NCBI GenBank assembly: GCA_035260525.1
Contig: DATFVB010000206.1
Location: forward strand, 1 to 47,097
Length of the DNA stretch: 47,097 bases
Reading direction: 5' to 3'
DNA from: Thermoanaerobaculia bacterium
Lineage (GTDB): Bacteria; Acidobacteriota; Thermoanaerobaculia; UBA5066; DATFVB01
Shown here in pieces: positions 1 to 47,097 of this stretch; position 1 is the stretch's first letter; every line of letters starts with the position of its first letter. A model generated the notes under the pieces. That model worked only from the letters and a program-made list of their open reading frames with translations. It was not told the origin of the DNA and ran no database searches. Made by a program: the position numbers and the translations under genes.

Positions 1-315
1 CTCGGCCGCGGTCATCTCGTCGCAGCGGCGGTGCGTCATCCCGTGGAACGCGATCTCGTGGCCCGCCGACGCGATCCGCTTCACGAGCGCGGGGTAGCGC
101 CGGGCGATCCAGCCGACGACGAAGAAGGTCGCTCGCCGGCCCGCGGCGGAGAACCGCTCGAGGAGCGCGGCGGCGTTGCGCTCGATCGTCGGCTCGAACG
201 CGTCCCAGTTCCGCGGATCGGAGTAGTGCTCGTCGCCGCAGATGCAGAACCATTCCTCGAGATCGACCGTGAGGACGGCCGGCGCGGGATCGAAGCGGAC
301 GGGTTGCGCCGTCAT
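1..315 (-). CDS. Polysaccharide deacetylase, N-terminal part (cut by window edge)
   Basis: The first 105 residues of a NodB-type carbohydrate esterase are present; the rest lies beyond the left edge. The start reads AVLTVDLEEWF, where D18 fits the catalytic Asp of the family. Further on are ATFFVVGW and GHEIAFHGMTH, whose two His residues fit the H-x3-H metal site. The family removes N-acetyl groups from cell-wall or exopolysaccharides. The acidic LTVDLEEWF opening is typical of the exopolysaccharide-locus (DUF3473-type) members rather than peptidoglycan deacetylases, but this is a judgement from the N-terminus alone. Its ATG overlaps the stop of the upstream glycosyltransferase (ATGA), so the two are probably co-translated and act on the same glycan. 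Confidence 0.8.
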   Translation of the reverse strand, partial: MTAQPVRFDPAPAVLTVDLEEWFCICGDEHYSDPRNWDAFEPTIERNAAALLERFSAAGRRATFFVVGWIARRYPALVKRIASAGHEIAFHGMTHRRCDEMTAAE

Positions 316-995
316 TCCGTCTCGAAGACCTTGATGAACACGGCTCCCCACGAAATCTTCCACGTGTCGCGGAAAGGGCGGTAATGCGACGGCCCCCCGT
401 AGATCGCGCGGATCGGGACGGTCGCGAAACGGCGGACGAAGGGCGCCGCCTTCAGCAGCATCTCCGTCTCGACGAGATACCCGTTGGCGCGCAGCCGGAC
501 CTTCGCCAGAAGCGCCGAAGCGACCGCGCGGAACCCCGACTGGCCGTCCTCGACCCGCAGCCCCGTCATCCTCGAGAGGATCATGTCGCCGATCCGGTTG
601 GTCTCGTATCGGTAGGCGGGGATCGCGTCCGGCTCTCCCATCCGGGAGCCGATCACGAAGGGCTCGCCGCGTCCCGCGGCGTCGAGGAACTTCGGGATCT
701 CCGCCGGGTCGTGCTGACCGTCGCCGTCGAGGAATACCACGTGCGACACGCGCGGGTTCGCGAGGAGGCTCTCGAGGCCCGTCCGGATCGCCGCGCCCTT
801 CCCGCCGTTCTCGCGCCGCGTGAGGACGCGGGCTCCGGCGCGGGCCGCCTCGGCGCCCGTGGCGTCCCGCGACCCGTCGTCGACGACCACGACGTTCGCC
901 ACGTGCCGCTTCGCCGCGGCGACGACGGGACCGATCGTCGGGGCGCACTCGAAGGCGGGAATGAGCGCGGCGAAGGCCAGCGGCATCTCCGGCAT
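312..995 (-). CDS. Family 2 glycosyltransferase (DPM1/DPG-synthase-like)
   Basis: A 227-residue GT-A fold enzyme. It has the nucleotide-binding VVVVDDGS motif (D39-D40), ENGGKGAAIRTG, and a DGDGQHDP segment (D90-x-D92) that coordinates the metal and sugar nucleotide. There is no C-terminal membrane anchor, as in the short dolichyl/polyprenyl-phosphate hexose synthases, so it probably transfers a hexose from a nucleotide sugar to a lipid carrier at the cytoplasmic face. The exact donor and acceptor cannot be read from the sequence. It is followed by the deacetylase with a 4-bp overlap. A TAGAAT hexamer lies 9 nt upstream of the ATG on this strand, and no Shine-Dalgarno sequence is visible. Confidence 0.85.
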   Translation of the reverse strand: MPEMPLAFAALIPAFECAPTIGPVVAAAKRHVANVVVVDDGSRDATGAEAARAGARVLTRRENGGKGAAIRTGLESLLANPRVSHVVFLDGDGQHDPAEIPKFLDAAGRGEPFVIGSRMGEPDAIPAYRYETNRIGDMILSRMTGLRVEDGQSGFRAVASALLAKVRLRANGYLVETEMLLKAAPFVRRFATVPIRAIYGGPSHYRPFRDTWKISWGAVFIKVFETE

Positions 996-1004
996 GAACC
1001 CGCG

Positions 1005-1010
1005 ATTCTA
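1005..1010 (-). promoter_or_regulatory. Probable -10 element (TAGAAT) of the glycosyltransferase gene
   Basis: TAGAAT on the minus strand, 9 nt before the ATG at 995. It would place the transcript start within about 2-3 nt of the start codon. It lies divergently from the -10 of the M48 gene. No good -35 was seen. Confidence 0.45.
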
Positions 1011-1034
1011 ACGTTCGAGGGAACGGCCGCGCCG

Positions 1035-1040
1035 TAGAAT
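1035..1040 (+). promoter_or_regulatory. Probable -10 element (TAGAAT) of the M48 protease gene
   Basis: TAGAAT followed by 7 nt and then the GTG at 1048; there is no Shine-Dalgarno sequence. This predicts a leaderless mRNA. Upstream, an inverted repeat CGTTC-GAGG-GAACG (1012-1025) lies between the two divergent -10 elements. Confidence 0.5.
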
Positions 1041-1047
1041 CCGGATC

Positions 1048-2337
1048 GTGAAGCGCGCCGGGCTCGTCATGATGTTCCTGGCCGCGGCGGCTCTGCCCTC
1101 GCGGGGCGCCGGCCAGCGCGCCGCCGCGCCTTCGGCGCCCCCGCAGCCGGCGACGGCCGCCGCGAGCCCCGAGGAGAAAGTCGAGATCCCCCGGGATCAG
1201 AGCCGCCAGATCCGCTACATGCACGGCCGCTATGCGCTCTCGATCGCCGGGAGCCTGTGGGGACTCGCGGTGCTCTGGGGACTCCTGCGCTTCCGGTTCT
1301 CCGCGCGGATGCGCGATTGGGCGCGGCGGCGCACGGGTCGCGAGAACCTCGCCGTCTTCCTCTATTTCGGGCTCTTCGTCCTCGTCACGTCGCTTTTCGC
1401 CCTCCCGCTCGACGTTTATTCCGGCTGGTACCGCGAGAAGCGGTACGGTTTCGCGCACCAGAGCCTTCCGCAATGGTTCGGCGACTGGGGGAAGGGGCTC
1501 GGGCTCGGCGTCGTCCTCGGCGGCGTGTTCGCGGTTGCGCTCTACGCCGTCATTCGCCGCTTTCCGCGCCGGTGGTGGCTGATCGGCGCGGCCGTGGCGA
1601 TGGCGTTCACGATCTTCGCGGTCGCCGTCGAGCCGGTGTTCATCGCGCCGCTCTTCAACAAGTTCACGCCGCTCGCGCCGGGGCCGCTGAAGACGAAGCT
1701 TCTGGACCTCGCGCACTCGCAGGGAATCGCCGCCGACGACGTGTACGAGGTCGACGCGAGCCGCCAGTCGGGGCACACGAACGCCTACGTCGCGGGGCTC
1801 CTCGGGACCGAGCGGATCGTCATCTACGACACGCTGCTCCAGACCCAGACGCCTCGCGAGATCGTGGCGGTCATGGGGCACGAGATGGGACACTACGTCC
1901 TCCATCACCTGTGGAAGGGGCTCGCGCTCGGGGCGGTCCTGATCCTCCTCGGCGCGGGACTCGTGAAGGGGCTCTACCCTCGACTCGCCGCGCGGCGGGG
2001 AGAACGCTGGGCGATCGGCCCCGTCTCGGATCCCGCCGGCCTGCCGCTCGTGCTCCTGATCGTCTCGGTCTTTTCGTTCCTCGCGGCGCCCGCCGCCAAC
2101 GCCTTCTCGCGCTGGGAGGAGCACCAGGCGGACGCGTTTTCCCTGGACGTCGTGCGCGATCCCGACGCGCTCGCGGCGGGCTTTGCGAAGTTCAACACGC
2201 ACGACCTGTCGGAGTACGATCCGCCGCGGATCATCGAGCTCTGGTTCTACACGCACCCGTCGCTCAAGCACCGGATCGAGTTCTGCGAGGAATGGAAACG
2301 GGAGCACGCGGCCGCCGCGAAGGGAGAGACGTCATGA
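1048..2337 (+). CDS. M48 family (Ste24/CAAX-protease-like) membrane zinc metalloprotease
   Basis: A 429-residue integral membrane protease. Zinc ligands are in MGHEMGH (H278, E279, H282), with a third ligand in the downstream EEHQAD segment (E358). There is an N-terminal signal-like helix, and several hydrophobic segments lie on both sides of the active site, matching the Ste24p (M48A) layout. In bacteria these enzymes are thought to act in envelope protein quality control; no prenyl substrate is implied. The GTG start is chosen because it sits 7 nt after TAGAAT and yields the signal-like [18 protein letters not shown] start. The stop overlaps the ATG of the isomerase gene (ATGA). Confidence 0.88.
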
Positions 2338-3275
2338 GGAAGGGACCGTTCGCCTCGGTGGTGCTCCTGTTCGCGGCCGCCGCGTTCGGAGAAACGATGC
2401 CCGTCCCGGCGCCCACCGCGAAGCCCGCCGCCCCGACGAGCGCCGACGTCCTCGCCGCCTCGAAATCCTCCGACTGGCGGCCGATCCCGCCCGAGAACAC
2501 GCTCTACCTCGATCTCGCCTCGGGGCGCGTCGTGATCGAGCTCGCGCCCGCGTTCGCTCCCGAGCATTTCGCGAACATCGTGAAGCTCGTCCGGGAGAAG
2601 TATTACGACGGGCTCGCGATCGTCCGCTCGCAGGACAACTACGTCGTCCAGTGGGGAGACCCGAACGGCGACGACAAGGCGAAGGCGAAGTCTCTCGGCG
2701 ATGCGAAGGCGACGCTTCCCGGCGAGCTGACGCGCGCCAATGCCTCCGCGCTGCCGTTCACACGTCTCGAGGGCCCCGACGGCTACGCGCCGGAATCCGG
2801 GTTCTCGAACGGATTCCCGGCCGGGCGCGACCCGAAGAGCGGCGAAGCCTGGCTCGCGCACTGCTACGGGATGGTCGGCGTCGGCCGCGGCGACGACCCG
2901 AAGTCGGGAAACGGAAGCGAGCTCTACGTCGTGATCGGAAACGCGCCGCGGCATCTCGACCGGAACGTCACGGTCGTCGGACGCGTCGTCAAGGGAATCG
3001 AGCTCCTCTCGACGCTCCCGCGCGGTTCGGGGCCGCTCGGCTTCTACGACAAGCCAGCGCAGTTCGTCCCGATAGAGTCGGTCCGGCTCGCGGCCGACCT
3101 CCCGGCGAAAGAGAGAACGAACCTCGAAGCCCTCCGCACCGACACGCCGACCTTCGCCGCCTGGGTCGAGTCGCGCCGGAACCGGCGCGAGAGCTGGTTC
3201 GTCCGGCCGGCGGGGTACGTCTCGCTCTGCAACGTTCCGTTGCCGGTGCGGCCGGCGGCGAAGCCCGCTCCGTAG
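2334..3275 (+). CDS. Secreted cyclophilin-type peptidyl-prolyl cis-trans isomerase
   Basis: A 313-residue protein with an N-terminal signal sequence ([15 protein letters not shown]) followed by a cyclophilin-like domain from about residue 55 to 250. Visible landmarks are [21 protein letters not shown], the loop [15 protein letters not shown] (which keeps the catalytic-type Arg but replaces the usual F-H before it), and the C-terminal [20 protein letters not shown] region of about 60 residues after the domain is not assigned. It probably assists folding of exported proteins together with the M48 protease gene, with which it overlaps by 4 bp. The unusual loop could lower isomerase activity. Confidence 0.82.
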
Positions 3276-3279
3276 CCTC

Positions 3280-4068
3280 GTGCCGGCTTTCCGAAAACCT
3301 CATCGCCTGGTTTTCCGAATGCTTGCCGCCGGTCTGGGAATGATCGCGATCGGCGGGCCGATCGCGCCTGGGCGAGAAGCGGACATCCTCTGGGAGCGAA
3401 CCGATGCCGGAAGGCGGGTGATCCGCTTCGCTCCTGCGGAGGTCGTTCGCGGCGCCTCCTTTTCGGACCTCGGGAAGCCGCCTTTCCGTTTCGATTTCGA
3501 GACCCGGCTCAGCGACGCTCTTCGGTTGCACCGGGCGGATCCTCCTCAGCCGGGAGACGATTACTGCGTCCAGCCGGTTCTCGGCGTCGTCATCGGAGCC
3601 GCCCCTGAAAAAGGCTTCGAAGGTCTCGCCGAAAAGCCGATCGTGCTGACAGTCACCGTCGAGCGGATCGTGCCGGGATTCGGCGAGGACGCTCGCCCCG
3701 CATCGCTGGTGTGGGCTCGTGTGAATCGAATCCTCACAGACCGAACTGGGAAGCGAGCGGAGAAAGAACAAGCGACCTTCCTCGAACGAATCGGCCGGGT
3801 CGAAATTCAGGGCATCACACTCTGCTCCGTCGTGCCCGGCTATCGCCTCCCGGTCCCCGGGGACCGGCTTCTCGTCGCCGGCGAGCCGGACCCCGAGAAT
3901 CCGCGAAATATCCAGACTTCCGAAGACGGTATTTTCTGTGTCGACGGCGATTTCGTCGTGGAACCCGGACCTGGTCCGGAAACCGAACGCCGCCGGACCC
4001 TTTCGGAAATCCTTCGGGCTTTCGGAATCCGAAACCCGAAATCCGAAACAGGTCCGAAATCCGAATGA
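3280..4068 (+). CDS. Hypothetical secreted protein; C-terminus encoded by an intergenic repeat
   Basis: A 262-residue protein from a GTG start 4 nt after the isomerase stop. An internal ATG at 3319 is an alternative start. A basic stretch (RKPHRLVFR) followed by a hydrophobic segment (MLAAGLGMIAIGG) looks like a signal peptide or anchor. The body has no family I recognise. It contains three Cys and many short beta-prone stretches such as KPIVLTVTVERIVPGF and GDRLLVAGEPD. The last 14 residues or so (GIRNPKSETGPKSE) are translated from the CGAAAT repeat that follows, so the original C-terminus may have been replaced when the repeat inserted. Function unknown. Confidence 0.6.
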   Translation: MPAFRKPHRLVFRMLAAGLGMIAIGGPIAPGREADILWERTDAGRRVIRFAPAEVVRGASFSDLGKPPFRFDFETRLSDALRLHRADPPQPGDDYCVQPVLGVVIGAAPEKGFEGLAEKPIVLTVTVERIVPGFGEDARPASLVWARVNRILTDRTGKRAEKEQATFLERIGRVEIQGITLCSVVPGYRLPVPGDRLLVAGEPDPENPRNIQTSEDGIFCVDGDFVVEPGPGPETERRRTLSEILRAFGIRNPKSETGPKSE

Positions 4069-4190
4069 CCGAAATACGAAAACGAAAAAACGGGGAAAGC
4101 CCGCAAAACGCCTCCCTTTCGGCCGTTCGGATTTCGAGATTCGAATTTGTTTCGTGTTTCGAGAATTCGTGCTTCGAGTTTTCGGGCGCG
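4017..4190. repeat. CGAAAT-type intergenic repeat with mirrored arms
   Basis: The left part (about 4021-4090) is a run of CGAAA-containing units spaced about 7 nt apart (CCGAAAC, CCGAAAT, CCGAAAC, and so on). The right part (about 4128-4187) carries the complementary TTTCG/ATTCG units, so the whole forms a loose inverted repeat around a short GC-rich centre. It is much more AT-rich than its surroundings. It begins inside the 3' end of the upstream ORF and ends just before the nuoA promoter. No transposase is present. Elements of this look occur between genes in various environmental genomes; that is from recollection and was not checked. Confidence 0.7.
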
Positions 4191-4198
4191 CCGCTCGG

Positions 4199-4227
4199 TT
4201 GACCCTCGCGGCGCGCCCGCATAGACT
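4199..4227 (+). promoter_or_regulatory. Probable sigma70-type promoter of the nuo operon
   Basis: A -35 hexamer TTGACC (4199-4204), a spacer of exactly 17 bp and a -10 hexamer TAGACT (4222-4227) give a close match to the sigma70 consensus. The predicted transcript start falls near 4234, inside the palindrome at 4231-4246. This leaves a leader of about 48 nt before nuoA. Confidence 0.65.
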
Positions 4228-4230
4228 CCT

Positions 4231-4246
4231 CGTGAAATTTTTCACG
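4231..4246. promoter_or_regulatory. Probable Rex operator upstream of nuoA
   Basis: A perfect inverted repeat, CGTGAAATTTTTCACG (7-bp arms, 2-bp centre). Extended by one base each side it matches the Rex-type pattern TTGTGAA-N4-TTCACAA at 11 of 14 defined positions. It covers the predicted transcription start, the expected position for a repressor. The last gene of this operon encodes Rex. A further half-site, GCGTGAAAA, follows around 4258-4266. Confidence 0.6.
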
Positions 4247-4272
4247 CACTCGGAATTGCGTGAAAAGAAGTC

Positions 4273-4278
4273 GGAGAG
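4273..4278 (+). promoter_or_regulatory. Shine-Dalgarno sequence of nuoA
   Basis: GGAGAG 3 nt before the GTG at 4282. It supports the GTG start and shows that this gene, unlike several others in the window, has a normal leader. Confidence 0.6.
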
Positions 4279-4281
4279 CGC

Positions 4282-4635
4282 GTGGCTTCATCCTTCATTC
4301 CGATTTTGGTGCTCATGGTCTTCGCGGCGCTCCTCGCAGCCGCCCTGCTCGGGCTCAACGCCATCCTCGGCCGGCACGTCCGGACCCGCCGCAAGCTCTC
4401 GACGTACGAGTGCGGCATGCCGCTCCTCGACGAGTCGAGGAAGCGCATCTCGGTCAAGTACTCGGTCGTGGCGATGGTCTTCATCCTGTTCGACGTCGAA
4501 ATCGCGTTCCTCTATCCCTGGACCGTCATCTTCCGGAGCCACGGCTGGGGAATGTTCCTCGAGATGATCGTCTTCCTCGCGACACTCGCAGTCGGCTACG
4601 CCTACATCTGGAAGAAGGGAGCCCTCGACTGGTGA
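4282..4635 (+). CDS. nuoA: NADH-quinone oxidoreductase subunit A
   Basis: A 117-residue complex I membrane subunit with three transmembrane helices (about residues 5-28, 60-80 and 88-108). The family signature YECGMPLLDESRKRISVKYSVVAMVFILFDVE is split here as YECGMP and FILFDVEIAFLYPW, lying at the quinone-site loop and TM2. Acidic residues in FDVE belong to the quinone-proximal channel. The start is GTG with GGAGAG in front. It is the first gene of the operon, directly behind a sigma70 promoter and Rex-like palindrome. Unusually it is followed by nuoE instead of nuoB. Confidence 0.97.
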   Translation: MASSFIPILVLMVFAALLAAALLGLNAILGRHVRTRRKLSTYECGMPLLDESRKRISVKYSVVAMVFILFDVEIAFLYPWTVIFRSHGWGMFLEMIVFLATLAVGYAYIWKKGALDW

Positions 4636-4642
4636 CGGCGCG

Positions 4643-5161
4643 ATGAAGAAGCTCCGCTATTCGTCGCGGGAATGCGGCGCTCCCTTTTCCTTCACGCCGG
4701 AGGAGAGCCGCGCGATCGACTCGCTCCTCGGCAAATACCCGACGAAACAGGCCGCGCTCCTCCCGGTCCTCTGGATCGTCCAGGACCGGATGGGGTGGAT
4801 CCCGCGGGAGGCCGTCGAGGCGGTCGCCGATCTCCTCGGGCTCTCGACGGCGTTCGTGGACGGGGTGCTCACCTTCTACACGATGTACAACCTCGAGCCG
4901 ATCGGAAGGTACGACCTCCAGTTCTGCACGTCGATCTCCTGCCACTTGAACGGCGCCGACGACCTCCTCGCCCACTGCGAGAGGAAGCTCGGCATCCACG
5001 CCGGCGAGACGACCCCGGATCGGAAGTTCACGATCACGGAGGTCGAGTGCATCGCGGGATGCGACCGCGCCCCCTCGATGCAGGTCAACGACCGGTACCA
5101 CGAGCCGATGACGCCCGAGAAGCTCGACGCGCTCCTGGCCGACCTCGCGAAGGAAGCCTGA
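4643..5161 (+). CDS. nuoE: NADH-quinone oxidoreductase subunit E
   Basis: A 172-residue thioredoxin-like [2Fe-2S] subunit of the NADH-oxidising arm. Cluster N1a ligands are visible as C95-x4-C100 (FCTSISC) and C136-x3-C140 (ECIAGC). The N-terminal helical bundle contains AALLPVLWIVQDRMGWIP, a standard NuoE segment. It lies 7 nt after nuoA and 1 nt before nuoF, so expression is coupled. It forms the NADH dehydrogenase module with NuoF and NuoG. Confidence 0.97.
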   Translation: MKKLRYSSRECGAPFSFTPEESRAIDSLLGKYPTKQAALLPVLWIVQDRMGWIPREAVEAVADLLGLSTAFVDGVLTFYTMYNLEPIGRYDLQFCTSISCHLNGADDLLAHCERKLGIHAGETTPDRKFTITEVECIAGCDRAPSMQVNDRYHEPMTPEKLDALLADLAKEA

Positions 5162-5162
5162 C

Positions 5163-6473
5163 GTGGCGTACGAGAAAGTCCTGCTCGCGCGGATCGGCAA
5201 GGAGAACTCGCGCGCGATCGACGGGTACGTCCGCGACGGCGGGTACCGGGCCTGGGAGAAGGTCCTGCGGGAGAAACCCGAACCGGCGTCGATCTCCGAG
5301 ACGGTGAAGAAATCGGGGCTCCGGGGCCGCGGCGGCGCGGGATTCCCGACGGGCGTGAAATGGACGTTCATCCCGAAGGACACGAAAGGGAAGCCGATCT
5401 ACCTCGTCCTGAACGCCGACGAATCGGAGCCGGGCACGTTCAAGGACCGGCTCCTGATCGAGCGCGACCCGCATCTCGTCCTCGAGGGGATGATGATCTC
5501 GGCGTACGCGATCGGCTGCCGGCGCGCCTATATCTACATCCGCGGCGAGTTCTGGGACGGAGCGCGGATCCTGACCGACGCGATCCGCGAGGCGTACGGG
5601 AAGGGATATCTGGGCGAGAACGTGAAGGGCTCGGGCGTCGAGCTCGACATCGTCGTCCACCGGGGAGCCGGCGCGTACATCTGCGGCGAAGAGACGGCGC
5701 TCCTGGAATCCCTGGAAGGAAAGCGCGGCCAGCCGCGCGTCAAGCCGCCCTTTCCCGCGGTATCGGGCGCGTTCGCGTGCCCGACGATCGTCAACAACGT
5801 CGAGACCATCGCCTGCGTGCCGCTCATCATGAACCGCGGCGCGGAATGGTTCGCCGGGATCGGCCGGAACGAAAAGAACACCGGGCCGAAGCTCTATTGC
5901 CTGTCGGGCCACGTGAACCGCCCGGGCGTCTACGAGGCCCCGATGGGGCTGCCGCTCAAGGACCTGATCTTCGGCGACGAGTACGGCCGCGGAATGCGCG
6001 GGAACCGGAACGTGAAGGCGGTCATCCCGGGAGGCGCGTCGGCGCCGATGCTGACCGCCGCCGAGATCGAGGACTGCCCGCTCGACTTCGACGGGGTCGC
6101 GGCGAAAGGGTCGATGCTCGGCTCGGCGGCGATCGTCGTGATGAACGAGGACACCTGCATCGTGCGCGCGGCGAGGAACCTCGCGAAGTTCTTCGCGCAC
6201 GAGTCGTGCGGCCAGTGCACGCCGTGCCGGGAAGGGTGCCCCTGGCTCCTGAAGGTCCTCACGCGGATCGAGGCGGGGCAGGGGCGGCCCGAGGACGTCG
6301 AGCTGCTGCTCCCGATGGCCCGGCAGATGAACAACGGCATGACGCTCTGCGTCTTCGCGGACGCGGCGGTCGGACACGTCGTCTCGACGGTCCCGAAGTT
6401 CCGCGAGGAATACGACTATCACGTCGCCCACAAGCGGTGCCTGGTCGGCGCACGAGAAGAGGTCGTGGCGTGA
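5163..6473 (+). CDS. nuoF: NADH-quinone oxidoreductase subunit F (NADH/FMN-binding)
   Basis: A 436-residue flavoprotein that oxidises NADH. Motifs in order are the FMN/NADH glycine-rich GLRGRGGAGFPTG (about residues 51-63), NADESEPGTFKDR (about 85-97), CGEETALLESLEG (about 175-187), and the [4Fe-4S] N3 ligands C349-x2-C352-x2-C355 and C396. The start is GTG, 1 nt after the nuoE stop. The terminal codons GTG-GCG-TGA form the beginning of a 27-bp tandem repeat that fills the space to nuoG. Confidence 0.97.
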   Translation: MAYEKVLLARIGKENSRAIDGYVRDGGYRAWEKVLREKPEPASISETVKKSGLRGRGGAGFPTGVKWTFIPKDTKGKPIYLVLNADESEPGTFKDRLLIERDPHLVLEGMMISAYAIGCRRAYIYIRGEFWDGARILTDAIREAYGKGYLGENVKGSGVELDIVVHRGAGAYICGEETALLESLEGKRGQPRVKPPFPAVSGAFACPTIVNNVETIACVPLIMNRGAEWFAGIGRNEKNTGPKLYCLSGHVNRPGVYEAPMGLPLKDLIFGDEYGRGMRGNRNVKAVIPGGASAPMLTAAEIEDCPLDFDGVAAKGSMLGSAAIVVMNEDTCIVRAARNLAKFFAHESCGQCTPCREGCPWLLKVLTRIEAGQGRPEDVELLLPMARQMNNGMTLCVFADAAVGHVVSTVPKFREEYDYHVAHKRCLVGAREEVVA

Positions 6474-6572
6474 TCGCCGCGCAAATCGAACGTGGCGTGA
6501 TCGCCGCGCGAATCGAACGTGGCGTGATCGCCGCGCAAATCGAACGTGGCGTGATCGCCGCGCGAACTGAAC
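6465..6572 (+). repeat. Four tandem 27-bp repeats at the nuoF stop codon
   Basis: Four consecutive 27-bp copies (6465-6491, 6492-6518, 6519-6545, 6546-6572), each starting with GTGGCGTGA, i.e. the last two codons and stop of nuoF. Copies alternate between GCAAATCGAAC and GCGAATCGAAC endings, with copy 4 slightly changed, which suggests a 54-bp doubling of an original pair. A fifth start, GTGGCACGA, follows at 6573. Because 27 is divisible by 3, every copy restates the stop in the nuoF frame. Confidence 0.95.
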
Positions 6573-6607
6573 GTGGCACGACAATGACGAGAGGCATCGG
6601 CGGGGCG

Positions 6608-6666
6608 TCGCGGCGGCAAGCCGCTCGAAGGACGTCCCGCGCGGGGAGCTCGCGGCGGTAAGCCGC
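6608..6666 (+). repeat. Two direct 17-bp repeats, each a small hairpin, before nuoG
   Basis: TCGCGGCGGCAAGCCGC at 6608-6624 and TCGCGGCGGTAAGCCGC at 6650-6666. Each folds as GCGGC-loop-GCCGC. The second ends 12 nt before the nuoG ATG, where only a weak GAAG-type ribosome site is seen. They may affect translation or mRNA stability at the nuoF/nuoG junction; this is inference. Confidence 0.6.
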
Positions 6667-6678
6667 GAAGAATATTCG

Positions 6679-8307
6679 ATGCCGAAGATCACGTTCCAGG
6701 ACGCCGAAACCCGCACCGTCGAAGTGCCCGACGGAACGAATCTGATCGAGGCCGCCAAGCTCGCCGGCATCGAGATCCCCCACTTCTGCTACCACCCGCG
6801 CTTCTCCGTCGTCGGCCAGTGCCGGATGTGCCTCGTCGAGATCGAGGGGATGCCGAAGATCCAGGCCGCCTGCACGACGCCGATCAAGGACGGCATGGTC
6901 GTCAAGACCGGCTCGCAGAAGACGAAGGATGCGCAGAAGGGGACGATGGAGTTCCTCCTCATCAACCACCCCCTCGACTGCCCGATCTGCGACCAGGCGG
7001 GAGAGTGCAAGCTCCAGGACAATTCCTTCGGCTACGGGTTCCAGCAGTCCCGCTACGACGAGCGCAAGAAGCAGTACGAGGGCTATTCGCGGACGAAGAT
7101 CGGCCCGCGGGTGATCGCGGACATGACCCGCTGCATCCTCTGCACCCGCTGCATCCGGTTCACCCACGAGATCGCGAAGACCGGAGAGCTCACGTTCCTC
7201 GACCGCGCCGGCACGACGCTCGTCTGGACGCACGAGGGGCGCGAGCTCGACAACGACTGGTCGGCGTGCGCCGCCGACGTCTGCCCGGTGGGGGCCTTGA
7301 CCGTCGAGGAGTTCCGGTTCCGGCAGCGGGTCTGGTACCTCAAGAAGACGCCGTCGGTCTGCTTCGGATGCGACATCGGCTGCAACAACACGATCGAGTC
7401 GCGCGGCGGCGTGGTCTTCCGCTCCATGCCGCGGCTCAACCCCGAGGTCAACGATTACTGGCTCTGCGACCACGGCCGGTTCCTCGCCGAGAGCTTGAAC
7501 GAGCGCGTCTACACGCGGCCGCTCGTCCGCGAGGGGGGCGACGAGAAGACCCTCCCGTGGGACGCGGCAATCGAGCGGATCGCGTCGCGGATCCGGGAGA
7601 CCGTCGCGGGCCCCGGCCCCGGGGCGATCCTCGCCGTCGGCTCTCCGTTCCTCTCCAACGAGGAGAACTGGCTGCTCCGGAGGCTTTTCGCGGACACGCT
7701 GCACGTCCCGAACATCGACGTCTCGGCGGACGCCGATCGCGTGCGCCGCATGCCCTCGAAGAGCGGATGGATCGAGAGCTCGGGGCTCGCGGCGCCGAAT
7801 CTCAAAGGGGCGCGGGACGTCGGGGTGGCCCCCGCGGCGAGCGGAAAGGGGCTCGCCGCCCTCTTCGACGGCCGCTTCACTCCCGAGATCGTCTACGTCG
7901 CCGACGCCGCGTGGTCGAAGGACGCCGACAACCCGGACCGCGTCGCGGCCCTGCGCCGCGCGAAGCTCCTCGTCGTCCACGCCCGCACGGAAAACCTCCT
8001 CACGCGCGAGGCGGACGTCGTCCTGCCGGCGGCCTCCCTCGCCGAGAAGGAGGGGACGTTCACGAACCGCTTCGGCCGCGTGCAGCGGTTCGAGCGCGCG
8101 ATGCTCGCCCGGCCCCCGGTCAAGGCCGACTGGGAGATCCTCCTCCTCCTCTCCCTCGCGCTCGGATTCGGGGACCCCTCCTGGAACCCGATCTCGATCT
8201 ATTCGCTCCTCGCCGCCGAGATTCCCGGCTACGCGGTCGACGAGGAGGTCTTAGACGGCGGGTTGACGATGAAGAAGGGACTCTTCGTCGCCGAAGGAGG
8301 ACTGTGA
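6679..8307 (+). CDS. nuoG: NADH-quinone oxidoreductase subunit G
   Basis: A 542-residue iron-sulfur subunit of the NADH arm. The N-terminal [2Fe-2S] domain has C37, C48, C51 and C65. Then come the HPLDCPICDQAGEC region (N5, with a His ligand) and the [4Fe-4S] set CILCTRC with CAADVCPVG (N4). C228-x2-C231-x3-C235-x27-C263 is the spacing of the extra N7 cluster known from some bacterial NuoG. The C-terminal molybdopterin-oxidoreductase-like domain is short: total length is well below the roughly 780-910 residues of Thermus or E. coli NuoG. Only its last part (READVVLPAASLAEKEGTFTN) is easily recognised. A 205-bp repeat-filled spacer precedes it. The stop overlaps nuoH (GTGA). Confidence 0.95.
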   Translation: MPKITFQDAETRTVEVPDGTNLIEAAKLAGIEIPHFCYHPRFSVVGQCRMCLVEIEGMPKIQAACTTPIKDGMVVKTGSQKTKDAQKGTMEFLLINHPLDCPICDQAGECKLQDNSFGYGFQQSRYDERKKQYEGYSRTKIGPRVIADMTRCILCTRCIRFTHEIAKTGELTFLDRAGTTLVWTHEGRELDNDWSACAADVCPVGALTVEEFRFRQRVWYLKKTPSVCFGCDIGCNNTIESRGGVVFRSMPRLNPEVNDYWLCDHGRFLAESLNERVYTRPLVREGGDEKTLPWDAAIERIASRIRETVAGPGPGAILAVGSPFLSNEENWLLRRLFADTLHVPNIDVSADADRVRRMPSKSGWIESSGLAAPNLKGARDVGVAPAASGKGLAALFDGRFTPEIVYVADAAWSKDADNPDRVAALRRAKLLVVHARTENLLTREADVVLPAASLAEKEGTFTNRFGRVQRFERAMLARPPVKADWEILLLLSLALGFGDPSWNPISIYSLLAAEIPGYAVDEEVLDGGLTMKKGLFVAEGGL

Positions 8308-9344
8308 GCGCCGCCGACTGGGTGATCGTCGTGCTGCGGCCGCTCGTCCCCGTCCTCGGGGCCGCGATGGCGGTCCCCGTCCTCACGTGGGCGGAGCGCC
8401 GCGGGGCGGGCCTCATCCAGGACCGTCCGGGGCCCAACCGGGTCGGGTTCTTCGGCTGGCGCGCGTTCGGGCTCGGCCAGCCCCTGGCCGACGCGCTCAA
8501 GTTCTTCTTCAAGGAGGACATTACGCCGGACAACGCCGACGCGTTCCTCTACACGCTGGCGCCCTGGATCGTCATGTTCTCCGCGCTCGTCGGCTTCGCC
8601 GTCATCCCGTACGGGCCGCCGATCCCGATCGCGGGGAGGATCGTCCCCCTGGTCGGCGCCGACGTGCCGATCGGCGCGCTCTTCATCTTCGCGATGACGG
8701 GGCTCTCGGTCTACGGGATCGTGCTCGCCGGCTGGTCCTCGAACAACAAGTACTCCCTGATGGGCGGCTTCCGGTCCGCCGCGCAGGTCATCTCCTACGA
8801 GCTCGCGATGACGACGGCCGCGGCGGGAGTCTTCCTTTCCTCGTCGTCGCTCCGGCTGACGCGGGTCGTCGAGGCGCAGCACGCATCGTTCCTTCGGTGG
8901 AACGTCGTCCCGCAGTTCTTCGGCTTCGTCGTCTTCACGATCGCGGCGTTCGCCGAGACCAACCGCGTGCCGTTCGACCTCGCCGAAGCCGACGCGGAGC
9001 TCGTCGGCGGCTACCACACCGAATATTCCGCCTTCAAGTTCGGCGCGTTCTTCATGGCCGAGTACATCGCGATGACGGTCGGATCCGCGTTCATCGTCAC
9101 GATGTACTTCGGCGGGTGGTCGCTCCCGTTCTTCCACCCGACCGGCCTCTTCGGCGGCCTCGTCTCGGTCGCGGTGTTCGCCGCGAAGACGGCCTTCTTC
9201 CTCCTGGTCTTCATCTGGGTGCGATGGACGCTCCCCCGCTTCCGCTACGACCAGCTGATGAGGCTCGGGTGGAAGGTCCTCCTTCCGCTCGCGTTCGCGA
9301 ACCTCCTCTGGACCGCCCTCCTGGTCCGAAGCGGGGTGCTGTGA
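8304..9344 (+). CDS. nuoH: NADH-quinone oxidoreductase subunit H
   Basis: A 346-residue membrane subunit with about eight helices, forming the quinone chamber and linking the peripheral arm to the membrane arm. Signature segments are ERRGAGLIQDRPGPNRVG (about residues 29-46), LADALKFFFKEDITP and AETNRVPFDLAEADAELVGGYHTEYS, the latter carrying the conserved acidic loop at the quinone site. The start is GTG in a 4-bp overlap with nuoG. nuoI, which usually follows, is absent; nuoJ overlaps its stop instead. Confidence 0.97.
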   Translation: MSAADWVIVVLRPLVPVLGAAMAVPVLTWAERRGAGLIQDRPGPNRVGFFGWRAFGLGQPLADALKFFFKEDITPDNADAFLYTLAPWIVMFSALVGFAVIPYGPPIPIAGRIVPLVGADVPIGALFIFAMTGLSVYGIVLAGWSSNNKYSLMGGFRSAAQVISYELAMTTAAAGVFLSSSSLRLTRVVEAQHASFLRWNVVPQFFGFVVFTIAAFAETNRVPFDLAEADAELVGGYHTEYSAFKFGAFFMAEYIAMTVGSAFIVTMYFGGWSLPFFHPTGLFGGLVSVAVFAAKTAFFLLVFIWVRWTLPRFRYDQLMRLGWKVLLPLAFANLLWTALLVRSGVL

Positions 9345-9862
9345 ACGCGGCGCGGCTGATCTTCGACCTCGCGGGCGCGGTCGCGTTCGTCTTCGCGGCG
9401 GTGATGGTCGTCCACCGCAACCCGATCAAGAGCCTGCTCGCGATCGTCGTCTCGTTCTTCGCGCTCGCCGCGGGATTCGTGCTCCTTTCGGCGCCGTTCC
9501 TCGCGGCGATCCAGGTGATCGTCTACGCCGGGGCGATCCTCGTCCTCTTCCTGTTCGTCACGATGCTCCTGAATCTCCAGACCGAGGAGGAAACCGCCGA
9601 CCGGCGCCCCTTCCAGAAGCTCTTCGCCCTCGTGGGGATCGTCGCGCTCGCGGCAATCCTCCTCTCCGACGTGCGGCGTTCCGGCGAGATCACCGGGACC
9701 TCGGGGCAGCCGCCCGCCACGGGCGCCGTCGAGCCGCTGGCGCGGGCGCTCTTCTCGCAGGCGGCGCTCCCGTTCGAGGCCGTCTCCGTGCTGCTCCTGG
9801 CCTCGCTCACCGGCGCCTACGTGCTGATGCGCCGCGAGCGCTCCGGAAGCGCCGCGCCGTGA
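9341..9862 (+). CDS. nuoJ: NADH-quinone oxidoreductase subunit J
   Basis: A 173-residue membrane subunit with five predicted helices. The highly conserved QVIVYAGAILVLFLFVTMLLN segment (split: QVIVYAGAILVLFLF, VTMLLN) corresponds to the pi-bulge helix TM3 that takes part in coupling. The start is GTG overlapping the nuoH stop. The stop overlaps nuoK (GTGA). It lies in the place where nuoI-nuoJ would normally be found. Confidence 0.95.
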   Translation: MNAARLIFDLAGAVAFVFAAVMVVHRNPIKSLLAIVVSFFALAAGFVLLSAPFLAAIQVIVYAGAILVLFLFVTMLLNLQTEEETADRRPFQKLFALVGIVALAAILLSDVRRSGEITGTSGQPPATGAVEPLARALFSQAALPFEAVSVLLLASLTGAYVLMRRERSGSAAP

Positions 9863-10160
9863 GCGTCCCGCTGACGGACGTCCTCGTCGTCTCCGTCGCG
9901 CTTTTCGCGCTCGGCCTCGCCGGCGCGCTGCTGCGCCGGAACGCGATCACGATCTTCCTCTCGATCGAGCTGATGCTGAACGCCGCCAACCTCGCGATCG
10001 TCGGATTCGGCGCGAAGGTCGGCGGGTACCAGGGGCAGATCGTCGTCTTCTTCGCGATCGTCGTCGCCGCGGCCGAGGCCGCCGTCGGGCTCGCGATCTT
10101 CGTCGCCGTCTTCCGCCATCACGAGACGATCGACGTGAACAAGATCAACCTCCTGAAGTG

Positions 10161-10164
<4 letters not shown>
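9859..10164 (+). CDS. nuoK: NADH-quinone oxidoreductase subunit K
   Basis: A 101-residue MnhC/Mrp-like subunit with three helices. The family signature IFLSIELMLNAANLAIVGFG (SIELMLNAANL) contains the membrane Glu needed for proton transfer, and a second Glu lies in VVAAAEAAVGLAI. Length matches the family (about 100). The start is GTG overlapping the nuoJ stop. Confidence 0.96.
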
Positions 10165-12115
<1,951 letters not shown>

Positions 12116-12119
<4 letters not shown>

Positions 12120-13639
12120 TCGCGATCCCGCATCTCCTCTCCTGGCTGATCTTCCTCCCCGCCGCGGGGGCGGCGCTCCTCCTCCTCTTCCCGGCGCGCG
12201 CCGCGACCGAGGCGAAGACGGCGGGGGTCGTCGTCTCGCTCGCCGTGTTCGTCCTCTCGCTCGGGCTCTGGGGCTACGACCCGGCCGTCCCCGCGTTCCA
12301 GTTCGGCGAGAGCGTCCCGTGGATCCCCCCGCTCGGGATCACCTACACGGTCGGAATCGACGGCATCTCGCTGCTCCTCGTCCTGCTGACGACGCTCCTG
12401 ACCCCGGTCGCGCTGATCTTCTCCCTCTCCCACGTGAAGGAGAACGTGCGCGGCTTCACGGCGGCGTTCCTCGTCCTGGAAACGGGGATGCTCGGGTCGC
12501 TCGCGGCGCTCGATCTCGCCCTCTTCTACGTCTTCTGGGAAGTGATGCTCGTCCCGATGTACTTCATCATCGGGATCTGGGGCGGCAAGCGGAAGATCTA
12601 CGCGGCCGTCAAGTTCTTCCTCTTCACGATGGCCGGGTCGCTCCTGATGTTCGTCGCGATCCTCTACATGGCGATCCAGTACCACCGCGTGTCGGGCGAG
12701 TGGTCGTTCTCGCTCGAGCAGCTCTACCCGATGACGTTCCCGATCGCCACGCAGACGATCCTCTTCTTCGCCTTCGCCGCGGCCTTCCTCGTGAAGGTGC
12801 CCGTGTTCCCGCTCCACACCTGGCTCCCCGACGCGCACACGGAGGCGCCGACGGCCGGCTCGATCATCCTCGCCGGGGTGCTCCTGAAGCTCGGCGTGTA
12901 CGGCTACCTCCGCTTCGCGCTCCCCTTCTTCCCCCAGGCGGCGATCCGGTTCGCGCCGTGGCTCGCGGGCCTGGCCCTCGTCGGGATCGTCTACGGGTCG
13001 ATGGTCGCCTACGCGCAGAAGGACATGAAGCGCCTCGTCGCGTACTCCTCGGTGGCGCACCTCGGGCTCGTCATGCTCGGGATCGCGGCGCTCACGTCGA
13101 CGTCGACCTCGGGCGCGGTGCTCCAGAGCGTCAACCACGGCCTCTCGACCGGCGCGCTCTTCCTGCTCGTCGGCGTCCTCTACGAGCGCCGGCACACGCG
13201 CGAGATCGCCGCCTACGGCGGAATCGCGAAGGTCGTCCCGGTGACGGCGACGCTCTTCCTCATCGCGACCCTCTCGTCGATCGGGCTCCCCGGGCTGAAC
13301 GGGTTCGTCGGCGAGTTCCTGATCCTGACCGGCACCTTCAACGCGCCGGGCGTCCCGAAGTGGTGGGCGATCGTCGCGACGAGCGGCATGATCCTCTCGG
13401 CGGTGTATCTCCTGACACTCGTCCAGCGCGTCTTCTGGACGCCGCTCGTCCACGAGGAGAACCGCTCGCTCCCCGACATCCGGACGTCGGAGTTCCTCGT
13501 CTGCGCGGCGCTCGTCGTCGCGATGGTCGTGATCGGTGTCGCGCCGAACCTCTTCCTCGACAAGATCCACGGGTCGGTCGACACCCTCCTCGCGTTCGTG
13601 CGGGCGAAGTCCGCCGCGCCGATCGAGGCGCTCCGATGA
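12116..13639 (+). CDS. nuoM: NADH-quinone oxidoreductase subunit M
   Basis: A 507-residue antiporter-like proton-pumping subunit. Recognisable segments are GIDGISLLLVLLTTLLTP, FYVFWEVMLVPMYFIIG (channel Glu), PVFPLHTWLPDAHTEAPTAGS, KDMKRLVAYSSVAHLG and LPGLNGFVGEFLIL. ATG start overlapping the nuoL stop (ATGA); the stop overlaps nuoN in the same way. Length is that of standard NuoM. Confidence 0.96.
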
Positions 13640-15099
13640 TCTCCGCCGCGCTCGCGCTCGACGTCCGGGCCGCGGTCCCCGAGGTCGTCCTCGCGGGCGC
13701 GGGATGTCTCCTCCTGCTCATGGAGGCGTTCCTGCCGGCGACCCGGCGGGCTTTCGCGGCGATCTCGATCCTCGCGGCCGGCGGCTACATGGTGCTCCTC
13801 GAGCGGATTCCCGGGGGAGACGCGTTCGCCGGAACGTTCGACGGGTCGATCTTCGCCCGGACGTTCGGCCTCTTCCTCGGCCTCGCCACCGTGCTGACCC
13901 TTCTCGTCGCCCGGCCGTATCTCGAGCGCGCCGTGGCGGCGGGGCTGATCGCGTCCGACGGCGAGTTCTACCCGCTCCTGCTCTGGGGCGCCGTCGGACT
14001 GTCGCTGATGGCCCGGGGCCTCGACCTCCTCGTCATCTTCCTCGGCCTCGAGACGTTCTCGCTCTGTTTCTACATCCTCGCCGCCTACTTCAAGCGCTCG
14101 GAGGCGTCCTCCGAGGCGGGGTTGAAGTACTTCCTCACCGGGGCGTTCGCGTCCTCGTTCACGTTGTTCGGGATCGCCCTGATCTTCGGGAAGACGGGCT
14201 CCACGACGATCGCCCGGTTCGCCGAGGCGCACGCGGGCGCCGACCCGCTGCTGCTGGCCGGCCTCGTGTTCCTCCTCTCGGGCTTCGCGTTCAAGATCGC
14301 TCTGGCGCCCTTCCACGCGTGGGCGCCCGACGTCTACGCCGGCATGCCGACGCCCGCCGTCGCCTTCCTGTCGGTCGCGCCCAAGGGCGCGGCGCTCGTC
14401 GTGCTCTTCCGCGTGCTCGCCGGGCTCTTCGACGGGGTCCTCCCCGGCCGTGTCCGCGCCGGCCTCGCCGCGGTCGCGGTCCTCTCGATGGTCCTCGGAA
14501 ACCTCGTCGCGCTCGCGCAGCGGGACATCAAGAGGCTCCTCGCGTACTCGGGGATCGCCCACATGGGCTACGTCGCGATCGCGCTCGCCGTGTTCGGCCG
14601 GGACGCGTTCTCGGCCGTTCTCGTCTACCTCTTCGCGTACGCCCTGACGAACATCGGGGCGTTCGCCTGCGTGGCCGCGCTCTATCGGGACGAGACGCAG
14701 GCGCACCCGGTGGGACTGCTGGCGGGAATGGGGACGCGCGCGCCGCTCGCCGCCGGGGTGCTGGCGCTCTGCATGATCTCGCTCGCGGGGATTCCCGCGA
14801 CGGCGGGATTCATCGGGAAGTTCTTCGTCTTCAAGTCGGCGATCGAGAAGGACCTCGTCTGGCTCGCCGTCGTCGGCGTCGTCAACAGCCTCGTGTCGCT
14901 CGGGTACTATCTGCGCGTCGTTTACGTGCTCTACATGCGCGAGCCGGTCGAGCCGGAGGCGCCCGCGCCGCTCGCCGCCGAATCGCGGCTCGCCCTGCTG
15001 CTCTGCGGCCTCGGCGTCCTCGCCGTCGGCGTCTTCCCCTCCCGTCTCTGGCAGATCGCCCAGGCCGCCTCGCGCGCCGTCCCGTTCCTGCGGCCATGA
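13636..15099 (+). CDS. nuoN: NADH-quinone oxidoreductase subunit N
   Basis: A 487-residue antiporter-like subunit of the membrane arm. Visible motifs are LVIFLGLETFSLCFYILA (channel Glu), KIALAPFHAWAPDVYAGMPTP, QRDIKRLLAYSGIAHMGY and SLAGIPATAGFIGKFFVF. ATG start in a 4-bp overlap with nuoM. The stop overlaps the ATG of rex, tying rex translation to the operon. Confidence 0.96.
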   Translation: MISAALALDVRAAVPEVVLAGAGCLLLLMEAFLPATRRAFAAISILAAGGYMVLLERIPGGDAFAGTFDGSIFARTFGLFLGLATVLTLLVARPYLERAVAAGLIASDGEFYPLLLWGAVGLSLMARGLDLLVIFLGLETFSLCFYILAAYFKRSEASSEAGLKYFLTGAFASSFTLFGIALIFGKTGSTTIARFAEAHAGADPLLLAGLVFLLSGFAFKIALAPFHAWAPDVYAGMPTPAVAFLSVAPKGAALVVLFRVLAGLFDGVLPGRVRAGLAAVAVLSMVLGNLVALAQRDIKRLLAYSGIAHMGYVAIALAVFGRDAFSAVLVYLFAYALTNIGAFACVAALYRDETQAHPVGLLAGMGTRAPLAAGVLALCMISLAGIPATAGFIGKFFVFKSAIEKDLVWLAVVGVVNSLVSLGYYLRVVYVLYMREPVEPEAPAPLAAESRLALLLCGLGVLAVGVFPSRLWQIAQAASRAVPFLRP

Positions 15100-15740
15100 G
15101 CCGCCGGCTCTCCCCGGGAGACGCCGTCTCCGAGGTCACGGCGCGCCGCCTCTCGATCTATCTCCGCGGCCTGCAGCAGCTCGAGGCGGACGGCGTCCGC
15201 ACGATCTCGTCGCACGACTTCGCCCGCCGCTTCCATCTCAACTCCGCGCAGATCCGCAAGGACCTCGCGACCTTCGGCGAGTTCGGGATCCGCGGCGTCG
15301 GCTACGACGTGGGGAGCCTGCGCCGGCACATCGTCGGCCTCCTCGGCATCGACTCGGACAAGCGCGTGATTCTCTGCGGCGCGGGGCACCTCGGCCAGGC
15401 GCTCGCCGGCTACGGCGGGTTCAACTCGGCCGGCTTCCGGGTCGTCGCGCTCTTCGACGTGGATCCCGCCAAGATCGGAAAGACGATCCACGGAAACCTC
15501 CCGATCCTCGACGGCGCCAGCCTGCCGGCGTTCCTCTCCGGGAACCCGGTCGACATCGCCGTCGTCGCCGTCCCCCCCGAAGCGGCCCAGCCGACGACGG
15601 ACACGCTCGTTGCCGCAGGCGTGCGCGCGATCCTGAATTTCTCGCCGGTGCGGCTGAAGGCGCCCGAGAGCGTCTTCGTCAAGAACGTGGACCTGAAGAT
15701 CCACCTGGAGACGCTCTCCTTCTACCTCAGAAACGCCTGA
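15096..15740 (+). CDS. rex: Redox-sensing transcriptional repressor Rex
   Basis: A 214-residue protein. The N-terminal winged helix (about residues 10-75) includes TARRLSIYLRGLQQLEADGV and NSAQIRKDLATFGEFGIRGVGY. The NAD(H)-binding Rossmann domain has the VILCGAGHLGQALAGY loop, followed by ALFDVDPAKIG. Rex binds DNA at low NADH/NAD+ and is released by NADH. Here it is the last cistron of the complex I operon, overlapping nuoN by 4 bp, and a Rex-like palindrome lies at the operon promoter. Autoregulated control of NADH oxidation is the natural reading. It ends about 150 bp before lipA. Confidence 0.96.
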   Translation: MSRRLSPGDAVSEVTARRLSIYLRGLQQLEADGVRTISSHDFARRFHLNSAQIRKDLATFGEFGIRGVGYDVGSLRRHIVGLLGIDSDKRVILCGAGHLGQALAGYGGFNSAGFRVVALFDVDPAKIGKTIHGNLPILDGASLPAFLSGNPVDIAVVAVPPEAAQPTTDTLVAAGVRAILNFSPVRLKAPESVFVKNVDLKIHLETLSFYLRNA

Positions 15741-15876
15741 CGTCGGTTTCGCGGAGCCCGCGGAGCCCGGATCGCGACGGCGACGGGAAACGAGAGCGGC
15801 GGCGGCCGCCGTCTCGACGAGTGATCCGTTGACCCGAGGCGGATCTCTGGAAAGGAGGCCGAACCTGCGTCCCCGC

Positions 15877-15882
15877 TATAAT
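15877..15882 (+). promoter_or_regulatory. Probable -10 element (TATAAT) in front of lipA
   Basis: A perfect TATAAT, 6 nt before the GTG at 15889; it would give a leaderless lipA mRNA. No -35 at the right distance: TTGACC at 15829-15834 is 42 bp away. A strong AAAGGAGG at 15851-15858 lies upstream of it and is hard to reconcile with this promoter. Confidence 0.5.
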
Positions 15883-15888
15883 TCCGGG

Positions 15889-16803
15889 GTGACGCTCCCG
15901 GCGTTTCCCGACGCGCCCGAAAGGGCGACCCGCCTCGCCCGGCCCGAATGGCTGAAGGTGCGCCTCACGGCGACCGGCGAATTCGACGAAGTCAACGCCA
16001 TGATGCGCCGCCTCCGGCTCGTCACGGTGTGCGAGGAGGCCCGCTGCCCCAACATCCACGAGTGCTGGGCGCGGGAGCGGACGGCGACCTTCATGCTGCT
16101 CGGCGACGTCTGCACTCGCCACTGCGGGTTTTGCGCCGTCGGAAAGGGGAAGCCCGGGACGATCGACCCGGAGGAGCCGGCGCGGGTCGCGGAGGCGGTC
16201 GCCGAGCTCGGCCTCGCGCACGCCGTCGTCACGTCCGTCAACCGGGACGATCTGCCGGACGGCGGCGCCGCGCACTTCGCGGAGACGATCCGCGCGATCC
16301 GCCGCCGGAACCCGGGCTGCGCGGTCGAGGTGCTCGTCCCCGACTTCTGCGGCGACGCGGACGCGATCGACGCCGTCCTCGACGCGGGACCGACCGTCCT
16401 GAACCACAACATCGAGACCGTGCCGCGGCTGTACCGGCGCGTCCGGCCCGACGCCGTATACGAACGGTCGCTCGCGCTGCTGGCTCGCGCCGACGCCCGT
16501 AGGCTTCGGGACGGTTCCGCGATGCGGACGAAGTCGGGGATCATGGCCGGCCTCGGCGAGTCCGCGGGCGAGATCGTCGCGACGCTGACCGATCTGCGCG
16601 CGCACGGCTGCGACATCGCCACGATCGGACAGTACCTGCAGCCGTACGAAAAGCGGCTGCCCGTGGAGAAGTACTACACCCCCGCCGAGTTCGCCGCCCT
16701 CCGGCAGGAGGGGCTCCGGCTCGGTTTCGCCCACGTCGAGGCCGGGCCCCTCGTCCGTTCCTCGTACCACGCCCGCCACGCTATCGAAAAGGAGACGACT
16801 TGA
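15889..16803 (+). CDS. lipA: Lipoyl synthase (radical SAM)
   Basis: A 304-residue enzyme inserting two sulfurs into the octanoyl chain on lipoate-dependent enzymes. Both [4Fe-4S] sites are intact: the auxiliary cluster C48-x4-C53-x5-C59 (VCEEARCPNIHEC) and the radical SAM cluster C75-x3-C79-x2-C82 (CTRHCGFC). Further conserved pieces are VTSVNRDDLPDGG, LNHNIETVPRLY and RTKSGIMAGLGE. GTG 15889 is chosen by family alignment and the TATAAT 6 nt before it. An in-frame CTG at 15865, 6 nt after AAAGGAGG, or TTG 15829, would add 8 or 20 residues. The stop overlaps the next gene by TTGA. Confidence 0.93.
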   Translation: MTLPAFPDAPERATRLARPEWLKVRLTATGEFDEVNAMMRRLRLVTVCEEARCPNIHECWARERTATFMLLGDVCTRHCGFCAVGKGKPGTIDPEEPARVAEAVAELGLAHAVVTSVNRDDLPDGGAAHFAETIRAIRRRNPGCAVEVLVPDFCGDADAIDAVLDAGPTVLNHNIETVPRLYRRVRPDAVYERSLALLARADARRLRDGSAMRTKSGIMAGLGESAGEIVATLTDLRAHGCDIATIGQYLQPYEKRLPVEKYYTPAEFAALRQEGLRLGFAHVEAGPLVRSSYHARHAIEKETT

Positions 16804-17561
16804 AGCTTCGAACGCTCCTCCTCGCCGCGGCCGTCGCCGCGGCCTCGGTACCCGTCTGCGCCGCTCCGAAGCGCGAGGCGGGCAACATCGCCTTCCCGCC
16901 GGCGCCCTACCCGGAAGAAGCCCGAAAGAAAGGGATCGAAGGCAACGTCGTCGTCACCGGAGACGTCGCCGCCGACGGAAAGTTGAGCGGCCTCCGGGTC
17001 CTCGCGACGTCGTCGCCGGTCCTGAACGACGCGGCGCTCGCGCACCTCCGGCTGGCGAAGTTCCCGCCGGGAAAGGAAGACGGCAAGCCCGTGCCGATCG
17101 TCCTCAACGCGACCGTGCGCTTCCGGGACGACCGAAACCGGATCGCCGAAACCGGATCGATGCCCGCGCCGATCGTCGGCGATTTCTCGCTGATGCCGGC
17201 GAGCGCCGACGGACATCCGTCGGCTCCCGAAGGCTTCGCGATCGAGCCGAGCGACGCCGGCGTGCGCGGCCAGCTCGTCGTCGACGTCCCGAAGAAAGCC
17301 GCGGGAAAGACCTTTCGGGTCGTCGTGACCGATCGATTCCCCTCCGGAAAGTCGACGGTCGTCCTCGATCGGAACGAGACGGCCGACCCGCGTGCGGGGA
17401 TCGGCGCCGACATCTTCCGCCGGATCGACTCCCGCAAGCCGGAGGAACGGGGGGTGCACACCCTCGTCGTGACGGTGGACGGACGGCCCGCGGGTGGGGC
17501 GCGGTATCGCGTCGCCGGCGACGCGGCTCCCGCTCCGTCGGCCGCGCGCAAGAAGAAGTGA
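16800..17561 (+). CDS. Secreted protein with TonB-C-like domain
   Basis: A 253-residue protein from a TTG start that overlaps the lipA stop (TTGA), with AAAGGAG about 6 nt upstream. Residues 1-21 are a signal peptide (LLLAAAVAAASVPVCAA). Residues about 30-105 resemble the TonB C-terminal domain: FPPAPYPEEARKKGIEGNVVVTGDVAADGKL and NDAALAHLRLAKFPPGKEDGKPV. There is no N-terminal TonB membrane anchor or proline-rich region beyond the signal, so it is probably a periplasmic stand-alone domain rather than an energy transducer. The remainder (about 110-253) is unassigned. Role unknown. Confidence 0.7.
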   Translation: MKLRTLLLAAAVAAASVPVCAAPKREAGNIAFPPAPYPEEARKKGIEGNVVVTGDVAADGKLSGLRVLATSSPVLNDAALAHLRLAKFPPGKEDGKPVPIVLNATVRFRDDRNRIAETGSMPAPIVGDFSLMPASADGHPSAPEGFAIEPSDAGVRGQLVVDVPKKAAGKTFRVVVTDRFPSGKSTVVLDRNETADPRAGIGADIFRRIDSRKPEERGVHTLVVTVDGRPAGGARYRVAGDAAPAPSAARKKK

Positions 17562-18163
17562 CTCCGCCCGGGCCGCGCGGCATCCTGTTCGACATGGACG
17601 GGGTGCTGATCTTCTCGACCGAGGCGTGGTTCGGGGTCTACAACGACACGCTCGCCCATTTCGGACACCCGCGCATCGGGCGCGAGGAGTTCCTGCGCAT
17701 CTTCGGCAACGGGACGCAGGCGGACCGCGCGGCGTACATGCCGGAGCGGAGCGTCGAGGAAATCGATGCCGCGTACCGCCGCTTCTTCGCGGAGCGCCTG
17801 GGCGACATCGCGCTCAATCCGGAAGCCGCCCCGGCGCTCGTCCGGCTGCGGGAACGCGGGGTGAGGACGTCGCTCGCGACCAACACGAACCGCGGTCTCG
17901 CCGAGGCGATCCTCGGCCGGCTGGGCGTCGCCGGTCTCCTCACCGCGTTCGCCTGCGCGGACGAGGCCGGCGCGGGCAAGCCCGATCCGGCGGTCGTCCG
18001 CCTCGCCGCGGATCGGCTCGGACTGGCGCTTTCCGATTGCGTGATGGTGGGCGACTCGCGGTACGACGAGGAGGCGGCGCGCGCCGCGCCGGTCGCGTTC
18101 CGCGGCTACCGCTACGGCGACGCTCCTACTCGGATCGAGGCTCTTTCCGAAATCGCCGGTTGA
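17558..18163 (+). CDS. HAD-superfamily phosphatase (phosphoglycolate-phosphatase-like)
   Basis: A 201-residue hydrolase with all four HAD motifs: FDMDGV (nucleophile Asp and acid Asp, about residues 11-16), LATNTN (motif II), GKPDP (motif III Lys) and MVGDSRYDEE (motif IV). A helical cap of about 60 residues sits between motifs I and II, as in Gph/beta-phosphoglucomutase relatives. The substrate cannot be assigned. GTG start overlapping the previous stop. Its 3' end overlaps the convergent regulator gene by 38 bp. Confidence 0.85.
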   Translation: MTPPGPRGILFDMDGVLIFSTEAWFGVYNDTLAHFGHPRIGREEFLRIFGNGTQADRAAYMPERSVEEIDAAYRRFFAERLGDIALNPEAAPALVRLRERGVRTSLATNTNRGLAEAILGRLGVAGLLTAFACADEAGAGKPDPAVVRLAADRLGLALSDCVMVGDSRYDEEAARAAPVAFRGYRYGDAPTRIEALSEIAG

Positions 18164-19127
18164 ACTCCCGCTCGAGACCGTACTCCTTCACCTTGTTGTA
18201 GATCGTCTTCAGCGAGAGCTTCAGCATCTCCGCGGCCTTCCTCTTGTTCCCCTTGGCGAACCGGAGCGTCCGCTGCAGCACGCGGCGCTCGACGTCCGCC
18301 ATCGAGTCGCCGATCCGGACGGCGACGATCTCCTTCTCCGAGGGGCCGTCCGCGCCGTCCCGCTCCGAGCGCGCGGAGACGCCGCCGAGCACCGACTGGA
18401 TCGCCGTCAGGCCGATGATCGGCCCGTCGGAGAGGGCCCGGGCCCGCCGGATCACGTTGCGCAGCTCGCGGACGTTGCCGGCCCACTCGTGGGCCGCCAT
18501 CGCGTCGAGAGCCTTCGGATCGATCGCCGGCTCGGCGCCGTCCCGGGAGCCGGCCTGCCTCAGGAAGTACTCGGAGAGGAGCGGGATGTCCTCGCGGCGC
18601 TCTCGCAGCGGAGGCACGGCGATCGTCGCGCCCGCCCGCTGCGCGATCGCGGGGTCGAGTCTCCCCTCGATCGTCGGCTCGCGCGGCGAGAGCACCACGA
18701 GCCTCGCCGCTCCGGGGGCGTCGGCGGCCTCGGCGGCCAGGCGCTGGAGCGCCGGCGACGCATGGACGATCCCCTCGAGCACGAGCGTCCCGGACGTTCG
18801 CGCCGCCTCCGCGATCTCGCCCGGGGCGACCGGGGCGCCGCGCGGATCGAAGACGATCGAGCGGATCGCCTCCCGGCCTCGCGGCGAGAGACGGTGGAGC
18901 GCGGCCGCGACGGTCCGCTTCCCCGCCCCGCTCTCTCCCGCGACCACGGCCACTTCGCGGCGCGGGGCCGCGGCGAAGATCTCGTCGAACAGCGCCTGCA
19001 TCGGCACGGACCGGCCCACGAGCCCCGCGAGCGGCCCGCCGGCGCGGGCGAGCGAGCGCCGGAGATCCTCGACCTCGGCGAGCAGCTCGTCGACGAGCCG
19101 GGTCCCGTCGGAAAGAAGGGGTTCCAT
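18126..19127 (-). CDS. NtrC/Fis-type regulator with degenerate AAA+ domain
   Basis: 333 residues. A short N-terminal helix (about 1-35) stands in place of a receiver domain. An AAA+ region follows (about 36-250) with a Walker A-like GESGAGKRT and the NtrC-family C-terminal part (PPLRERREDIPLLSEYFL, WAGNVRELRNVIRRA). Last is a Fis-type helix-turn-helix (RFAKGNKRKAAEMLKLSLKTIYNKVKEYGL, split across about 290-320). The sigma54-contacting GAFTGA loop is missing and the Walker B segment reads GTLVLEGI instead of GTLFLDE-type. It therefore probably binds DNA but cannot remodel sigma54 holoenzyme. A TACAAT lies 6 nt before the ATG. Its target is unknown. Confidence 0.8.
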   Translation of the reverse strand: MEPLLSDGTRLVDELLAEVEDLRRSLARAGGPLAGLVGRSVPMQALFDEIFAAAPRREVAVVAGESGAGKRTVAAALHRLSPRGREAIRSIVFDPRGAPVAPGEIAEAARTSGTLVLEGIVHASPALQRLAAEAADAPGAARLVVLSPREPTIEGRLDPAIAQRAGATIAVPPLRERREDIPLLSEYFLRQAGSRDGAEPAIDPKALDAMAAHEWAGNVRELRNVIRRARALSDGPIIGLTAIQSVLGGVSARSERDGADGPSEKEIVAVRIGDSMADVERRVLQRTLRFAKGNKRKAAEMLKLSLKTIYNKVKEYGLEREFNRRFRKEPRSE

Positions 19128-19133
19128 CGTCTG

Positions 19134-19139
19134 ATTGTA
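19134..19139 (-). promoter_or_regulatory. Probable -10 element (TACAAT) of the NtrC-like regulator gene
   Basis: TACAAT on the minus strand, 6 nt before the ATG at 19127, without a Shine-Dalgarno sequence; predicts a leaderless transcript. Confidence 0.5.
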
Positions 19140-19168
19140 ACGCCGGGACCCGCCCAAAGAATTCCGGG

Positions 19169-19918
19169 TCAGCGCCGGGGCGGCGCGAGCGCCTCCTCTT
19201 CGGGAAGCGGACGCAGGTCCGAAGCGGCGACGCGCAGGCGCGGCCGGCGGGGGTCGGCGAGGTCGATCTCGCTCCAGAGGGCGATCCGCCCCTTCGGTTT
19301 CCGCCGGCCGAAGAGGCGCGTCCCGGCCGCGAGCCGCTCGAGCAGCGCGGCGGGGCCGATCCGGACGTCGCGCGCGAACCAGTCCGCGCCCCTCTTTTCG
19401 GCGCGCACCTCCTCGAGCCGGCCGATCGTGCGGTTGTTCTTCGCGCGGACCCGCCGTCCGAGCGCGAGCTCGAGGCGGATCTCGCCGGGCCGCTCCTCGA
19501 TCCGGACGGGCCGGCGCGCGTCGTCCGGCCCGGTCCGCGGCGCGCCGGCCCCCGACCCGGGGATCCGTCCGACGACCCGTTCGGCGAGCCAGCGTTCCCC
19601 GGCGCGGAGGGGGGTCTTCTTCGCGTCGACGTCGAGCTTCACCTCGAGGCCGATGTCCAGGATCTCCCGAAAGGCGACGCGGCAGGAGCGCAGGAGCGGC
19701 GCCTTCCAGCGGCCGGACACGCGCTCGATCGCGCGGGCCCACCGCCCGTTCAGTCGCCGGGCGAGCGTCGGAAATCCCGCCTCGATCGCCTCGAGCCGCC
19801 CCGACGCCGCCGCGACGACCCCGTCCGCTTTTCCGACCTTCTCTCCGTTGCGGTCGGTCAGCTGCTTGTCGAGGACCTCCTGGAAGAGGTCGAGGCAAGG
19901 GGGCTCGGCCGCGCTCAC
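19169..19918 (-). CDS. PRC-barrel-like cytoplasmic protein, partner of Nramp-like transporter
   Basis: A 249-residue soluble protein with no signal or membrane segment. Residues about 8-40 (LDLFQEVLDKQLTDRNGEKVGKADGVV) look like a PRC-barrel strand pair, and a second similar piece occurs at about 155-185 (RVRAKNNRTIGRLEEVRAEK). The C-terminal part resembles nothing I know. GTG start 6 nt after the transporter stop; last gene of the oxidase block. PRC barrels occur as regulatory modules next to or inside metal transporters such as MgtE, so control of the neighbouring transporter is plausible but inferred. The barrel assignment itself is from short motifs. Confidence 0.6.
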   Translation of the reverse strand: MSAAEPPCLDLFQEVLDKQLTDRNGEKVGKADGVVAAASGRLEAIEAGFPTLARRLNGRWARAIERVSGRWKAPLLRSCRVAFREILDIGLEVKLDVDAKKTPLRAGERWLAERVVGRIPGSGAGAPRTGPDDARRPVRIEERPGEIRLELALGRRVRAKNNRTIGRLEEVRAEKRGADWFARDVRIGPAALLERLAAGTRLFGRRKPKGRIALWSEIDLADPRRPRLRVAASDLRPLPEEEALAPPRR

Positions 19919-19924
19919 GCCGCT

Positions 19925-21133
19925 TCAGCTCCCGAGGATCTCGAGGGGGATCGCCACGAGCGCCATCGCCGCGCCGACGGCCGTGATCCCGACCACCATC
20001 GCGTTTCCGAAGGGCCCGTTGCCGTGGCGGCCGACGTAGAGCGGGTCGTTCATGATGACGATGAACGGGAAGACGATGATCGGCTGGACGAGCACCGTCA
20101 GCGCCATCGAGATCATCGTCAGCTTCAGCGGGTCGATGCCCGAGACGATCACGAGCGCCGCGACGGCGATCACCGCCGTGTAGACGAGCGCGAACCGCGC
20201 CTCGCGCTTCGGGCGGACATCCTCGCCCCAGTTCCAGCCGAGCTGCTGGGCGGCCGCGTACGCGAGGTTCAGCGCGATCTCGAGGGCCGCGCCGAAGCAC
20301 CCGAAGCCGAGGATCGCCGCGAAGAGCGGCACGCCCCACCGGCCGAACGGAGGGACCAGCGTCTGCGCCACCTGATGGAAGCTCTTGACGTCGACGCCGG
20401 CGAGGACGACCGCCGAGCAGACGAGAACCGCCGCGTTGACGACGCTCCCGAAGCCCATCCCGGCGATCGCGACGACGCGGTTGGCCGGGATGTCCTTCGG
20501 CTTCCAGCGCTCCTCGACCGCGCCGGACGCGTAGAAATTCACGAGATACGGGCTGACGGTCGCGCCGAGGATGCTGACGGCGAGCAGGCCGTACTTCGCC
20601 AGGCTCGCGCGGGGAAACGAGGGGACCAGCCCCGAGGCCACGGCGCGGGCGGAGGGATGCAGCCGGACGACGGCGACGACGAAGGCGAGCGAGACGAGCC
20701 CGAGGAGCGACACGCCGTTCTCGATCAGCCCGAAGCTCCCCTTCCAGAGGAGGAACCAGGTGGCGAAGGCGGCCGGCAGCACCCACCACCCGCGCCCGAC
20801 GGACGTCGCGAGCTCGACGGCGATCGCCGCCCCGCCGAGCTCCGCCGCGAGGACGAGGGTGTCGAGGACGATCTCGGCCGCGAGCGGGACCGCGGAGAAC
20901 CGGAAGCCGAACCGCTCGCGCACCGCGTCGGAGACGGTGTGCCGGCTCGACGCCGCGAGCCGCCCCGACATCTCGACGAGCGCCACGAGGCAGATCGTCG
21001 CCGCCGCGATCGCCCAGAGGAGCCGGAAGCGGAACGCGGCGCCCGCCTGCGCGGCCGTCGAGATCGAGCCGACCTCGAGGAACCCGGCCATGCTGGTGAC
21101 GATCCCGAGGGCGATCTTCAGGAAGGACTTCAA
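19925..21133 (-). CDS. Nramp-like divalent metal transporter homologue with atypical site
   Basis: A 402-residue membrane protein with about 11 helices, resembling the Nramp fold in length and helix layout. The TM1 stretch that is DPGN in classical Nramps reads here MAGFLEVGSIST, and the TM6 metal-binding MPH region reads ATVSPYLVNFY. Both key metal ligands (Asp/Asn and Met) are therefore replaced, as in Nramp-related carriers with other substrates. The TTG start overlaps the ctaG stop (TTGA); an ATG 42 nt upstream, inside ctaG, is an alternative. It is followed 6 nt later by the PRC-barrel-like gene. Substrate unknown. Confidence 0.72.
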   Translation of the reverse strand: MKSFLKIALGIVTSMAGFLEVGSISTAAQAGAAFRFRLLWAIAAATICLVALVEMSGRLAASSRHTVSDAVRERFGFRFSAVPLAAEIVLDTLVLAAELGGAAIAVELATSVGRGWWVLPAAFATWFLLWKGSFGLIENGVSLLGLVSLAFVVAVVRLHPSARAVASGLVPSFPRASLAKYGLLAVSILGATVSPYLVNFYASGAVEERWKPKDIPANRVVAIAGMGFGSVVNAAVLVCSAVVLAGVDVKSFHQVAQTLVPPFGRWGVPLFAAILGFGCFGAALEIALNLAYAAAQQLGWNWGEDVRPKREARFALVYTAVIAVAALVIVSGIDPLKLTMISMALTVLVQPIIVFPFIVIMNDPLYVGRHGNGPFGNAMVVGITAVGAAMALVAIPLEILGS

Positions 21134-22002
21134 CTCGCTTCGCCGCCGGCTCGCCGCTCGGATTCGCGGAGCCATCCTCCGACGAGCCCCATCCCGCACA
21201 CGACGAAGACGAGCCCCGCCGGGACCCACATCCAGAGCCCCGCGAGCTGCTGGTCCTCGAGGGCTGCCGCGCCGGCCAGTCGCCGGCCGTATGCCGGGTA
21301 CCAGAGCGTGGGGGCGACCGTCATCAGGGCTCCCAGCAGCGCGCCGTGGAACGCGGTGCCGAAGAGCGACACCGCCTCGGCGCCCACCGCGATCCTCCCG
21401 CGCGCGCCGGCGAGGACGGCCGACCAGTAGAGGAGGGCGGCGGCGAGGAAGGTCGCGTGCTCGGCGGCGTGCACGGTCTCGCTCCGGAGAGCCGCCTGAT
21501 ACAGCGAGGGCAGGTGCCAGGTCCAGAGGGACAGCGCGAAGACGACCCACGCGAACACCGGGTGCGCCGCGGGCCGGGCGAGCGCGTGCCCTCCCCGGCC
21601 GATCGCCCGGCGCGGGCCGCTCCCGAAGGCCCAGAGAAACGCCGTGGCGGGCCGGCCGAGCACGAGAAGCGGCGCCGCGACGAGCATGATCAGCTCGTGC
21701 TGCGCCATGTGCCACGAGAGCCGCGCCTCGCCGAGCTCGTGGATCGGGGAGACGAGCGCGGCCGCGAGCGCCGCCCATCCGGCGGCGAAGGAGACCGCCG
21801 CCCGGACCCCGATCCCCGCGCCCGTTCCCGCGCGCCGCCAGAGACGCCGCACGCCGACGACGTATGCGACGCCGCAGACCGCGAGGGCCGCGACCACGGC
21901 GGGCGGAAACGTCCATCCGGCCCCGCCGCTCCCGGCCGTCTCGTGCGCTCCGGCGGGCGCGGCGGCGGAGAGCGCGGCGAGAGCGAAGATCGTCCTACGC
22001 AC
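21130..22002 (-). CDS. ctaG: Cytochrome c oxidase assembly protein CtaG (caa3 type)
   Basis: A 290-residue membrane protein with an N-terminal signal-like helix and about seven helices. Conserved histidine-rich pieces of the Caa3_CtaG family are visible: WHMAQHELIMLVAAPLLVLG, LWTWHLPSLYQAALRSE and HAAEHATFLAAALLYW. The family is needed for assembly of caa3 oxidase, probably of its copper site. GTG start overlapping the small membrane protein gene by 8 bp. The stop overlaps the transporter gene. Confidence 0.9.
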   Translation of the reverse strand: MRRTIFALAALSAAAPAGAHETAGSGGAGWTFPPAVVAALAVCGVAYVVGVRRLWRRAGTGAGIGVRAAVSFAAGWAALAAALVSPIHELGEARLSWHMAQHELIMLVAAPLLVLGRPATAFLWAFGSGPRRAIGRGGHALARPAAHPVFAWVVFALSLWTWHLPSLYQAALRSETVHAAEHATFLAAALLYWSAVLAGARGRIAVGAEAVSLFGTAFHGALLGALMTVAPTLWYPAYGRRLAGAAALEDQQLAGLWMWVPAGLVFVVCGMGLVGGWLRESERRAGGEAS

Positions 22003-22333
22003 ACGGCCTCAGCATCAGCTTCGGCACCTGCGCGGCGAGGATCACCAGCACGAACATGGCGCCGAGCGCCATCCCCGCCACGCCGAGGAACCGCTCGGCG
22101 CGCGCGCGCGGCAACGGATCCCCCTTCGCGCCGCGGTACGTCGCCCACGAGGCCGCGATGCCCGCCAGCGCCGCCGCGAGCGCGACGGCCGTCGCGCCGT
22201 GCAGGAGCAGCCGGTCGCCGCGAAGACACGACTCGCCGACGAGCGAGTCCGAAAGCGACAGGTCGGCGAGCCACGCGACCGGCGGGAGCAGCACTCCCGT
22301 CCAGGCGACGGCCGGCCGCGCGGCGCCGTTCAC
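21995..22333 (-). CDS. Small membrane protein of the caa3 oxidase operon
   Basis: A 112-residue protein with three predicted helices (about 8-28, 46-70 and 82-106) and two Cys (in ESCLRGDR and at the C-terminus RPCA). It does not resemble subunit IV. Similar three-helix proteins with a PPVAWLADL-like first helix sit beside caa3 oxidases elsewhere; that is from recollection. GTG start overlaps the subunit III stop by GTGA. It is likely an assembly factor or accessory subunit. Confidence 0.7.
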   Translation of the reverse strand: MNGAARPAVAWTGVLLPPVAWLADLSLSDSLVGESCLRGDRLLLHGATAVALAAALAGIAASWATYRGAKGDPLPRARAERFLGVAGMALGAMFVLVILAAQVPKLMLRPCA

Positions 22334-22938
22334 AGCAGCCTCGGCGCGGCGTAGACGACCGCCGCGCCGGCGACGCCCGCCGCGACGAGGAAGTACCAGA
22401 AGAAGGCGTCGGCGCGCACGTCGGTGAAGTCCTTCTCCTTCACCGGTCCGAGCACGAACACCGCGAGGACGACCCCCGTCTCGATCACGGCCGCCAGAGT
22501 GTCCCCGCCGTGAAGAACGAGGATCGCCCAGTTGATCGAGGCGTAGGCGTTGGCGCTCCACCGGCAGCCGAGGCCGCGGAACTCGAAGGCGCGGAGCGCG
22601 ATGAACGCCGCGCCGAAGAGCAGGTTCGCGGCGAGCCCCGCACGGATCCGCCCCCGACGCGCCCCGGGCCCCTTGCTCGCCTCGCGCTCCGCGATCCGGA
22701 ACGGGATGCAGCTCATCAGCAGCACGGCGACGTTCGCGATCCCGAAACGCAGATCGGGGAGCGGCATGCCGGGCGGCGGCCACTCGCGCGCCGTCATGCG
22801 GTAGTAGAAGTAGCTCCAGAAGGCCATCGCGAAGGTCGTGCTCTCGATCGCGATGAGGCCGAGGTTCGCCCAGACGACCAGGGCGCGGTGATCGTAAACG
22901 TGCTCCGGGAGGCGGGCGACGTCGACTTCGGCGCTCAC
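22330..22938 (-). CDS. ctaE: Cytochrome c oxidase subunit III
   Basis: A 202-residue protein with five helices, the short form of subunit III. Typical parts are FWSYFYYRMTAREWPPPG near the N-terminus and RAFEFRGLGCRWSANAYASIN, whose Glu corresponds to the conserved EF residue. The late FTDVRADAFFWYFLVAAGV matches the last helix region. GTG start overlapping the subunit I stop. Confidence 0.93.
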   Translation of the reverse strand: MSAEVDVARLPEHVYDHRALVVWANLGLIAIESTTFAMAFWSYFYYRMTAREWPPPGMPLPDLRFGIANVAVLLMSCIPFRIAEREASKGPGARRGRIRAGLAANLLFGAAFIALRAFEFRGLGCRWSANAYASINWAILVLHGGDTLAAVIETGVVLAVFVLGPVKEKDFTDVRADAFFWYFLVAAGVAGAAVVYAAPRLL

Positions 22939-24881
22939 GCGTTCTCCTCGCGCGCCGGAGGCTGCGGCTCCCCCTTCGGCCAGAACCACCCCGTCATCGC
23001 GACCGCCGAGAGCGCGGCGGACACGACGAACGCGCGTGCCTGGAAGATCCCCCAGGTCAGCCCGAGGCCGACGGAGAGCGCCATCAGGAAAGGCCACACC
23101 GACGGGCCGGGGAGCGTGGGACGGTGGTCCGGTTCGGCGTCGAGGGGGCGCGTCACGAGCACCTGCCGCCGGTCCTCTTGGATCCCGGCGACCACCGGCG
23201 CCTCGGGCGACCGGCACCAGAGCGCCTCTCTTCCCTCGACGACCGGAAGGCGCTCGAAGTTGTACGGCTCCGGCGGCGACGCCGCGGCCCATTCGAGGGT
23301 GGACGCTCCCCAGGGGTTCTCTCCCGGCTCTCCGCGCCGGCGGCTGCGCACGACGTTGACGAGGAAGACGAGGACGCTCGCGGCGATCACCGCCGCGCCG
23401 ATCGACGCGAGCATGTTGAGCGGCCCCCATCCCGTCTCCGGCCGGTAGGTGTAGACGCGCCGGGGCATCCCGTGCAGCCCGAGGACGTGCATCGGGAAGA
23501 ACGTCAGGTTGAATCCGACGAAGAAGAGGGCGAAGTTCCAGCGGCCGAGGACCTCCGACATGCGGCGGCCGGTCCACTTCGGATACCAGTGGTAGATCGC
23601 GCCGAAGAGCGGGAACACCGCGCCGCCGATCAGCACGTAGTGGAAGTGGGCGACGACGAAGAACGTGTCGTGCACCTGGAGGTCGAGCGGCACGGACGCG
23701 AGCATGACGCCGGTCAGGCCGCCGATCACGAAGATGAAGACGAACCCGAGGACGAAGAGGAGCGGCGTCGTCAGCCGCGGCCGTCTCCCCCAGAGCGTCG
23801 CGATCCAGCAGAAGATCTGGACCCCGCTGGGGATCGCAATCATCATGCTCGCCGCCGTGAAGAAGCTCGAGCCCATCTGCGGCAGCCCCGTCGCGAACAT
23901 GTGATGCACCCAGAGGCTGAAGCCGAGGAACGCCGTCGACACGAGCGAGAGGACCATCGCCGTGTAGCCGAAGACCGGCCGCCGCGCCGCGGTCCCGACG
24001 ATCGTCGACACGAACCCGAGCGCGGGGATGAAGATGATGTACACCTCGGGGTGGCCGAAGAACCAGAAGAGGTGCTGCCACAGGAGTGGGTCGCCGCCCG
24101 AAGCCGGGACGAAGAACTGCGTCGCGACGAGGCGGTCCATCGCGAGAAACCCGCTCGAGATCATCACGGCGGGCATCGCGAAGAGGATCATGAAGGACGT
24201 GACGAGCATCGCCCAGACGTAGAGCGGGAGGCGATGGAGCGACATCCCGGGGACGCGCTGCTTGAAGATCGTCGTGATCAGCTCGATCGCGACCACGAGC
24301 GCGGAGATTTCGGTGAACGTGATCATCTGCGACCAGATGTCGACTCCCTTGTCCGGCGAGAACGCCCGCTCCGAGAGCGGCGTGTAGGCGAACCACCCCG
24401 CCTGCGGTCCCGCGCCGAGGAACACGCCCGTGTACAGGAACAGTCCGCCGACGAGGTACATCCAGTACCCGAAAGCGTTCATCCGGGGGAACGCGACGTT
24501 GCGCGTGCCGACCATCAGCGGCACGAAGTAGACCGCCATTCCCTCCATGACCGGGACGGCGAAGAGGAACATCATCGTCGTCCCGTGCGTCGTGAAGAAC
24601 CGGTCGTACCGGTCGGGCGAGAGGAACCGGTTCTCGGGAACCGCGAGCTGGATCCGCATGAGCGCCGCCTGGATCCCGCCGAGCAGGAAGAAGAAGAACG
24701 CGGTCGCGACGTAGCGCTTTCCGATCTCCTTGTGGCCGACGGCCGTGAAGAAGCCGCGCAGTCCGGGAGGCTCTCTCCAGGTCTCGCGCAACGTCGCCCG
24801 CTCCTCAGCGGCCGCGGCGTGAGCGCGGGTCTCCCGACGCTCACGGCCGGCGGGAGCGCGGCCCGGCGTCGGGGCGCTCAC
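22935..24881 (-). CDS. ctaD: Cytochrome c oxidase subunit I
   Basis: A 648-residue heme-copper oxidase subunit I. Residues for heme a, heme a3 and CuB are visible: THGTTMMFLFAVPVMEG (low-spin heme His), WFFGHPEVYIIFIPALG (CuB His and cross-linked Tyr), HDTFFVVAHFHYVLIGG (heme His pair), and WVHHMFATG (two CuB His). HPEVY with Tyr marks an A-type oxidase. The C-terminus extends beyond the 12 core helices with a long soluble loop and two more helices (about 590-640), as in Bacillus-type subunit I. GTG start overlapping the subunit II stop. Confidence 0.96.
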   Translation of the reverse strand: MSAPTPGRAPAGRERRETRAHAAAAEERATLRETWREPPGLRGFFTAVGHKEIGKRYVATAFFFFLLGGIQAALMRIQLAVPENRFLSPDRYDRFFTTHGTTMMFLFAVPVMEGMAVYFVPLMVGTRNVAFPRMNAFGYWMYLVGGLFLYTGVFLGAGPQAGWFAYTPLSERAFSPDKGVDIWSQMITFTEISALVVAIELITTIFKQRVPGMSLHRLPLYVWAMLVTSFMILFAMPAVMISSGFLAMDRLVATQFFVPASGGDPLLWQHLFWFFGHPEVYIIFIPALGFVSTIVGTAARRPVFGYTAMVLSLVSTAFLGFSLWVHHMFATGLPQMGSSFFTAASMMIAIPSGVQIFCWIATLWGRRPRLTTPLLFVLGFVFIFVIGGLTGVMLASVPLDLQVHDTFFVVAHFHYVLIGGAVFPLFGAIYHWYPKWTGRRMSEVLGRWNFALFFVGFNLTFFPMHVLGLHGMPRRVYTYRPETGWGPLNMLASIGAAVIAASVLVFLVNVVRSRRRGEPGENPWGASTLEWAAASPPEPYNFERLPVVEGREALWCRSPEAPVVAGIQEDRRQVLVTRPLDAEPDHRPTLPGPSVWPFLMALSVGLGLTWGIFQARAFVVSAALSAVAMTGWFWPKGEPQPPAREENA

Positions 24882-25843
24882 CGGAGGTGCTCCAGCCAGC
24901 CGAGCAGCGCCGGGAGATCCCGGGAGGCGATCGCGTTGGGCGGCATGGCGGCGCCGGGCTTCGCCTTCTGCGGGTCGAGCACCCAGCCGGCGAGGTGCGC
25001 CGCGTCGTTGGCGAGCGTCCCCGCCCCGATCGTCTCGCGCGCGCCGACGTGGGTGAGGTCGGGCCCGAGCGTCCCGGCGGCCGGCGTCCCGCGGACCGTG
25101 TGGCACAGCGGGCAGGAGGAGGAGACGAAGACGTCGCGGCCGCGCTCCTGGAGGGCGCCGTCCGGCGGTGCCGCCGGCGCCCGCTGCGCGGCGAGCCAGG
25201 ACTCGAATTCCGCTTCCGGCTGGGCGACGACGAGAAACGCCATGTGCGCGTGCTGGACGCCGCAGTACTCCGCGCACTGGCCTCGGTAGACGCCGGGACG
25301 GTCCACGCGGAAACGCGTCAGGGTCCATCGGCCCGGTATCAGGTCCTTCTTTCCGTCGACGTTGGGCGCCCAGAAGCTGTGGATCACGTCGCGGGACGTG
25401 GCGCGGAGGAGCACGGTGCGCCCGACCGGCACGTGGATCTCGTTGGCGGTCACGACCGTGTCGGAGGGGGACGGGGACGGGTAGCGGACCTCCCACCACC
25501 ACTGGCGGCCGAAGAGCTCGATCGGCAGCCCGGCCGGGTCGTCCCGCGACGGGGACGCCGTCTTCCCCGTCGACATGCTCGCGACGAGGAAGACGAAGAG
25601 GATCACGACGGTCGTGACGGCACCGGCCGCGACCGCCGCTTTCCGGCGGCCCTCGGCCGGGGGGGGCCCCGGAAGGAGATCGGGCTCGGCGCTGCGGCGG
25701 CGTGCGAGCGCCGCCGCGAGGAGAACCAGCACGGCGACGAAAACGGCGCCGCAGACGCCGAGTACGAGCCACCACAGCGCCGCAATCGACCCGGCCTGCG
25801 GCCCGGCCGGCGCGAGCACCGAAGATGCGATGCCTCCCGCCAC
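24878..25843 (-). CDS. ctaC: Cytochrome c oxidase subunit II with fused cytochrome c (caa3 type)
   Basis: 321 residues: an N-terminal signal/anchor region, a second helix (about 70-92), the CuA cupredoxin domain and a covalent-heme domain. CuA ligands are H155, C190, C194, H198 and M201 (in GQCAEYCGVQHAHM). The cytochrome c motif is C244-PL-C247-H248 with a candidate axial Met in AAMPP (M300). The fused heme domain defines the caa3 class, which accepts electrons directly from a reductase or soluble cytochrome c. GTG start chosen for the GGAGG just upstream; a TTG 27 nt earlier is possible. It lies 97 bp after ubiD with no obvious promoter. Confidence 0.94.
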   Translation of the reverse strand: MAGGIASSVLAPAGPQAGSIAALWWLVLGVCGAVFVAVLVLLAAALARRRSAEPDLLPGPPPAEGRRKAAVAAGAVTTVVILFVFLVASMSTGKTASPSRDDPAGLPIELFGRQWWWEVRYPSPSPSDTVVTANEIHVPVGRTVLLRATSRDVIHSFWAPNVDGKKDLIPGRWTLTRFRVDRPGVYRGQCAEYCGVQHAHMAFLVVAQPEAEFESWLAAQRAPAAPPDGALQERGRDVFVSSSCPLCHTVRGTPAAGTLGPDLTHVGARETIGAGTLANDAAHLAGWVLDPQKAKPGAAMPPNAIASRDLPALLGWLEHLR

Positions 25844-25940
25844 ACTCCCTCCGCCGCGGAGACGAAGCAAGAAGCGTGCGCGAACGTCGACGTGTGCGGG
25901 CGCGGGAACCGAGAGCGACGCCGCGCGGCCGTCGGCGCGC

Positions 25941-27392
25941 TCAGCCGCCGGGGAAGAGCTTCGGCCAGAGCGCGTCGACCTTCTTCCGGACCTCCGCGTC
26001 CATCACGATCTCGTCGGGCCACCGGCGGCGGAATCCCTCGCCGGCCAGCTTCTTCGTGGCGTCGATTCCGACGTGCGACCCGTAGCACGGCTCGCGGGAG
26101 GCGTGGTCGAGCTCGTCGATCGGCCCGAGCGCGAACTCGAAATCGCGCTGCGGGTCGATGTGGTTCAGGCTCTTCCAGACCACTTCGGCCGGGTCGTGCA
26201 CGTTCGTCCCGGCGTCGACGACGACGATCACCTTCGTGAACATCATCTGCCCCGTCCCCCAGATCGCGTGCATCACCTTCCGCGCCTGTCCCGGGTAGCG
26301 CTTGTCGATCGACACGATCATGAGGTTGTGGAAGATCCCCTCGACGGGGAGCGCCATGTCGACGATGTCGGGGATGGTCTTCCGGACGAGCGGAAGGAAG
26401 AGGCGCTCGACGGCCTCTCCCATGAAGCCGTCCTCCATCGGCGGCGGCCCGACGATCGTCGTGAGATAGATCGGCCGCGCGCGGCGGGTCACGGCCGTGA
26501 CGTGGAAGACCGGGAAGTCGTCGTCGAGCGAGTAGTAACCGGTGTGGTCGCCGAACGGACCCTCGAGACGGCTCTCGCGGGGATCCACCCACCCCTCGAG
26601 CACGAACTCGGCCTCGGCCGGGACGAGGAGATCGACCGTCTTTGCGGGCACGAGCGGCACGCTCTCCCCGCGCAGGAACCCGGCGAAGAGGAACTCCGAC
26701 ACGCCCGGGGGAAGCGGCGCGATCGCCGAGAAGACCGTCGCCGGATCGGCCCCGATCGCGGCCGCGATCTCCATCCGGCGCCCCTCGCGCGCGTAGCCGC
26801 GCGCCTGCCCCGCGCCGTCCTTGTGCTTCTGCCAGTGCATGCCGGTCGTGTTCCGGTCGTAGACCTGCATCCGATACATGCCGACGTTGGCGCGGCCGGT
26901 CGCGGGATCGCGCGTGACGACGAGCGGCATCGTGATGAACCGGCCGGCGTCCTGGGGCCAGCACTTCAGGACCGGCAGCCGCCCGAGGTCGACGGCGTCG
27001 CCCGTCTCGACGACCTCCTGGCAGGGCGCGCTCCGGACCGTCTTCGGGAACACCGAGGCGAGGTCGGCGACCTTCGGGAGCGCCTTGAGCTTCCCGAGAA
27101 AGCCCTCCGGGGGCTTCGGGTCGAGGAAGAACTCGAGCCGTTCCTCCCACTCCTCCCACGAGCCGATCCCGAGCGCCTCGAGCATCCGCGCGCGGGAGGC
27201 GAAGAGATTGATCGCGACCGGGAACTCGGAGCCCTCGACGTTCTCGAAGAGCAGGGCCGGCCCTCCCGACTTGACCGCGCGGTCGGCGATCTCGGTGATC
27301 TCCAGGATCGGCGACACGCGCTCTCGGATCGTCGCGAGGTCTCCCCGCCGCCGCAGCTCCTCGACGAAGCTCGAGAGGTTGCGGTGGCTCAC
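25941..27392 (-). CDS. ubiD: UbiD family decarboxylase
   Basis: A 483-residue prenylated-FMN-dependent decarboxylase, the usual length. Recognisable parts are PVLKCWPQDAGRFITMPLVVTRDP, NVGMYRMQVYDRNTTGMHWQKHKDG, LEGPFGDHTGYYS with the catalytic-type acidic/Arg network, and SIDKRYPGQARKVMHAIWG. In an organism with complex I and caa3 oxidase it may serve quinone biosynthesis (ubiquinone or menaquinone route), but UbiD members also act on other aromatic acids. No ubiX is seen nearby. GTG start overlapping the asparaginase stop. Confidence 0.9.
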   Translation of the reverse strand: MSHRNLSSFVEELRRRGDLATIRERVSPILEITEIADRAVKSGGPALLFENVEGSEFPVAINLFASRARMLEALGIGSWEEWEERLEFFLDPKPPEGFLGKLKALPKVADLASVFPKTVRSAPCQEVVETGDAVDLGRLPVLKCWPQDAGRFITMPLVVTRDPATGRANVGMYRMQVYDRNTTGMHWQKHKDGAGQARGYAREGRRMEIAAAIGADPATVFSAIAPLPPGVSEFLFAGFLRGESVPLVPAKTVDLLVPAEAEFVLEGWVDPRESRLEGPFGDHTGYYSLDDDFPVFHVTAVTRRARPIYLTTIVGPPPMEDGFMGEAVERLFLPLVRKTIPDIVDMALPVEGIFHNLMIVSIDKRYPGQARKVMHAIWGTGQMMFTKVIVVVDAGTNVHDPAEVVWKSLNHIDPQRDFEFALGPIDELDHASREPCYGSHVGIDATKKLAGEGFRRRWPDEIVMDAEVRKKVDALWPKLFPGG

Positions 27393-28567
27393 GCGCGCCC
27401 CGCGACCGGATCGCCCGGAGGCCCCTTCGCGGCGTCCGCGCGCGCCTCGACCGGCACGGCGGCGACGACCTCCCCGACGCGCAGTCCCCTCGCGTTGAGG
27501 ATCGCCGGGCGGACGTCCCCGGAGAGCGACTCGGGCACGCCCCCCTCCCAGATCCCGAGGCGCGAGAGGATGTCGATCGCGACGGGGAATCGCGGACGGG
27601 CGGCGCCGTCGTCGATCTTGAAGGCGATTCCCAGGAGCCGCGGGGCGGCGACGCCGATCGCGTACACCCCCTCGGCGCCTTCCTTGCCGATCCAGCGGCC
27701 GGCGCCCGCCTCGAGAAACCGGGTCGTGAACTGGCCCGTCCCGGAGACGTGGAAGGGGGCGGCGATCATCGCCGCGACCGCGCGCCGACGCGCCTTCGCG
27801 GCGGCCGGAGACTCGTCGTCGAGCATTCCCGGGGCGACCAGACGCGCGTAGGCGGCCGCGAGGCGCGAGATCGGCAGCCGGAACACCGGCAGCGAGCAGC
27901 CGTCGACCCCGATCTCGATCTTCGACGCCGGGTGGCCGGCGTAGAAGGCGACCCTGGCGAGGATCAGGCGTTGAAGAGGGTGCGCGGGATCGTCGTAGGT
28001 CGCCGGGTCGAACCCGAGCAGGCGGCAGGCGAGGAGCATCGCGGCATGCTTTCCGGAGCAGTTGTTGTGGAGCGGCGAGAAGGGTCGGCCGTCGCGCACG
28101 ACCGCGGCGGCCGACGCCTCGTCGGAGGGGGGGGTCGCGCCGCAGCGCAAATCGGCGGCCGAGAAGCCTCCCTTCTCGAGGATCGACTCCGCGGTCGCCA
28201 CGTGCGCCGGCTCGCCGGAGTGCGACGCGACGGCGAGCGCGACCTCCTCGGTCGTGAGGCCGAAGCGCTCGGCCCCGCCCGCCTCGAGGAAGGGCATGAC
28301 CTGGAATGGCTTCGCCGCCGAGCGCCAGAAGACCGGCGTTTCGGAATCTCCGAAACCCGCCACACCGCGACCCGACGCGTCACAGACGGCGCCGAAGCCG
28401 CGATGGATCGACTCGACGCGGCCGGCGCGCGTCACCCGCGCGACGATGGGACTCGTCGCCTCAACGGCAACGGGACTCGTCGCCTCAACGGCGACCGGGT
28501 TTGTTGCCTCAACGGCAACGGGATTCGCCGCCGGTCCCGCGACCTTCTCCGCCGGCGTCTCAGGCAC
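27389..28567 (-). CDS. Asparaginase, Rhizobium etli type II family
   Basis: 392 residues; hydrolyses L-asparagine to aspartate and ammonia. Family landmarks are ESIHRGFGAV, VFWRSAAKPFQVMPFLEAGG (with the active-site Ser-x-x-Lys), SHSGEPAHV, LHNNCSGKHAAMLLA and EIGVDGCSLPVF. The first 36 or so residues are unusual: an 8-residue unit PVAVEAT(N/S) occurs three times and then merges into the native first strand SPIVARVTRAGRVES, which it resembles. GTG start overlaps the MscS gene by 8 bp and the stop overlaps ubiD. Confidence 0.85.
   Translation of the reverse strand: MPETPAEKVAGPAANPVAVEATNPVAVEATSPVAVEATSPIVARVTRAGRVESIHRGFGAVCDASGRGVAGFGDSETPVFWRSAAKPFQVMPFLEAGGAERFGLTTEEVALAVASHSGEPAHVATAESILEKGGFSAADLRCGATPPSDEASAAAVVRDGRPFSPLHNNCSGKHAAMLLACRLLGFDPATYDDPAHPLQRLILARVAFYAGHPASKIEIGVDGCSLPVFRLPISRLAAAYARLVAPGMLDDESPAAAKARRRAVAAMIAAPFHVSGTGQFTTRFLEAGAGRWIGKEGAEGVYAIGVAAPRLLGIAFKIDDGAARPRFPVAIDILSRLGIWEGGVPESLSGDVRPAILNARGLRVGEVVAAVPVEARADAAKGPPGDPVAGRA
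28448..28519 (-). repeat. Three tandem 24-bp repeats at the 5' end of the asparaginase gene
   Basis: Units at 28448-28471, 28472-28495 and 28496-28519 share CCTCAACGGC(A/G)AC and keep the reading frame, encoding an eight-residue repeat. Sequence differences between units are mostly synonymous or conservative (T/C and A/G changes), so the peptide pattern is kept. Confidence 0.9.
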
Positions 28568-29432
28568 GGGCGGCCGCCGTTCCCAGCAGGCGCACTTCCC
28601 GCTGGGGGAAGGGGATCGGGATTCCGGCGCGGTCGAGCGCGTTCTTCGCCCGCTCCAGGTACTCCGCGCGGAGGAGCCGACGCCGCGAAGGATCGGCCGC
28701 CCAGACGATCAGCTCGAGGACGACGGCGGAGTCGGCGAGCTCCGTGACGATCACGACCGGAGCCGGAGACTCGAGGAGCCGCGCGTCCCCGGCCGCGGCG
28801 GCCAGCAGGGCCGTCCGCGCGGCCTCGATGTTCGCGCCGTAAGCGATCCCGATCGGAACGTGGAGGCGAGACCTCGGCGTGCGGCTGTAGTTGATGATCT
28901 TCTTGGCGACGACGTCGCTGTTGGGGAGGATCACGTCGTTGCCGTCGATGTCCTCGAGAATCGTCGTCCGGAGCTCGATGTGCCGTACCCATCCGGGCGT
29001 CTCGCCGATCTCCACGTCGTCGCCGAGCGCGAACGGCTTGTCCCAGAGGATGATCAGTCCGGCGATGAAGTTCGCCATCGTGTCCTTCGCCGCGAGGCCG
29101 ACCGCGAGGCCGGCGACCCCGAGCCCGGCGAGCATCGAGAGCACGTTGAAGCCGAGCTGCGACGCCGCCATCAGGAGGCCGATGCCGAGCACGACGTATT
29201 TCAGAAGCTTCCGGAGGATGTCGGCGGCGAGCAGGCTGGTCCGCGCCGAGAGGCTCCGGTTCAGCATCCCGCGGAGCAGCCGGTGAAGTCCCCAGAACGC
29301 GACGAGGACGATGACGGCGCCGAGGAGGGAGGGGAGGAAATCCGCCACCTTGACGAGGACGGCTTTGACGAAGGTGTCCAGCTTGTCGTCCCATTGCGAG
29401 ACGGCGGGCAGCGCGCGAGGATCGATGCTCAA
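28560..29432 (-). CDS. MscS family mechanosensitive channel
   Basis: 290 residues with three N-terminal helices (about 15-110), the pore-lining helix and gate loop GVAGLAVGLAAKDTMANFIAGLIIL (split here at AGLAVGLAAKDTMANF), then the beta domain (VEIGETPGWVRHIELRTT, VILPNSDVVAKKIINYSR) and a C-terminal alpha/beta domain. It releases osmolytes on hypo-osmotic shock. The TTG start is chosen because TATAAT lies exactly 7 nt upstream and no better start exists. It is the first gene of the leftward block. Confidence 0.88.
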   Translation of the reverse strand: MSIDPRALPAVSQWDDKLDTFVKAVLVKVADFLPSLLGAVIVLVAFWGLHRLLRGMLNRSLSARTSLLAADILRKLLKYVVLGIGLLMAASQLGFNVLSMLAGLGVAGLAVGLAAKDTMANFIAGLIILWDKPFALGDDVEIGETPGWVRHIELRTTILEDIDGNDVILPNSDVVAKKIINYSRTPRSRLHVPIGIAYGANIEAARTALLAAAAGDARLLESPAPVVIVTELADSAVVLELIVWAADPSRRRLLRAEYLERAKNALDRAGIPIPFPQREVRLLGTAAARA

Positions 29433-29439
29433 CGCGCGG

Positions 29440-29445
29440 ATTATA
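29440..29445 (-). promoter_or_regulatory. Probable -10 element (TATAAT) of the leftward MscS operon
   Basis: A perfect TATAAT on the minus strand, 7 nt before the TTG at 29432; no Shine-Dalgarno sequence. Predicts a leaderless mRNA starting at or near the TTG. Confidence 0.55.
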
Positions 29446-29472
29446 GACGGCGATCCTCTCCCGACGCGCGGG

Positions 29473-29478
29473 TATCCT
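29473..29478 (+). promoter_or_regulatory. Possible -10 element (TATCCT) of the tlpA-like operon
   Basis: TATCCT, 6 nt before the ATG of an 18-codon ORF (29485). It fits the TANNNT pattern seen elsewhere in the window, divergent from the MscS promoter 27 bp away. Confidence 0.4.
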
Positions 29479-29484
29479 CCGGGG

Positions 29485-29541
29485 ATGGAAAGAAATAAAC
29501 TGAACGGCGTGCGCGTTGGACGCACCTGGAGACGAAGATGA
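29485..29541 (+). CDS. Candidate 18-residue leader peptide coupled to the thioredoxin gene
   Basis: ATG at 29485 opens an 18-codon ORF (MERNKLNGVRVGRTWRRR) whose TGA overlaps the ATG of the thioredoxin-like gene (ATGA). It has a -10-like TATCCT 6 nt upstream and no Shine-Dalgarno sequence. The peptide is very basic. GGAG in the 3' part of the small ORF would serve as ribosome site for the next gene, so ribosomes crossing the small ORF could affect its translation. It may also be chance. Confidence 0.4.
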   Translation: MERNKLNGVRVGRTWRRR

Positions 29542-30053
29542 AACCGAAGCCCTCCGTCCGCGTTGTCGGGACCCTCCTCGGGCTCGTGCTCGTGTTCGCG
29601 GCCGCGGCCCGCGCGGCCAAGCCCGTCCCTTTTCCCGACCTCGACCTCGAAGCGCGCGACGGTGGCGGGATCCGGCTCTCCCAGCTCCGCGGCAACGTCT
29701 TGCTCCTCAACTTCTGGGCGACCTGGTGCGGGCCCTGCCGGGCCGAGCTCCCGCTCCTGCAGGACCTCTACAACCGCTACAGCGATCGCAACTTCACGGT
29801 GCTCGCCATCAGCGTCGATTCCGATCGCGACCGCATCGCGCCGTTCCTCAAGGCCCACAATCTCTCTCTGCCGATCTACTACGCGAGCCCTACCGATGCC
29901 GCGGTGATGACCTCGCAGGGGATCCCGACGAGCTTCATCGTCGCTCCGGACGGGACGCTGGAGAAGGCCTACGTCGGCTTCTCCCCGAACATCGAGAAGG
30001 AGTGGATGGAACGCGTCGACAAGTATGCCAAGAAGAAGAGGGGGTCGAAATGA
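29538..30053 (+). CDS. TlpA/ResA-like thioredoxin-fold protein
   Basis: A 171-residue periplasmic thiol-disulfide oxidoreductase. Signal sequence about 1-26 (GTLLGLVLVFAAAARA), then a thioredoxin fold with FWATWCGPCRAELP (active site WCGPC at about residues 61-65) and the cis-proline QGIPTSFIV. ISVDSDRDR and IVAPDG are usual for the AhpC/TSA-type TlpA group. It may reduce periplasmic thiols, for example in cytochrome c maturation or copper-site assembly, which the caa3 operon next door would need. It overlaps the downstream barrel gene (ATGA). Confidence 0.9.
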   Translation: MKPKPSVRVVGTLLGLVLVFAAAARAAKPVPFPDLDLEARDGGGIRLSQLRGNVLLLNFWATWCGPCRAELPLLQDLYNRYSDRNFTVLAISVDSDRDRIAPFLKAHNLSLPIYYASPTDAAVMTSQGIPTSFIVAPDGTLEKAYVGFSPNIEKEWMERVDKYAKKKRGSK

Positions 30054-30706
30054 AACCGAGATCCGCCGTTCTCGCGCTCGCCGCCGCCGTCCTCGCGCTG
30101 GGCCTCCCCGCCGCCGCGAGGGCTCAGATCCGCCAGAACACCGTCGAGATCAGCCCGTTCTACGGCCGGCTCTTCGGCGGCGAGTTCGCCCGCGGCTCCA
30201 ATTCCATCTTCGACCAGCGCGTCGACGCCGACGACGCGAACACGTGGGGGCTGCGCCTCGGCTACAACATGACCGAGTCGATGGAGCTCGAGGTGCAGGC
30301 CTCGCGCACCGACACGCACTTCGTCACCCACGACTCCGGCGACCTGTTCGGCTCCGGAGGCGAGCGCCTCGGCGATCTCCGCATCGACTACCTGCTCGGC
30401 TACGGCACGTTCAACTTCGGCCACCGGCGGGCGGTCCCGTACGTCACGCTCGGCGCGGGCGTGGGACGGCTCCAGCCGTCGGCGACCCCGGTCGCGGCTC
30501 ACGACTCGTCGCGGTTCACCGCGAGTCTCGGGGCGGGGCTCAAGGTGTTCGTCAATCCGCACTTCGGCCTGCGGTTCGACGGACGCGGATACTCGACTTA
30601 TCTGAACGGCAACGACACCTGCTCGCGCCACGACGACCGCCGCTGCAACGACACGCACTGGCTCACCAACGGCGAGCTCTCGGGAGGGCTGATCCTCGCG
30701 TTCTAG
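30050..30706 (+). CDS. Outer-membrane beta-barrel protein
   Basis: 218 residues: signal peptide ending at ARA (about residue 25), then alternating beta strands with aromatic ends, terminating in GLILAF, whose C-terminal Phe is the usual signal for outer-membrane barrel insertion. It resembles the OmpW/OmpA-barrel-like proteins (about eight strands). Two Cys occur in DTCSRHDDRRCND and could form a disulfide in an external loop; the thioredoxin-like gene upstream overlaps it by 4 bp. Ligand unknown. Confidence 0.78.
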   Translation: MKPRSAVLALAAAVLALGLPAAARAQIRQNTVEISPFYGRLFGGEFARGSNSIFDQRVDADDANTWGLRLGYNMTESMELEVQASRTDTHFVTHDSGDLFGSGGERLGDLRIDYLLGYGTFNFGHRRAVPYVTLGAGVGRLQPSATPVAAHDSSRFTASLGAGLKVFVNPHFGLRFDGRGYSTYLNGNDTCSRHDDRRCNDTHWLTNGELSGGLILAF

Positions 30707-30753
30707 CCCGGATTACTCATGAGCATGGCGAACGATGCCCGCCGGCGCGGGGA

Positions 30754-30759
30754 TAGAAT
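30754..30759 (+). promoter_or_regulatory. Probable -10 element (TAGAAT) of the VWA protein gene
   Basis: TAGAAT, 7 nt before the ATG at 30767, without a Shine-Dalgarno sequence. It supports this ATG over the upstream in-frame one at 30719. Confidence 0.5.
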
Positions 30760-30766
30760 GCCGCGA

Positions 30767-32458
30767 ATGCCTCGAAGCCGGGTTCTCCTGATTGCGGCCG
30801 CCGCGCTGGCCGCGGAAGGCTCGCTCCTCGCGCAGAAGACGCCGAAGGTGGCGGAGCTCCCGCCGCTCGCCGAGAACGTCACCGTCGCGATCACGAACGT
30901 CGAGGTCGTGGTCACCAACTCCAAGGGGAACCGCGTGCCGGGGCTCAAGAAGGAAGACTTCCAGGTCTTCGAGGACGGGATCCCGCAGCCGATCACGAAT
31001 TTCTACGCGGTGACCGGCGGGAGGACCATCCTCGCCGACGGCAGCGAGATCTCGCTCTCCTCGCCGCCGGCGCCCGCCGCGGCCGCGGAAATTCCCGCGG
31101 CGCTCAAGGCGAAGTACGTCGTCTACGTCGACAACCTCAACATCCATCCGCTCCACCGCACGCGCGTCTTCCGGAGCGTCTACGACTTCCTCGACAAGGC
31201 CATCGGCCCGAACGCCGAAGGCATGGTCATGACCTTCAACCGGTCGCTGAAAGTGCGGCAGAAATTCACCTCGGAGAAGGGTCTCCTGGTCGGCGCCCTC
31301 GAGAAGGTCGCCGGCGAGGCCGGCGGCGGGCAGACCATCGTGTCCGAGCGCGAGGACGCGCTCCAGAAGATCAACGACATGAAGAACCAGGGAGAGGCGA
31401 TCAACTACGCGGAGCAGGTCGCGCGCTCGATGGACGACGACCTCCGCGCGTCCCTCGACGGGCTGAAGACCGCGATCGACGGCCTCGCCGGCGTCGACGG
31501 GCGAAAAATCCTCATCTACGTCTCCGACGGCCTCCCGCAGACGGTCGGGCAGGAGCTCTTCGACACGATCCAGACGAAGTTTCATGCTTCCCAGGCGAGC
31601 ACGGAGGCGTTCACGTTCGACCGGACCGCGTCGTATCTCGCCCTCGTCCGCGAGGCCAACGCGCAGGGAGTGACGCTCCACGCGATCGACGCGTCGGGAC
31701 TCCAGGCCGACGAAAACGTGTCGGCCGAGCGGGCGACGATGGACAGCCGCCCGTCGACGTTCTTCCTCCGGCAAAACTACCAGCAGCCGCTGCAGACGCT
31801 CGCGCGCGAGACCGGCGGGATCGCGGCGATCAACACGAACGATCCGACGCGCGAGCTCGACGAGGTCGCCAGGGACTTCTCCGACTTCTATTCGCTCGGA
31901 TACCGCTCGACCCGAGGCGCCGTCGACCGTCCCCACCAGATCGAGGTCAAGCTGACGAAGCCGGGACTGCGAGCCCGCTACCGCTCCGGATACATGGAAA
32001 AAACGGTCGAAACGCGGACCGCCGAGGAGGTCACGGCGGCGCTGACCTATCCGCGCAGCGAGAATCCGCTGAAATTCACGATCGCCGTCGGCGACCCGAA
32101 GGCGTATTCGGCCGAGAACTACCTCGTCCCGATCCGGATGTCGATCCCCCTGGAAAACGTCACGCTGGTGCCGGACGGCGCCCAGTATCGCGGCCGCCTC
32201 TACGTCTACTTCGTCGTCCTCGATTCCGACGGGAAGCAATCGGACCTCCAGATCCGCCCGCTCGAGATCAAGGTGCCGCTCAAGAACTACGATTCGGCGA
32301 GGACGAAGACGTACGGATACGACGTGCAGCTCATCATGATCCCGGGCGCGCAGCGTCTCTCGGTCGCCATCCGCGACGGCGTCTCCAACGCCGTCTCGTT
32401 CGCGCAGAAGGGCGTCTTCATCTCGGTCCTGCCGGCGGAGAAGAAGGCCGGGTCTTAG
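30767..32458 (+). CDS. VWFA-related secreted protein (Acidobacteria type)
   Basis: 563 residues. The start gives a clean signal peptide (RVLLIAAAALAAEGSLLAQ). An N-terminal beta domain with LPPLAENVTVAITNVEVVVTN and GLKKEDFQVFEDG is typical of the VWFA-related domain proteins abundant in Acidobacteriota. The von Willebrand A domain (about 120-400) has VDNLNI where classical domains have DxSxS, so the metal site is altered. KILIYVSDGLPQ is the second conserved strand. The last 150 residues form a further beta-rich domain. Function in the envelope is unknown. Confidence 0.85.
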   Translation: MPRSRVLLIAAAALAAEGSLLAQKTPKVAELPPLAENVTVAITNVEVVVTNSKGNRVPGLKKEDFQVFEDGIPQPITNFYAVTGGRTILADGSEISLSSPPAPAAAAEIPAALKAKYVVYVDNLNIHPLHRTRVFRSVYDFLDKAIGPNAEGMVMTFNRSLKVRQKFTSEKGLLVGALEKVAGEAGGGQTIVSEREDALQKINDMKNQGEAINYAEQVARSMDDDLRASLDGLKTAIDGLAGVDGRKILIYVSDGLPQTVGQELFDTIQTKFHASQASTEAFTFDRTASYLALVREANAQGVTLHAIDASGLQADENVSAERATMDSRPSTFFLRQNYQQPLQTLARETGGIAAINTNDPTRELDEVARDFSDFYSLGYRSTRGAVDRPHQIEVKLTKPGLRARYRSGYMEKTVETRTAEEVTAALTYPRSENPLKFTIAVGDPKAYSAENYLVPIRMSIPLENVTLVPDGAQYRGRLYVYFVVLDSDGKQSDLQIRPLEIKVPLKNYDSARTKTYGYDVQLIMIPGAQRLSVAIRDGVSNAVSFAQKGVFISVLPAEKKAGS

Positions 32459-32461
32459 GGT
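32456..32461 (+). promoter_or_regulatory. Weak -10-like element (TAGGGT) before the DUF2064 gene
   Basis: TAGGGT includes the TAG stop of the VWA gene and lies 6 nt before the ATG at 32468. It fits TANNNT only loosely. Confidence 0.25.
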
Positions 32462-32467
32462 TCCGCG

Positions 32468-33202
32468 ATGCCGCCGCGCCGCCCCGGCCCCCTCCCTTCC
32501 CGCGCGCGCACCGCCCTCCTCTTCTTCGCCAAGCTCCCGGTCCCCGGGAGGGTCAAGACGCGCCTCGCCCGGACGGTCGGAGCCGCCGCCGCCGCCGCGC
32601 TGGCCGAGGCGTTCCTCCGCGACGGCGCCGAACGGTGGAGCGCGATCGCCGGGGTCGCCCCGGTCCTCGCCGCCGACGAGCCGGAAGCCCCGTTCTGGCG
32701 GCGGACCTTCCGGCCCCCCTGGCGCATCGAACCCCAGGGTCCGGGAGACCTCGGTGGGCGCCTCGCGCGCGCATTCACGCGGGAGCTCGCCCTCTACGAT
32801 CGCGCCGTCGCGATCGGTTCGGACCACCCGGCGCTTCCGGCCGACGCGTTCGCGCTCTTCCTAAAGCAACCGGAAAGCGCCGTCTGGCCGGCGCGCGACG
32901 GCGGTTTCGCCGCGATCCTCCTCAGCCGCCGGGACGCCCGGCTCGTCTTCCCCCCGGACGGGAGCCGCGGACTGTTCGACGGCATCGAATGGTCGACCCC
33001 GCGCGTGCTCGAGCAGACGCTCGAGCGGGCCGCGTCGCTCGGCGCGCGGCTCGAGCGCGTCGCCGAGACCGACGACGTCGATGCGGAAGAGGACCTCGAG
33101 CGGCTCGCCCGGGAGCTCGCGGCGAGGGACCGATCGGCCGCCGGGTTTCCGCGACACACGTGGGAGGCTCTCCGGTCGCTCGGAAGGGGAACGCCCGCGT
33201 GA
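32468..33202 (+). CDS. DUF2064 (TIGR04282-type) glycosyltransferase-like protein
   Basis: 244 residues. The N-terminal FAKLPVPGRVKTRLART (about 20-36) and the GSDHPALPADAF segment (about 116-127) are the hallmarks of this nucleotide-transferase-like family, whose members include arsenosugar-pathway glycosyltransferases. No arsenic gene is nearby, so that role is not supported here. The C-terminal third is rich in charged helix. The stop overlaps nnr (GTGA). Substrate unknown. Confidence 0.8.
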   Translation: MPPRRPGPLPSRARTALLFFAKLPVPGRVKTRLARTVGAAAAAALAEAFLRDGAERWSAIAGVAPVLAADEPEAPFWRRTFRPPWRIEPQGPGDLGGRLARAFTRELALYDRAVAIGSDHPALPADAFALFLKQPESAVWPARDGGFAAILLSRRDARLVFPPDGSRGLFDGIEWSTPRVLEQTLERAASLGARLERVAETDDVDAEEDLERLARELAARDRSAAGFPRHTWEALRSLGRGTPA

Positions 33203-34722
33203 GGATCCTGACCTCGGGCGAGATGGCCGCCGTCGACCGGGCGGCGCAGAGGAAGGCGGGGATCCCTTCGCTCGTTCTCATGGAGCGCGCCGCGGAAGGG
33301 ACGCTCGAGCTGGCAGCCGACCGGTTCCCGGGAGCGCGGCGAGTCGCCGTGCTCTGCGGCCCGGGGAACAACGGCGGAGACGGCCTCGCGGCGGCGCGTC
33401 TGCTCCACGCGCGCGGGATCGCCGCCACGATCGTCGCGCTCGAGCCGCCGGACGGCTTCCGGGGCGACGCGCTCGCGAACTGGAAGGCCGCCCGCGAGAG
33501 GGAGCTCCCGTGGATCCCGGCCTCCCGCGCCGCCGTCGTCGCCCGCGAGCTCGACGAGGCGGATCTCGTCGTCGACGCCCTCTTCGGGACGGGGCTCTCG
33601 CGCCCGCTCTCCGGCCGCGCGCGCCGGCTCGTCGCGGCGGCCAACGCCGCCGGGCGCCCGATCCTGTCCGTCGACGTGCCTTCCGGACTCTCCGGCGACC
33701 GCGGCGACGTCTTCGGCCCGGCGATCCGGGCGCGGGCGACCGCGGCGATCGCCGCGCTCAAGCGCTGCCACGCGATCTTTCCCGCCCGCGCCCTCTGCGG
33801 CGAGATCGCCGTCGTCGACATCGGGATCCCGGACGCGCTCCTCGAGACCCGGGCGCACCGGTTCGCCATGATCGGATGGGAAGAGATCGCGCCGCTCTTT
33901 CCGCGGCGGCCGCCCGACGCCCACAAAGGGGACGCCGGACGGGTCGCGATCGTCGCCGGGAGCCGCGGGAAGGCGGGAGCGGCGCTGCTGGCCGCGCTCG
34001 GCGCCCTGCGCGCCGGCGCCGGCCTCGTGACGATCGCGTGCCCCGCCTCGATCGAGCCCGGATTTCTGGCCCGGCTGCCGGAGGCCATGACGCTGCCGCT
34101 CCCCGACGAAGACGGCGCGCTCTCCCCGGCGGCGGCGGAGGCGCTCCGTGCGCTGCTCGAGAGCTGCGACGCGGCCGCGGTCGGGCCGGGGCTCGGAACG
34201 GGCGAAGGCGCGCGCCGGACGGTCGCGGCGGTGGCGGCCGCGCGCCTCCCCGCCCTCTTCGACGCCGACGCGCTCAACGCGTTCGCCGGGCGTCCCGAGG
34301 CCTTTCGCCGGAAGGCGCCGTCGATCATCACGCCGCATCCCGGAGAAGCCGCGCGTCTGCTGGGATCGACGGTCGCCCGCATCCAGCGGGACCGTCCGGC
34401 AGCGGCGGCCGAGCTGGCGCGAAGGGCGCGGGCGGTCGCGATGTTGAAGGGCGCGGGGACGATCTCCGCCTCCCCCGCCGGGAATCTCTGGCTCAACCCG
34501 ACGGGCTCCGCCGCCCTCGCCAAGGGAGGGACCGGCGACGTGCTCGCGGGCGTCGGCGCGGCGTTTCTCGGCCAGGGGCTCGAAGCCTCGGACGCGGCGG
34601 TCGCCGCGGCGTTCGTGCACGGGCTCGCGGGAGAAGCGGCCGGCGCCGCGCGCGGGCAGCGCGGCGCGCTCGCGACCGAGGTGGCGGACGCGGTCGCGGA
34701 CGTGCTCGGCTCCATGGAATAG
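33199..34722 (+). CDS. nnr: Bifunctional NAD(P)H-hydrate epimerase/ADP-dependent dehydratase
   Basis: 507 residues repairing hydrated NAD(P)H. The N-terminal epimerase half (YjeF-N, about 1-210) has CGPGNNGGDGLAAARLL and DALFGTGLSRPL. The C-terminal dehydratase half (about 225-507) has RVAIVAGSRGKAGAA, the ribokinase-like ITPHPGEAARLLG and the nucleotide loop AKGGTGDVLAGVG. GTG start overlaps the DUF2064 stop. It supplies usable NADH in a genome region devoted to NADH oxidation, but this may be coincidence; the nnr-tsaE pairing is common in bacteria. Confidence 0.95.
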   Translation: MRILTSGEMAAVDRAAQRKAGIPSLVLMERAAEGTLELAADRFPGARRVAVLCGPGNNGGDGLAAARLLHARGIAATIVALEPPDGFRGDALANWKAARERELPWIPASRAAVVARELDEADLVVDALFGTGLSRPLSGRARRLVAAANAAGRPILSVDVPSGLSGDRGDVFGPAIRARATAAIAALKRCHAIFPARALCGEIAVVDIGIPDALLETRAHRFAMIGWEEIAPLFPRRPPDAHKGDAGRVAIVAGSRGKAGAALLAALGALRAGAGLVTIACPASIEPGFLARLPEAMTLPLPDEDGALSPAAAEALRALLESCDAAAVGPGLGTGEGARRTVAAVAAARLPALFDADALNAFAGRPEAFRRKAPSIITPHPGEAARLLGSTVARIQRDRPAAAAELARRARAVAMLKGAGTISASPAGNLWLNPTGSAALAKGGTGDVLAGVGAAFLGQGLEASDAAVAAAFVHGLAGEAAGAARGQRGALATEVADAVADVLGSME

Positions 34723-34725
34723 GAT
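34720..34725 (+). promoter_or_regulatory. Possible -10 element (TAGGAT) of tsaE
   Basis: TAGGAT, whose first three bases are the stop of nnr, lies 7 nt before the tsaE ATG. No Shine-Dalgarno sequence is present. Confidence 0.4.
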
Positions 34726-34732
34726 TCCCGCG

Positions 34733-35173
34733 ATGCGGCTCCCCGCAAAATTCGAGTCGGCCGGCGAAGAAGACACGCGATCGATCGCGCGCGGCCTCGC
34801 GGCCGATCTCCGCTCGGGCGACGTCGTCGCGCTCTCCGGACCGCTCGGGAGCGGCAAGACGGTTTTCGTCCGGGGCCTCGCCGAGGGTCTCGGCGGACAG
34901 GCCCGCGCCGTCGCGTCGCCGACCTTCGCGATCCTCCACGAATACGACTGCGCGCGCGCTCCGTCGTTCGTCCATCTCGACCTCTACCGGCTGCCCGACG
35001 ACGAGAACGAGCTCCGCGAGATCGGGCTTCCGGACGTGCTCGAAGGGAAGATCGCCGCCGTCGAATGGCCCAACCGGAGCGCCGCGAAGCTGCTGCGGTT
35101 CCGGTACCGGGTCTCGATCGAGGGTCCCGCGGACGCGCATCGGACGATCCGGATCGAGCGGGAGGGGGCTTGA
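34733..35173 (+). CDS. tsaE: tRNA threonylcarbamoyladenosine biosynthesis ATPase
   Basis: 146 residues, the normal length. It has Walker A GPLGSGKT (about 37-44), SPTFAILHEY (about 63-72) and HLDLYRLPD (about 81-89), the three signature blocks of TsaE. It works with TsaB and TsaD to make t6A37 in tRNA; those genes are not in the window. The stop overlaps the DUF502 gene (TTGA). Confidence 0.95.
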   Translation: MRLPAKFESAGEEDTRSIARGLAADLRSGDVVALSGPLGSGKTVFVRGLAEGLGGQARAVASPTFAILHEYDCARAPSFVHLDLYRLPDDENELREIGLPDVLEGKIAAVEWPNRSAAKLLRFRYRVSIEGPADAHRTIRIEREGA

Positions 35174-35775
35174 ACGCGCTGCGCCGGAGCTTCGTCACCG
35201 GGATCCTGACGCTCCTTCCGCTCGCATTGACCTACTGGTTCTTCCGGTTTCTCTTCAACTTCTTCGACGGGCTGCTCGGTCCGGCGGCGGACCGGGCGAT
35301 CGGCCGTCATCTGCCGGGCGTCGGGCTGGTGGTTTCGATTTTGCTGATCCTCGCCGTCGGAGCGGTTGCGTCGAATGTTGCCGGCAAAAAAATTCTTGCT
35401 TACGTCTCGAAAATTCTAGAGAATACCCCGCTGGTCAAGAGCGTCTACACAGCGTCGCGACAAATGGTTACGGCGCTCTCTCCCGGCGGCGGGGGTTTGA
35501 AAAGAGTGGTCTTCGTCGAGTACCCGCGCCGCGGCGTGTTCGCGGTCGGGTTCGTGACTTCCCGGCTGGACTGGCGATCGCCGGCCGGGAGCGACCGGAA
35601 ATGGGTTTCCGTTCTCATTCCGGCCGCGCTGAACCCGACGAGCGGGACCGTCGTGGTCGTTCCGGAGGACGAATTGCTGGATCCTGGTTTCTCGGTCGAG
35701 GAAGGGGTTAAACTCGTGGTTTCCGGGGGCTTCGTGTCTCCGGGCAAGAACAGCGCAGGAGCGAACGTCGAATGA
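35170..35775 (+). CDS. DUF502 family membrane protein
   Basis: 201 residues with two membrane helices near the N-terminus (about 9-32 with LTLLPLALTYWFFRFLFNFF and 47-67 with GLVVSILLILAVGAVA), then a cytoplasmic or periplasmic domain with ENTPLVKSVYTASRQMVTAL, RVVFVEYPRRG and GFVTS, typical of DUF502. Function unknown. TTG start in a TTGA overlap with tsaE. The coding sequence around 35380-35520 is less GC-rich than its neighbours. The stop overlaps the TPR gene (ATGA). Confidence 0.85.
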   Translation: MNALRRSFVTGILTLLPLALTYWFFRFLFNFFDGLLGPAADRAIGRHLPGVGLVVSILLILAVGAVASNVAGKKILAYVSKILENTPLVKSVYTASRQMVTALSPGGGGLKRVVFVEYPRRGVFAVGFVTSRLDWRSPAGSDRKWVSVLIPAALNPTSGTVVVVPEDELLDPGFSVEEGVKLVVSGGFVSPGKNSAGANVE

Positions 35776-36623
35776 AACCGAACGGGTCCATCGGGCGCAA
35801 CACCTGGACCGTGTGTGGTCTGGCGATCCTGCTCGCCACCGCGGGGTGCAACAAGTTCCAGTCCCGAAGCGAGATCCGGGCGGGCAACGAGCTCTTCCGC
35901 GTCGGCAAGTACGACACGGCGCTCGCCAAGTACAACCGGGCGCTCGAGCTCGACCCCGGCGAGAAGAAGATCTACAAGAACATCGGGCTCGCGTACATGG
36001 GGATGTACCAGCCGGGCTCGAAGCATCCGAAGGACCTCGAATACGCGCAGAAGGCGATCGACTATCTCAGGAAATACGTCGAGGCGTTTCCCGACGACAA
36101 GAAGGCGCCCGAGTATCTCGTGACGATGTACCTGAATTCCGGACGCGTGGACGACGCGCTCGCCTTCTTCCAGGCCTACAGCCAGCAGCACCCCGAAGAC
36201 GCCAAGGCCAAGGAGACGATGGCCAACCTCTATTTCCAGAAGGCGGATTTTCCGAACGGCGTCCGGATGATGGAAGAGGCGATGCGGATCACCGGTCCGA
36301 AGAAGGAAACCTTCGAGACGATCGGCGCGCAGGCCTGGGACAAGGCGCACAACTATCCCGACCTGACCGACGAGCAGCGGCAGCAGGTGATCACGGAGGG
36401 AATCGACGCCGAAAACAAGGCGCTCGCGATCGACCCGAACTACACGGAAGCCCTCGCGTTCATCAACCTTCTCTACCGCGAGCAGGCGAAGCTCGAGCAG
36501 ACGAGCGACCCGCAGAAAGCGGCCGAGGACGTCGCGAAGGCCGACGAGTACCGGAACAAGGCGATCGAGCTCAACAAGAAGAAGGCCGCCGAAAAGGCGG
36601 CCAAGGGCGCGTCGGGGAAATAA
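35772..36623 (+). CDS. TPR-repeat lipoprotein
   Basis: 283 residues. A lipobox LLATAGC at about 21-27 places it as a lipid-anchored protein on the periplasmic side. At least three tetratricopeptide repeats follow (AGNELFRVGKYDTALAKYNRALELDPG; KAIDYLRKYVEAFPDD; and a later one around DDALAFFQAYSQQHPED), then a Lys-rich C-terminus. It lies 4 bp upstream of tonB and overlaps the DUF502 gene. Co-localisation suggests it is a partner of the TonB-ExbBD system; that is inference. Confidence 0.82.
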   Translation: MKPNGSIGRNTWTVCGLAILLATAGCNKFQSRSEIRAGNELFRVGKYDTALAKYNRALELDPGEKKIYKNIGLAYMGMYQPGSKHPKDLEYAQKAIDYLRKYVEAFPDDKKAPEYLVTMYLNSGRVDDALAFFQAYSQQHPEDAKAKETMANLYFQKADFPNGVRMMEEAMRITGPKKETFETIGAQAWDKAHNYPDLTDEQRQQVITEGIDAENKALAIDPNYTEALAFINLLYREQAKLEQTSDPQKAAEDVAKADEYRNKAIELNKKKAAEKAAKGASGK

Positions 36624-36627
36624 GGCC

Positions 36628-37359
36628 ATGTTCGAAAACCAGCTCATCGAATCGAAGCGCCGGAAGGGCACCGGCAAGAAACCGCTGACGTTCTTCCTCT
36701 CGGTGATCATCCACGGTCTGGTGATCGGGACCGTCGTCGCGGCCTCGCTCTGGTTCGTGGAGGACGTCCCCGAGCCGCCGATCCCGGTGCAGTTCTACGC
36801 GGCGGCTCCGCCGCCGCCTCCTCCCCCGCCTCCTCCGGCGCCGAAAGCCGCGCCGCAGAAGGCGCAGCCGAAGCCGACGCCGCAGGTCACGGAGCGCGTG
36901 ATGTCGCCCACCGTCATACCGGACGTCATCCCGCAGCCCCTCCCCGCGCCCGAGCCCGTCCAGACACCCGGCGAAGGAGTCGAGGGAGGCGTCGAAGGGG
37001 GCGTTCCCGGCGGCGTCGTGGGCGGGGTGATCGGCGGGACGCCGGGAGGCACCGGCACCACCCCCGGCGCACCGCTCCGCGTCGGCGGCGACGTGAAGGC
37101 GCCGATCCTGAAGGAACGCGTCGAGCCCGTTTATCCCGAGCCGGCGAGGAAGGCGCGCATGCAGGGCGTCGTGATCCTCGAGGCGATCATCACCGCGGAC
37201 GGCACGGTTTCGGACGTGAAGGTGCTGAAATCGGTCAATCCGCTTCTCGACGCCGCCGCCGAGCGCGCGGTGTCTCACTGGACCTACCGGCCCGCCACGC
37301 TGGGCGGGCGGGCGGTCTCCGTGTACCTCACGGTCACGGTCAACTTCCAGCTGCATTGA
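36628..37359 (+). CDS. tonB: Energy transducer TonB
   Basis: 243 residues: cytoplasmic N-terminus, single helix about 23-43 (FFLSVIIHGLVIGTVVAAS, containing the His found in TonB anchors), a periplasmic proline run (PPPPPPPPPP-type, about 56-66), a glycine-rich linker (about 111-145) and the TonB C-terminal domain (about 160-243: VYPEPARKARMQGVVILEAII, AVSHWTYRPAT). It passes proton-motive force from ExbB-ExbD to outer-membrane transporters. It is followed by exbB after 41 bp. Confidence 0.9.
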   Translation: MFENQLIESKRRKGTGKKPLTFFLSVIIHGLVIGTVVAASLWFVEDVPEPPIPVQFYAAAPPPPPPPPPPAPKAAPQKAQPKPTPQVTERVMSPTVIPDVIPQPLPAPEPVQTPGEGVEGGVEGGVPGGVVGGVIGGTPGGTGTTPGAPLRVGGDVKAPILKERVEPVYPEPARKARMQGVVILEAIITADGTVSDVKVLKSVNPLLDAAAERAVSHWTYRPATLGGRAVSVYLTVTVNFQLH

Positions 37360-37400
37360 TTGTCGCGTGTGCGCATTAAGATGAGGAGGATTTTTTAATC

Positions 37401-38078
37401 ATGTTGGAAATTTGGAACTCGATGAGCTGGATCGCCCGATCGGTGGTGATCATCCTGGGAGCGTTGTCCATCTATTCCATCACCGTGATGATCGAGCGGC
37501 TGATCACCTTCGGGAAAGCGAAGAAGCAGTCCCTCATCTTCGCGCGGCAGGTCACGACGTTCCTCAAGCAGGACAACATCGCGGGGGCGATCGCCGAGTC
37601 GAAGAAATACAAGGACAGCCACCTCGCGCGCGTCGTCTCGGCCGGCCTCTACGAGTTCCAGTACGAGGTCCAGGCCGGCACGATGAACGTTCCCGGACAC
37701 GACGTCGTCGAGGCCGGCAAGCGCGCCGTCGAGCGCGAGGCCCTCATGGTGACGGCGGACTTCAAGCGCGGCATCGGCGGTCTCGCCACGATCGCGACGA
37801 CCGCGCCGTTCATCGGGCTCTTCGGAACGGTCGTCGGCATCATCCACTCCTTCGAGGGCATCTCGAAGGGCGGCGGCGGAAACCTGGCGAGCGTCTCGGG
37901 CGGCATCGCCGAGGCCCTCTGGACGACGGCGGCCGGCCTCTTCGTCGCCATTCCCGCGGTGTGGATGTTCAACTTCTTCATGAACAAAATCGAGCGCTTC
38001 CAGGTCGAGATGTCGAACTCCGCGTCGGAGCTCCTCGACTACTTCGTCAAGAAGCAGGGAGCGGCCCGGGCCTCGTAG
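37401..38078 (+). CDS. exbB: ExbB-type proton channel (MotA/TolQ/ExbB family)
   Basis: 225 residues with three helices. The signature is TIATTAPFIGLFGTVVGIIHSF with GGIAEALWTTAAGLFVAIP (split at ATTAPFIGLFGTVVG and ALWTTAAGLFVAIP). A strong GAGGAGG at 37383-37389 precedes the ATG. It is the pentameric core of the TonB motor. Confidence 0.94.
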   Translation: MLEIWNSMSWIARSVVIILGALSIYSITVMIERLITFGKAKKQSLIFARQVTTFLKQDNIAGAIAESKKYKDSHLARVVSAGLYEFQYEVQAGTMNVPGHDVVEAGKRAVEREALMVTADFKRGIGGLATIATTAPFIGLFGTVVGIIHSFEGISKGGGGNLASVSGGIAEALWTTAAGLFVAIPAVWMFNFFMNKIERFQVEMSNSASELLDYFVKKQGAARAS

Positions 38079-38103
38079 GCCCGGCGGACCAAGGGAGGGA
38101 TCC

Positions 38104-38538
38104 ATGGACCTCGGTGGGGACAAGGGAAACATCCGGAGCGAGATCAACGTCACGCCGCTCGTGGACGTCTGTCTCGTGCTGCTGATCATCTTCATGGTCG
38201 TGACTCCGATGCTCGGCACCGGAGACATCACGCTGCCGCAGACCGCCCAGCCCTCGAAGAAGCCCGAGGACCAGAAGCAGATCGTCCTCAACGTGAAATA
38301 CGGCAACCCGCCGATTCTCGGGATCCATGACGACCTGGGCGATAACATCTACTCCCGCCCGGATTTCGAGAAACAACTCGACGAGGATTACCAGCGCAAT
38401 TCGACCCGGCCCGTCGTCATCAAGGCGGACACGCGCCTCTCGTGGAAGCAGGTTCGCGACGTGATGCGCATCGCGAAGGACGCCGGCTTCGAGAACGTCG
38501 GGCTCATCACCGACAAGAAGCAGAAGCCCGGCCAGTAA
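38104..38538 (+). CDS. exbD: ExbD-type biopolymer transport protein (first copy)
   Basis: 144 residues with one helix (about 17-35) in RSEINVTPLVDVCLVLLIIF. D25-type membrane Asp is in PLVDVCLVL, needed for proton passage. The periplasmic part has ADTRLSWKQVRDVMRIAKDAGF and ends GLITDKKQKPGQ. It starts 25 bp after exbB. The second ExbD follows 27 bp on with an almost identical N-terminal helix. Confidence 0.94.
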   Translation: MDLGGDKGNIRSEINVTPLVDVCLVLLIIFMVVTPMLGTGDITLPQTAQPSKKPEDQKQIVLNVKYGNPPILGIHDDLGDNIYSRPDFEKQLDEDYQRNSTRPVVIKADTRLSWKQVRDVMRIAKDAGFENVGLITDKKQKPGQ

Positions 38539-38565
38539 TCGGGAACGCGCGAGGGAGAACCGCTT

Positions 38566-39006
38566 ATGGAAATGGGAAAAGTCGGCAACGTCCGGAGCGA
38601 GATCAACGTCACCCCGCTCGTCGACGTGTGCCTCGTCCTCCTCATCATCTTCATCGTGATCCAGCCCATGACGCAGATGGGCTACAACGCGACCATCCCC
38701 CCGAAGGCGCCCCCGTCGGCGACCCCGTCCGCGCCGCCTCCGGACCAGCTCGTCGTCTCCTACACGGCCGACAAGAAGATCTTCCTCAACAAGCAGGAGA
38801 TGACGCAGACGGCCCTCGTGACTCAACTCGGGCAGATCCTCGAAAATCGCCGGGAGAAGGTCGTCTTCTTCTCGGTCGACGACACCGCGAACTACGGCGA
38901 GACGATGAACGTCATGGACGCCGTCCGGAACTCGACGGGATACAAGGAGAACGCCGAAGAAGGCGTGAAGATCGGCATCGTCATGGAGCCCGTGCCCGTC
39001 CGCTAG
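38566..39006 (+). CDS. exbD: ExbD-type biopolymer transport protein (second copy)
   Basis: 146 residues, one helix with the same NVTPLVDVCLVLLIIF as the first copy, then a diverged periplasmic domain (PPPDQLVVSYTADKKIFLNKQ, VFFSVDDTANYGETMNVMDAVR). ExbD proteins act as dimers, so the two copies may form a heterodimer in one ExbB pentamer; this is inference. It ends 32 bp before a hairpin terminator. Confidence 0.93.
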   Translation: MEMGKVGNVRSEINVTPLVDVCLVLLIIFIVIQPMTQMGYNATIPPKAPPSATPSAPPPDQLVVSYTADKKIFLNKQEMTQTALVTQLGQILENRREKVVFFSVDDTANYGETMNVMDAVRNSTGYKENAEEGVKIGIVMEPVPVR

Positions 39007-39037
39007 ACCCTTTCCCGGTTACGGCAACGCAAGTTTG

Positions 39038-39065
39038 ACGGGCCCGCACGGCGGGCTCGTTTTTT
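39038..39065 (+). terminator. Rho-independent terminator after exbD2
   Basis: A 10-bp stem (39038-39047 pairing with 39051-39060, one G-T wobble) with a 3-nt ACG loop, followed by TTTTTT. It closes the DUF2064-to-exbD2 unit but lies only 12 nt before the hppA start codon. Confidence 0.8.
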
Positions 39066-39077
39066 GAGGAGCAGAGA

Positions 39078-41195
39078 ATGACCTGGGAAATGCCGATCAT
39101 CTTCCTGTGTTCCGGGGGCGCGCTCGTGTTCGCCTGGGGCCTCGCGCGCTGGGTCCTGAAGCGCGACACCGGCACTCCCGCGATGAAAGCCATCTCGGAC
39201 GCCATCAAGGAGGGCGCGGAGGCGTTCATGCGGCGTCAGAACCGCACGATCGCGTCGCTCGCGCTCGTCCTCGCGGCGGTGATCTTCGTGCTGTACGCCT
39301 ACGCGAAGGGAGACATGCAGCTCGCCGCGACGACGACCGTGTCGTTCATCCTCGGGGCCGCGTGCTCGCTGATCGCCGGCTACGTCGGAATGTGGGTCTC
39401 GATCCGGGCGAACATCCGCACGGCGTCGGCGGCGAGAACGTCGTTGAACGGCGCCCTCCAGACGGCGCTGCGCGCGGGAGCGGTCTCCGGCCTCTTCGTG
39501 GTCGCGATGTCGCTGCTCGGCGTCGGGGGCCTCTTCGCGGTCCTGCGCGCGATGGGAGAGGATCCGAAGCGGATACCGTTCCTGATCGTCGGCTACGGGT
39601 TCGGGGCCTCGTTCGTCGCGCTCTTCGCCCAGGTGGGCGGAGGCATCTACACGAAGGCGGCGGACGTCGGCGCCGACCTCGTCGGCAAGGTCGAGGCGGG
39701 TATTCCCGAGGACGATCCGCGCAACCCGGCCGTGATCGCGGACCTCGTCGGGGACAACGTCGGCGACTGCGCGGGCCGCGGCGCCGACCTCTTCGAATCG
39801 ACGGCCGCCGAGAACATCGGCGCCATGATCCTCGGCGTCGCCCTCTGGCCCTATTTCGGCCTCGGCGGCGTGCTCTTCCCGCTGGTCGCGCGCGCCTTCG
39901 GGATCGTGGCGTCGATCATCGGCGTTCTCGTGGTGAAGACGAAGGAAGACGTGGATCCGATGGTCGCGTTGAACCGCGGCTACTACGTCACCGCCCTCCT
40001 CGCGATGGCCGGGTTCGCCTTCACGACCCGCTGGCTCCTGAACACCGCGGAGGCTCCCGCGGCCTGGTGGCACTTCCTGATCTGCGGCGTCATCGGCATC
40101 CTGACGTCGCAGGCGTTCGTCTACATCACGCAGTACTACACGGAGTACAAGTACCGTCCGGTGCGCGAGATCGCGGAGGCTTCGCAGACCGGCCCCGCGA
40201 CGAACATCATCACGGGGATCGCCGTCGGTTTCGAGTGTACCGCGCTTCCGGTGGTCGTCATCTCGATCGCGATCATCGCGAGCTACTACGTCGGGCGGGC
40301 CTCGGGGATCGCTCACGCGGGGCTGTTCGGCACCGCGGTCGCGACGATGGGAATGCTCTCGACCGCCGCGTACATTCTCGCGATGGACACCTTCGGCCCG
40401 ATCACCGACAACGCGGGCGGCATCGTCGAGATGTCGCAGCAGCCGGAGGAGATCCGCAAGAAGACGGATCGCCTCGACGCGGTCGGCAACACGACGAAGG
40501 CCCTGACCAAGGGATACGCGATCGGCTCCGCGGCGCTCGCGGCGTTCCTGCTCTTCTCGGCCTACCTCGACGACGCGACCGAGCTCATGCGCCAGAAGGG
40601 GCTTCTCGGCGTCACCGAACGCCTCCACGTCGACATGAGCAAGCCCGAGGTGTTCATCGGCGGGCTCCTCGGCGCGATGCTCGTCTTCCTCTTCTCGGCC
40701 CTCTGCATTCGCGCGGTCGGCAAGGCCGCTTACTTCGTGATCAACGACGTTCGGGCGCAGTTCAAGGAGAAGCCGGGCATCCTCGCCGGCACCGAGAAAC
40801 CCGACTACGGCCGCACCGTCGACATCGTCACCCGCGGCGCGTTGAAGCAGATGGTGCTCCCCGGCCTCCTCGCGGTGGGCATGCCGATCGCGGTCGGGAT
40901 CCTCTTCCGGTTCCTCGGGATCGGCGCCGAGACCGTGGCCTCCTTCCTGATGGTCGGCACGATCGCCGGGATCCTGATGGCCACGTTCCTGAACAACGCC
41001 GGCGGCGCGTGGGACAACGCGAAGAAGTACATCGAGATGGGAATCTACGGCGGAAAGCGTTCCGAAGCCCACAAGGCCGCGGTCGTCGGCGACACGGTCG
41101 GCGACCCCTTCAAGGACACGGCGGGGCCGTCGCTGCACGTCCTCATCAAGCTCCTCTCGACCATTACGCTGGTGCTCGCGCCCCTCTTCATTTAG
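39078..41195 (+). CDS. hppA: K+-independent proton-pumping membrane pyrophosphatase
   Basis: 705 residues with about 16 helices. Pyrophosphate-site motifs are DVGADLVGKVEAGIPEDDPRNP (split: DVGADLVGKVE, DDPRNPAVIAD), DNVGDCAGRGADLFES and DNAGGIVEM; the C-terminal GDTVGDPFKDTAGPS completes the set. The GNTTKALTKG segment has Lys where K+-dependent enzymes have Ala, which marks the K+-independent H+-pumping class. It builds proton motive force from PPi released in biosynthesis, helping the TonB system and complex I partner organism-wide. SD GAGGAG at 39066-39071 precedes the ATG. Confidence 0.95.
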   Translation: MTWEMPIIFLCSGGALVFAWGLARWVLKRDTGTPAMKAISDAIKEGAEAFMRRQNRTIASLALVLAAVIFVLYAYAKGDMQLAATTTVSFILGAACSLIAGYVGMWVSIRANIRTASAARTSLNGALQTALRAGAVSGLFVVAMSLLGVGGLFAVLRAMGEDPKRIPFLIVGYGFGASFVALFAQVGGGIYTKAADVGADLVGKVEAGIPEDDPRNPAVIADLVGDNVGDCAGRGADLFESTAAENIGAMILGVALWPYFGLGGVLFPLVARAFGIVASIIGVLVVKTKEDVDPMVALNRGYYVTALLAMAGFAFTTRWLLNTAEAPAAWWHFLICGVIGILTSQAFVYITQYYTEYKYRPVREIAEASQTGPATNIITGIAVGFECTALPVVVISIAIIASYYVGRASGIAHAGLFGTAVATMGMLSTAAYILAMDTFGPITDNAGGIVEMSQQPEEIRKKTDRLDAVGNTTKALTKGYAIGSAALAAFLLFSAYLDDATELMRQKGLLGVTERLHVDMSKPEVFIGGLLGAMLVFLFSALCIRAVGKAAYFVINDVRAQFKEKPGILAGTEKPDYGRTVDIVTRGALKQMVLPGLLAVGMPIAVGILFRFLGIGAETVASFLMVGTIAGILMATFLNNAGGAWDNAKKYIEMGIYGGKRSEAHKAAVVGDTVGDPFKDTAGPSLHVLIKLLSTITLVLAPLFI

Positions 41196-41395
41196 CGAGC
41201 GAAGCCGCGGGAGGGGCGCGGCGATGCATCGAGCCGGGCGGGCGCGTGCGCCGCGACCCGCGGCCTTAACGTACGCCCCGGTACGCCGCGGCCGCGGGCT
41301 CGGGCGCCCGCATCCCGCCGGGCTCGCGCCTCCCCGCGCCTGAGGTTGGGTGAAATCGCACGGCGGTTTTCGCGTGGACGCATAGAATTCCCCCG
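41196..41395. other. Intergenic region, 200 bp, no clear element besides a -10
   Basis: A GC-rich gap between hppA and the orphan gene. It holds short palindromic stretches such as GGTACGCC and CCGCGGCC but no convincing hairpin terminator or RNA gene. The only recognisable element is the TAGAAT at 41383. Confidence 0.5.
41383..41388 (+). promoter_or_regulatory. Probable -10 element (TAGAAT) of the orphan gene
   Basis: TAGAAT, 7 nt before the ATG at 41396, with no Shine-Dalgarno sequence between. Confidence 0.5.
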
Positions 41396-42229
41396 ATGAC
41401 CTGCAGGATCATCGCGGCTTTTGCCGTCACGGGAATCGCCATCACCGCCGCCCAAGGGATCACGGTTCGGCCGGCAGCCCCGACGGCACCCGAAAAGCTC
41501 TTGGACGCAATCGCAATCGGCACACCGACTCCGCAGTTCGTCAGCACTGCAATCGCGGAGTGCGAGGTCACGGCAAACAGCCAGGCTCGGTGCGAGCAGC
41601 ATCTGGCGCGCGTGTTGCTCGAATATGCTGCCAGCGGCGAAACGGAGGCATCGGTTGTCACCGAAGGCATCGCGTTGGCCGAACGTGATTTTGAAGCCGC
41701 GGCCCGCAGAATACGAAACGCCATTCGTTCAGCCGACCGAACCCTACCGCCGACATCTGCAGACCTTGGAGTGATCGGCGAGACAGCCTTACCCCGGGGA
41801 GAGGATCGGAGCAACGTCACCATCTCGATATGGCAGGCCCGCGTGGATCATTTCGTCCTCCCTCTTCTTCCGCCGAAAGCCTCTGACCGGGTGGCGCGTG
41901 CCTTCGAAATTGCGAGCGCGTCGTCTTGCGGACGAGCGTTCGGGGGGACCGCCCTCAATGTGTGTCACGACATTGGCCTTGTAAGCATGCAGCTTTCGGC
42001 TCTTCGTCTTGTTTTTCGGCCGCTCCTGACGAGCGAAGGGCGCGAGGCCGCCTTGACGCCGTTTCTGCTGGTTTCGTCAGAACTGGTCGAGCGCGCCGTG
42101 ATGCGATTTGGTCAGAACGATGACGAACTGATCTCCGGTGGGCTGAGGCTCGTCGAACGCTGGCGGGTAAGGAAGCCATCGCGGTGGCGCGCGTGGGCTG
42201 ATCTCGAATCCTGGTTCGGAGAGAGATGA
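41396..42229 (+). CDS. Hypothetical secreted protein of atypical composition
   Basis: 277 residues with a signal-like N-terminus (RIIAAFAVTGIAITAAQG). After it come four Cys (in AECEVT, ARCEQH, SSCGRA, NVCHDI), enough for two periplasmic disulfides. It is mostly helical in appearance. I recognise no family. Its codons are visibly less G/C-biased at third positions than those of neighbouring genes, which suggests recent acquisition. It stands alone between hppA and the convergent hemW block. Function unknown. Confidence 0.6.
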   Translation: MTCRIIAAFAVTGIAITAAQGITVRPAAPTAPEKLLDAIAIGTPTPQFVSTAIAECEVTANSQARCEQHLARVLLEYAASGETEASVVTEGIALAERDFEAAARRIRNAIRSADRTLPPTSADLGVIGETALPRGEDRSNVTISIWQARVDHFVLPLLPPKASDRVARAFEIASASSCGRAFGGTALNVCHDIGLVSMQLSALRLVFRPLLTSEGREAALTPFLLVSSELVERAVMRFGQNDDELISGGLRLVERWRVRKPSRWRAWADLESWFGER

Positions 42230-42242
42230 GGCGCTACTCGCC
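42230..42242. terminator. Weak convergent hairpin
   Basis: GGCG-CTACT-CGCC between the two convergent genes, followed by CATTTTC on the plus strand and, on the other strand, preceded by an A/T-rich run (TTTTTGTTTTGAAAA). The 4-bp stem is short, so termination is uncertain. Confidence 0.3.
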
Positions 42243-42264
42243 CATTTTCAAAACAAAAAGACCG

Positions 42265-43392
42265 CTACACGAACCGGAACAGGATCTCGTTCGACACGAG
42301 AAACCCCCGCTCGGTGAGCGCGTAACGCTCGCCGCGCCGCTCGATCAACCCGGCGTCGATCCAGCGCGGCCAGTCCTCGCGGAGCGCGGCGTCGCCGCGT
42401 TCGGCGAGCCACGACTCGATCCGCTCCGCCGGGATCCCCTCGCGCGTGCGCGCCGCGAGCAGGATCTCCTCCCGCTCGCGCTCGACATCGTCGATCGCCC
42501 GATCGGCGACCGTCGGGCGGCGGCCGTGCGCGATCGCGTCGAGGTAGGCGCCGAGAGACGCCGTGTTCGCCCTTCGGCGCTCGTCCCAGAGCTCGTGGGC
42601 GCCGACCCCGAGGCCGAGCGTGGGAACGCGCCGCCAGTACTTCGCGTTGTGGCGGGCCGCCGACCCCGGCCGGGACCAGTTCGACACCTCGTCGTGGCGG
42701 AAGCCGGCGTCGCACAGGAGACGGCCGGCGTCGAGATACGCGTCCGCCTGCGCGTCGTCGGTGAGATAGCGCCCGGGATGGAGGCGGCGGTCCTCCGCGA
42801 TCCGCTTCGCCTTGTCGAGCTCGAGGATGTAGATCGAGACGTGGCCGGCCGGGCCGGCGGCGAGCCGGGAGACGTCGGCGAGCAGTCCTCCGCGCTCCTG
42901 CCCGGGAATGCCGATCATCAGATCGGCCGACATCGCGAGTCCGGCCGACGCGAGCCGATCGATCGCGCGCGCGGCGTCCTCGCCGGTGTGGATCCGGTCG
43001 ATCGCCCGAAGCTCCTCGTCGCGAAACGACTGGACGCCGAGCGACACCCGGGTCGCGCCGGCCTCCCGCCACGCGGCCGCCGCGGCGTCCGTGACATCGT
43101 CCGGGTTCGCCTCGATCGTGATCTCCGAACCGTCCTCGAATTCGAAGGCCGCCCGCAGGTCGGCCAGAAGCGCGGCGAGGAGGTTCGGCGGAACCGTCGA
43201 CGGCGTCCCGCCGCCGAGATAGAGCGAGTCGAAACCCGCCCCGCCCGCCTCGGGCGCGACGAGCTCCGCCTCCCGGCGGAGCGCTTCGAGATAGCGGTCG
43301 CGGCTCGAGAAATCGGTCGTGAGCACGAAGGTGCAGTAGGAGCACCGGCGCACGCAGTACGGGACGTGGACGTAGAGGCCGGCGGGGGTCAC
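42265..43392 (-). CDS. hemW: HemW-like radical SAM heme chaperone
   Basis: 375 residues. N-terminal GLYVHVPYCVRRCSYCTF gives C13-x3-C17-x2-C20, and the following residue pattern (CTF, no fourth Cys) separates HemW from the oxygen-independent coproporphyrinogen oxidase HemN. SLYLGGGTPS, GVQSFRDEELRAIDRIHT and a C-terminal winged region (ERFGLTERG-like: GERYALTERGFLVSNEIL) fit the family. HemW handles heme delivery, in keeping with a heme-rich respiratory chain. GTG start overlaps the upstream gene's stop. Confidence 0.9.
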   Translation of the reverse strand: MTPAGLYVHVPYCVRRCSYCTFVLTTDFSSRDRYLEALRREAELVAPEAGGAGFDSLYLGGGTPSTVPPNLLAALLADLRAAFEFEDGSEITIEANPDDVTDAAAAAWREAGATRVSLGVQSFRDEELRAIDRIHTGEDAARAIDRLASAGLAMSADLMIGIPGQERGGLLADVSRLAAGPAGHVSIYILELDKAKRIAEDRRLHPGRYLTDDAQADAYLDAGRLLCDAGFRHDEVSNWSRPGSAARHNAKYWRRVPTLGLGVGAHELWDERRRANTASLGAYLDAIAHGRRPTVADRAIDDVEREREEILLAARTREGIPAERIESWLAERGDAALREDWPRWIDAGLIERRGERYALTERGFLVSNEILFRFV

Positions 43393-44369
43393 CGGGCGAT
43401 TCCGGCGAGGACGGCTCGGGCGAGGCGCGCCTCGGGAGAGTCGGGCGGCCAGAGAATGCGAAGGTTTCCTTCCCGCTCGAGGTCGGCCACGTCGCGGTCG
43501 AAATCTTCGACCCGGCGGGCCGCGGCGAGGAGCGCCGAGGCGCGCGGCTCCTCCCCCGCCTCCGCCTCGCTCTCGAACGCGTCGGCCAGCCGCGCGTTCG
43601 CCTCGAAATCCCGCCTCCCGACGAGGGGCGGGATGCGCGCGGGAATGCCGGCGCGAGCCGCGAGCGCCCGGAATCGCGACCTCGCTTCGTCGGTTCCCCG
43701 ATCCCAGTCGCGATGATGGACGGCGTCGAAGAACGCGTCGGCGCGGTCCGGATGGCGCGCCGCGAAATCGCCGTGGATCGCGGCGCGGGAAGCTCCGTCT
43801 CCCGAGAGAGGGAATCCGGCGGCGAACGCCGCTCCCGAGCCGGCGGCCGCTCCGAAGAAGGCGGCGAGGAAGTCCTCCTCCCCCGTCCAGCCGGGAATCC
43901 ACGGCAGCGCCACTCCGGAGGGCCGGGCGCCCCCCGCGAACCGTTCCCAGAACTCGTCCGCGGCGAGCGTTCCGTCCCACACGACGACGCGCGCGAGGTC
44001 GGGCCCCGCGGCGATCTCGTTCGTGGCGCGGTCGGCGGTCTCGACGAGGACCGATGCGCGCCCGAGCCGCCGCGCGGCCTCGACCGCGGCCGCCGCCGCG
44101 CCGTACACCGGCTCGGCGGGCGCGGCGGGCCCGACGAGGATCCTCCCGGCGGCCGCGCGCGCGAATGCGTCCGACCACGCATCGGGCGAGGACGGACCCG
44201 CGGCGGTCGCGATCTCCCCCGGCCGCCGGTACGTCCCGCGCCACGGATCGCCGCCCGGCGCGTCGTAGCCGGGATACGGGAGCGCGCGCACGCGGCCGCG
44301 AGCGCCGGCGAAGGGATGGAACTCGCCTCGCCGCACGGCGGCCGGCGCCGACCCTTCGTAGACGATCAT
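43389..44369 (-). CDS. Cysteine-free protein resembling a radical SAM (SPL-like) barrel
   Basis: 326 residues without a single Cys. The middle (ILVGPAAPAEPVYGAAAAAVEAARRLGRASVLVET) and the run ALPWIPGWTGEEDFLAAFFGAAAGSGAAF then HGDFAARHPDRADAFFDAVHHR (each shown in part) follow the order of Rv2578c/spore-photoproduct-lyase-type radical SAM proteins: TDPYQP-like strand, APxIPGLND-like strand, HxPDRA helix. At the N-terminus HPFAGARGRVRAL occupies the place of NPYxGCxxxCxYC, with A, V and L where the three Cys would be. It therefore looks like a relative that lost its cluster. This is a by-eye alignment. It sits between ribE and hemW, overlapping both. Confidence 0.55.
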   Translation of the reverse strand: MIVYEGSAPAAVRRGEFHPFAGARGRVRALPYPGYDAPGGDPWRGTYRRPGEIATAAGPSSPDAWSDAFARAAAGRILVGPAAPAEPVYGAAAAAVEAARRLGRASVLVETADRATNEIAAGPDLARVVVWDGTLAADEFWERFAGGARPSGVALPWIPGWTGEEDFLAAFFGAAAGSGAAFAAGFPLSGDGASRAAIHGDFAARHPDRADAFFDAVHHRDWDRGTDEARSRFRALAARAGIPARIPPLVGRRDFEANARLADAFESEAEAGEEPRASALLAAARRVEDFDRDVADLEREGNLRILWPPDSPEARLARAVLAGIAR

Positions 44370-44950
44370 CGTCGGAGCAGCGACTCGACCCAGCGGGCGA
44401 TCATGTCGGCCTCGAAGTTGAGCCGCGAGCCGGGCCGGCGGCCGCGGAGCGTCGTCGCGCGAAACGTGTGCGGGATCACCGCGACCGAGAAGCGGCCTCC
44501 CCGCACGCCGATCGCCGTCAACGAAATCCCGTCGAGGGCGACGGATCCCTTCTCGATCACGTAACGGCCGAGCGCGCGCGGGACCGCGAACCGGAAAATC
44601 CAGGAGTCCCCTTCCGGCTCGACGGAGACGACCCGAGCGATCCCGTCGACGTGCCCCGAGACGAGGTGGCCGGAGAGGCGGTCCGCGAGGCGCACGGCAC
44701 GCTCCAGGTTGACGGCGTCCCCGTTTCGGAGCTCTCCCAGGGTCGTTTTCCGGAGGGTCTCCGGCGAGAGATCCGCGCGAAACAGCGCGGAGCCGGCGAG
44801 CGCGGTGAGACAGACCCCCGACACGGAGATGCTCTCCCCGCGCCGAAAGCGCCCGAAACGCGCCGGCGGACGCACGGCCAGGCGCGCTCCCGCGGGCGAG
44901 ACGTCGATCCGATCGACGCGGCCGGTGGCGGAGACGATGCCGGAAAACAC
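44366..44950 (-). CDS. ribE: Riboflavin synthase, alpha subunit
   Basis: 194 residues with two tandem lumazine-binding barrels. The N-terminal MFSGIVSATGRV, ISVSGVCLTA and the repeat junction RLSGHLVSGHVDG followed by SVALDGISLTAIG are diagnostic. It makes riboflavin by dismutation of two dimethyl-ribityllumazines. It lies 15 bp after ribD and its stop overlaps the cysteine-free gene (ATGA). It supplies flavin for NuoF among others. Confidence 0.96.
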   Translation of the reverse strand: MFSGIVSATGRVDRIDVSPAGARLAVRPPARFGRFRRGESISVSGVCLTALAGSALFRADLSPETLRKTTLGELRNGDAVNLERAVRLADRLSGHLVSGHVDGIARVVSVEPEGDSWIFRFAVPRALGRYVIEKGSVALDGISLTAIGVRGGRFSVAVIPHTFRATTLRGRRPGSRLNFEADMIARWVESLLRR

Positions 44951-44965
44951 GTTACGCCTCCCCCT

Positions 44966-46063
44966 TCAATTCCGGGTCCTCCCCGTCACGAGCAGGTCCG
45001 GGCCGAGCGCCGACGCCGTCATGCCGGAGAGCGCCGGCGCCTTCGCCAGGGGAACGCCCGGGCCGCCGAGAATCGGCCAGGCGCCGGCGCCCCCGAGGAG
45101 CTTCGGAGCGAGGATGATCGCCCAGCGGTCGATCAGCCCCGCGGCGTGGAACTCCGTCAGCGTCCGCGTGCCTCCTTCGACGATGAGCCCGGTGACGTCT
45201 TCGGCGCCCAGCCGGGCGAGCGCCGCGGCGAGGTCGATTCCCCTTCCGCGGCGCGCGCGCCGCAGCCGCACGACGCGAACGCCGCGGGAAGCGAGGCGCC
45301 GTTCCTTCGCCGCGTCCCCCCGCGAAGAGGTCCAGATCTCCGCGCCGGTTCCCCGGAAGATCGGAAGCGCCTCGGGGACGCGGAACGCGCCGTCGAGCAC
45401 GATGCGGCGATGCGGCGTCGTCCGGTTCCATCCGAGCCGGCGAGTCAGCCGCGCGCGGTCGTGCTCCGCCGTCGCGGCCCCGACGACGATCGCGTCGAAC
45501 TCCTCCCGCCACTCGAGGGAGCGACGCCGCGCCGCCGGCCCGCTGATCCACCGGGACTTCCCCCGGGAATCGGCGATCCGGCCGTCCAGCGTGGCGGCGA
45601 CCTTCGCGAGGACGAAGGGACGGCCGCGGGTGATCCAGACGTCGTACCGCTCGTTCTGGAGCGCCGATTCGCGGGCGAGCACGCCGTGTTCGACCTCGAT
45701 CCCCGCCGCGCGGAGCCGGCGGAAGCCGCGCCCCGCGACCCGGGGGTTCGGGTCGCGGCGCGCCGCGACGACGCGGCGGATGCCGGCGCGGACGATCGCA
45801 TCGGCGCAGGGCCCCGTGCGCCCCTGGTGCGCGCACGGCTCGAGCGTCACGTAGAGCGTGGCGCCCTTCGCGCGTCCCCCGGCGGCCGCGAGCGCCTCGA
45901 TCTCCGCGTGCGGCTCTCCCGCGCGGCGGTGCCAGCCCTCCGCGACGAAGCGTCCTCCCCTCACGAGGACGGCGCCGACCATCGGGTTCGGCGAGGTGGA
46001 CCAGCGCCCCTTCTCCGCGAGCGCGAGCGCCCGGCGCATCCACGTCTCGTCGTCCGTCTTCAT
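44966..46063 (-). CDS. ribD: Riboflavin biosynthesis deaminase-reductase
   Basis: 365 residues, bifunctional. The deaminase domain (about 1-145) has zinc ligands in GEPHAEIEAL (H52, E54 catalytic) and PCAHQGRTGPC (C77, C86). The reductase domain (about 150-365) has KVAATLDGRIAD, ISGPAARR and GLIVEGGTRTLTEFHAAGLID. It catalyses the two steps after GTP cyclohydrolase II. Its ATG overlaps the ftsY stop (ATGA). Confidence 0.96.
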   Translation of the reverse strand: MKTDDETWMRRALALAEKGRWSTSPNPMVGAVLVRGGRFVAEGWHRRAGEPHAEIEALAAAGGRAKGATLYVTLEPCAHQGRTGPCADAIVRAGIRRVVAARRDPNPRVAGRGFRRLRAAGIEVEHGVLARESALQNERYDVWITRGRPFVLAKVAATLDGRIADSRGKSRWISGPAARRRSLEWREEFDAIVVGAATAEHDRARLTRRLGWNRTTPHRRIVLDGAFRVPEALPIFRGTGAEIWTSSRGDAAKERRLASRGVRVVRLRRARRGRGIDLAAALARLGAEDVTGLIVEGGTRTLTEFHAAGLIDRWAIILAPKLLGGAGAWPILGGPGVPLAKAPALSGMTASALGPDLLVTGRTRN

Positions 46064-46986
46064 CCGTCCAGCAGGGCCGCCGCGAAGTCGCGGGCGTCGA
46101 AGGGCACGAGGTCGTCCTGGCCCTCCCCGACGCCGACGGCGACGACCGGTATCCCGAGCTCCCGAAGGATCGCGAGCACGACCCCTCCTTTGGCGGTTCC
46201 GTCGAGCTTGGTCAGGACGACGCCGGTGACGCCGGCCGCCTCGACGAACCGCTTCGCCTGCGCCAGGCCGTTGCTCCCGGTCGTGGCGTCGAGGACGAGG
46301 AGGCTGCGGTGCGGGGCGCCCGCGACTTCCCGCCCCGCCACCCGGCGCATCTTCGCGAGCTCCTCCATCAGGTTGAATTTCGTGTGGAGGCGTCCGGCGG
46401 TGTCGACGTACAGCACGTCGGCCTTACGGGCGCGGGCGGCCGCGATCGCGTCGTGCACGACCGCCGCGGGGTCCGATCCTTCGGAATGCTTGATGACGGG
46501 CGCACCGATCCGGTCGCCCCACGTCTGCAGCTGCTCGATCGCCGCCGCCCGGAACGTGTCGGCGGCGGCGAGGATCACCCTCCGCCCCGCCGCGATGTCG
46601 CGCGCCGCGAGCTTGGCCGCCGTCGTGGTCTTCCCCGTCCCGTTCACTCCCACGATGAACACGATCTCGGGCCGGGATTCGGGGACGTGCTCGGTCGGGG
46701 CGGTCGCGAGCAGCGCGTCGATCTCCTCCTTCAGGAGCACGCGCAGCTTCGGAAGGTCCTCGGGCCGGTAGCGGCGCGCGCGCGCGGCGACGCCGGCCAC
46801 GAGCGTCCCCGCCGTCTCCGCGCCGACGTCGGCCGCGATGAGCGCCTCCTCCAGGGTCTCCAGCACGGACGCGTCGTAGCCGAGCTTCTCCTTGACCGCC
46901 CCCTCGATCTTCTCGAGGATCTCGGTGTGCGTCATGAAGAGCCCGCGCTTGATCTTGGAGAAGAATCCCGAGGCCTTGTCGGCCAT
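46060..46986 (-). CDS. ftsY: Signal recognition particle receptor FtsY
   Basis: 308 residues. N domain about 1-90 (helical bundle), then the G domain with GVNGTGKTTTAAKLA (about 106-120), DTFRAAAIEQLQ, the DTAGRLHTKFNLMEEL switch and TKLDGTAKGG. The acidic A region of E. coli FtsY is absent, as in many bacteria. It brings ribosome-nascent chain complexes to the Sec translocon. ATG 46986 is preferred; GTG 46998 would add four residues. The upstream partial gene ends 26 bp before it. Confidence 0.95.
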   Translation of the reverse strand: MADKASGFFSKIKRGLFMTHTEILEKIEGAVKEKLGYDASVLETLEEALIAADVGAETAGTLVAGVAARARRYRPEDLPKLRVLLKEEIDALLATAPTEHVPESRPEIVFIVGVNGTGKTTTAAKLAARDIAAGRRVILAAADTFRAAAIEQLQTWGDRIGAPVIKHSEGSDPAAVVHDAIAAARARKADVLYVDTAGRLHTKFNLMEELAKMRRVAGREVAGAPHRSLLVLDATTGSNGLAQAKRFVEAAGVTGVVLTKLDGTAKGGVVLAILRELGIPVVAVGVGEGQDDLVPFDARDFAAALLDG

Positions 46987-47012
46987 CAGCCCCCCCACGC
47001 CGCCGGAGCGGT

Positions 47013-47097
47013 TCAGAGATTCTCGCGCAGGTCGGCCGACGCGCGGGAGAGCTGGCGGCGGGCGAGCGCCGGAGCGACCGAGTCGTCCGTCAGCAGC
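47013..47097 (-). CDS. C-terminal end of an unidentified protein (cut by window edge)
   Basis: The last 27 residues of a reading frame that enters from the right edge and stops at TGA 47013, ending ALARRQLSRASADLRENL. It is charged and helix-prone. Too little is present to assign a family. It is probably cotranscribed with ftsY, 26 bp downstream. Confidence 0.5.
   Translation of the reverse strand, partial: LLTDDSVAPALARRQLSRASADLRENL

Follow-up and report, generated by a model that had tools for sequence, protein, structure and literature searches.

A clade of Nramp-related carriers recurring with two PRC-barrel modules, in several lineages beside genes of caa3-type oxidases

The window analyzed here, a stretch of 47,097 nucleotides of contig DATFVB010000206.1 from a Thermoanaerobaculia bacterium, carries a run of seven minus-strand genes in the order coxB, coxA, a subunit III-like gene, a small membrane protein gene, ctaG, an Nramp-related carrier and a double PRC protein. 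The first gene of the operon, coxB (24878..25870), encodes an oxidase subunit II that ends in a cytochrome c domain, as in the caa3 type (Pfam COX2 and Cytochrom_C), and coxA (22935..24881) encodes subunit I (Pfam COX1, 508.7 bits). The oxidase subunit III-like protein (22330..22938) has no Pfam match and was recognized by tblastn, through a gene of locus L128 annotated as cytochrome c oxidase subunit 3 (1.7e-24). The small membrane protein (21995..22333, 112 aa), also without a Pfam match, overlaps both of its neighbors, and ctaG (21130..22002; PF09678, Caa3_CtaG, 182.9 bits) encodes the caa3 oxidase assembly factor. They are followed by the carrier (19925..21133, 402 aa, TTG start; PF01566 and structural model) and by the operon's last gene, which encodes the adjoining double PRC protein (19169..19918, 249 aa, GTG start). 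The junctions are overlaps of 4, 4, 4, 8 and 4 nt and then a single gap of 6 nt, and the carrier and its PRC partner are therefore members of the caa3-type oxidase operon. The layout is as the original prediction had described it: the pair ends an overlapping chain from coxB to ctaG, the TTG start of the carrier at 21133 shares 4 nt (TTGA on the minus strand) with the ctaG stop, and the partner gene begins at 19918, 6 nt past the carrier stop. The same start residue is found in homologs of the carrier. Directly behind the operon lies a gene for a Fis-type regulator with an AAA lid and HTH_8 (18126-19127, minus strand), whose weak Sigma54_activat match (25.3 bits, 52 of 168 positions) suggests that it is perhaps sigma-54 independent by now.

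The carrier matches the Pfam family Nramp (PF01566) with 185.5 bits, against a cut-off of 29.8, and falls far below the NCBIfam cut-offs for MntH models. In the residue alignment with DraNramp, TM1 reads GFLEVGS in the carrier and AYMDPGN in DraNramp, and TM6 reads GATVSPY and GATVMPH, respectively, so the DPGN and MPH metal-binding signatures are absent, as had been noticed before. The nearest solved structure by sequence is EleNRMT, a Mg2+/Mn2+ carrier (E 6.3e-30; DraNramp, E 4.5e-18), and a profile of the clade described below gave 3.3e-50 for EleNRMT and 7.3e-33 for DraNramp. The AlphaFold2 model of the carrier (pLDDT 89.2, pTM 0.90) matched Nramp structures with Z 33-50, the best being EleNRMT (Z 49.9), followed by DraNramp (Z 47.4) and BfraNramp (10ky, Z 46.6). 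With helix breaks at 17-20 and 193-194, the model has the LeuT-type fold with unwound TM1 and TM6 by which the Nramp superfamily is recognized.

The predicted ion site of the carrier consists of E20-V-G-S23 in TM1 and A191-T-V-S194-P-Y196 in TM6, together with the TM3 glutamate E98. Residues were counted in 87 of the 91 aligned rows (L009, L010, L128 and L129 were excluded for being repeats, plasmid copies or surplus, and L008 was left out as too short). Position 20 is acidic in 86 of the 87 sequences (Glu 67, Asp 19, Gly 1) and position 98 is Glu in 86, while position 94, aligned with the TM3 aspartate of DraNramp that has a role in proton movement, is Val in 82. Position 23 is Ser in 64, Ala in 18, Asn in 3 and Gln in 2 and never Gly, position 191 is never Thr, position 194 is Ser in 73, Thr in 8, Ala in 5 and Gly in 1 and never Met, and position 196 is Tyr in 77, Ser in 5, Phe in 3 and His in 2. 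Published signatures are DxxN (TM1) and A/CxxM (TM6) for Nramps, and DxxG and TxxA/T for NRMTs (PMC8806188). The ExxS-AxxS site of the carrier is neither of the two, so the substrate is not readable from it. Assignment as a canonical Nramp/MntH was ruled out by the EVGS and ATVS site, the lack of Met194 (0/87) and the NCBIfam scores below cut-off, and assignment as a plain NRMT by the ExxS-AxxS site, the lack of Gly23 and Thr191 (0/87 each) and a separate clade in the tree.

In this tree of 71 rows, the carriers formed a group of 33 rows (support 100), the stem of which measures 1.43 changes per column. A second group, of 30 rows, combined EleNRMT with NRMTs from related genomes and with DDDPSG-type proteins, and DraNramp and the DPGN proteins made up the third. 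The window genome (G000) has two Nramp-related genes, of which the second (L002) is among the DDDPSG-type proteins in the group of EleNRMT. Because a quick tree method was used and long branches meet, the branching order of the three groups is tentative. The separateness of the clade also appears in the scores, which are 600-717 bits for its members and at most 206 bits for other Nramp genes of the same genomes. By sequence comparison, then, the carriers form a supported clade of their own outside canonical Nramps and NRMT. Cellier describes an outgroup adjoining NRMT (PMC9606685, PMC10606218), and Ray and colleagues describe several Nramp-related groups, most of them uncharacterized (PMC12873925); judged by these descriptions, the present clade may equal one of those groups.

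The partner comprises a first module, PRC1 (residues 1-125, 19544..19918, minus strand), fused to a second, PRC2 (residues 139-249 and stop, 19169..19504, minus strand), which has 30-49% identity to separate PRC2 genes of relatives. Against PF05239, the window partner scored 15.1 bits, below the cut-off of 21.2 (E 0.023, residues 14-49), and with a threshold of E <= 0.01 the relatives gave matches to the family for 7 of 38 PRC1 modules and 14 of 38 PRC2 modules. A search with the partner against NCBIfam gave nothing useful, and its best E-value among sequences of solved structures was only 0.32; a viral fold library was likewise uninformative. An alignment mixing fused and single proteins put PRC1 rows on the second module, so the model was limited to PRC1 rows and two fused proteins (separate PRC1 genes of 38 relatives had been aligned); in this model module 2 came out poor and PRC1 was confident, with residue blocks 11-115 at 81-96 pLDDT (module about 90). 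The best Foldseek and VIA-align matches of PRC1 were nearly all PRC-type barrels, including two heterodimers from Archaeoglobus, CdpB1/CdpB2 and PRC1/PRC2 (8qzo, 8onw), MTH1859 (1pm3), reaction-centre H subunits, and RimM and CdvA, which hold such barrels. As the E-values are modest (best 1.9e-3) and Z reaches at most 8.8 (8onw; 1pm3, 8.7), we base the PRC assignment on fold and family profile pointing the same way, and by these two lines module 1 is a PRC barrel. The PRC fold predicted for PRC2 follows from its profile match to module 1 (P 1.2e-8, 79 columns). A partner that is non-PRC or absent elsewhere was ruled out by the PF05239 matches of relatives and the structural matches of PRC1. 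The archaeal CdpB1/CdpB2 proteins share with the partner the PRC fold and the combination of two different PRC proteins, there in a heterodimer; unlike the partner, they are cell-division proteins, and we know of no carrier gene beside them. The reaction-centre H subunit, a PRC barrel that sits on the cytoplasmic side of a membrane complex for electron transfer, resembles the partner with Z 5-6, but the identity is only 7-15% and it comes without a carrier.

To see how far the pairing recurs, a neighborhood search was performed. The PRC protein as a query matched in 8 of 60 related genomes, the window genome included, and the carrier was directly upstream of the match in 8/8 loci examined from the other seven. 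A seed alignment of carriers found via their PRC partner was then used to scan a collection of species genomes, and the best 80 of 133 related stretches, together with five further loci, gave 85 loci (L025, L037, L100, L101 and L104 are places also found under other ids in earlier searches); members without a PRC partner may sit among the 53 stretches outside the best 80. Both PRC modules lie directly downstream of the carrier in 84 of the 85 loci, mostly at gaps of -4 to +3 nt, the exception being L096, in which the sequence ends 35 bases behind the carrier match. This recurrence ruled out chance neighborhood. The modules are two separate genes in 83 of the 84 loci; the fused form occurs in L078 (Phycisphaerales) and the window. 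The original prediction of a soluble partner with two PRC modules thus stands as to the PRC nature, supported by the fold of module 1 and the profile matches of relatives, while the single two-module protein is an exception. The expectation that the pair recurs was borne out, and neither a failure to recur nor profile evidence against a PRC barrel came out. In relatives, the small genes of the set are annotated as hypothetical proteins.

The best 80 of the 133 stretches include 53 from Pseudomonadota (40 of them Mesorhizobium), 16 from Cyanobacteriota, 3 from Acidobacteriota, 3 from Gemmatimonadota, 2 from Planctomycetota, 1 from Verrucomicrobiota, 1 from Rokubacteria and 1 without a phylum, and the pairing spans at least seven phyla. 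Few Acidobacteriota have the carrier: at E 1e-90 it was found in 5 of 297 genomes, the window genome among them. The patchy spread suggests horizontal transfer.

In addition to the carrier and the PRC modules, a small gene of one family was detected upstream of the carrier in 75 of 82 loci, sharing 4 nt with the carrier start in 64 of them. A simple pattern search found a lipobox-like motif in 55 of these 75 genes, and we refer to them as putative lipoprotein genes. A profile built from Mesorhizobium and Rhizobium only also detected the gene outside these genera, at E 1.7e-7 or better, in 16 cyanobacterial loci and 8 loci of other lineages (24 in all), and it is present in three further acidobacterial loci. 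The seven loci without a small gene at that place include all four of Paraburkholderia as well as L036 and L074, in both of which ctaG is close to the carrier. Similarly, no putative lipoprotein gene was found in the window or the rest of its genome (best E 0.058), and ctaG occupies its place. Its absence from the window genome means that the lipoprotein is not essential to all members.

CtaG is present in 64 of the 80 carrier genomes (best 80 of 133 loci). In these 64, its distance from the carrier is at most 2 kb in 6, at most 10 kb in 28 and at most 40 kb in 41, where chance alone would give about 0.5% per genome for 10 kb. Among 67 other Nramp genes, taken only from the first batch of 50 genomes, which included all oxidase-bearing loci, 4 were within 10 kb of CtaG (Fisher P 3.7e-7 against 28/64, a count that uses all 80 genomes, the other 30 having been added later; the comparison was also computed with 22/40). 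As 40 of the 80 loci are from Mesorhizobium, the counts are not independent, whereas the binomial P computed for this proximity takes the genomes as independent; without this genus, CtaG is within 10 kb in 7 of 24. Same-strand oxidase genes directly upstream of the carrier were found in five loci (L025, L036, L038, L074 and L128), belonging to Acidobacteriota, Gemmatimonadota and a Rhizobium plasmid, so that the caa3-type oxidase neighborhood first noticed in the window recurs in several phyla. No CtaG (Caa3_CtaG) was found in any of the 16 cyanobacterial genomes with the carrier, and in Paraburkholderia (4), Planctomycetota (2) and Verrucomicrobiota (1) it was never within 10 kb. With 16 of 80 loci cyanobacterial and lacking any CtaG gene, the system cannot serve caa3 oxidases exclusively. 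The oxidase association is real but not universal.

A further link to respiration was detected in five Mesorhizobium loci (L057, L065, L068, L072 and L075), in which the PRC2 frame has no stop of its own and reads on into a membrane anchor and dihaem cytochrome c (at about 7580-8866; Pfam was run on L057). The length of the join is identical in all five, and an in-frame ATG is kept at codon 102, so a second, shorter product of the frame is possible. The same dihaem cytochrome is a separate neighboring gene in L084 and L128. The genome of L065 (G352) has two carrier copies, each with a CtaG gene less than 8 kb away. Two Nramp-related genes of another group (L160 and L161, genomes G350 and G353, with DDDPSG and DDDCSA sites) lie 1.2 and 4.2 kb from CtaG.

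The closest known systems are the NrmT/NRMT carriers (CabNRMT, EleNRMT; PMC4072509, PMC8806188), which likewise belong to PF01566, lack DPGN and MPH and, as seen in relatives, adjoin a gene with two PRC modules. According to Shin and colleagues (2014), most NrmT genes adjoin a gene resembling the N-terminal portion of MgtE, the role of which was unknown (PMC4072509). In relatives of the window genome, an MgtE_N gene was found within 0.8 kb of the NDAGG-type NRMT genes in 9/9 cases, and this partner opens with two PRC modules (Pfam PRC 28.9 bits, two stretches). In profile comparisons these matched PRC1 (P 9.6e-5, 84 columns, probability 58) and PRC2 (P 7.7e-6, 49 columns, probability 84); the matches are good, though not strong, and point to a shared regulatory part, of which the clade seems to hold a PRC-only counterpart. 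The clade differs from NRMT in its site (ExxS-AxxS, not DxxG-TxxA/T), its separate place in the tree, a partner of PRC modules without an MgtE_N or CBS part, and the lipoprotein gene in most loci. No MgtE_N gene was found beside clade carriers: it is on another contig or more than 80 kb away in the seven other relatives, and the window genome has none. By its published description, Acp2976/Acp2977 of Acidobacterium capsulatum is also an acidobacterial Nramp-related carrier with a small soluble partner, but there the partner is described as an MgtE cytoplasmic domain and the carrier rescued a Mn2+ defect (PMC4072509). The Clade B protein BfraNramp (10ky) is described as keeping the TM3 glutamate and lacking proton-path residues, like the present carrier, but it retains DPGN and MPH (PMC12873925).

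The statement in the original prediction that such a pair would be new was too strong: in the part of the 2014 paper available, an Nramp-related carrier is already paired with a partial MgtE, a partner that likewise has two PRC modules, although they are not named there (PMC4072509). Through NrmT, an Nramp-related carrier with a PRC-bearing partner is therefore a known kind. Among openly licensed papers, we found no description of an Nramp and PRC-barrel pair as such, nor of the clade, its PRC-only two-gene partner, the lipoprotein or the oxidase association, and a word search of two papers on oxidase gene clusters found no mention of Nramp or PRC (PMC9145763, PMC6431628).

The recurring gene set, often beside an oxidase, suggests a dedicated carrier complex. 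The reading we favor, tentatively and as a little short of probable, is a multi-part carrier of hard divalent cations (Mg2+ and/or Mn2+), probably proton-uncoupled, with a PRC regulatory dimer. The carrier would most likely pass the cation inward down its gradient without proton coupling, the E20 carboxylate, the S23 and S194 hydroxyls and E98 replacing the Asp-Asn/Met site; the soft methionine is missing in 87/87 sequences, and the acid at position 20 and the TM3 glutamate are each kept in 86/87. Proton-path residues are reported to be lacking also in BfraNramp and EleNRMT, which are proton-uncoupled (PMC12873925 and PMC8806188). The two PRC barrels, in one chain in the window, would probably form a heterodimer docked on the cytoplasmic face and adjust the carrier, and the two-PRC heterodimers 8onw and 8qzo are among the top structural matches of PRC1. 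In most relatives, as gene order suggests, a small periplasmic lipoprotein would complete the complex. In the window genome and several other lineages, expression with a caa3-type oxidase may let cation uptake follow the respiratory state.

As to the cation, Mg2+ is favored by the resemblance to EleNRMT and by the window genome (98% complete), in which no match to CorA (PF01544) or MgtE_N (PF03448) was found, while CorA was found in 14/14 control genomes; lacking these two importers, it must take in Mg2+ by other means. However, no magnesium or manganese riboswitch was found in the window or in the 24 loci searched, and the one acidobacterial NrmT tested is described as carrying Mn2+, and Mg2+ not with high affinity, with no help from co-expression of its partner (PMC4072509). 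Taken together, these results leave the cation between Mg2+ and Mn2+.

Co-location without any direct link, in which the carrier operon and the caa3 oxidase are starvation or stress genes sharing accessory islands, is a less probable explanation that deserves weight. The carrier gene is on 21 plasmid records, Mesorhizobium neighbors include ferritin-like, DUF892, DUF3618 and DUF4142 genes, carrier and CtaG are 0.8 to 39 kb apart in this genus with varying orientation, and the caa3 oxidase of P. aeruginosa is expressed under starvation, according to PMC5436846. This explanation fits poorly with the translational overlap with ctaG in the window, the tight same-strand order in several phyla and the in-frame PRC2-cytochrome fusion. 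The same observations, with the place of carrier and partner at the end of a fully overlapping caa3 operon, the excess of nearby CtaG over other Nramp genes and the cytochrome neighbors in two further loci, speak for a complex that serves the oxidase itself, by supplying or positioning a metal, for instance the Mg2+ or Mn2+ bound between oxidase subunits I and II, or through coupling to electron flow via PRC2 and a cytochrome c. A mature oxidase is described as holding a tightly bound Mg2+ (PMC9145763). Nevertheless, it is not obvious how a metal imported into the cytoplasm would get to the oxidase site, the cyanobacterial and Paraburkholderia loci do without a CtaG nearby, and the supporting counts lean on Mesorhizobium, so we consider service to the oxidase unlikely. 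More speculatively, and with still lower probability, lipoprotein, carrier and PRC1-PRC2 might be one membrane complex on the caa3-type oxidase or its cytochrome c, a respiration-coupled carrier in which cation entry is adjusted to electron flow and the PRC pair acts much as the reaction-centre H subunit. That the protein is no metal importer, but a receptor-like or exporter relative that has another substrate and the PRC pair as structural subunits, is improbable: the site has lost both known signatures, a long stem leads to the clade and most Nramp-related groups are described as uncharacterized (PMC12873925), but nearly all members keep the acid and hydroxyl site residues and the TM3 glutamate, and the carrier model still shows the two helix breaks that belong to the Nramp site.

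With these results, a so far nameless branch of a well-studied family of carriers becomes a defined and testable system, namely a carrier clade with its own predicted ion site, two PRC barrels and a putative lipoprotein, whose genes stay together in Cyanobacteria, rhizobia, Acidobacteriota, Gemmatimonadota and others. The system suggests that PRC barrels may act as subunits of a carrier, a candidate function for them, and bears on the role of the partial MgtE partner of NrmT. It also points to a recurrent genomic link between predicted cation uptake and haem-copper oxidases.
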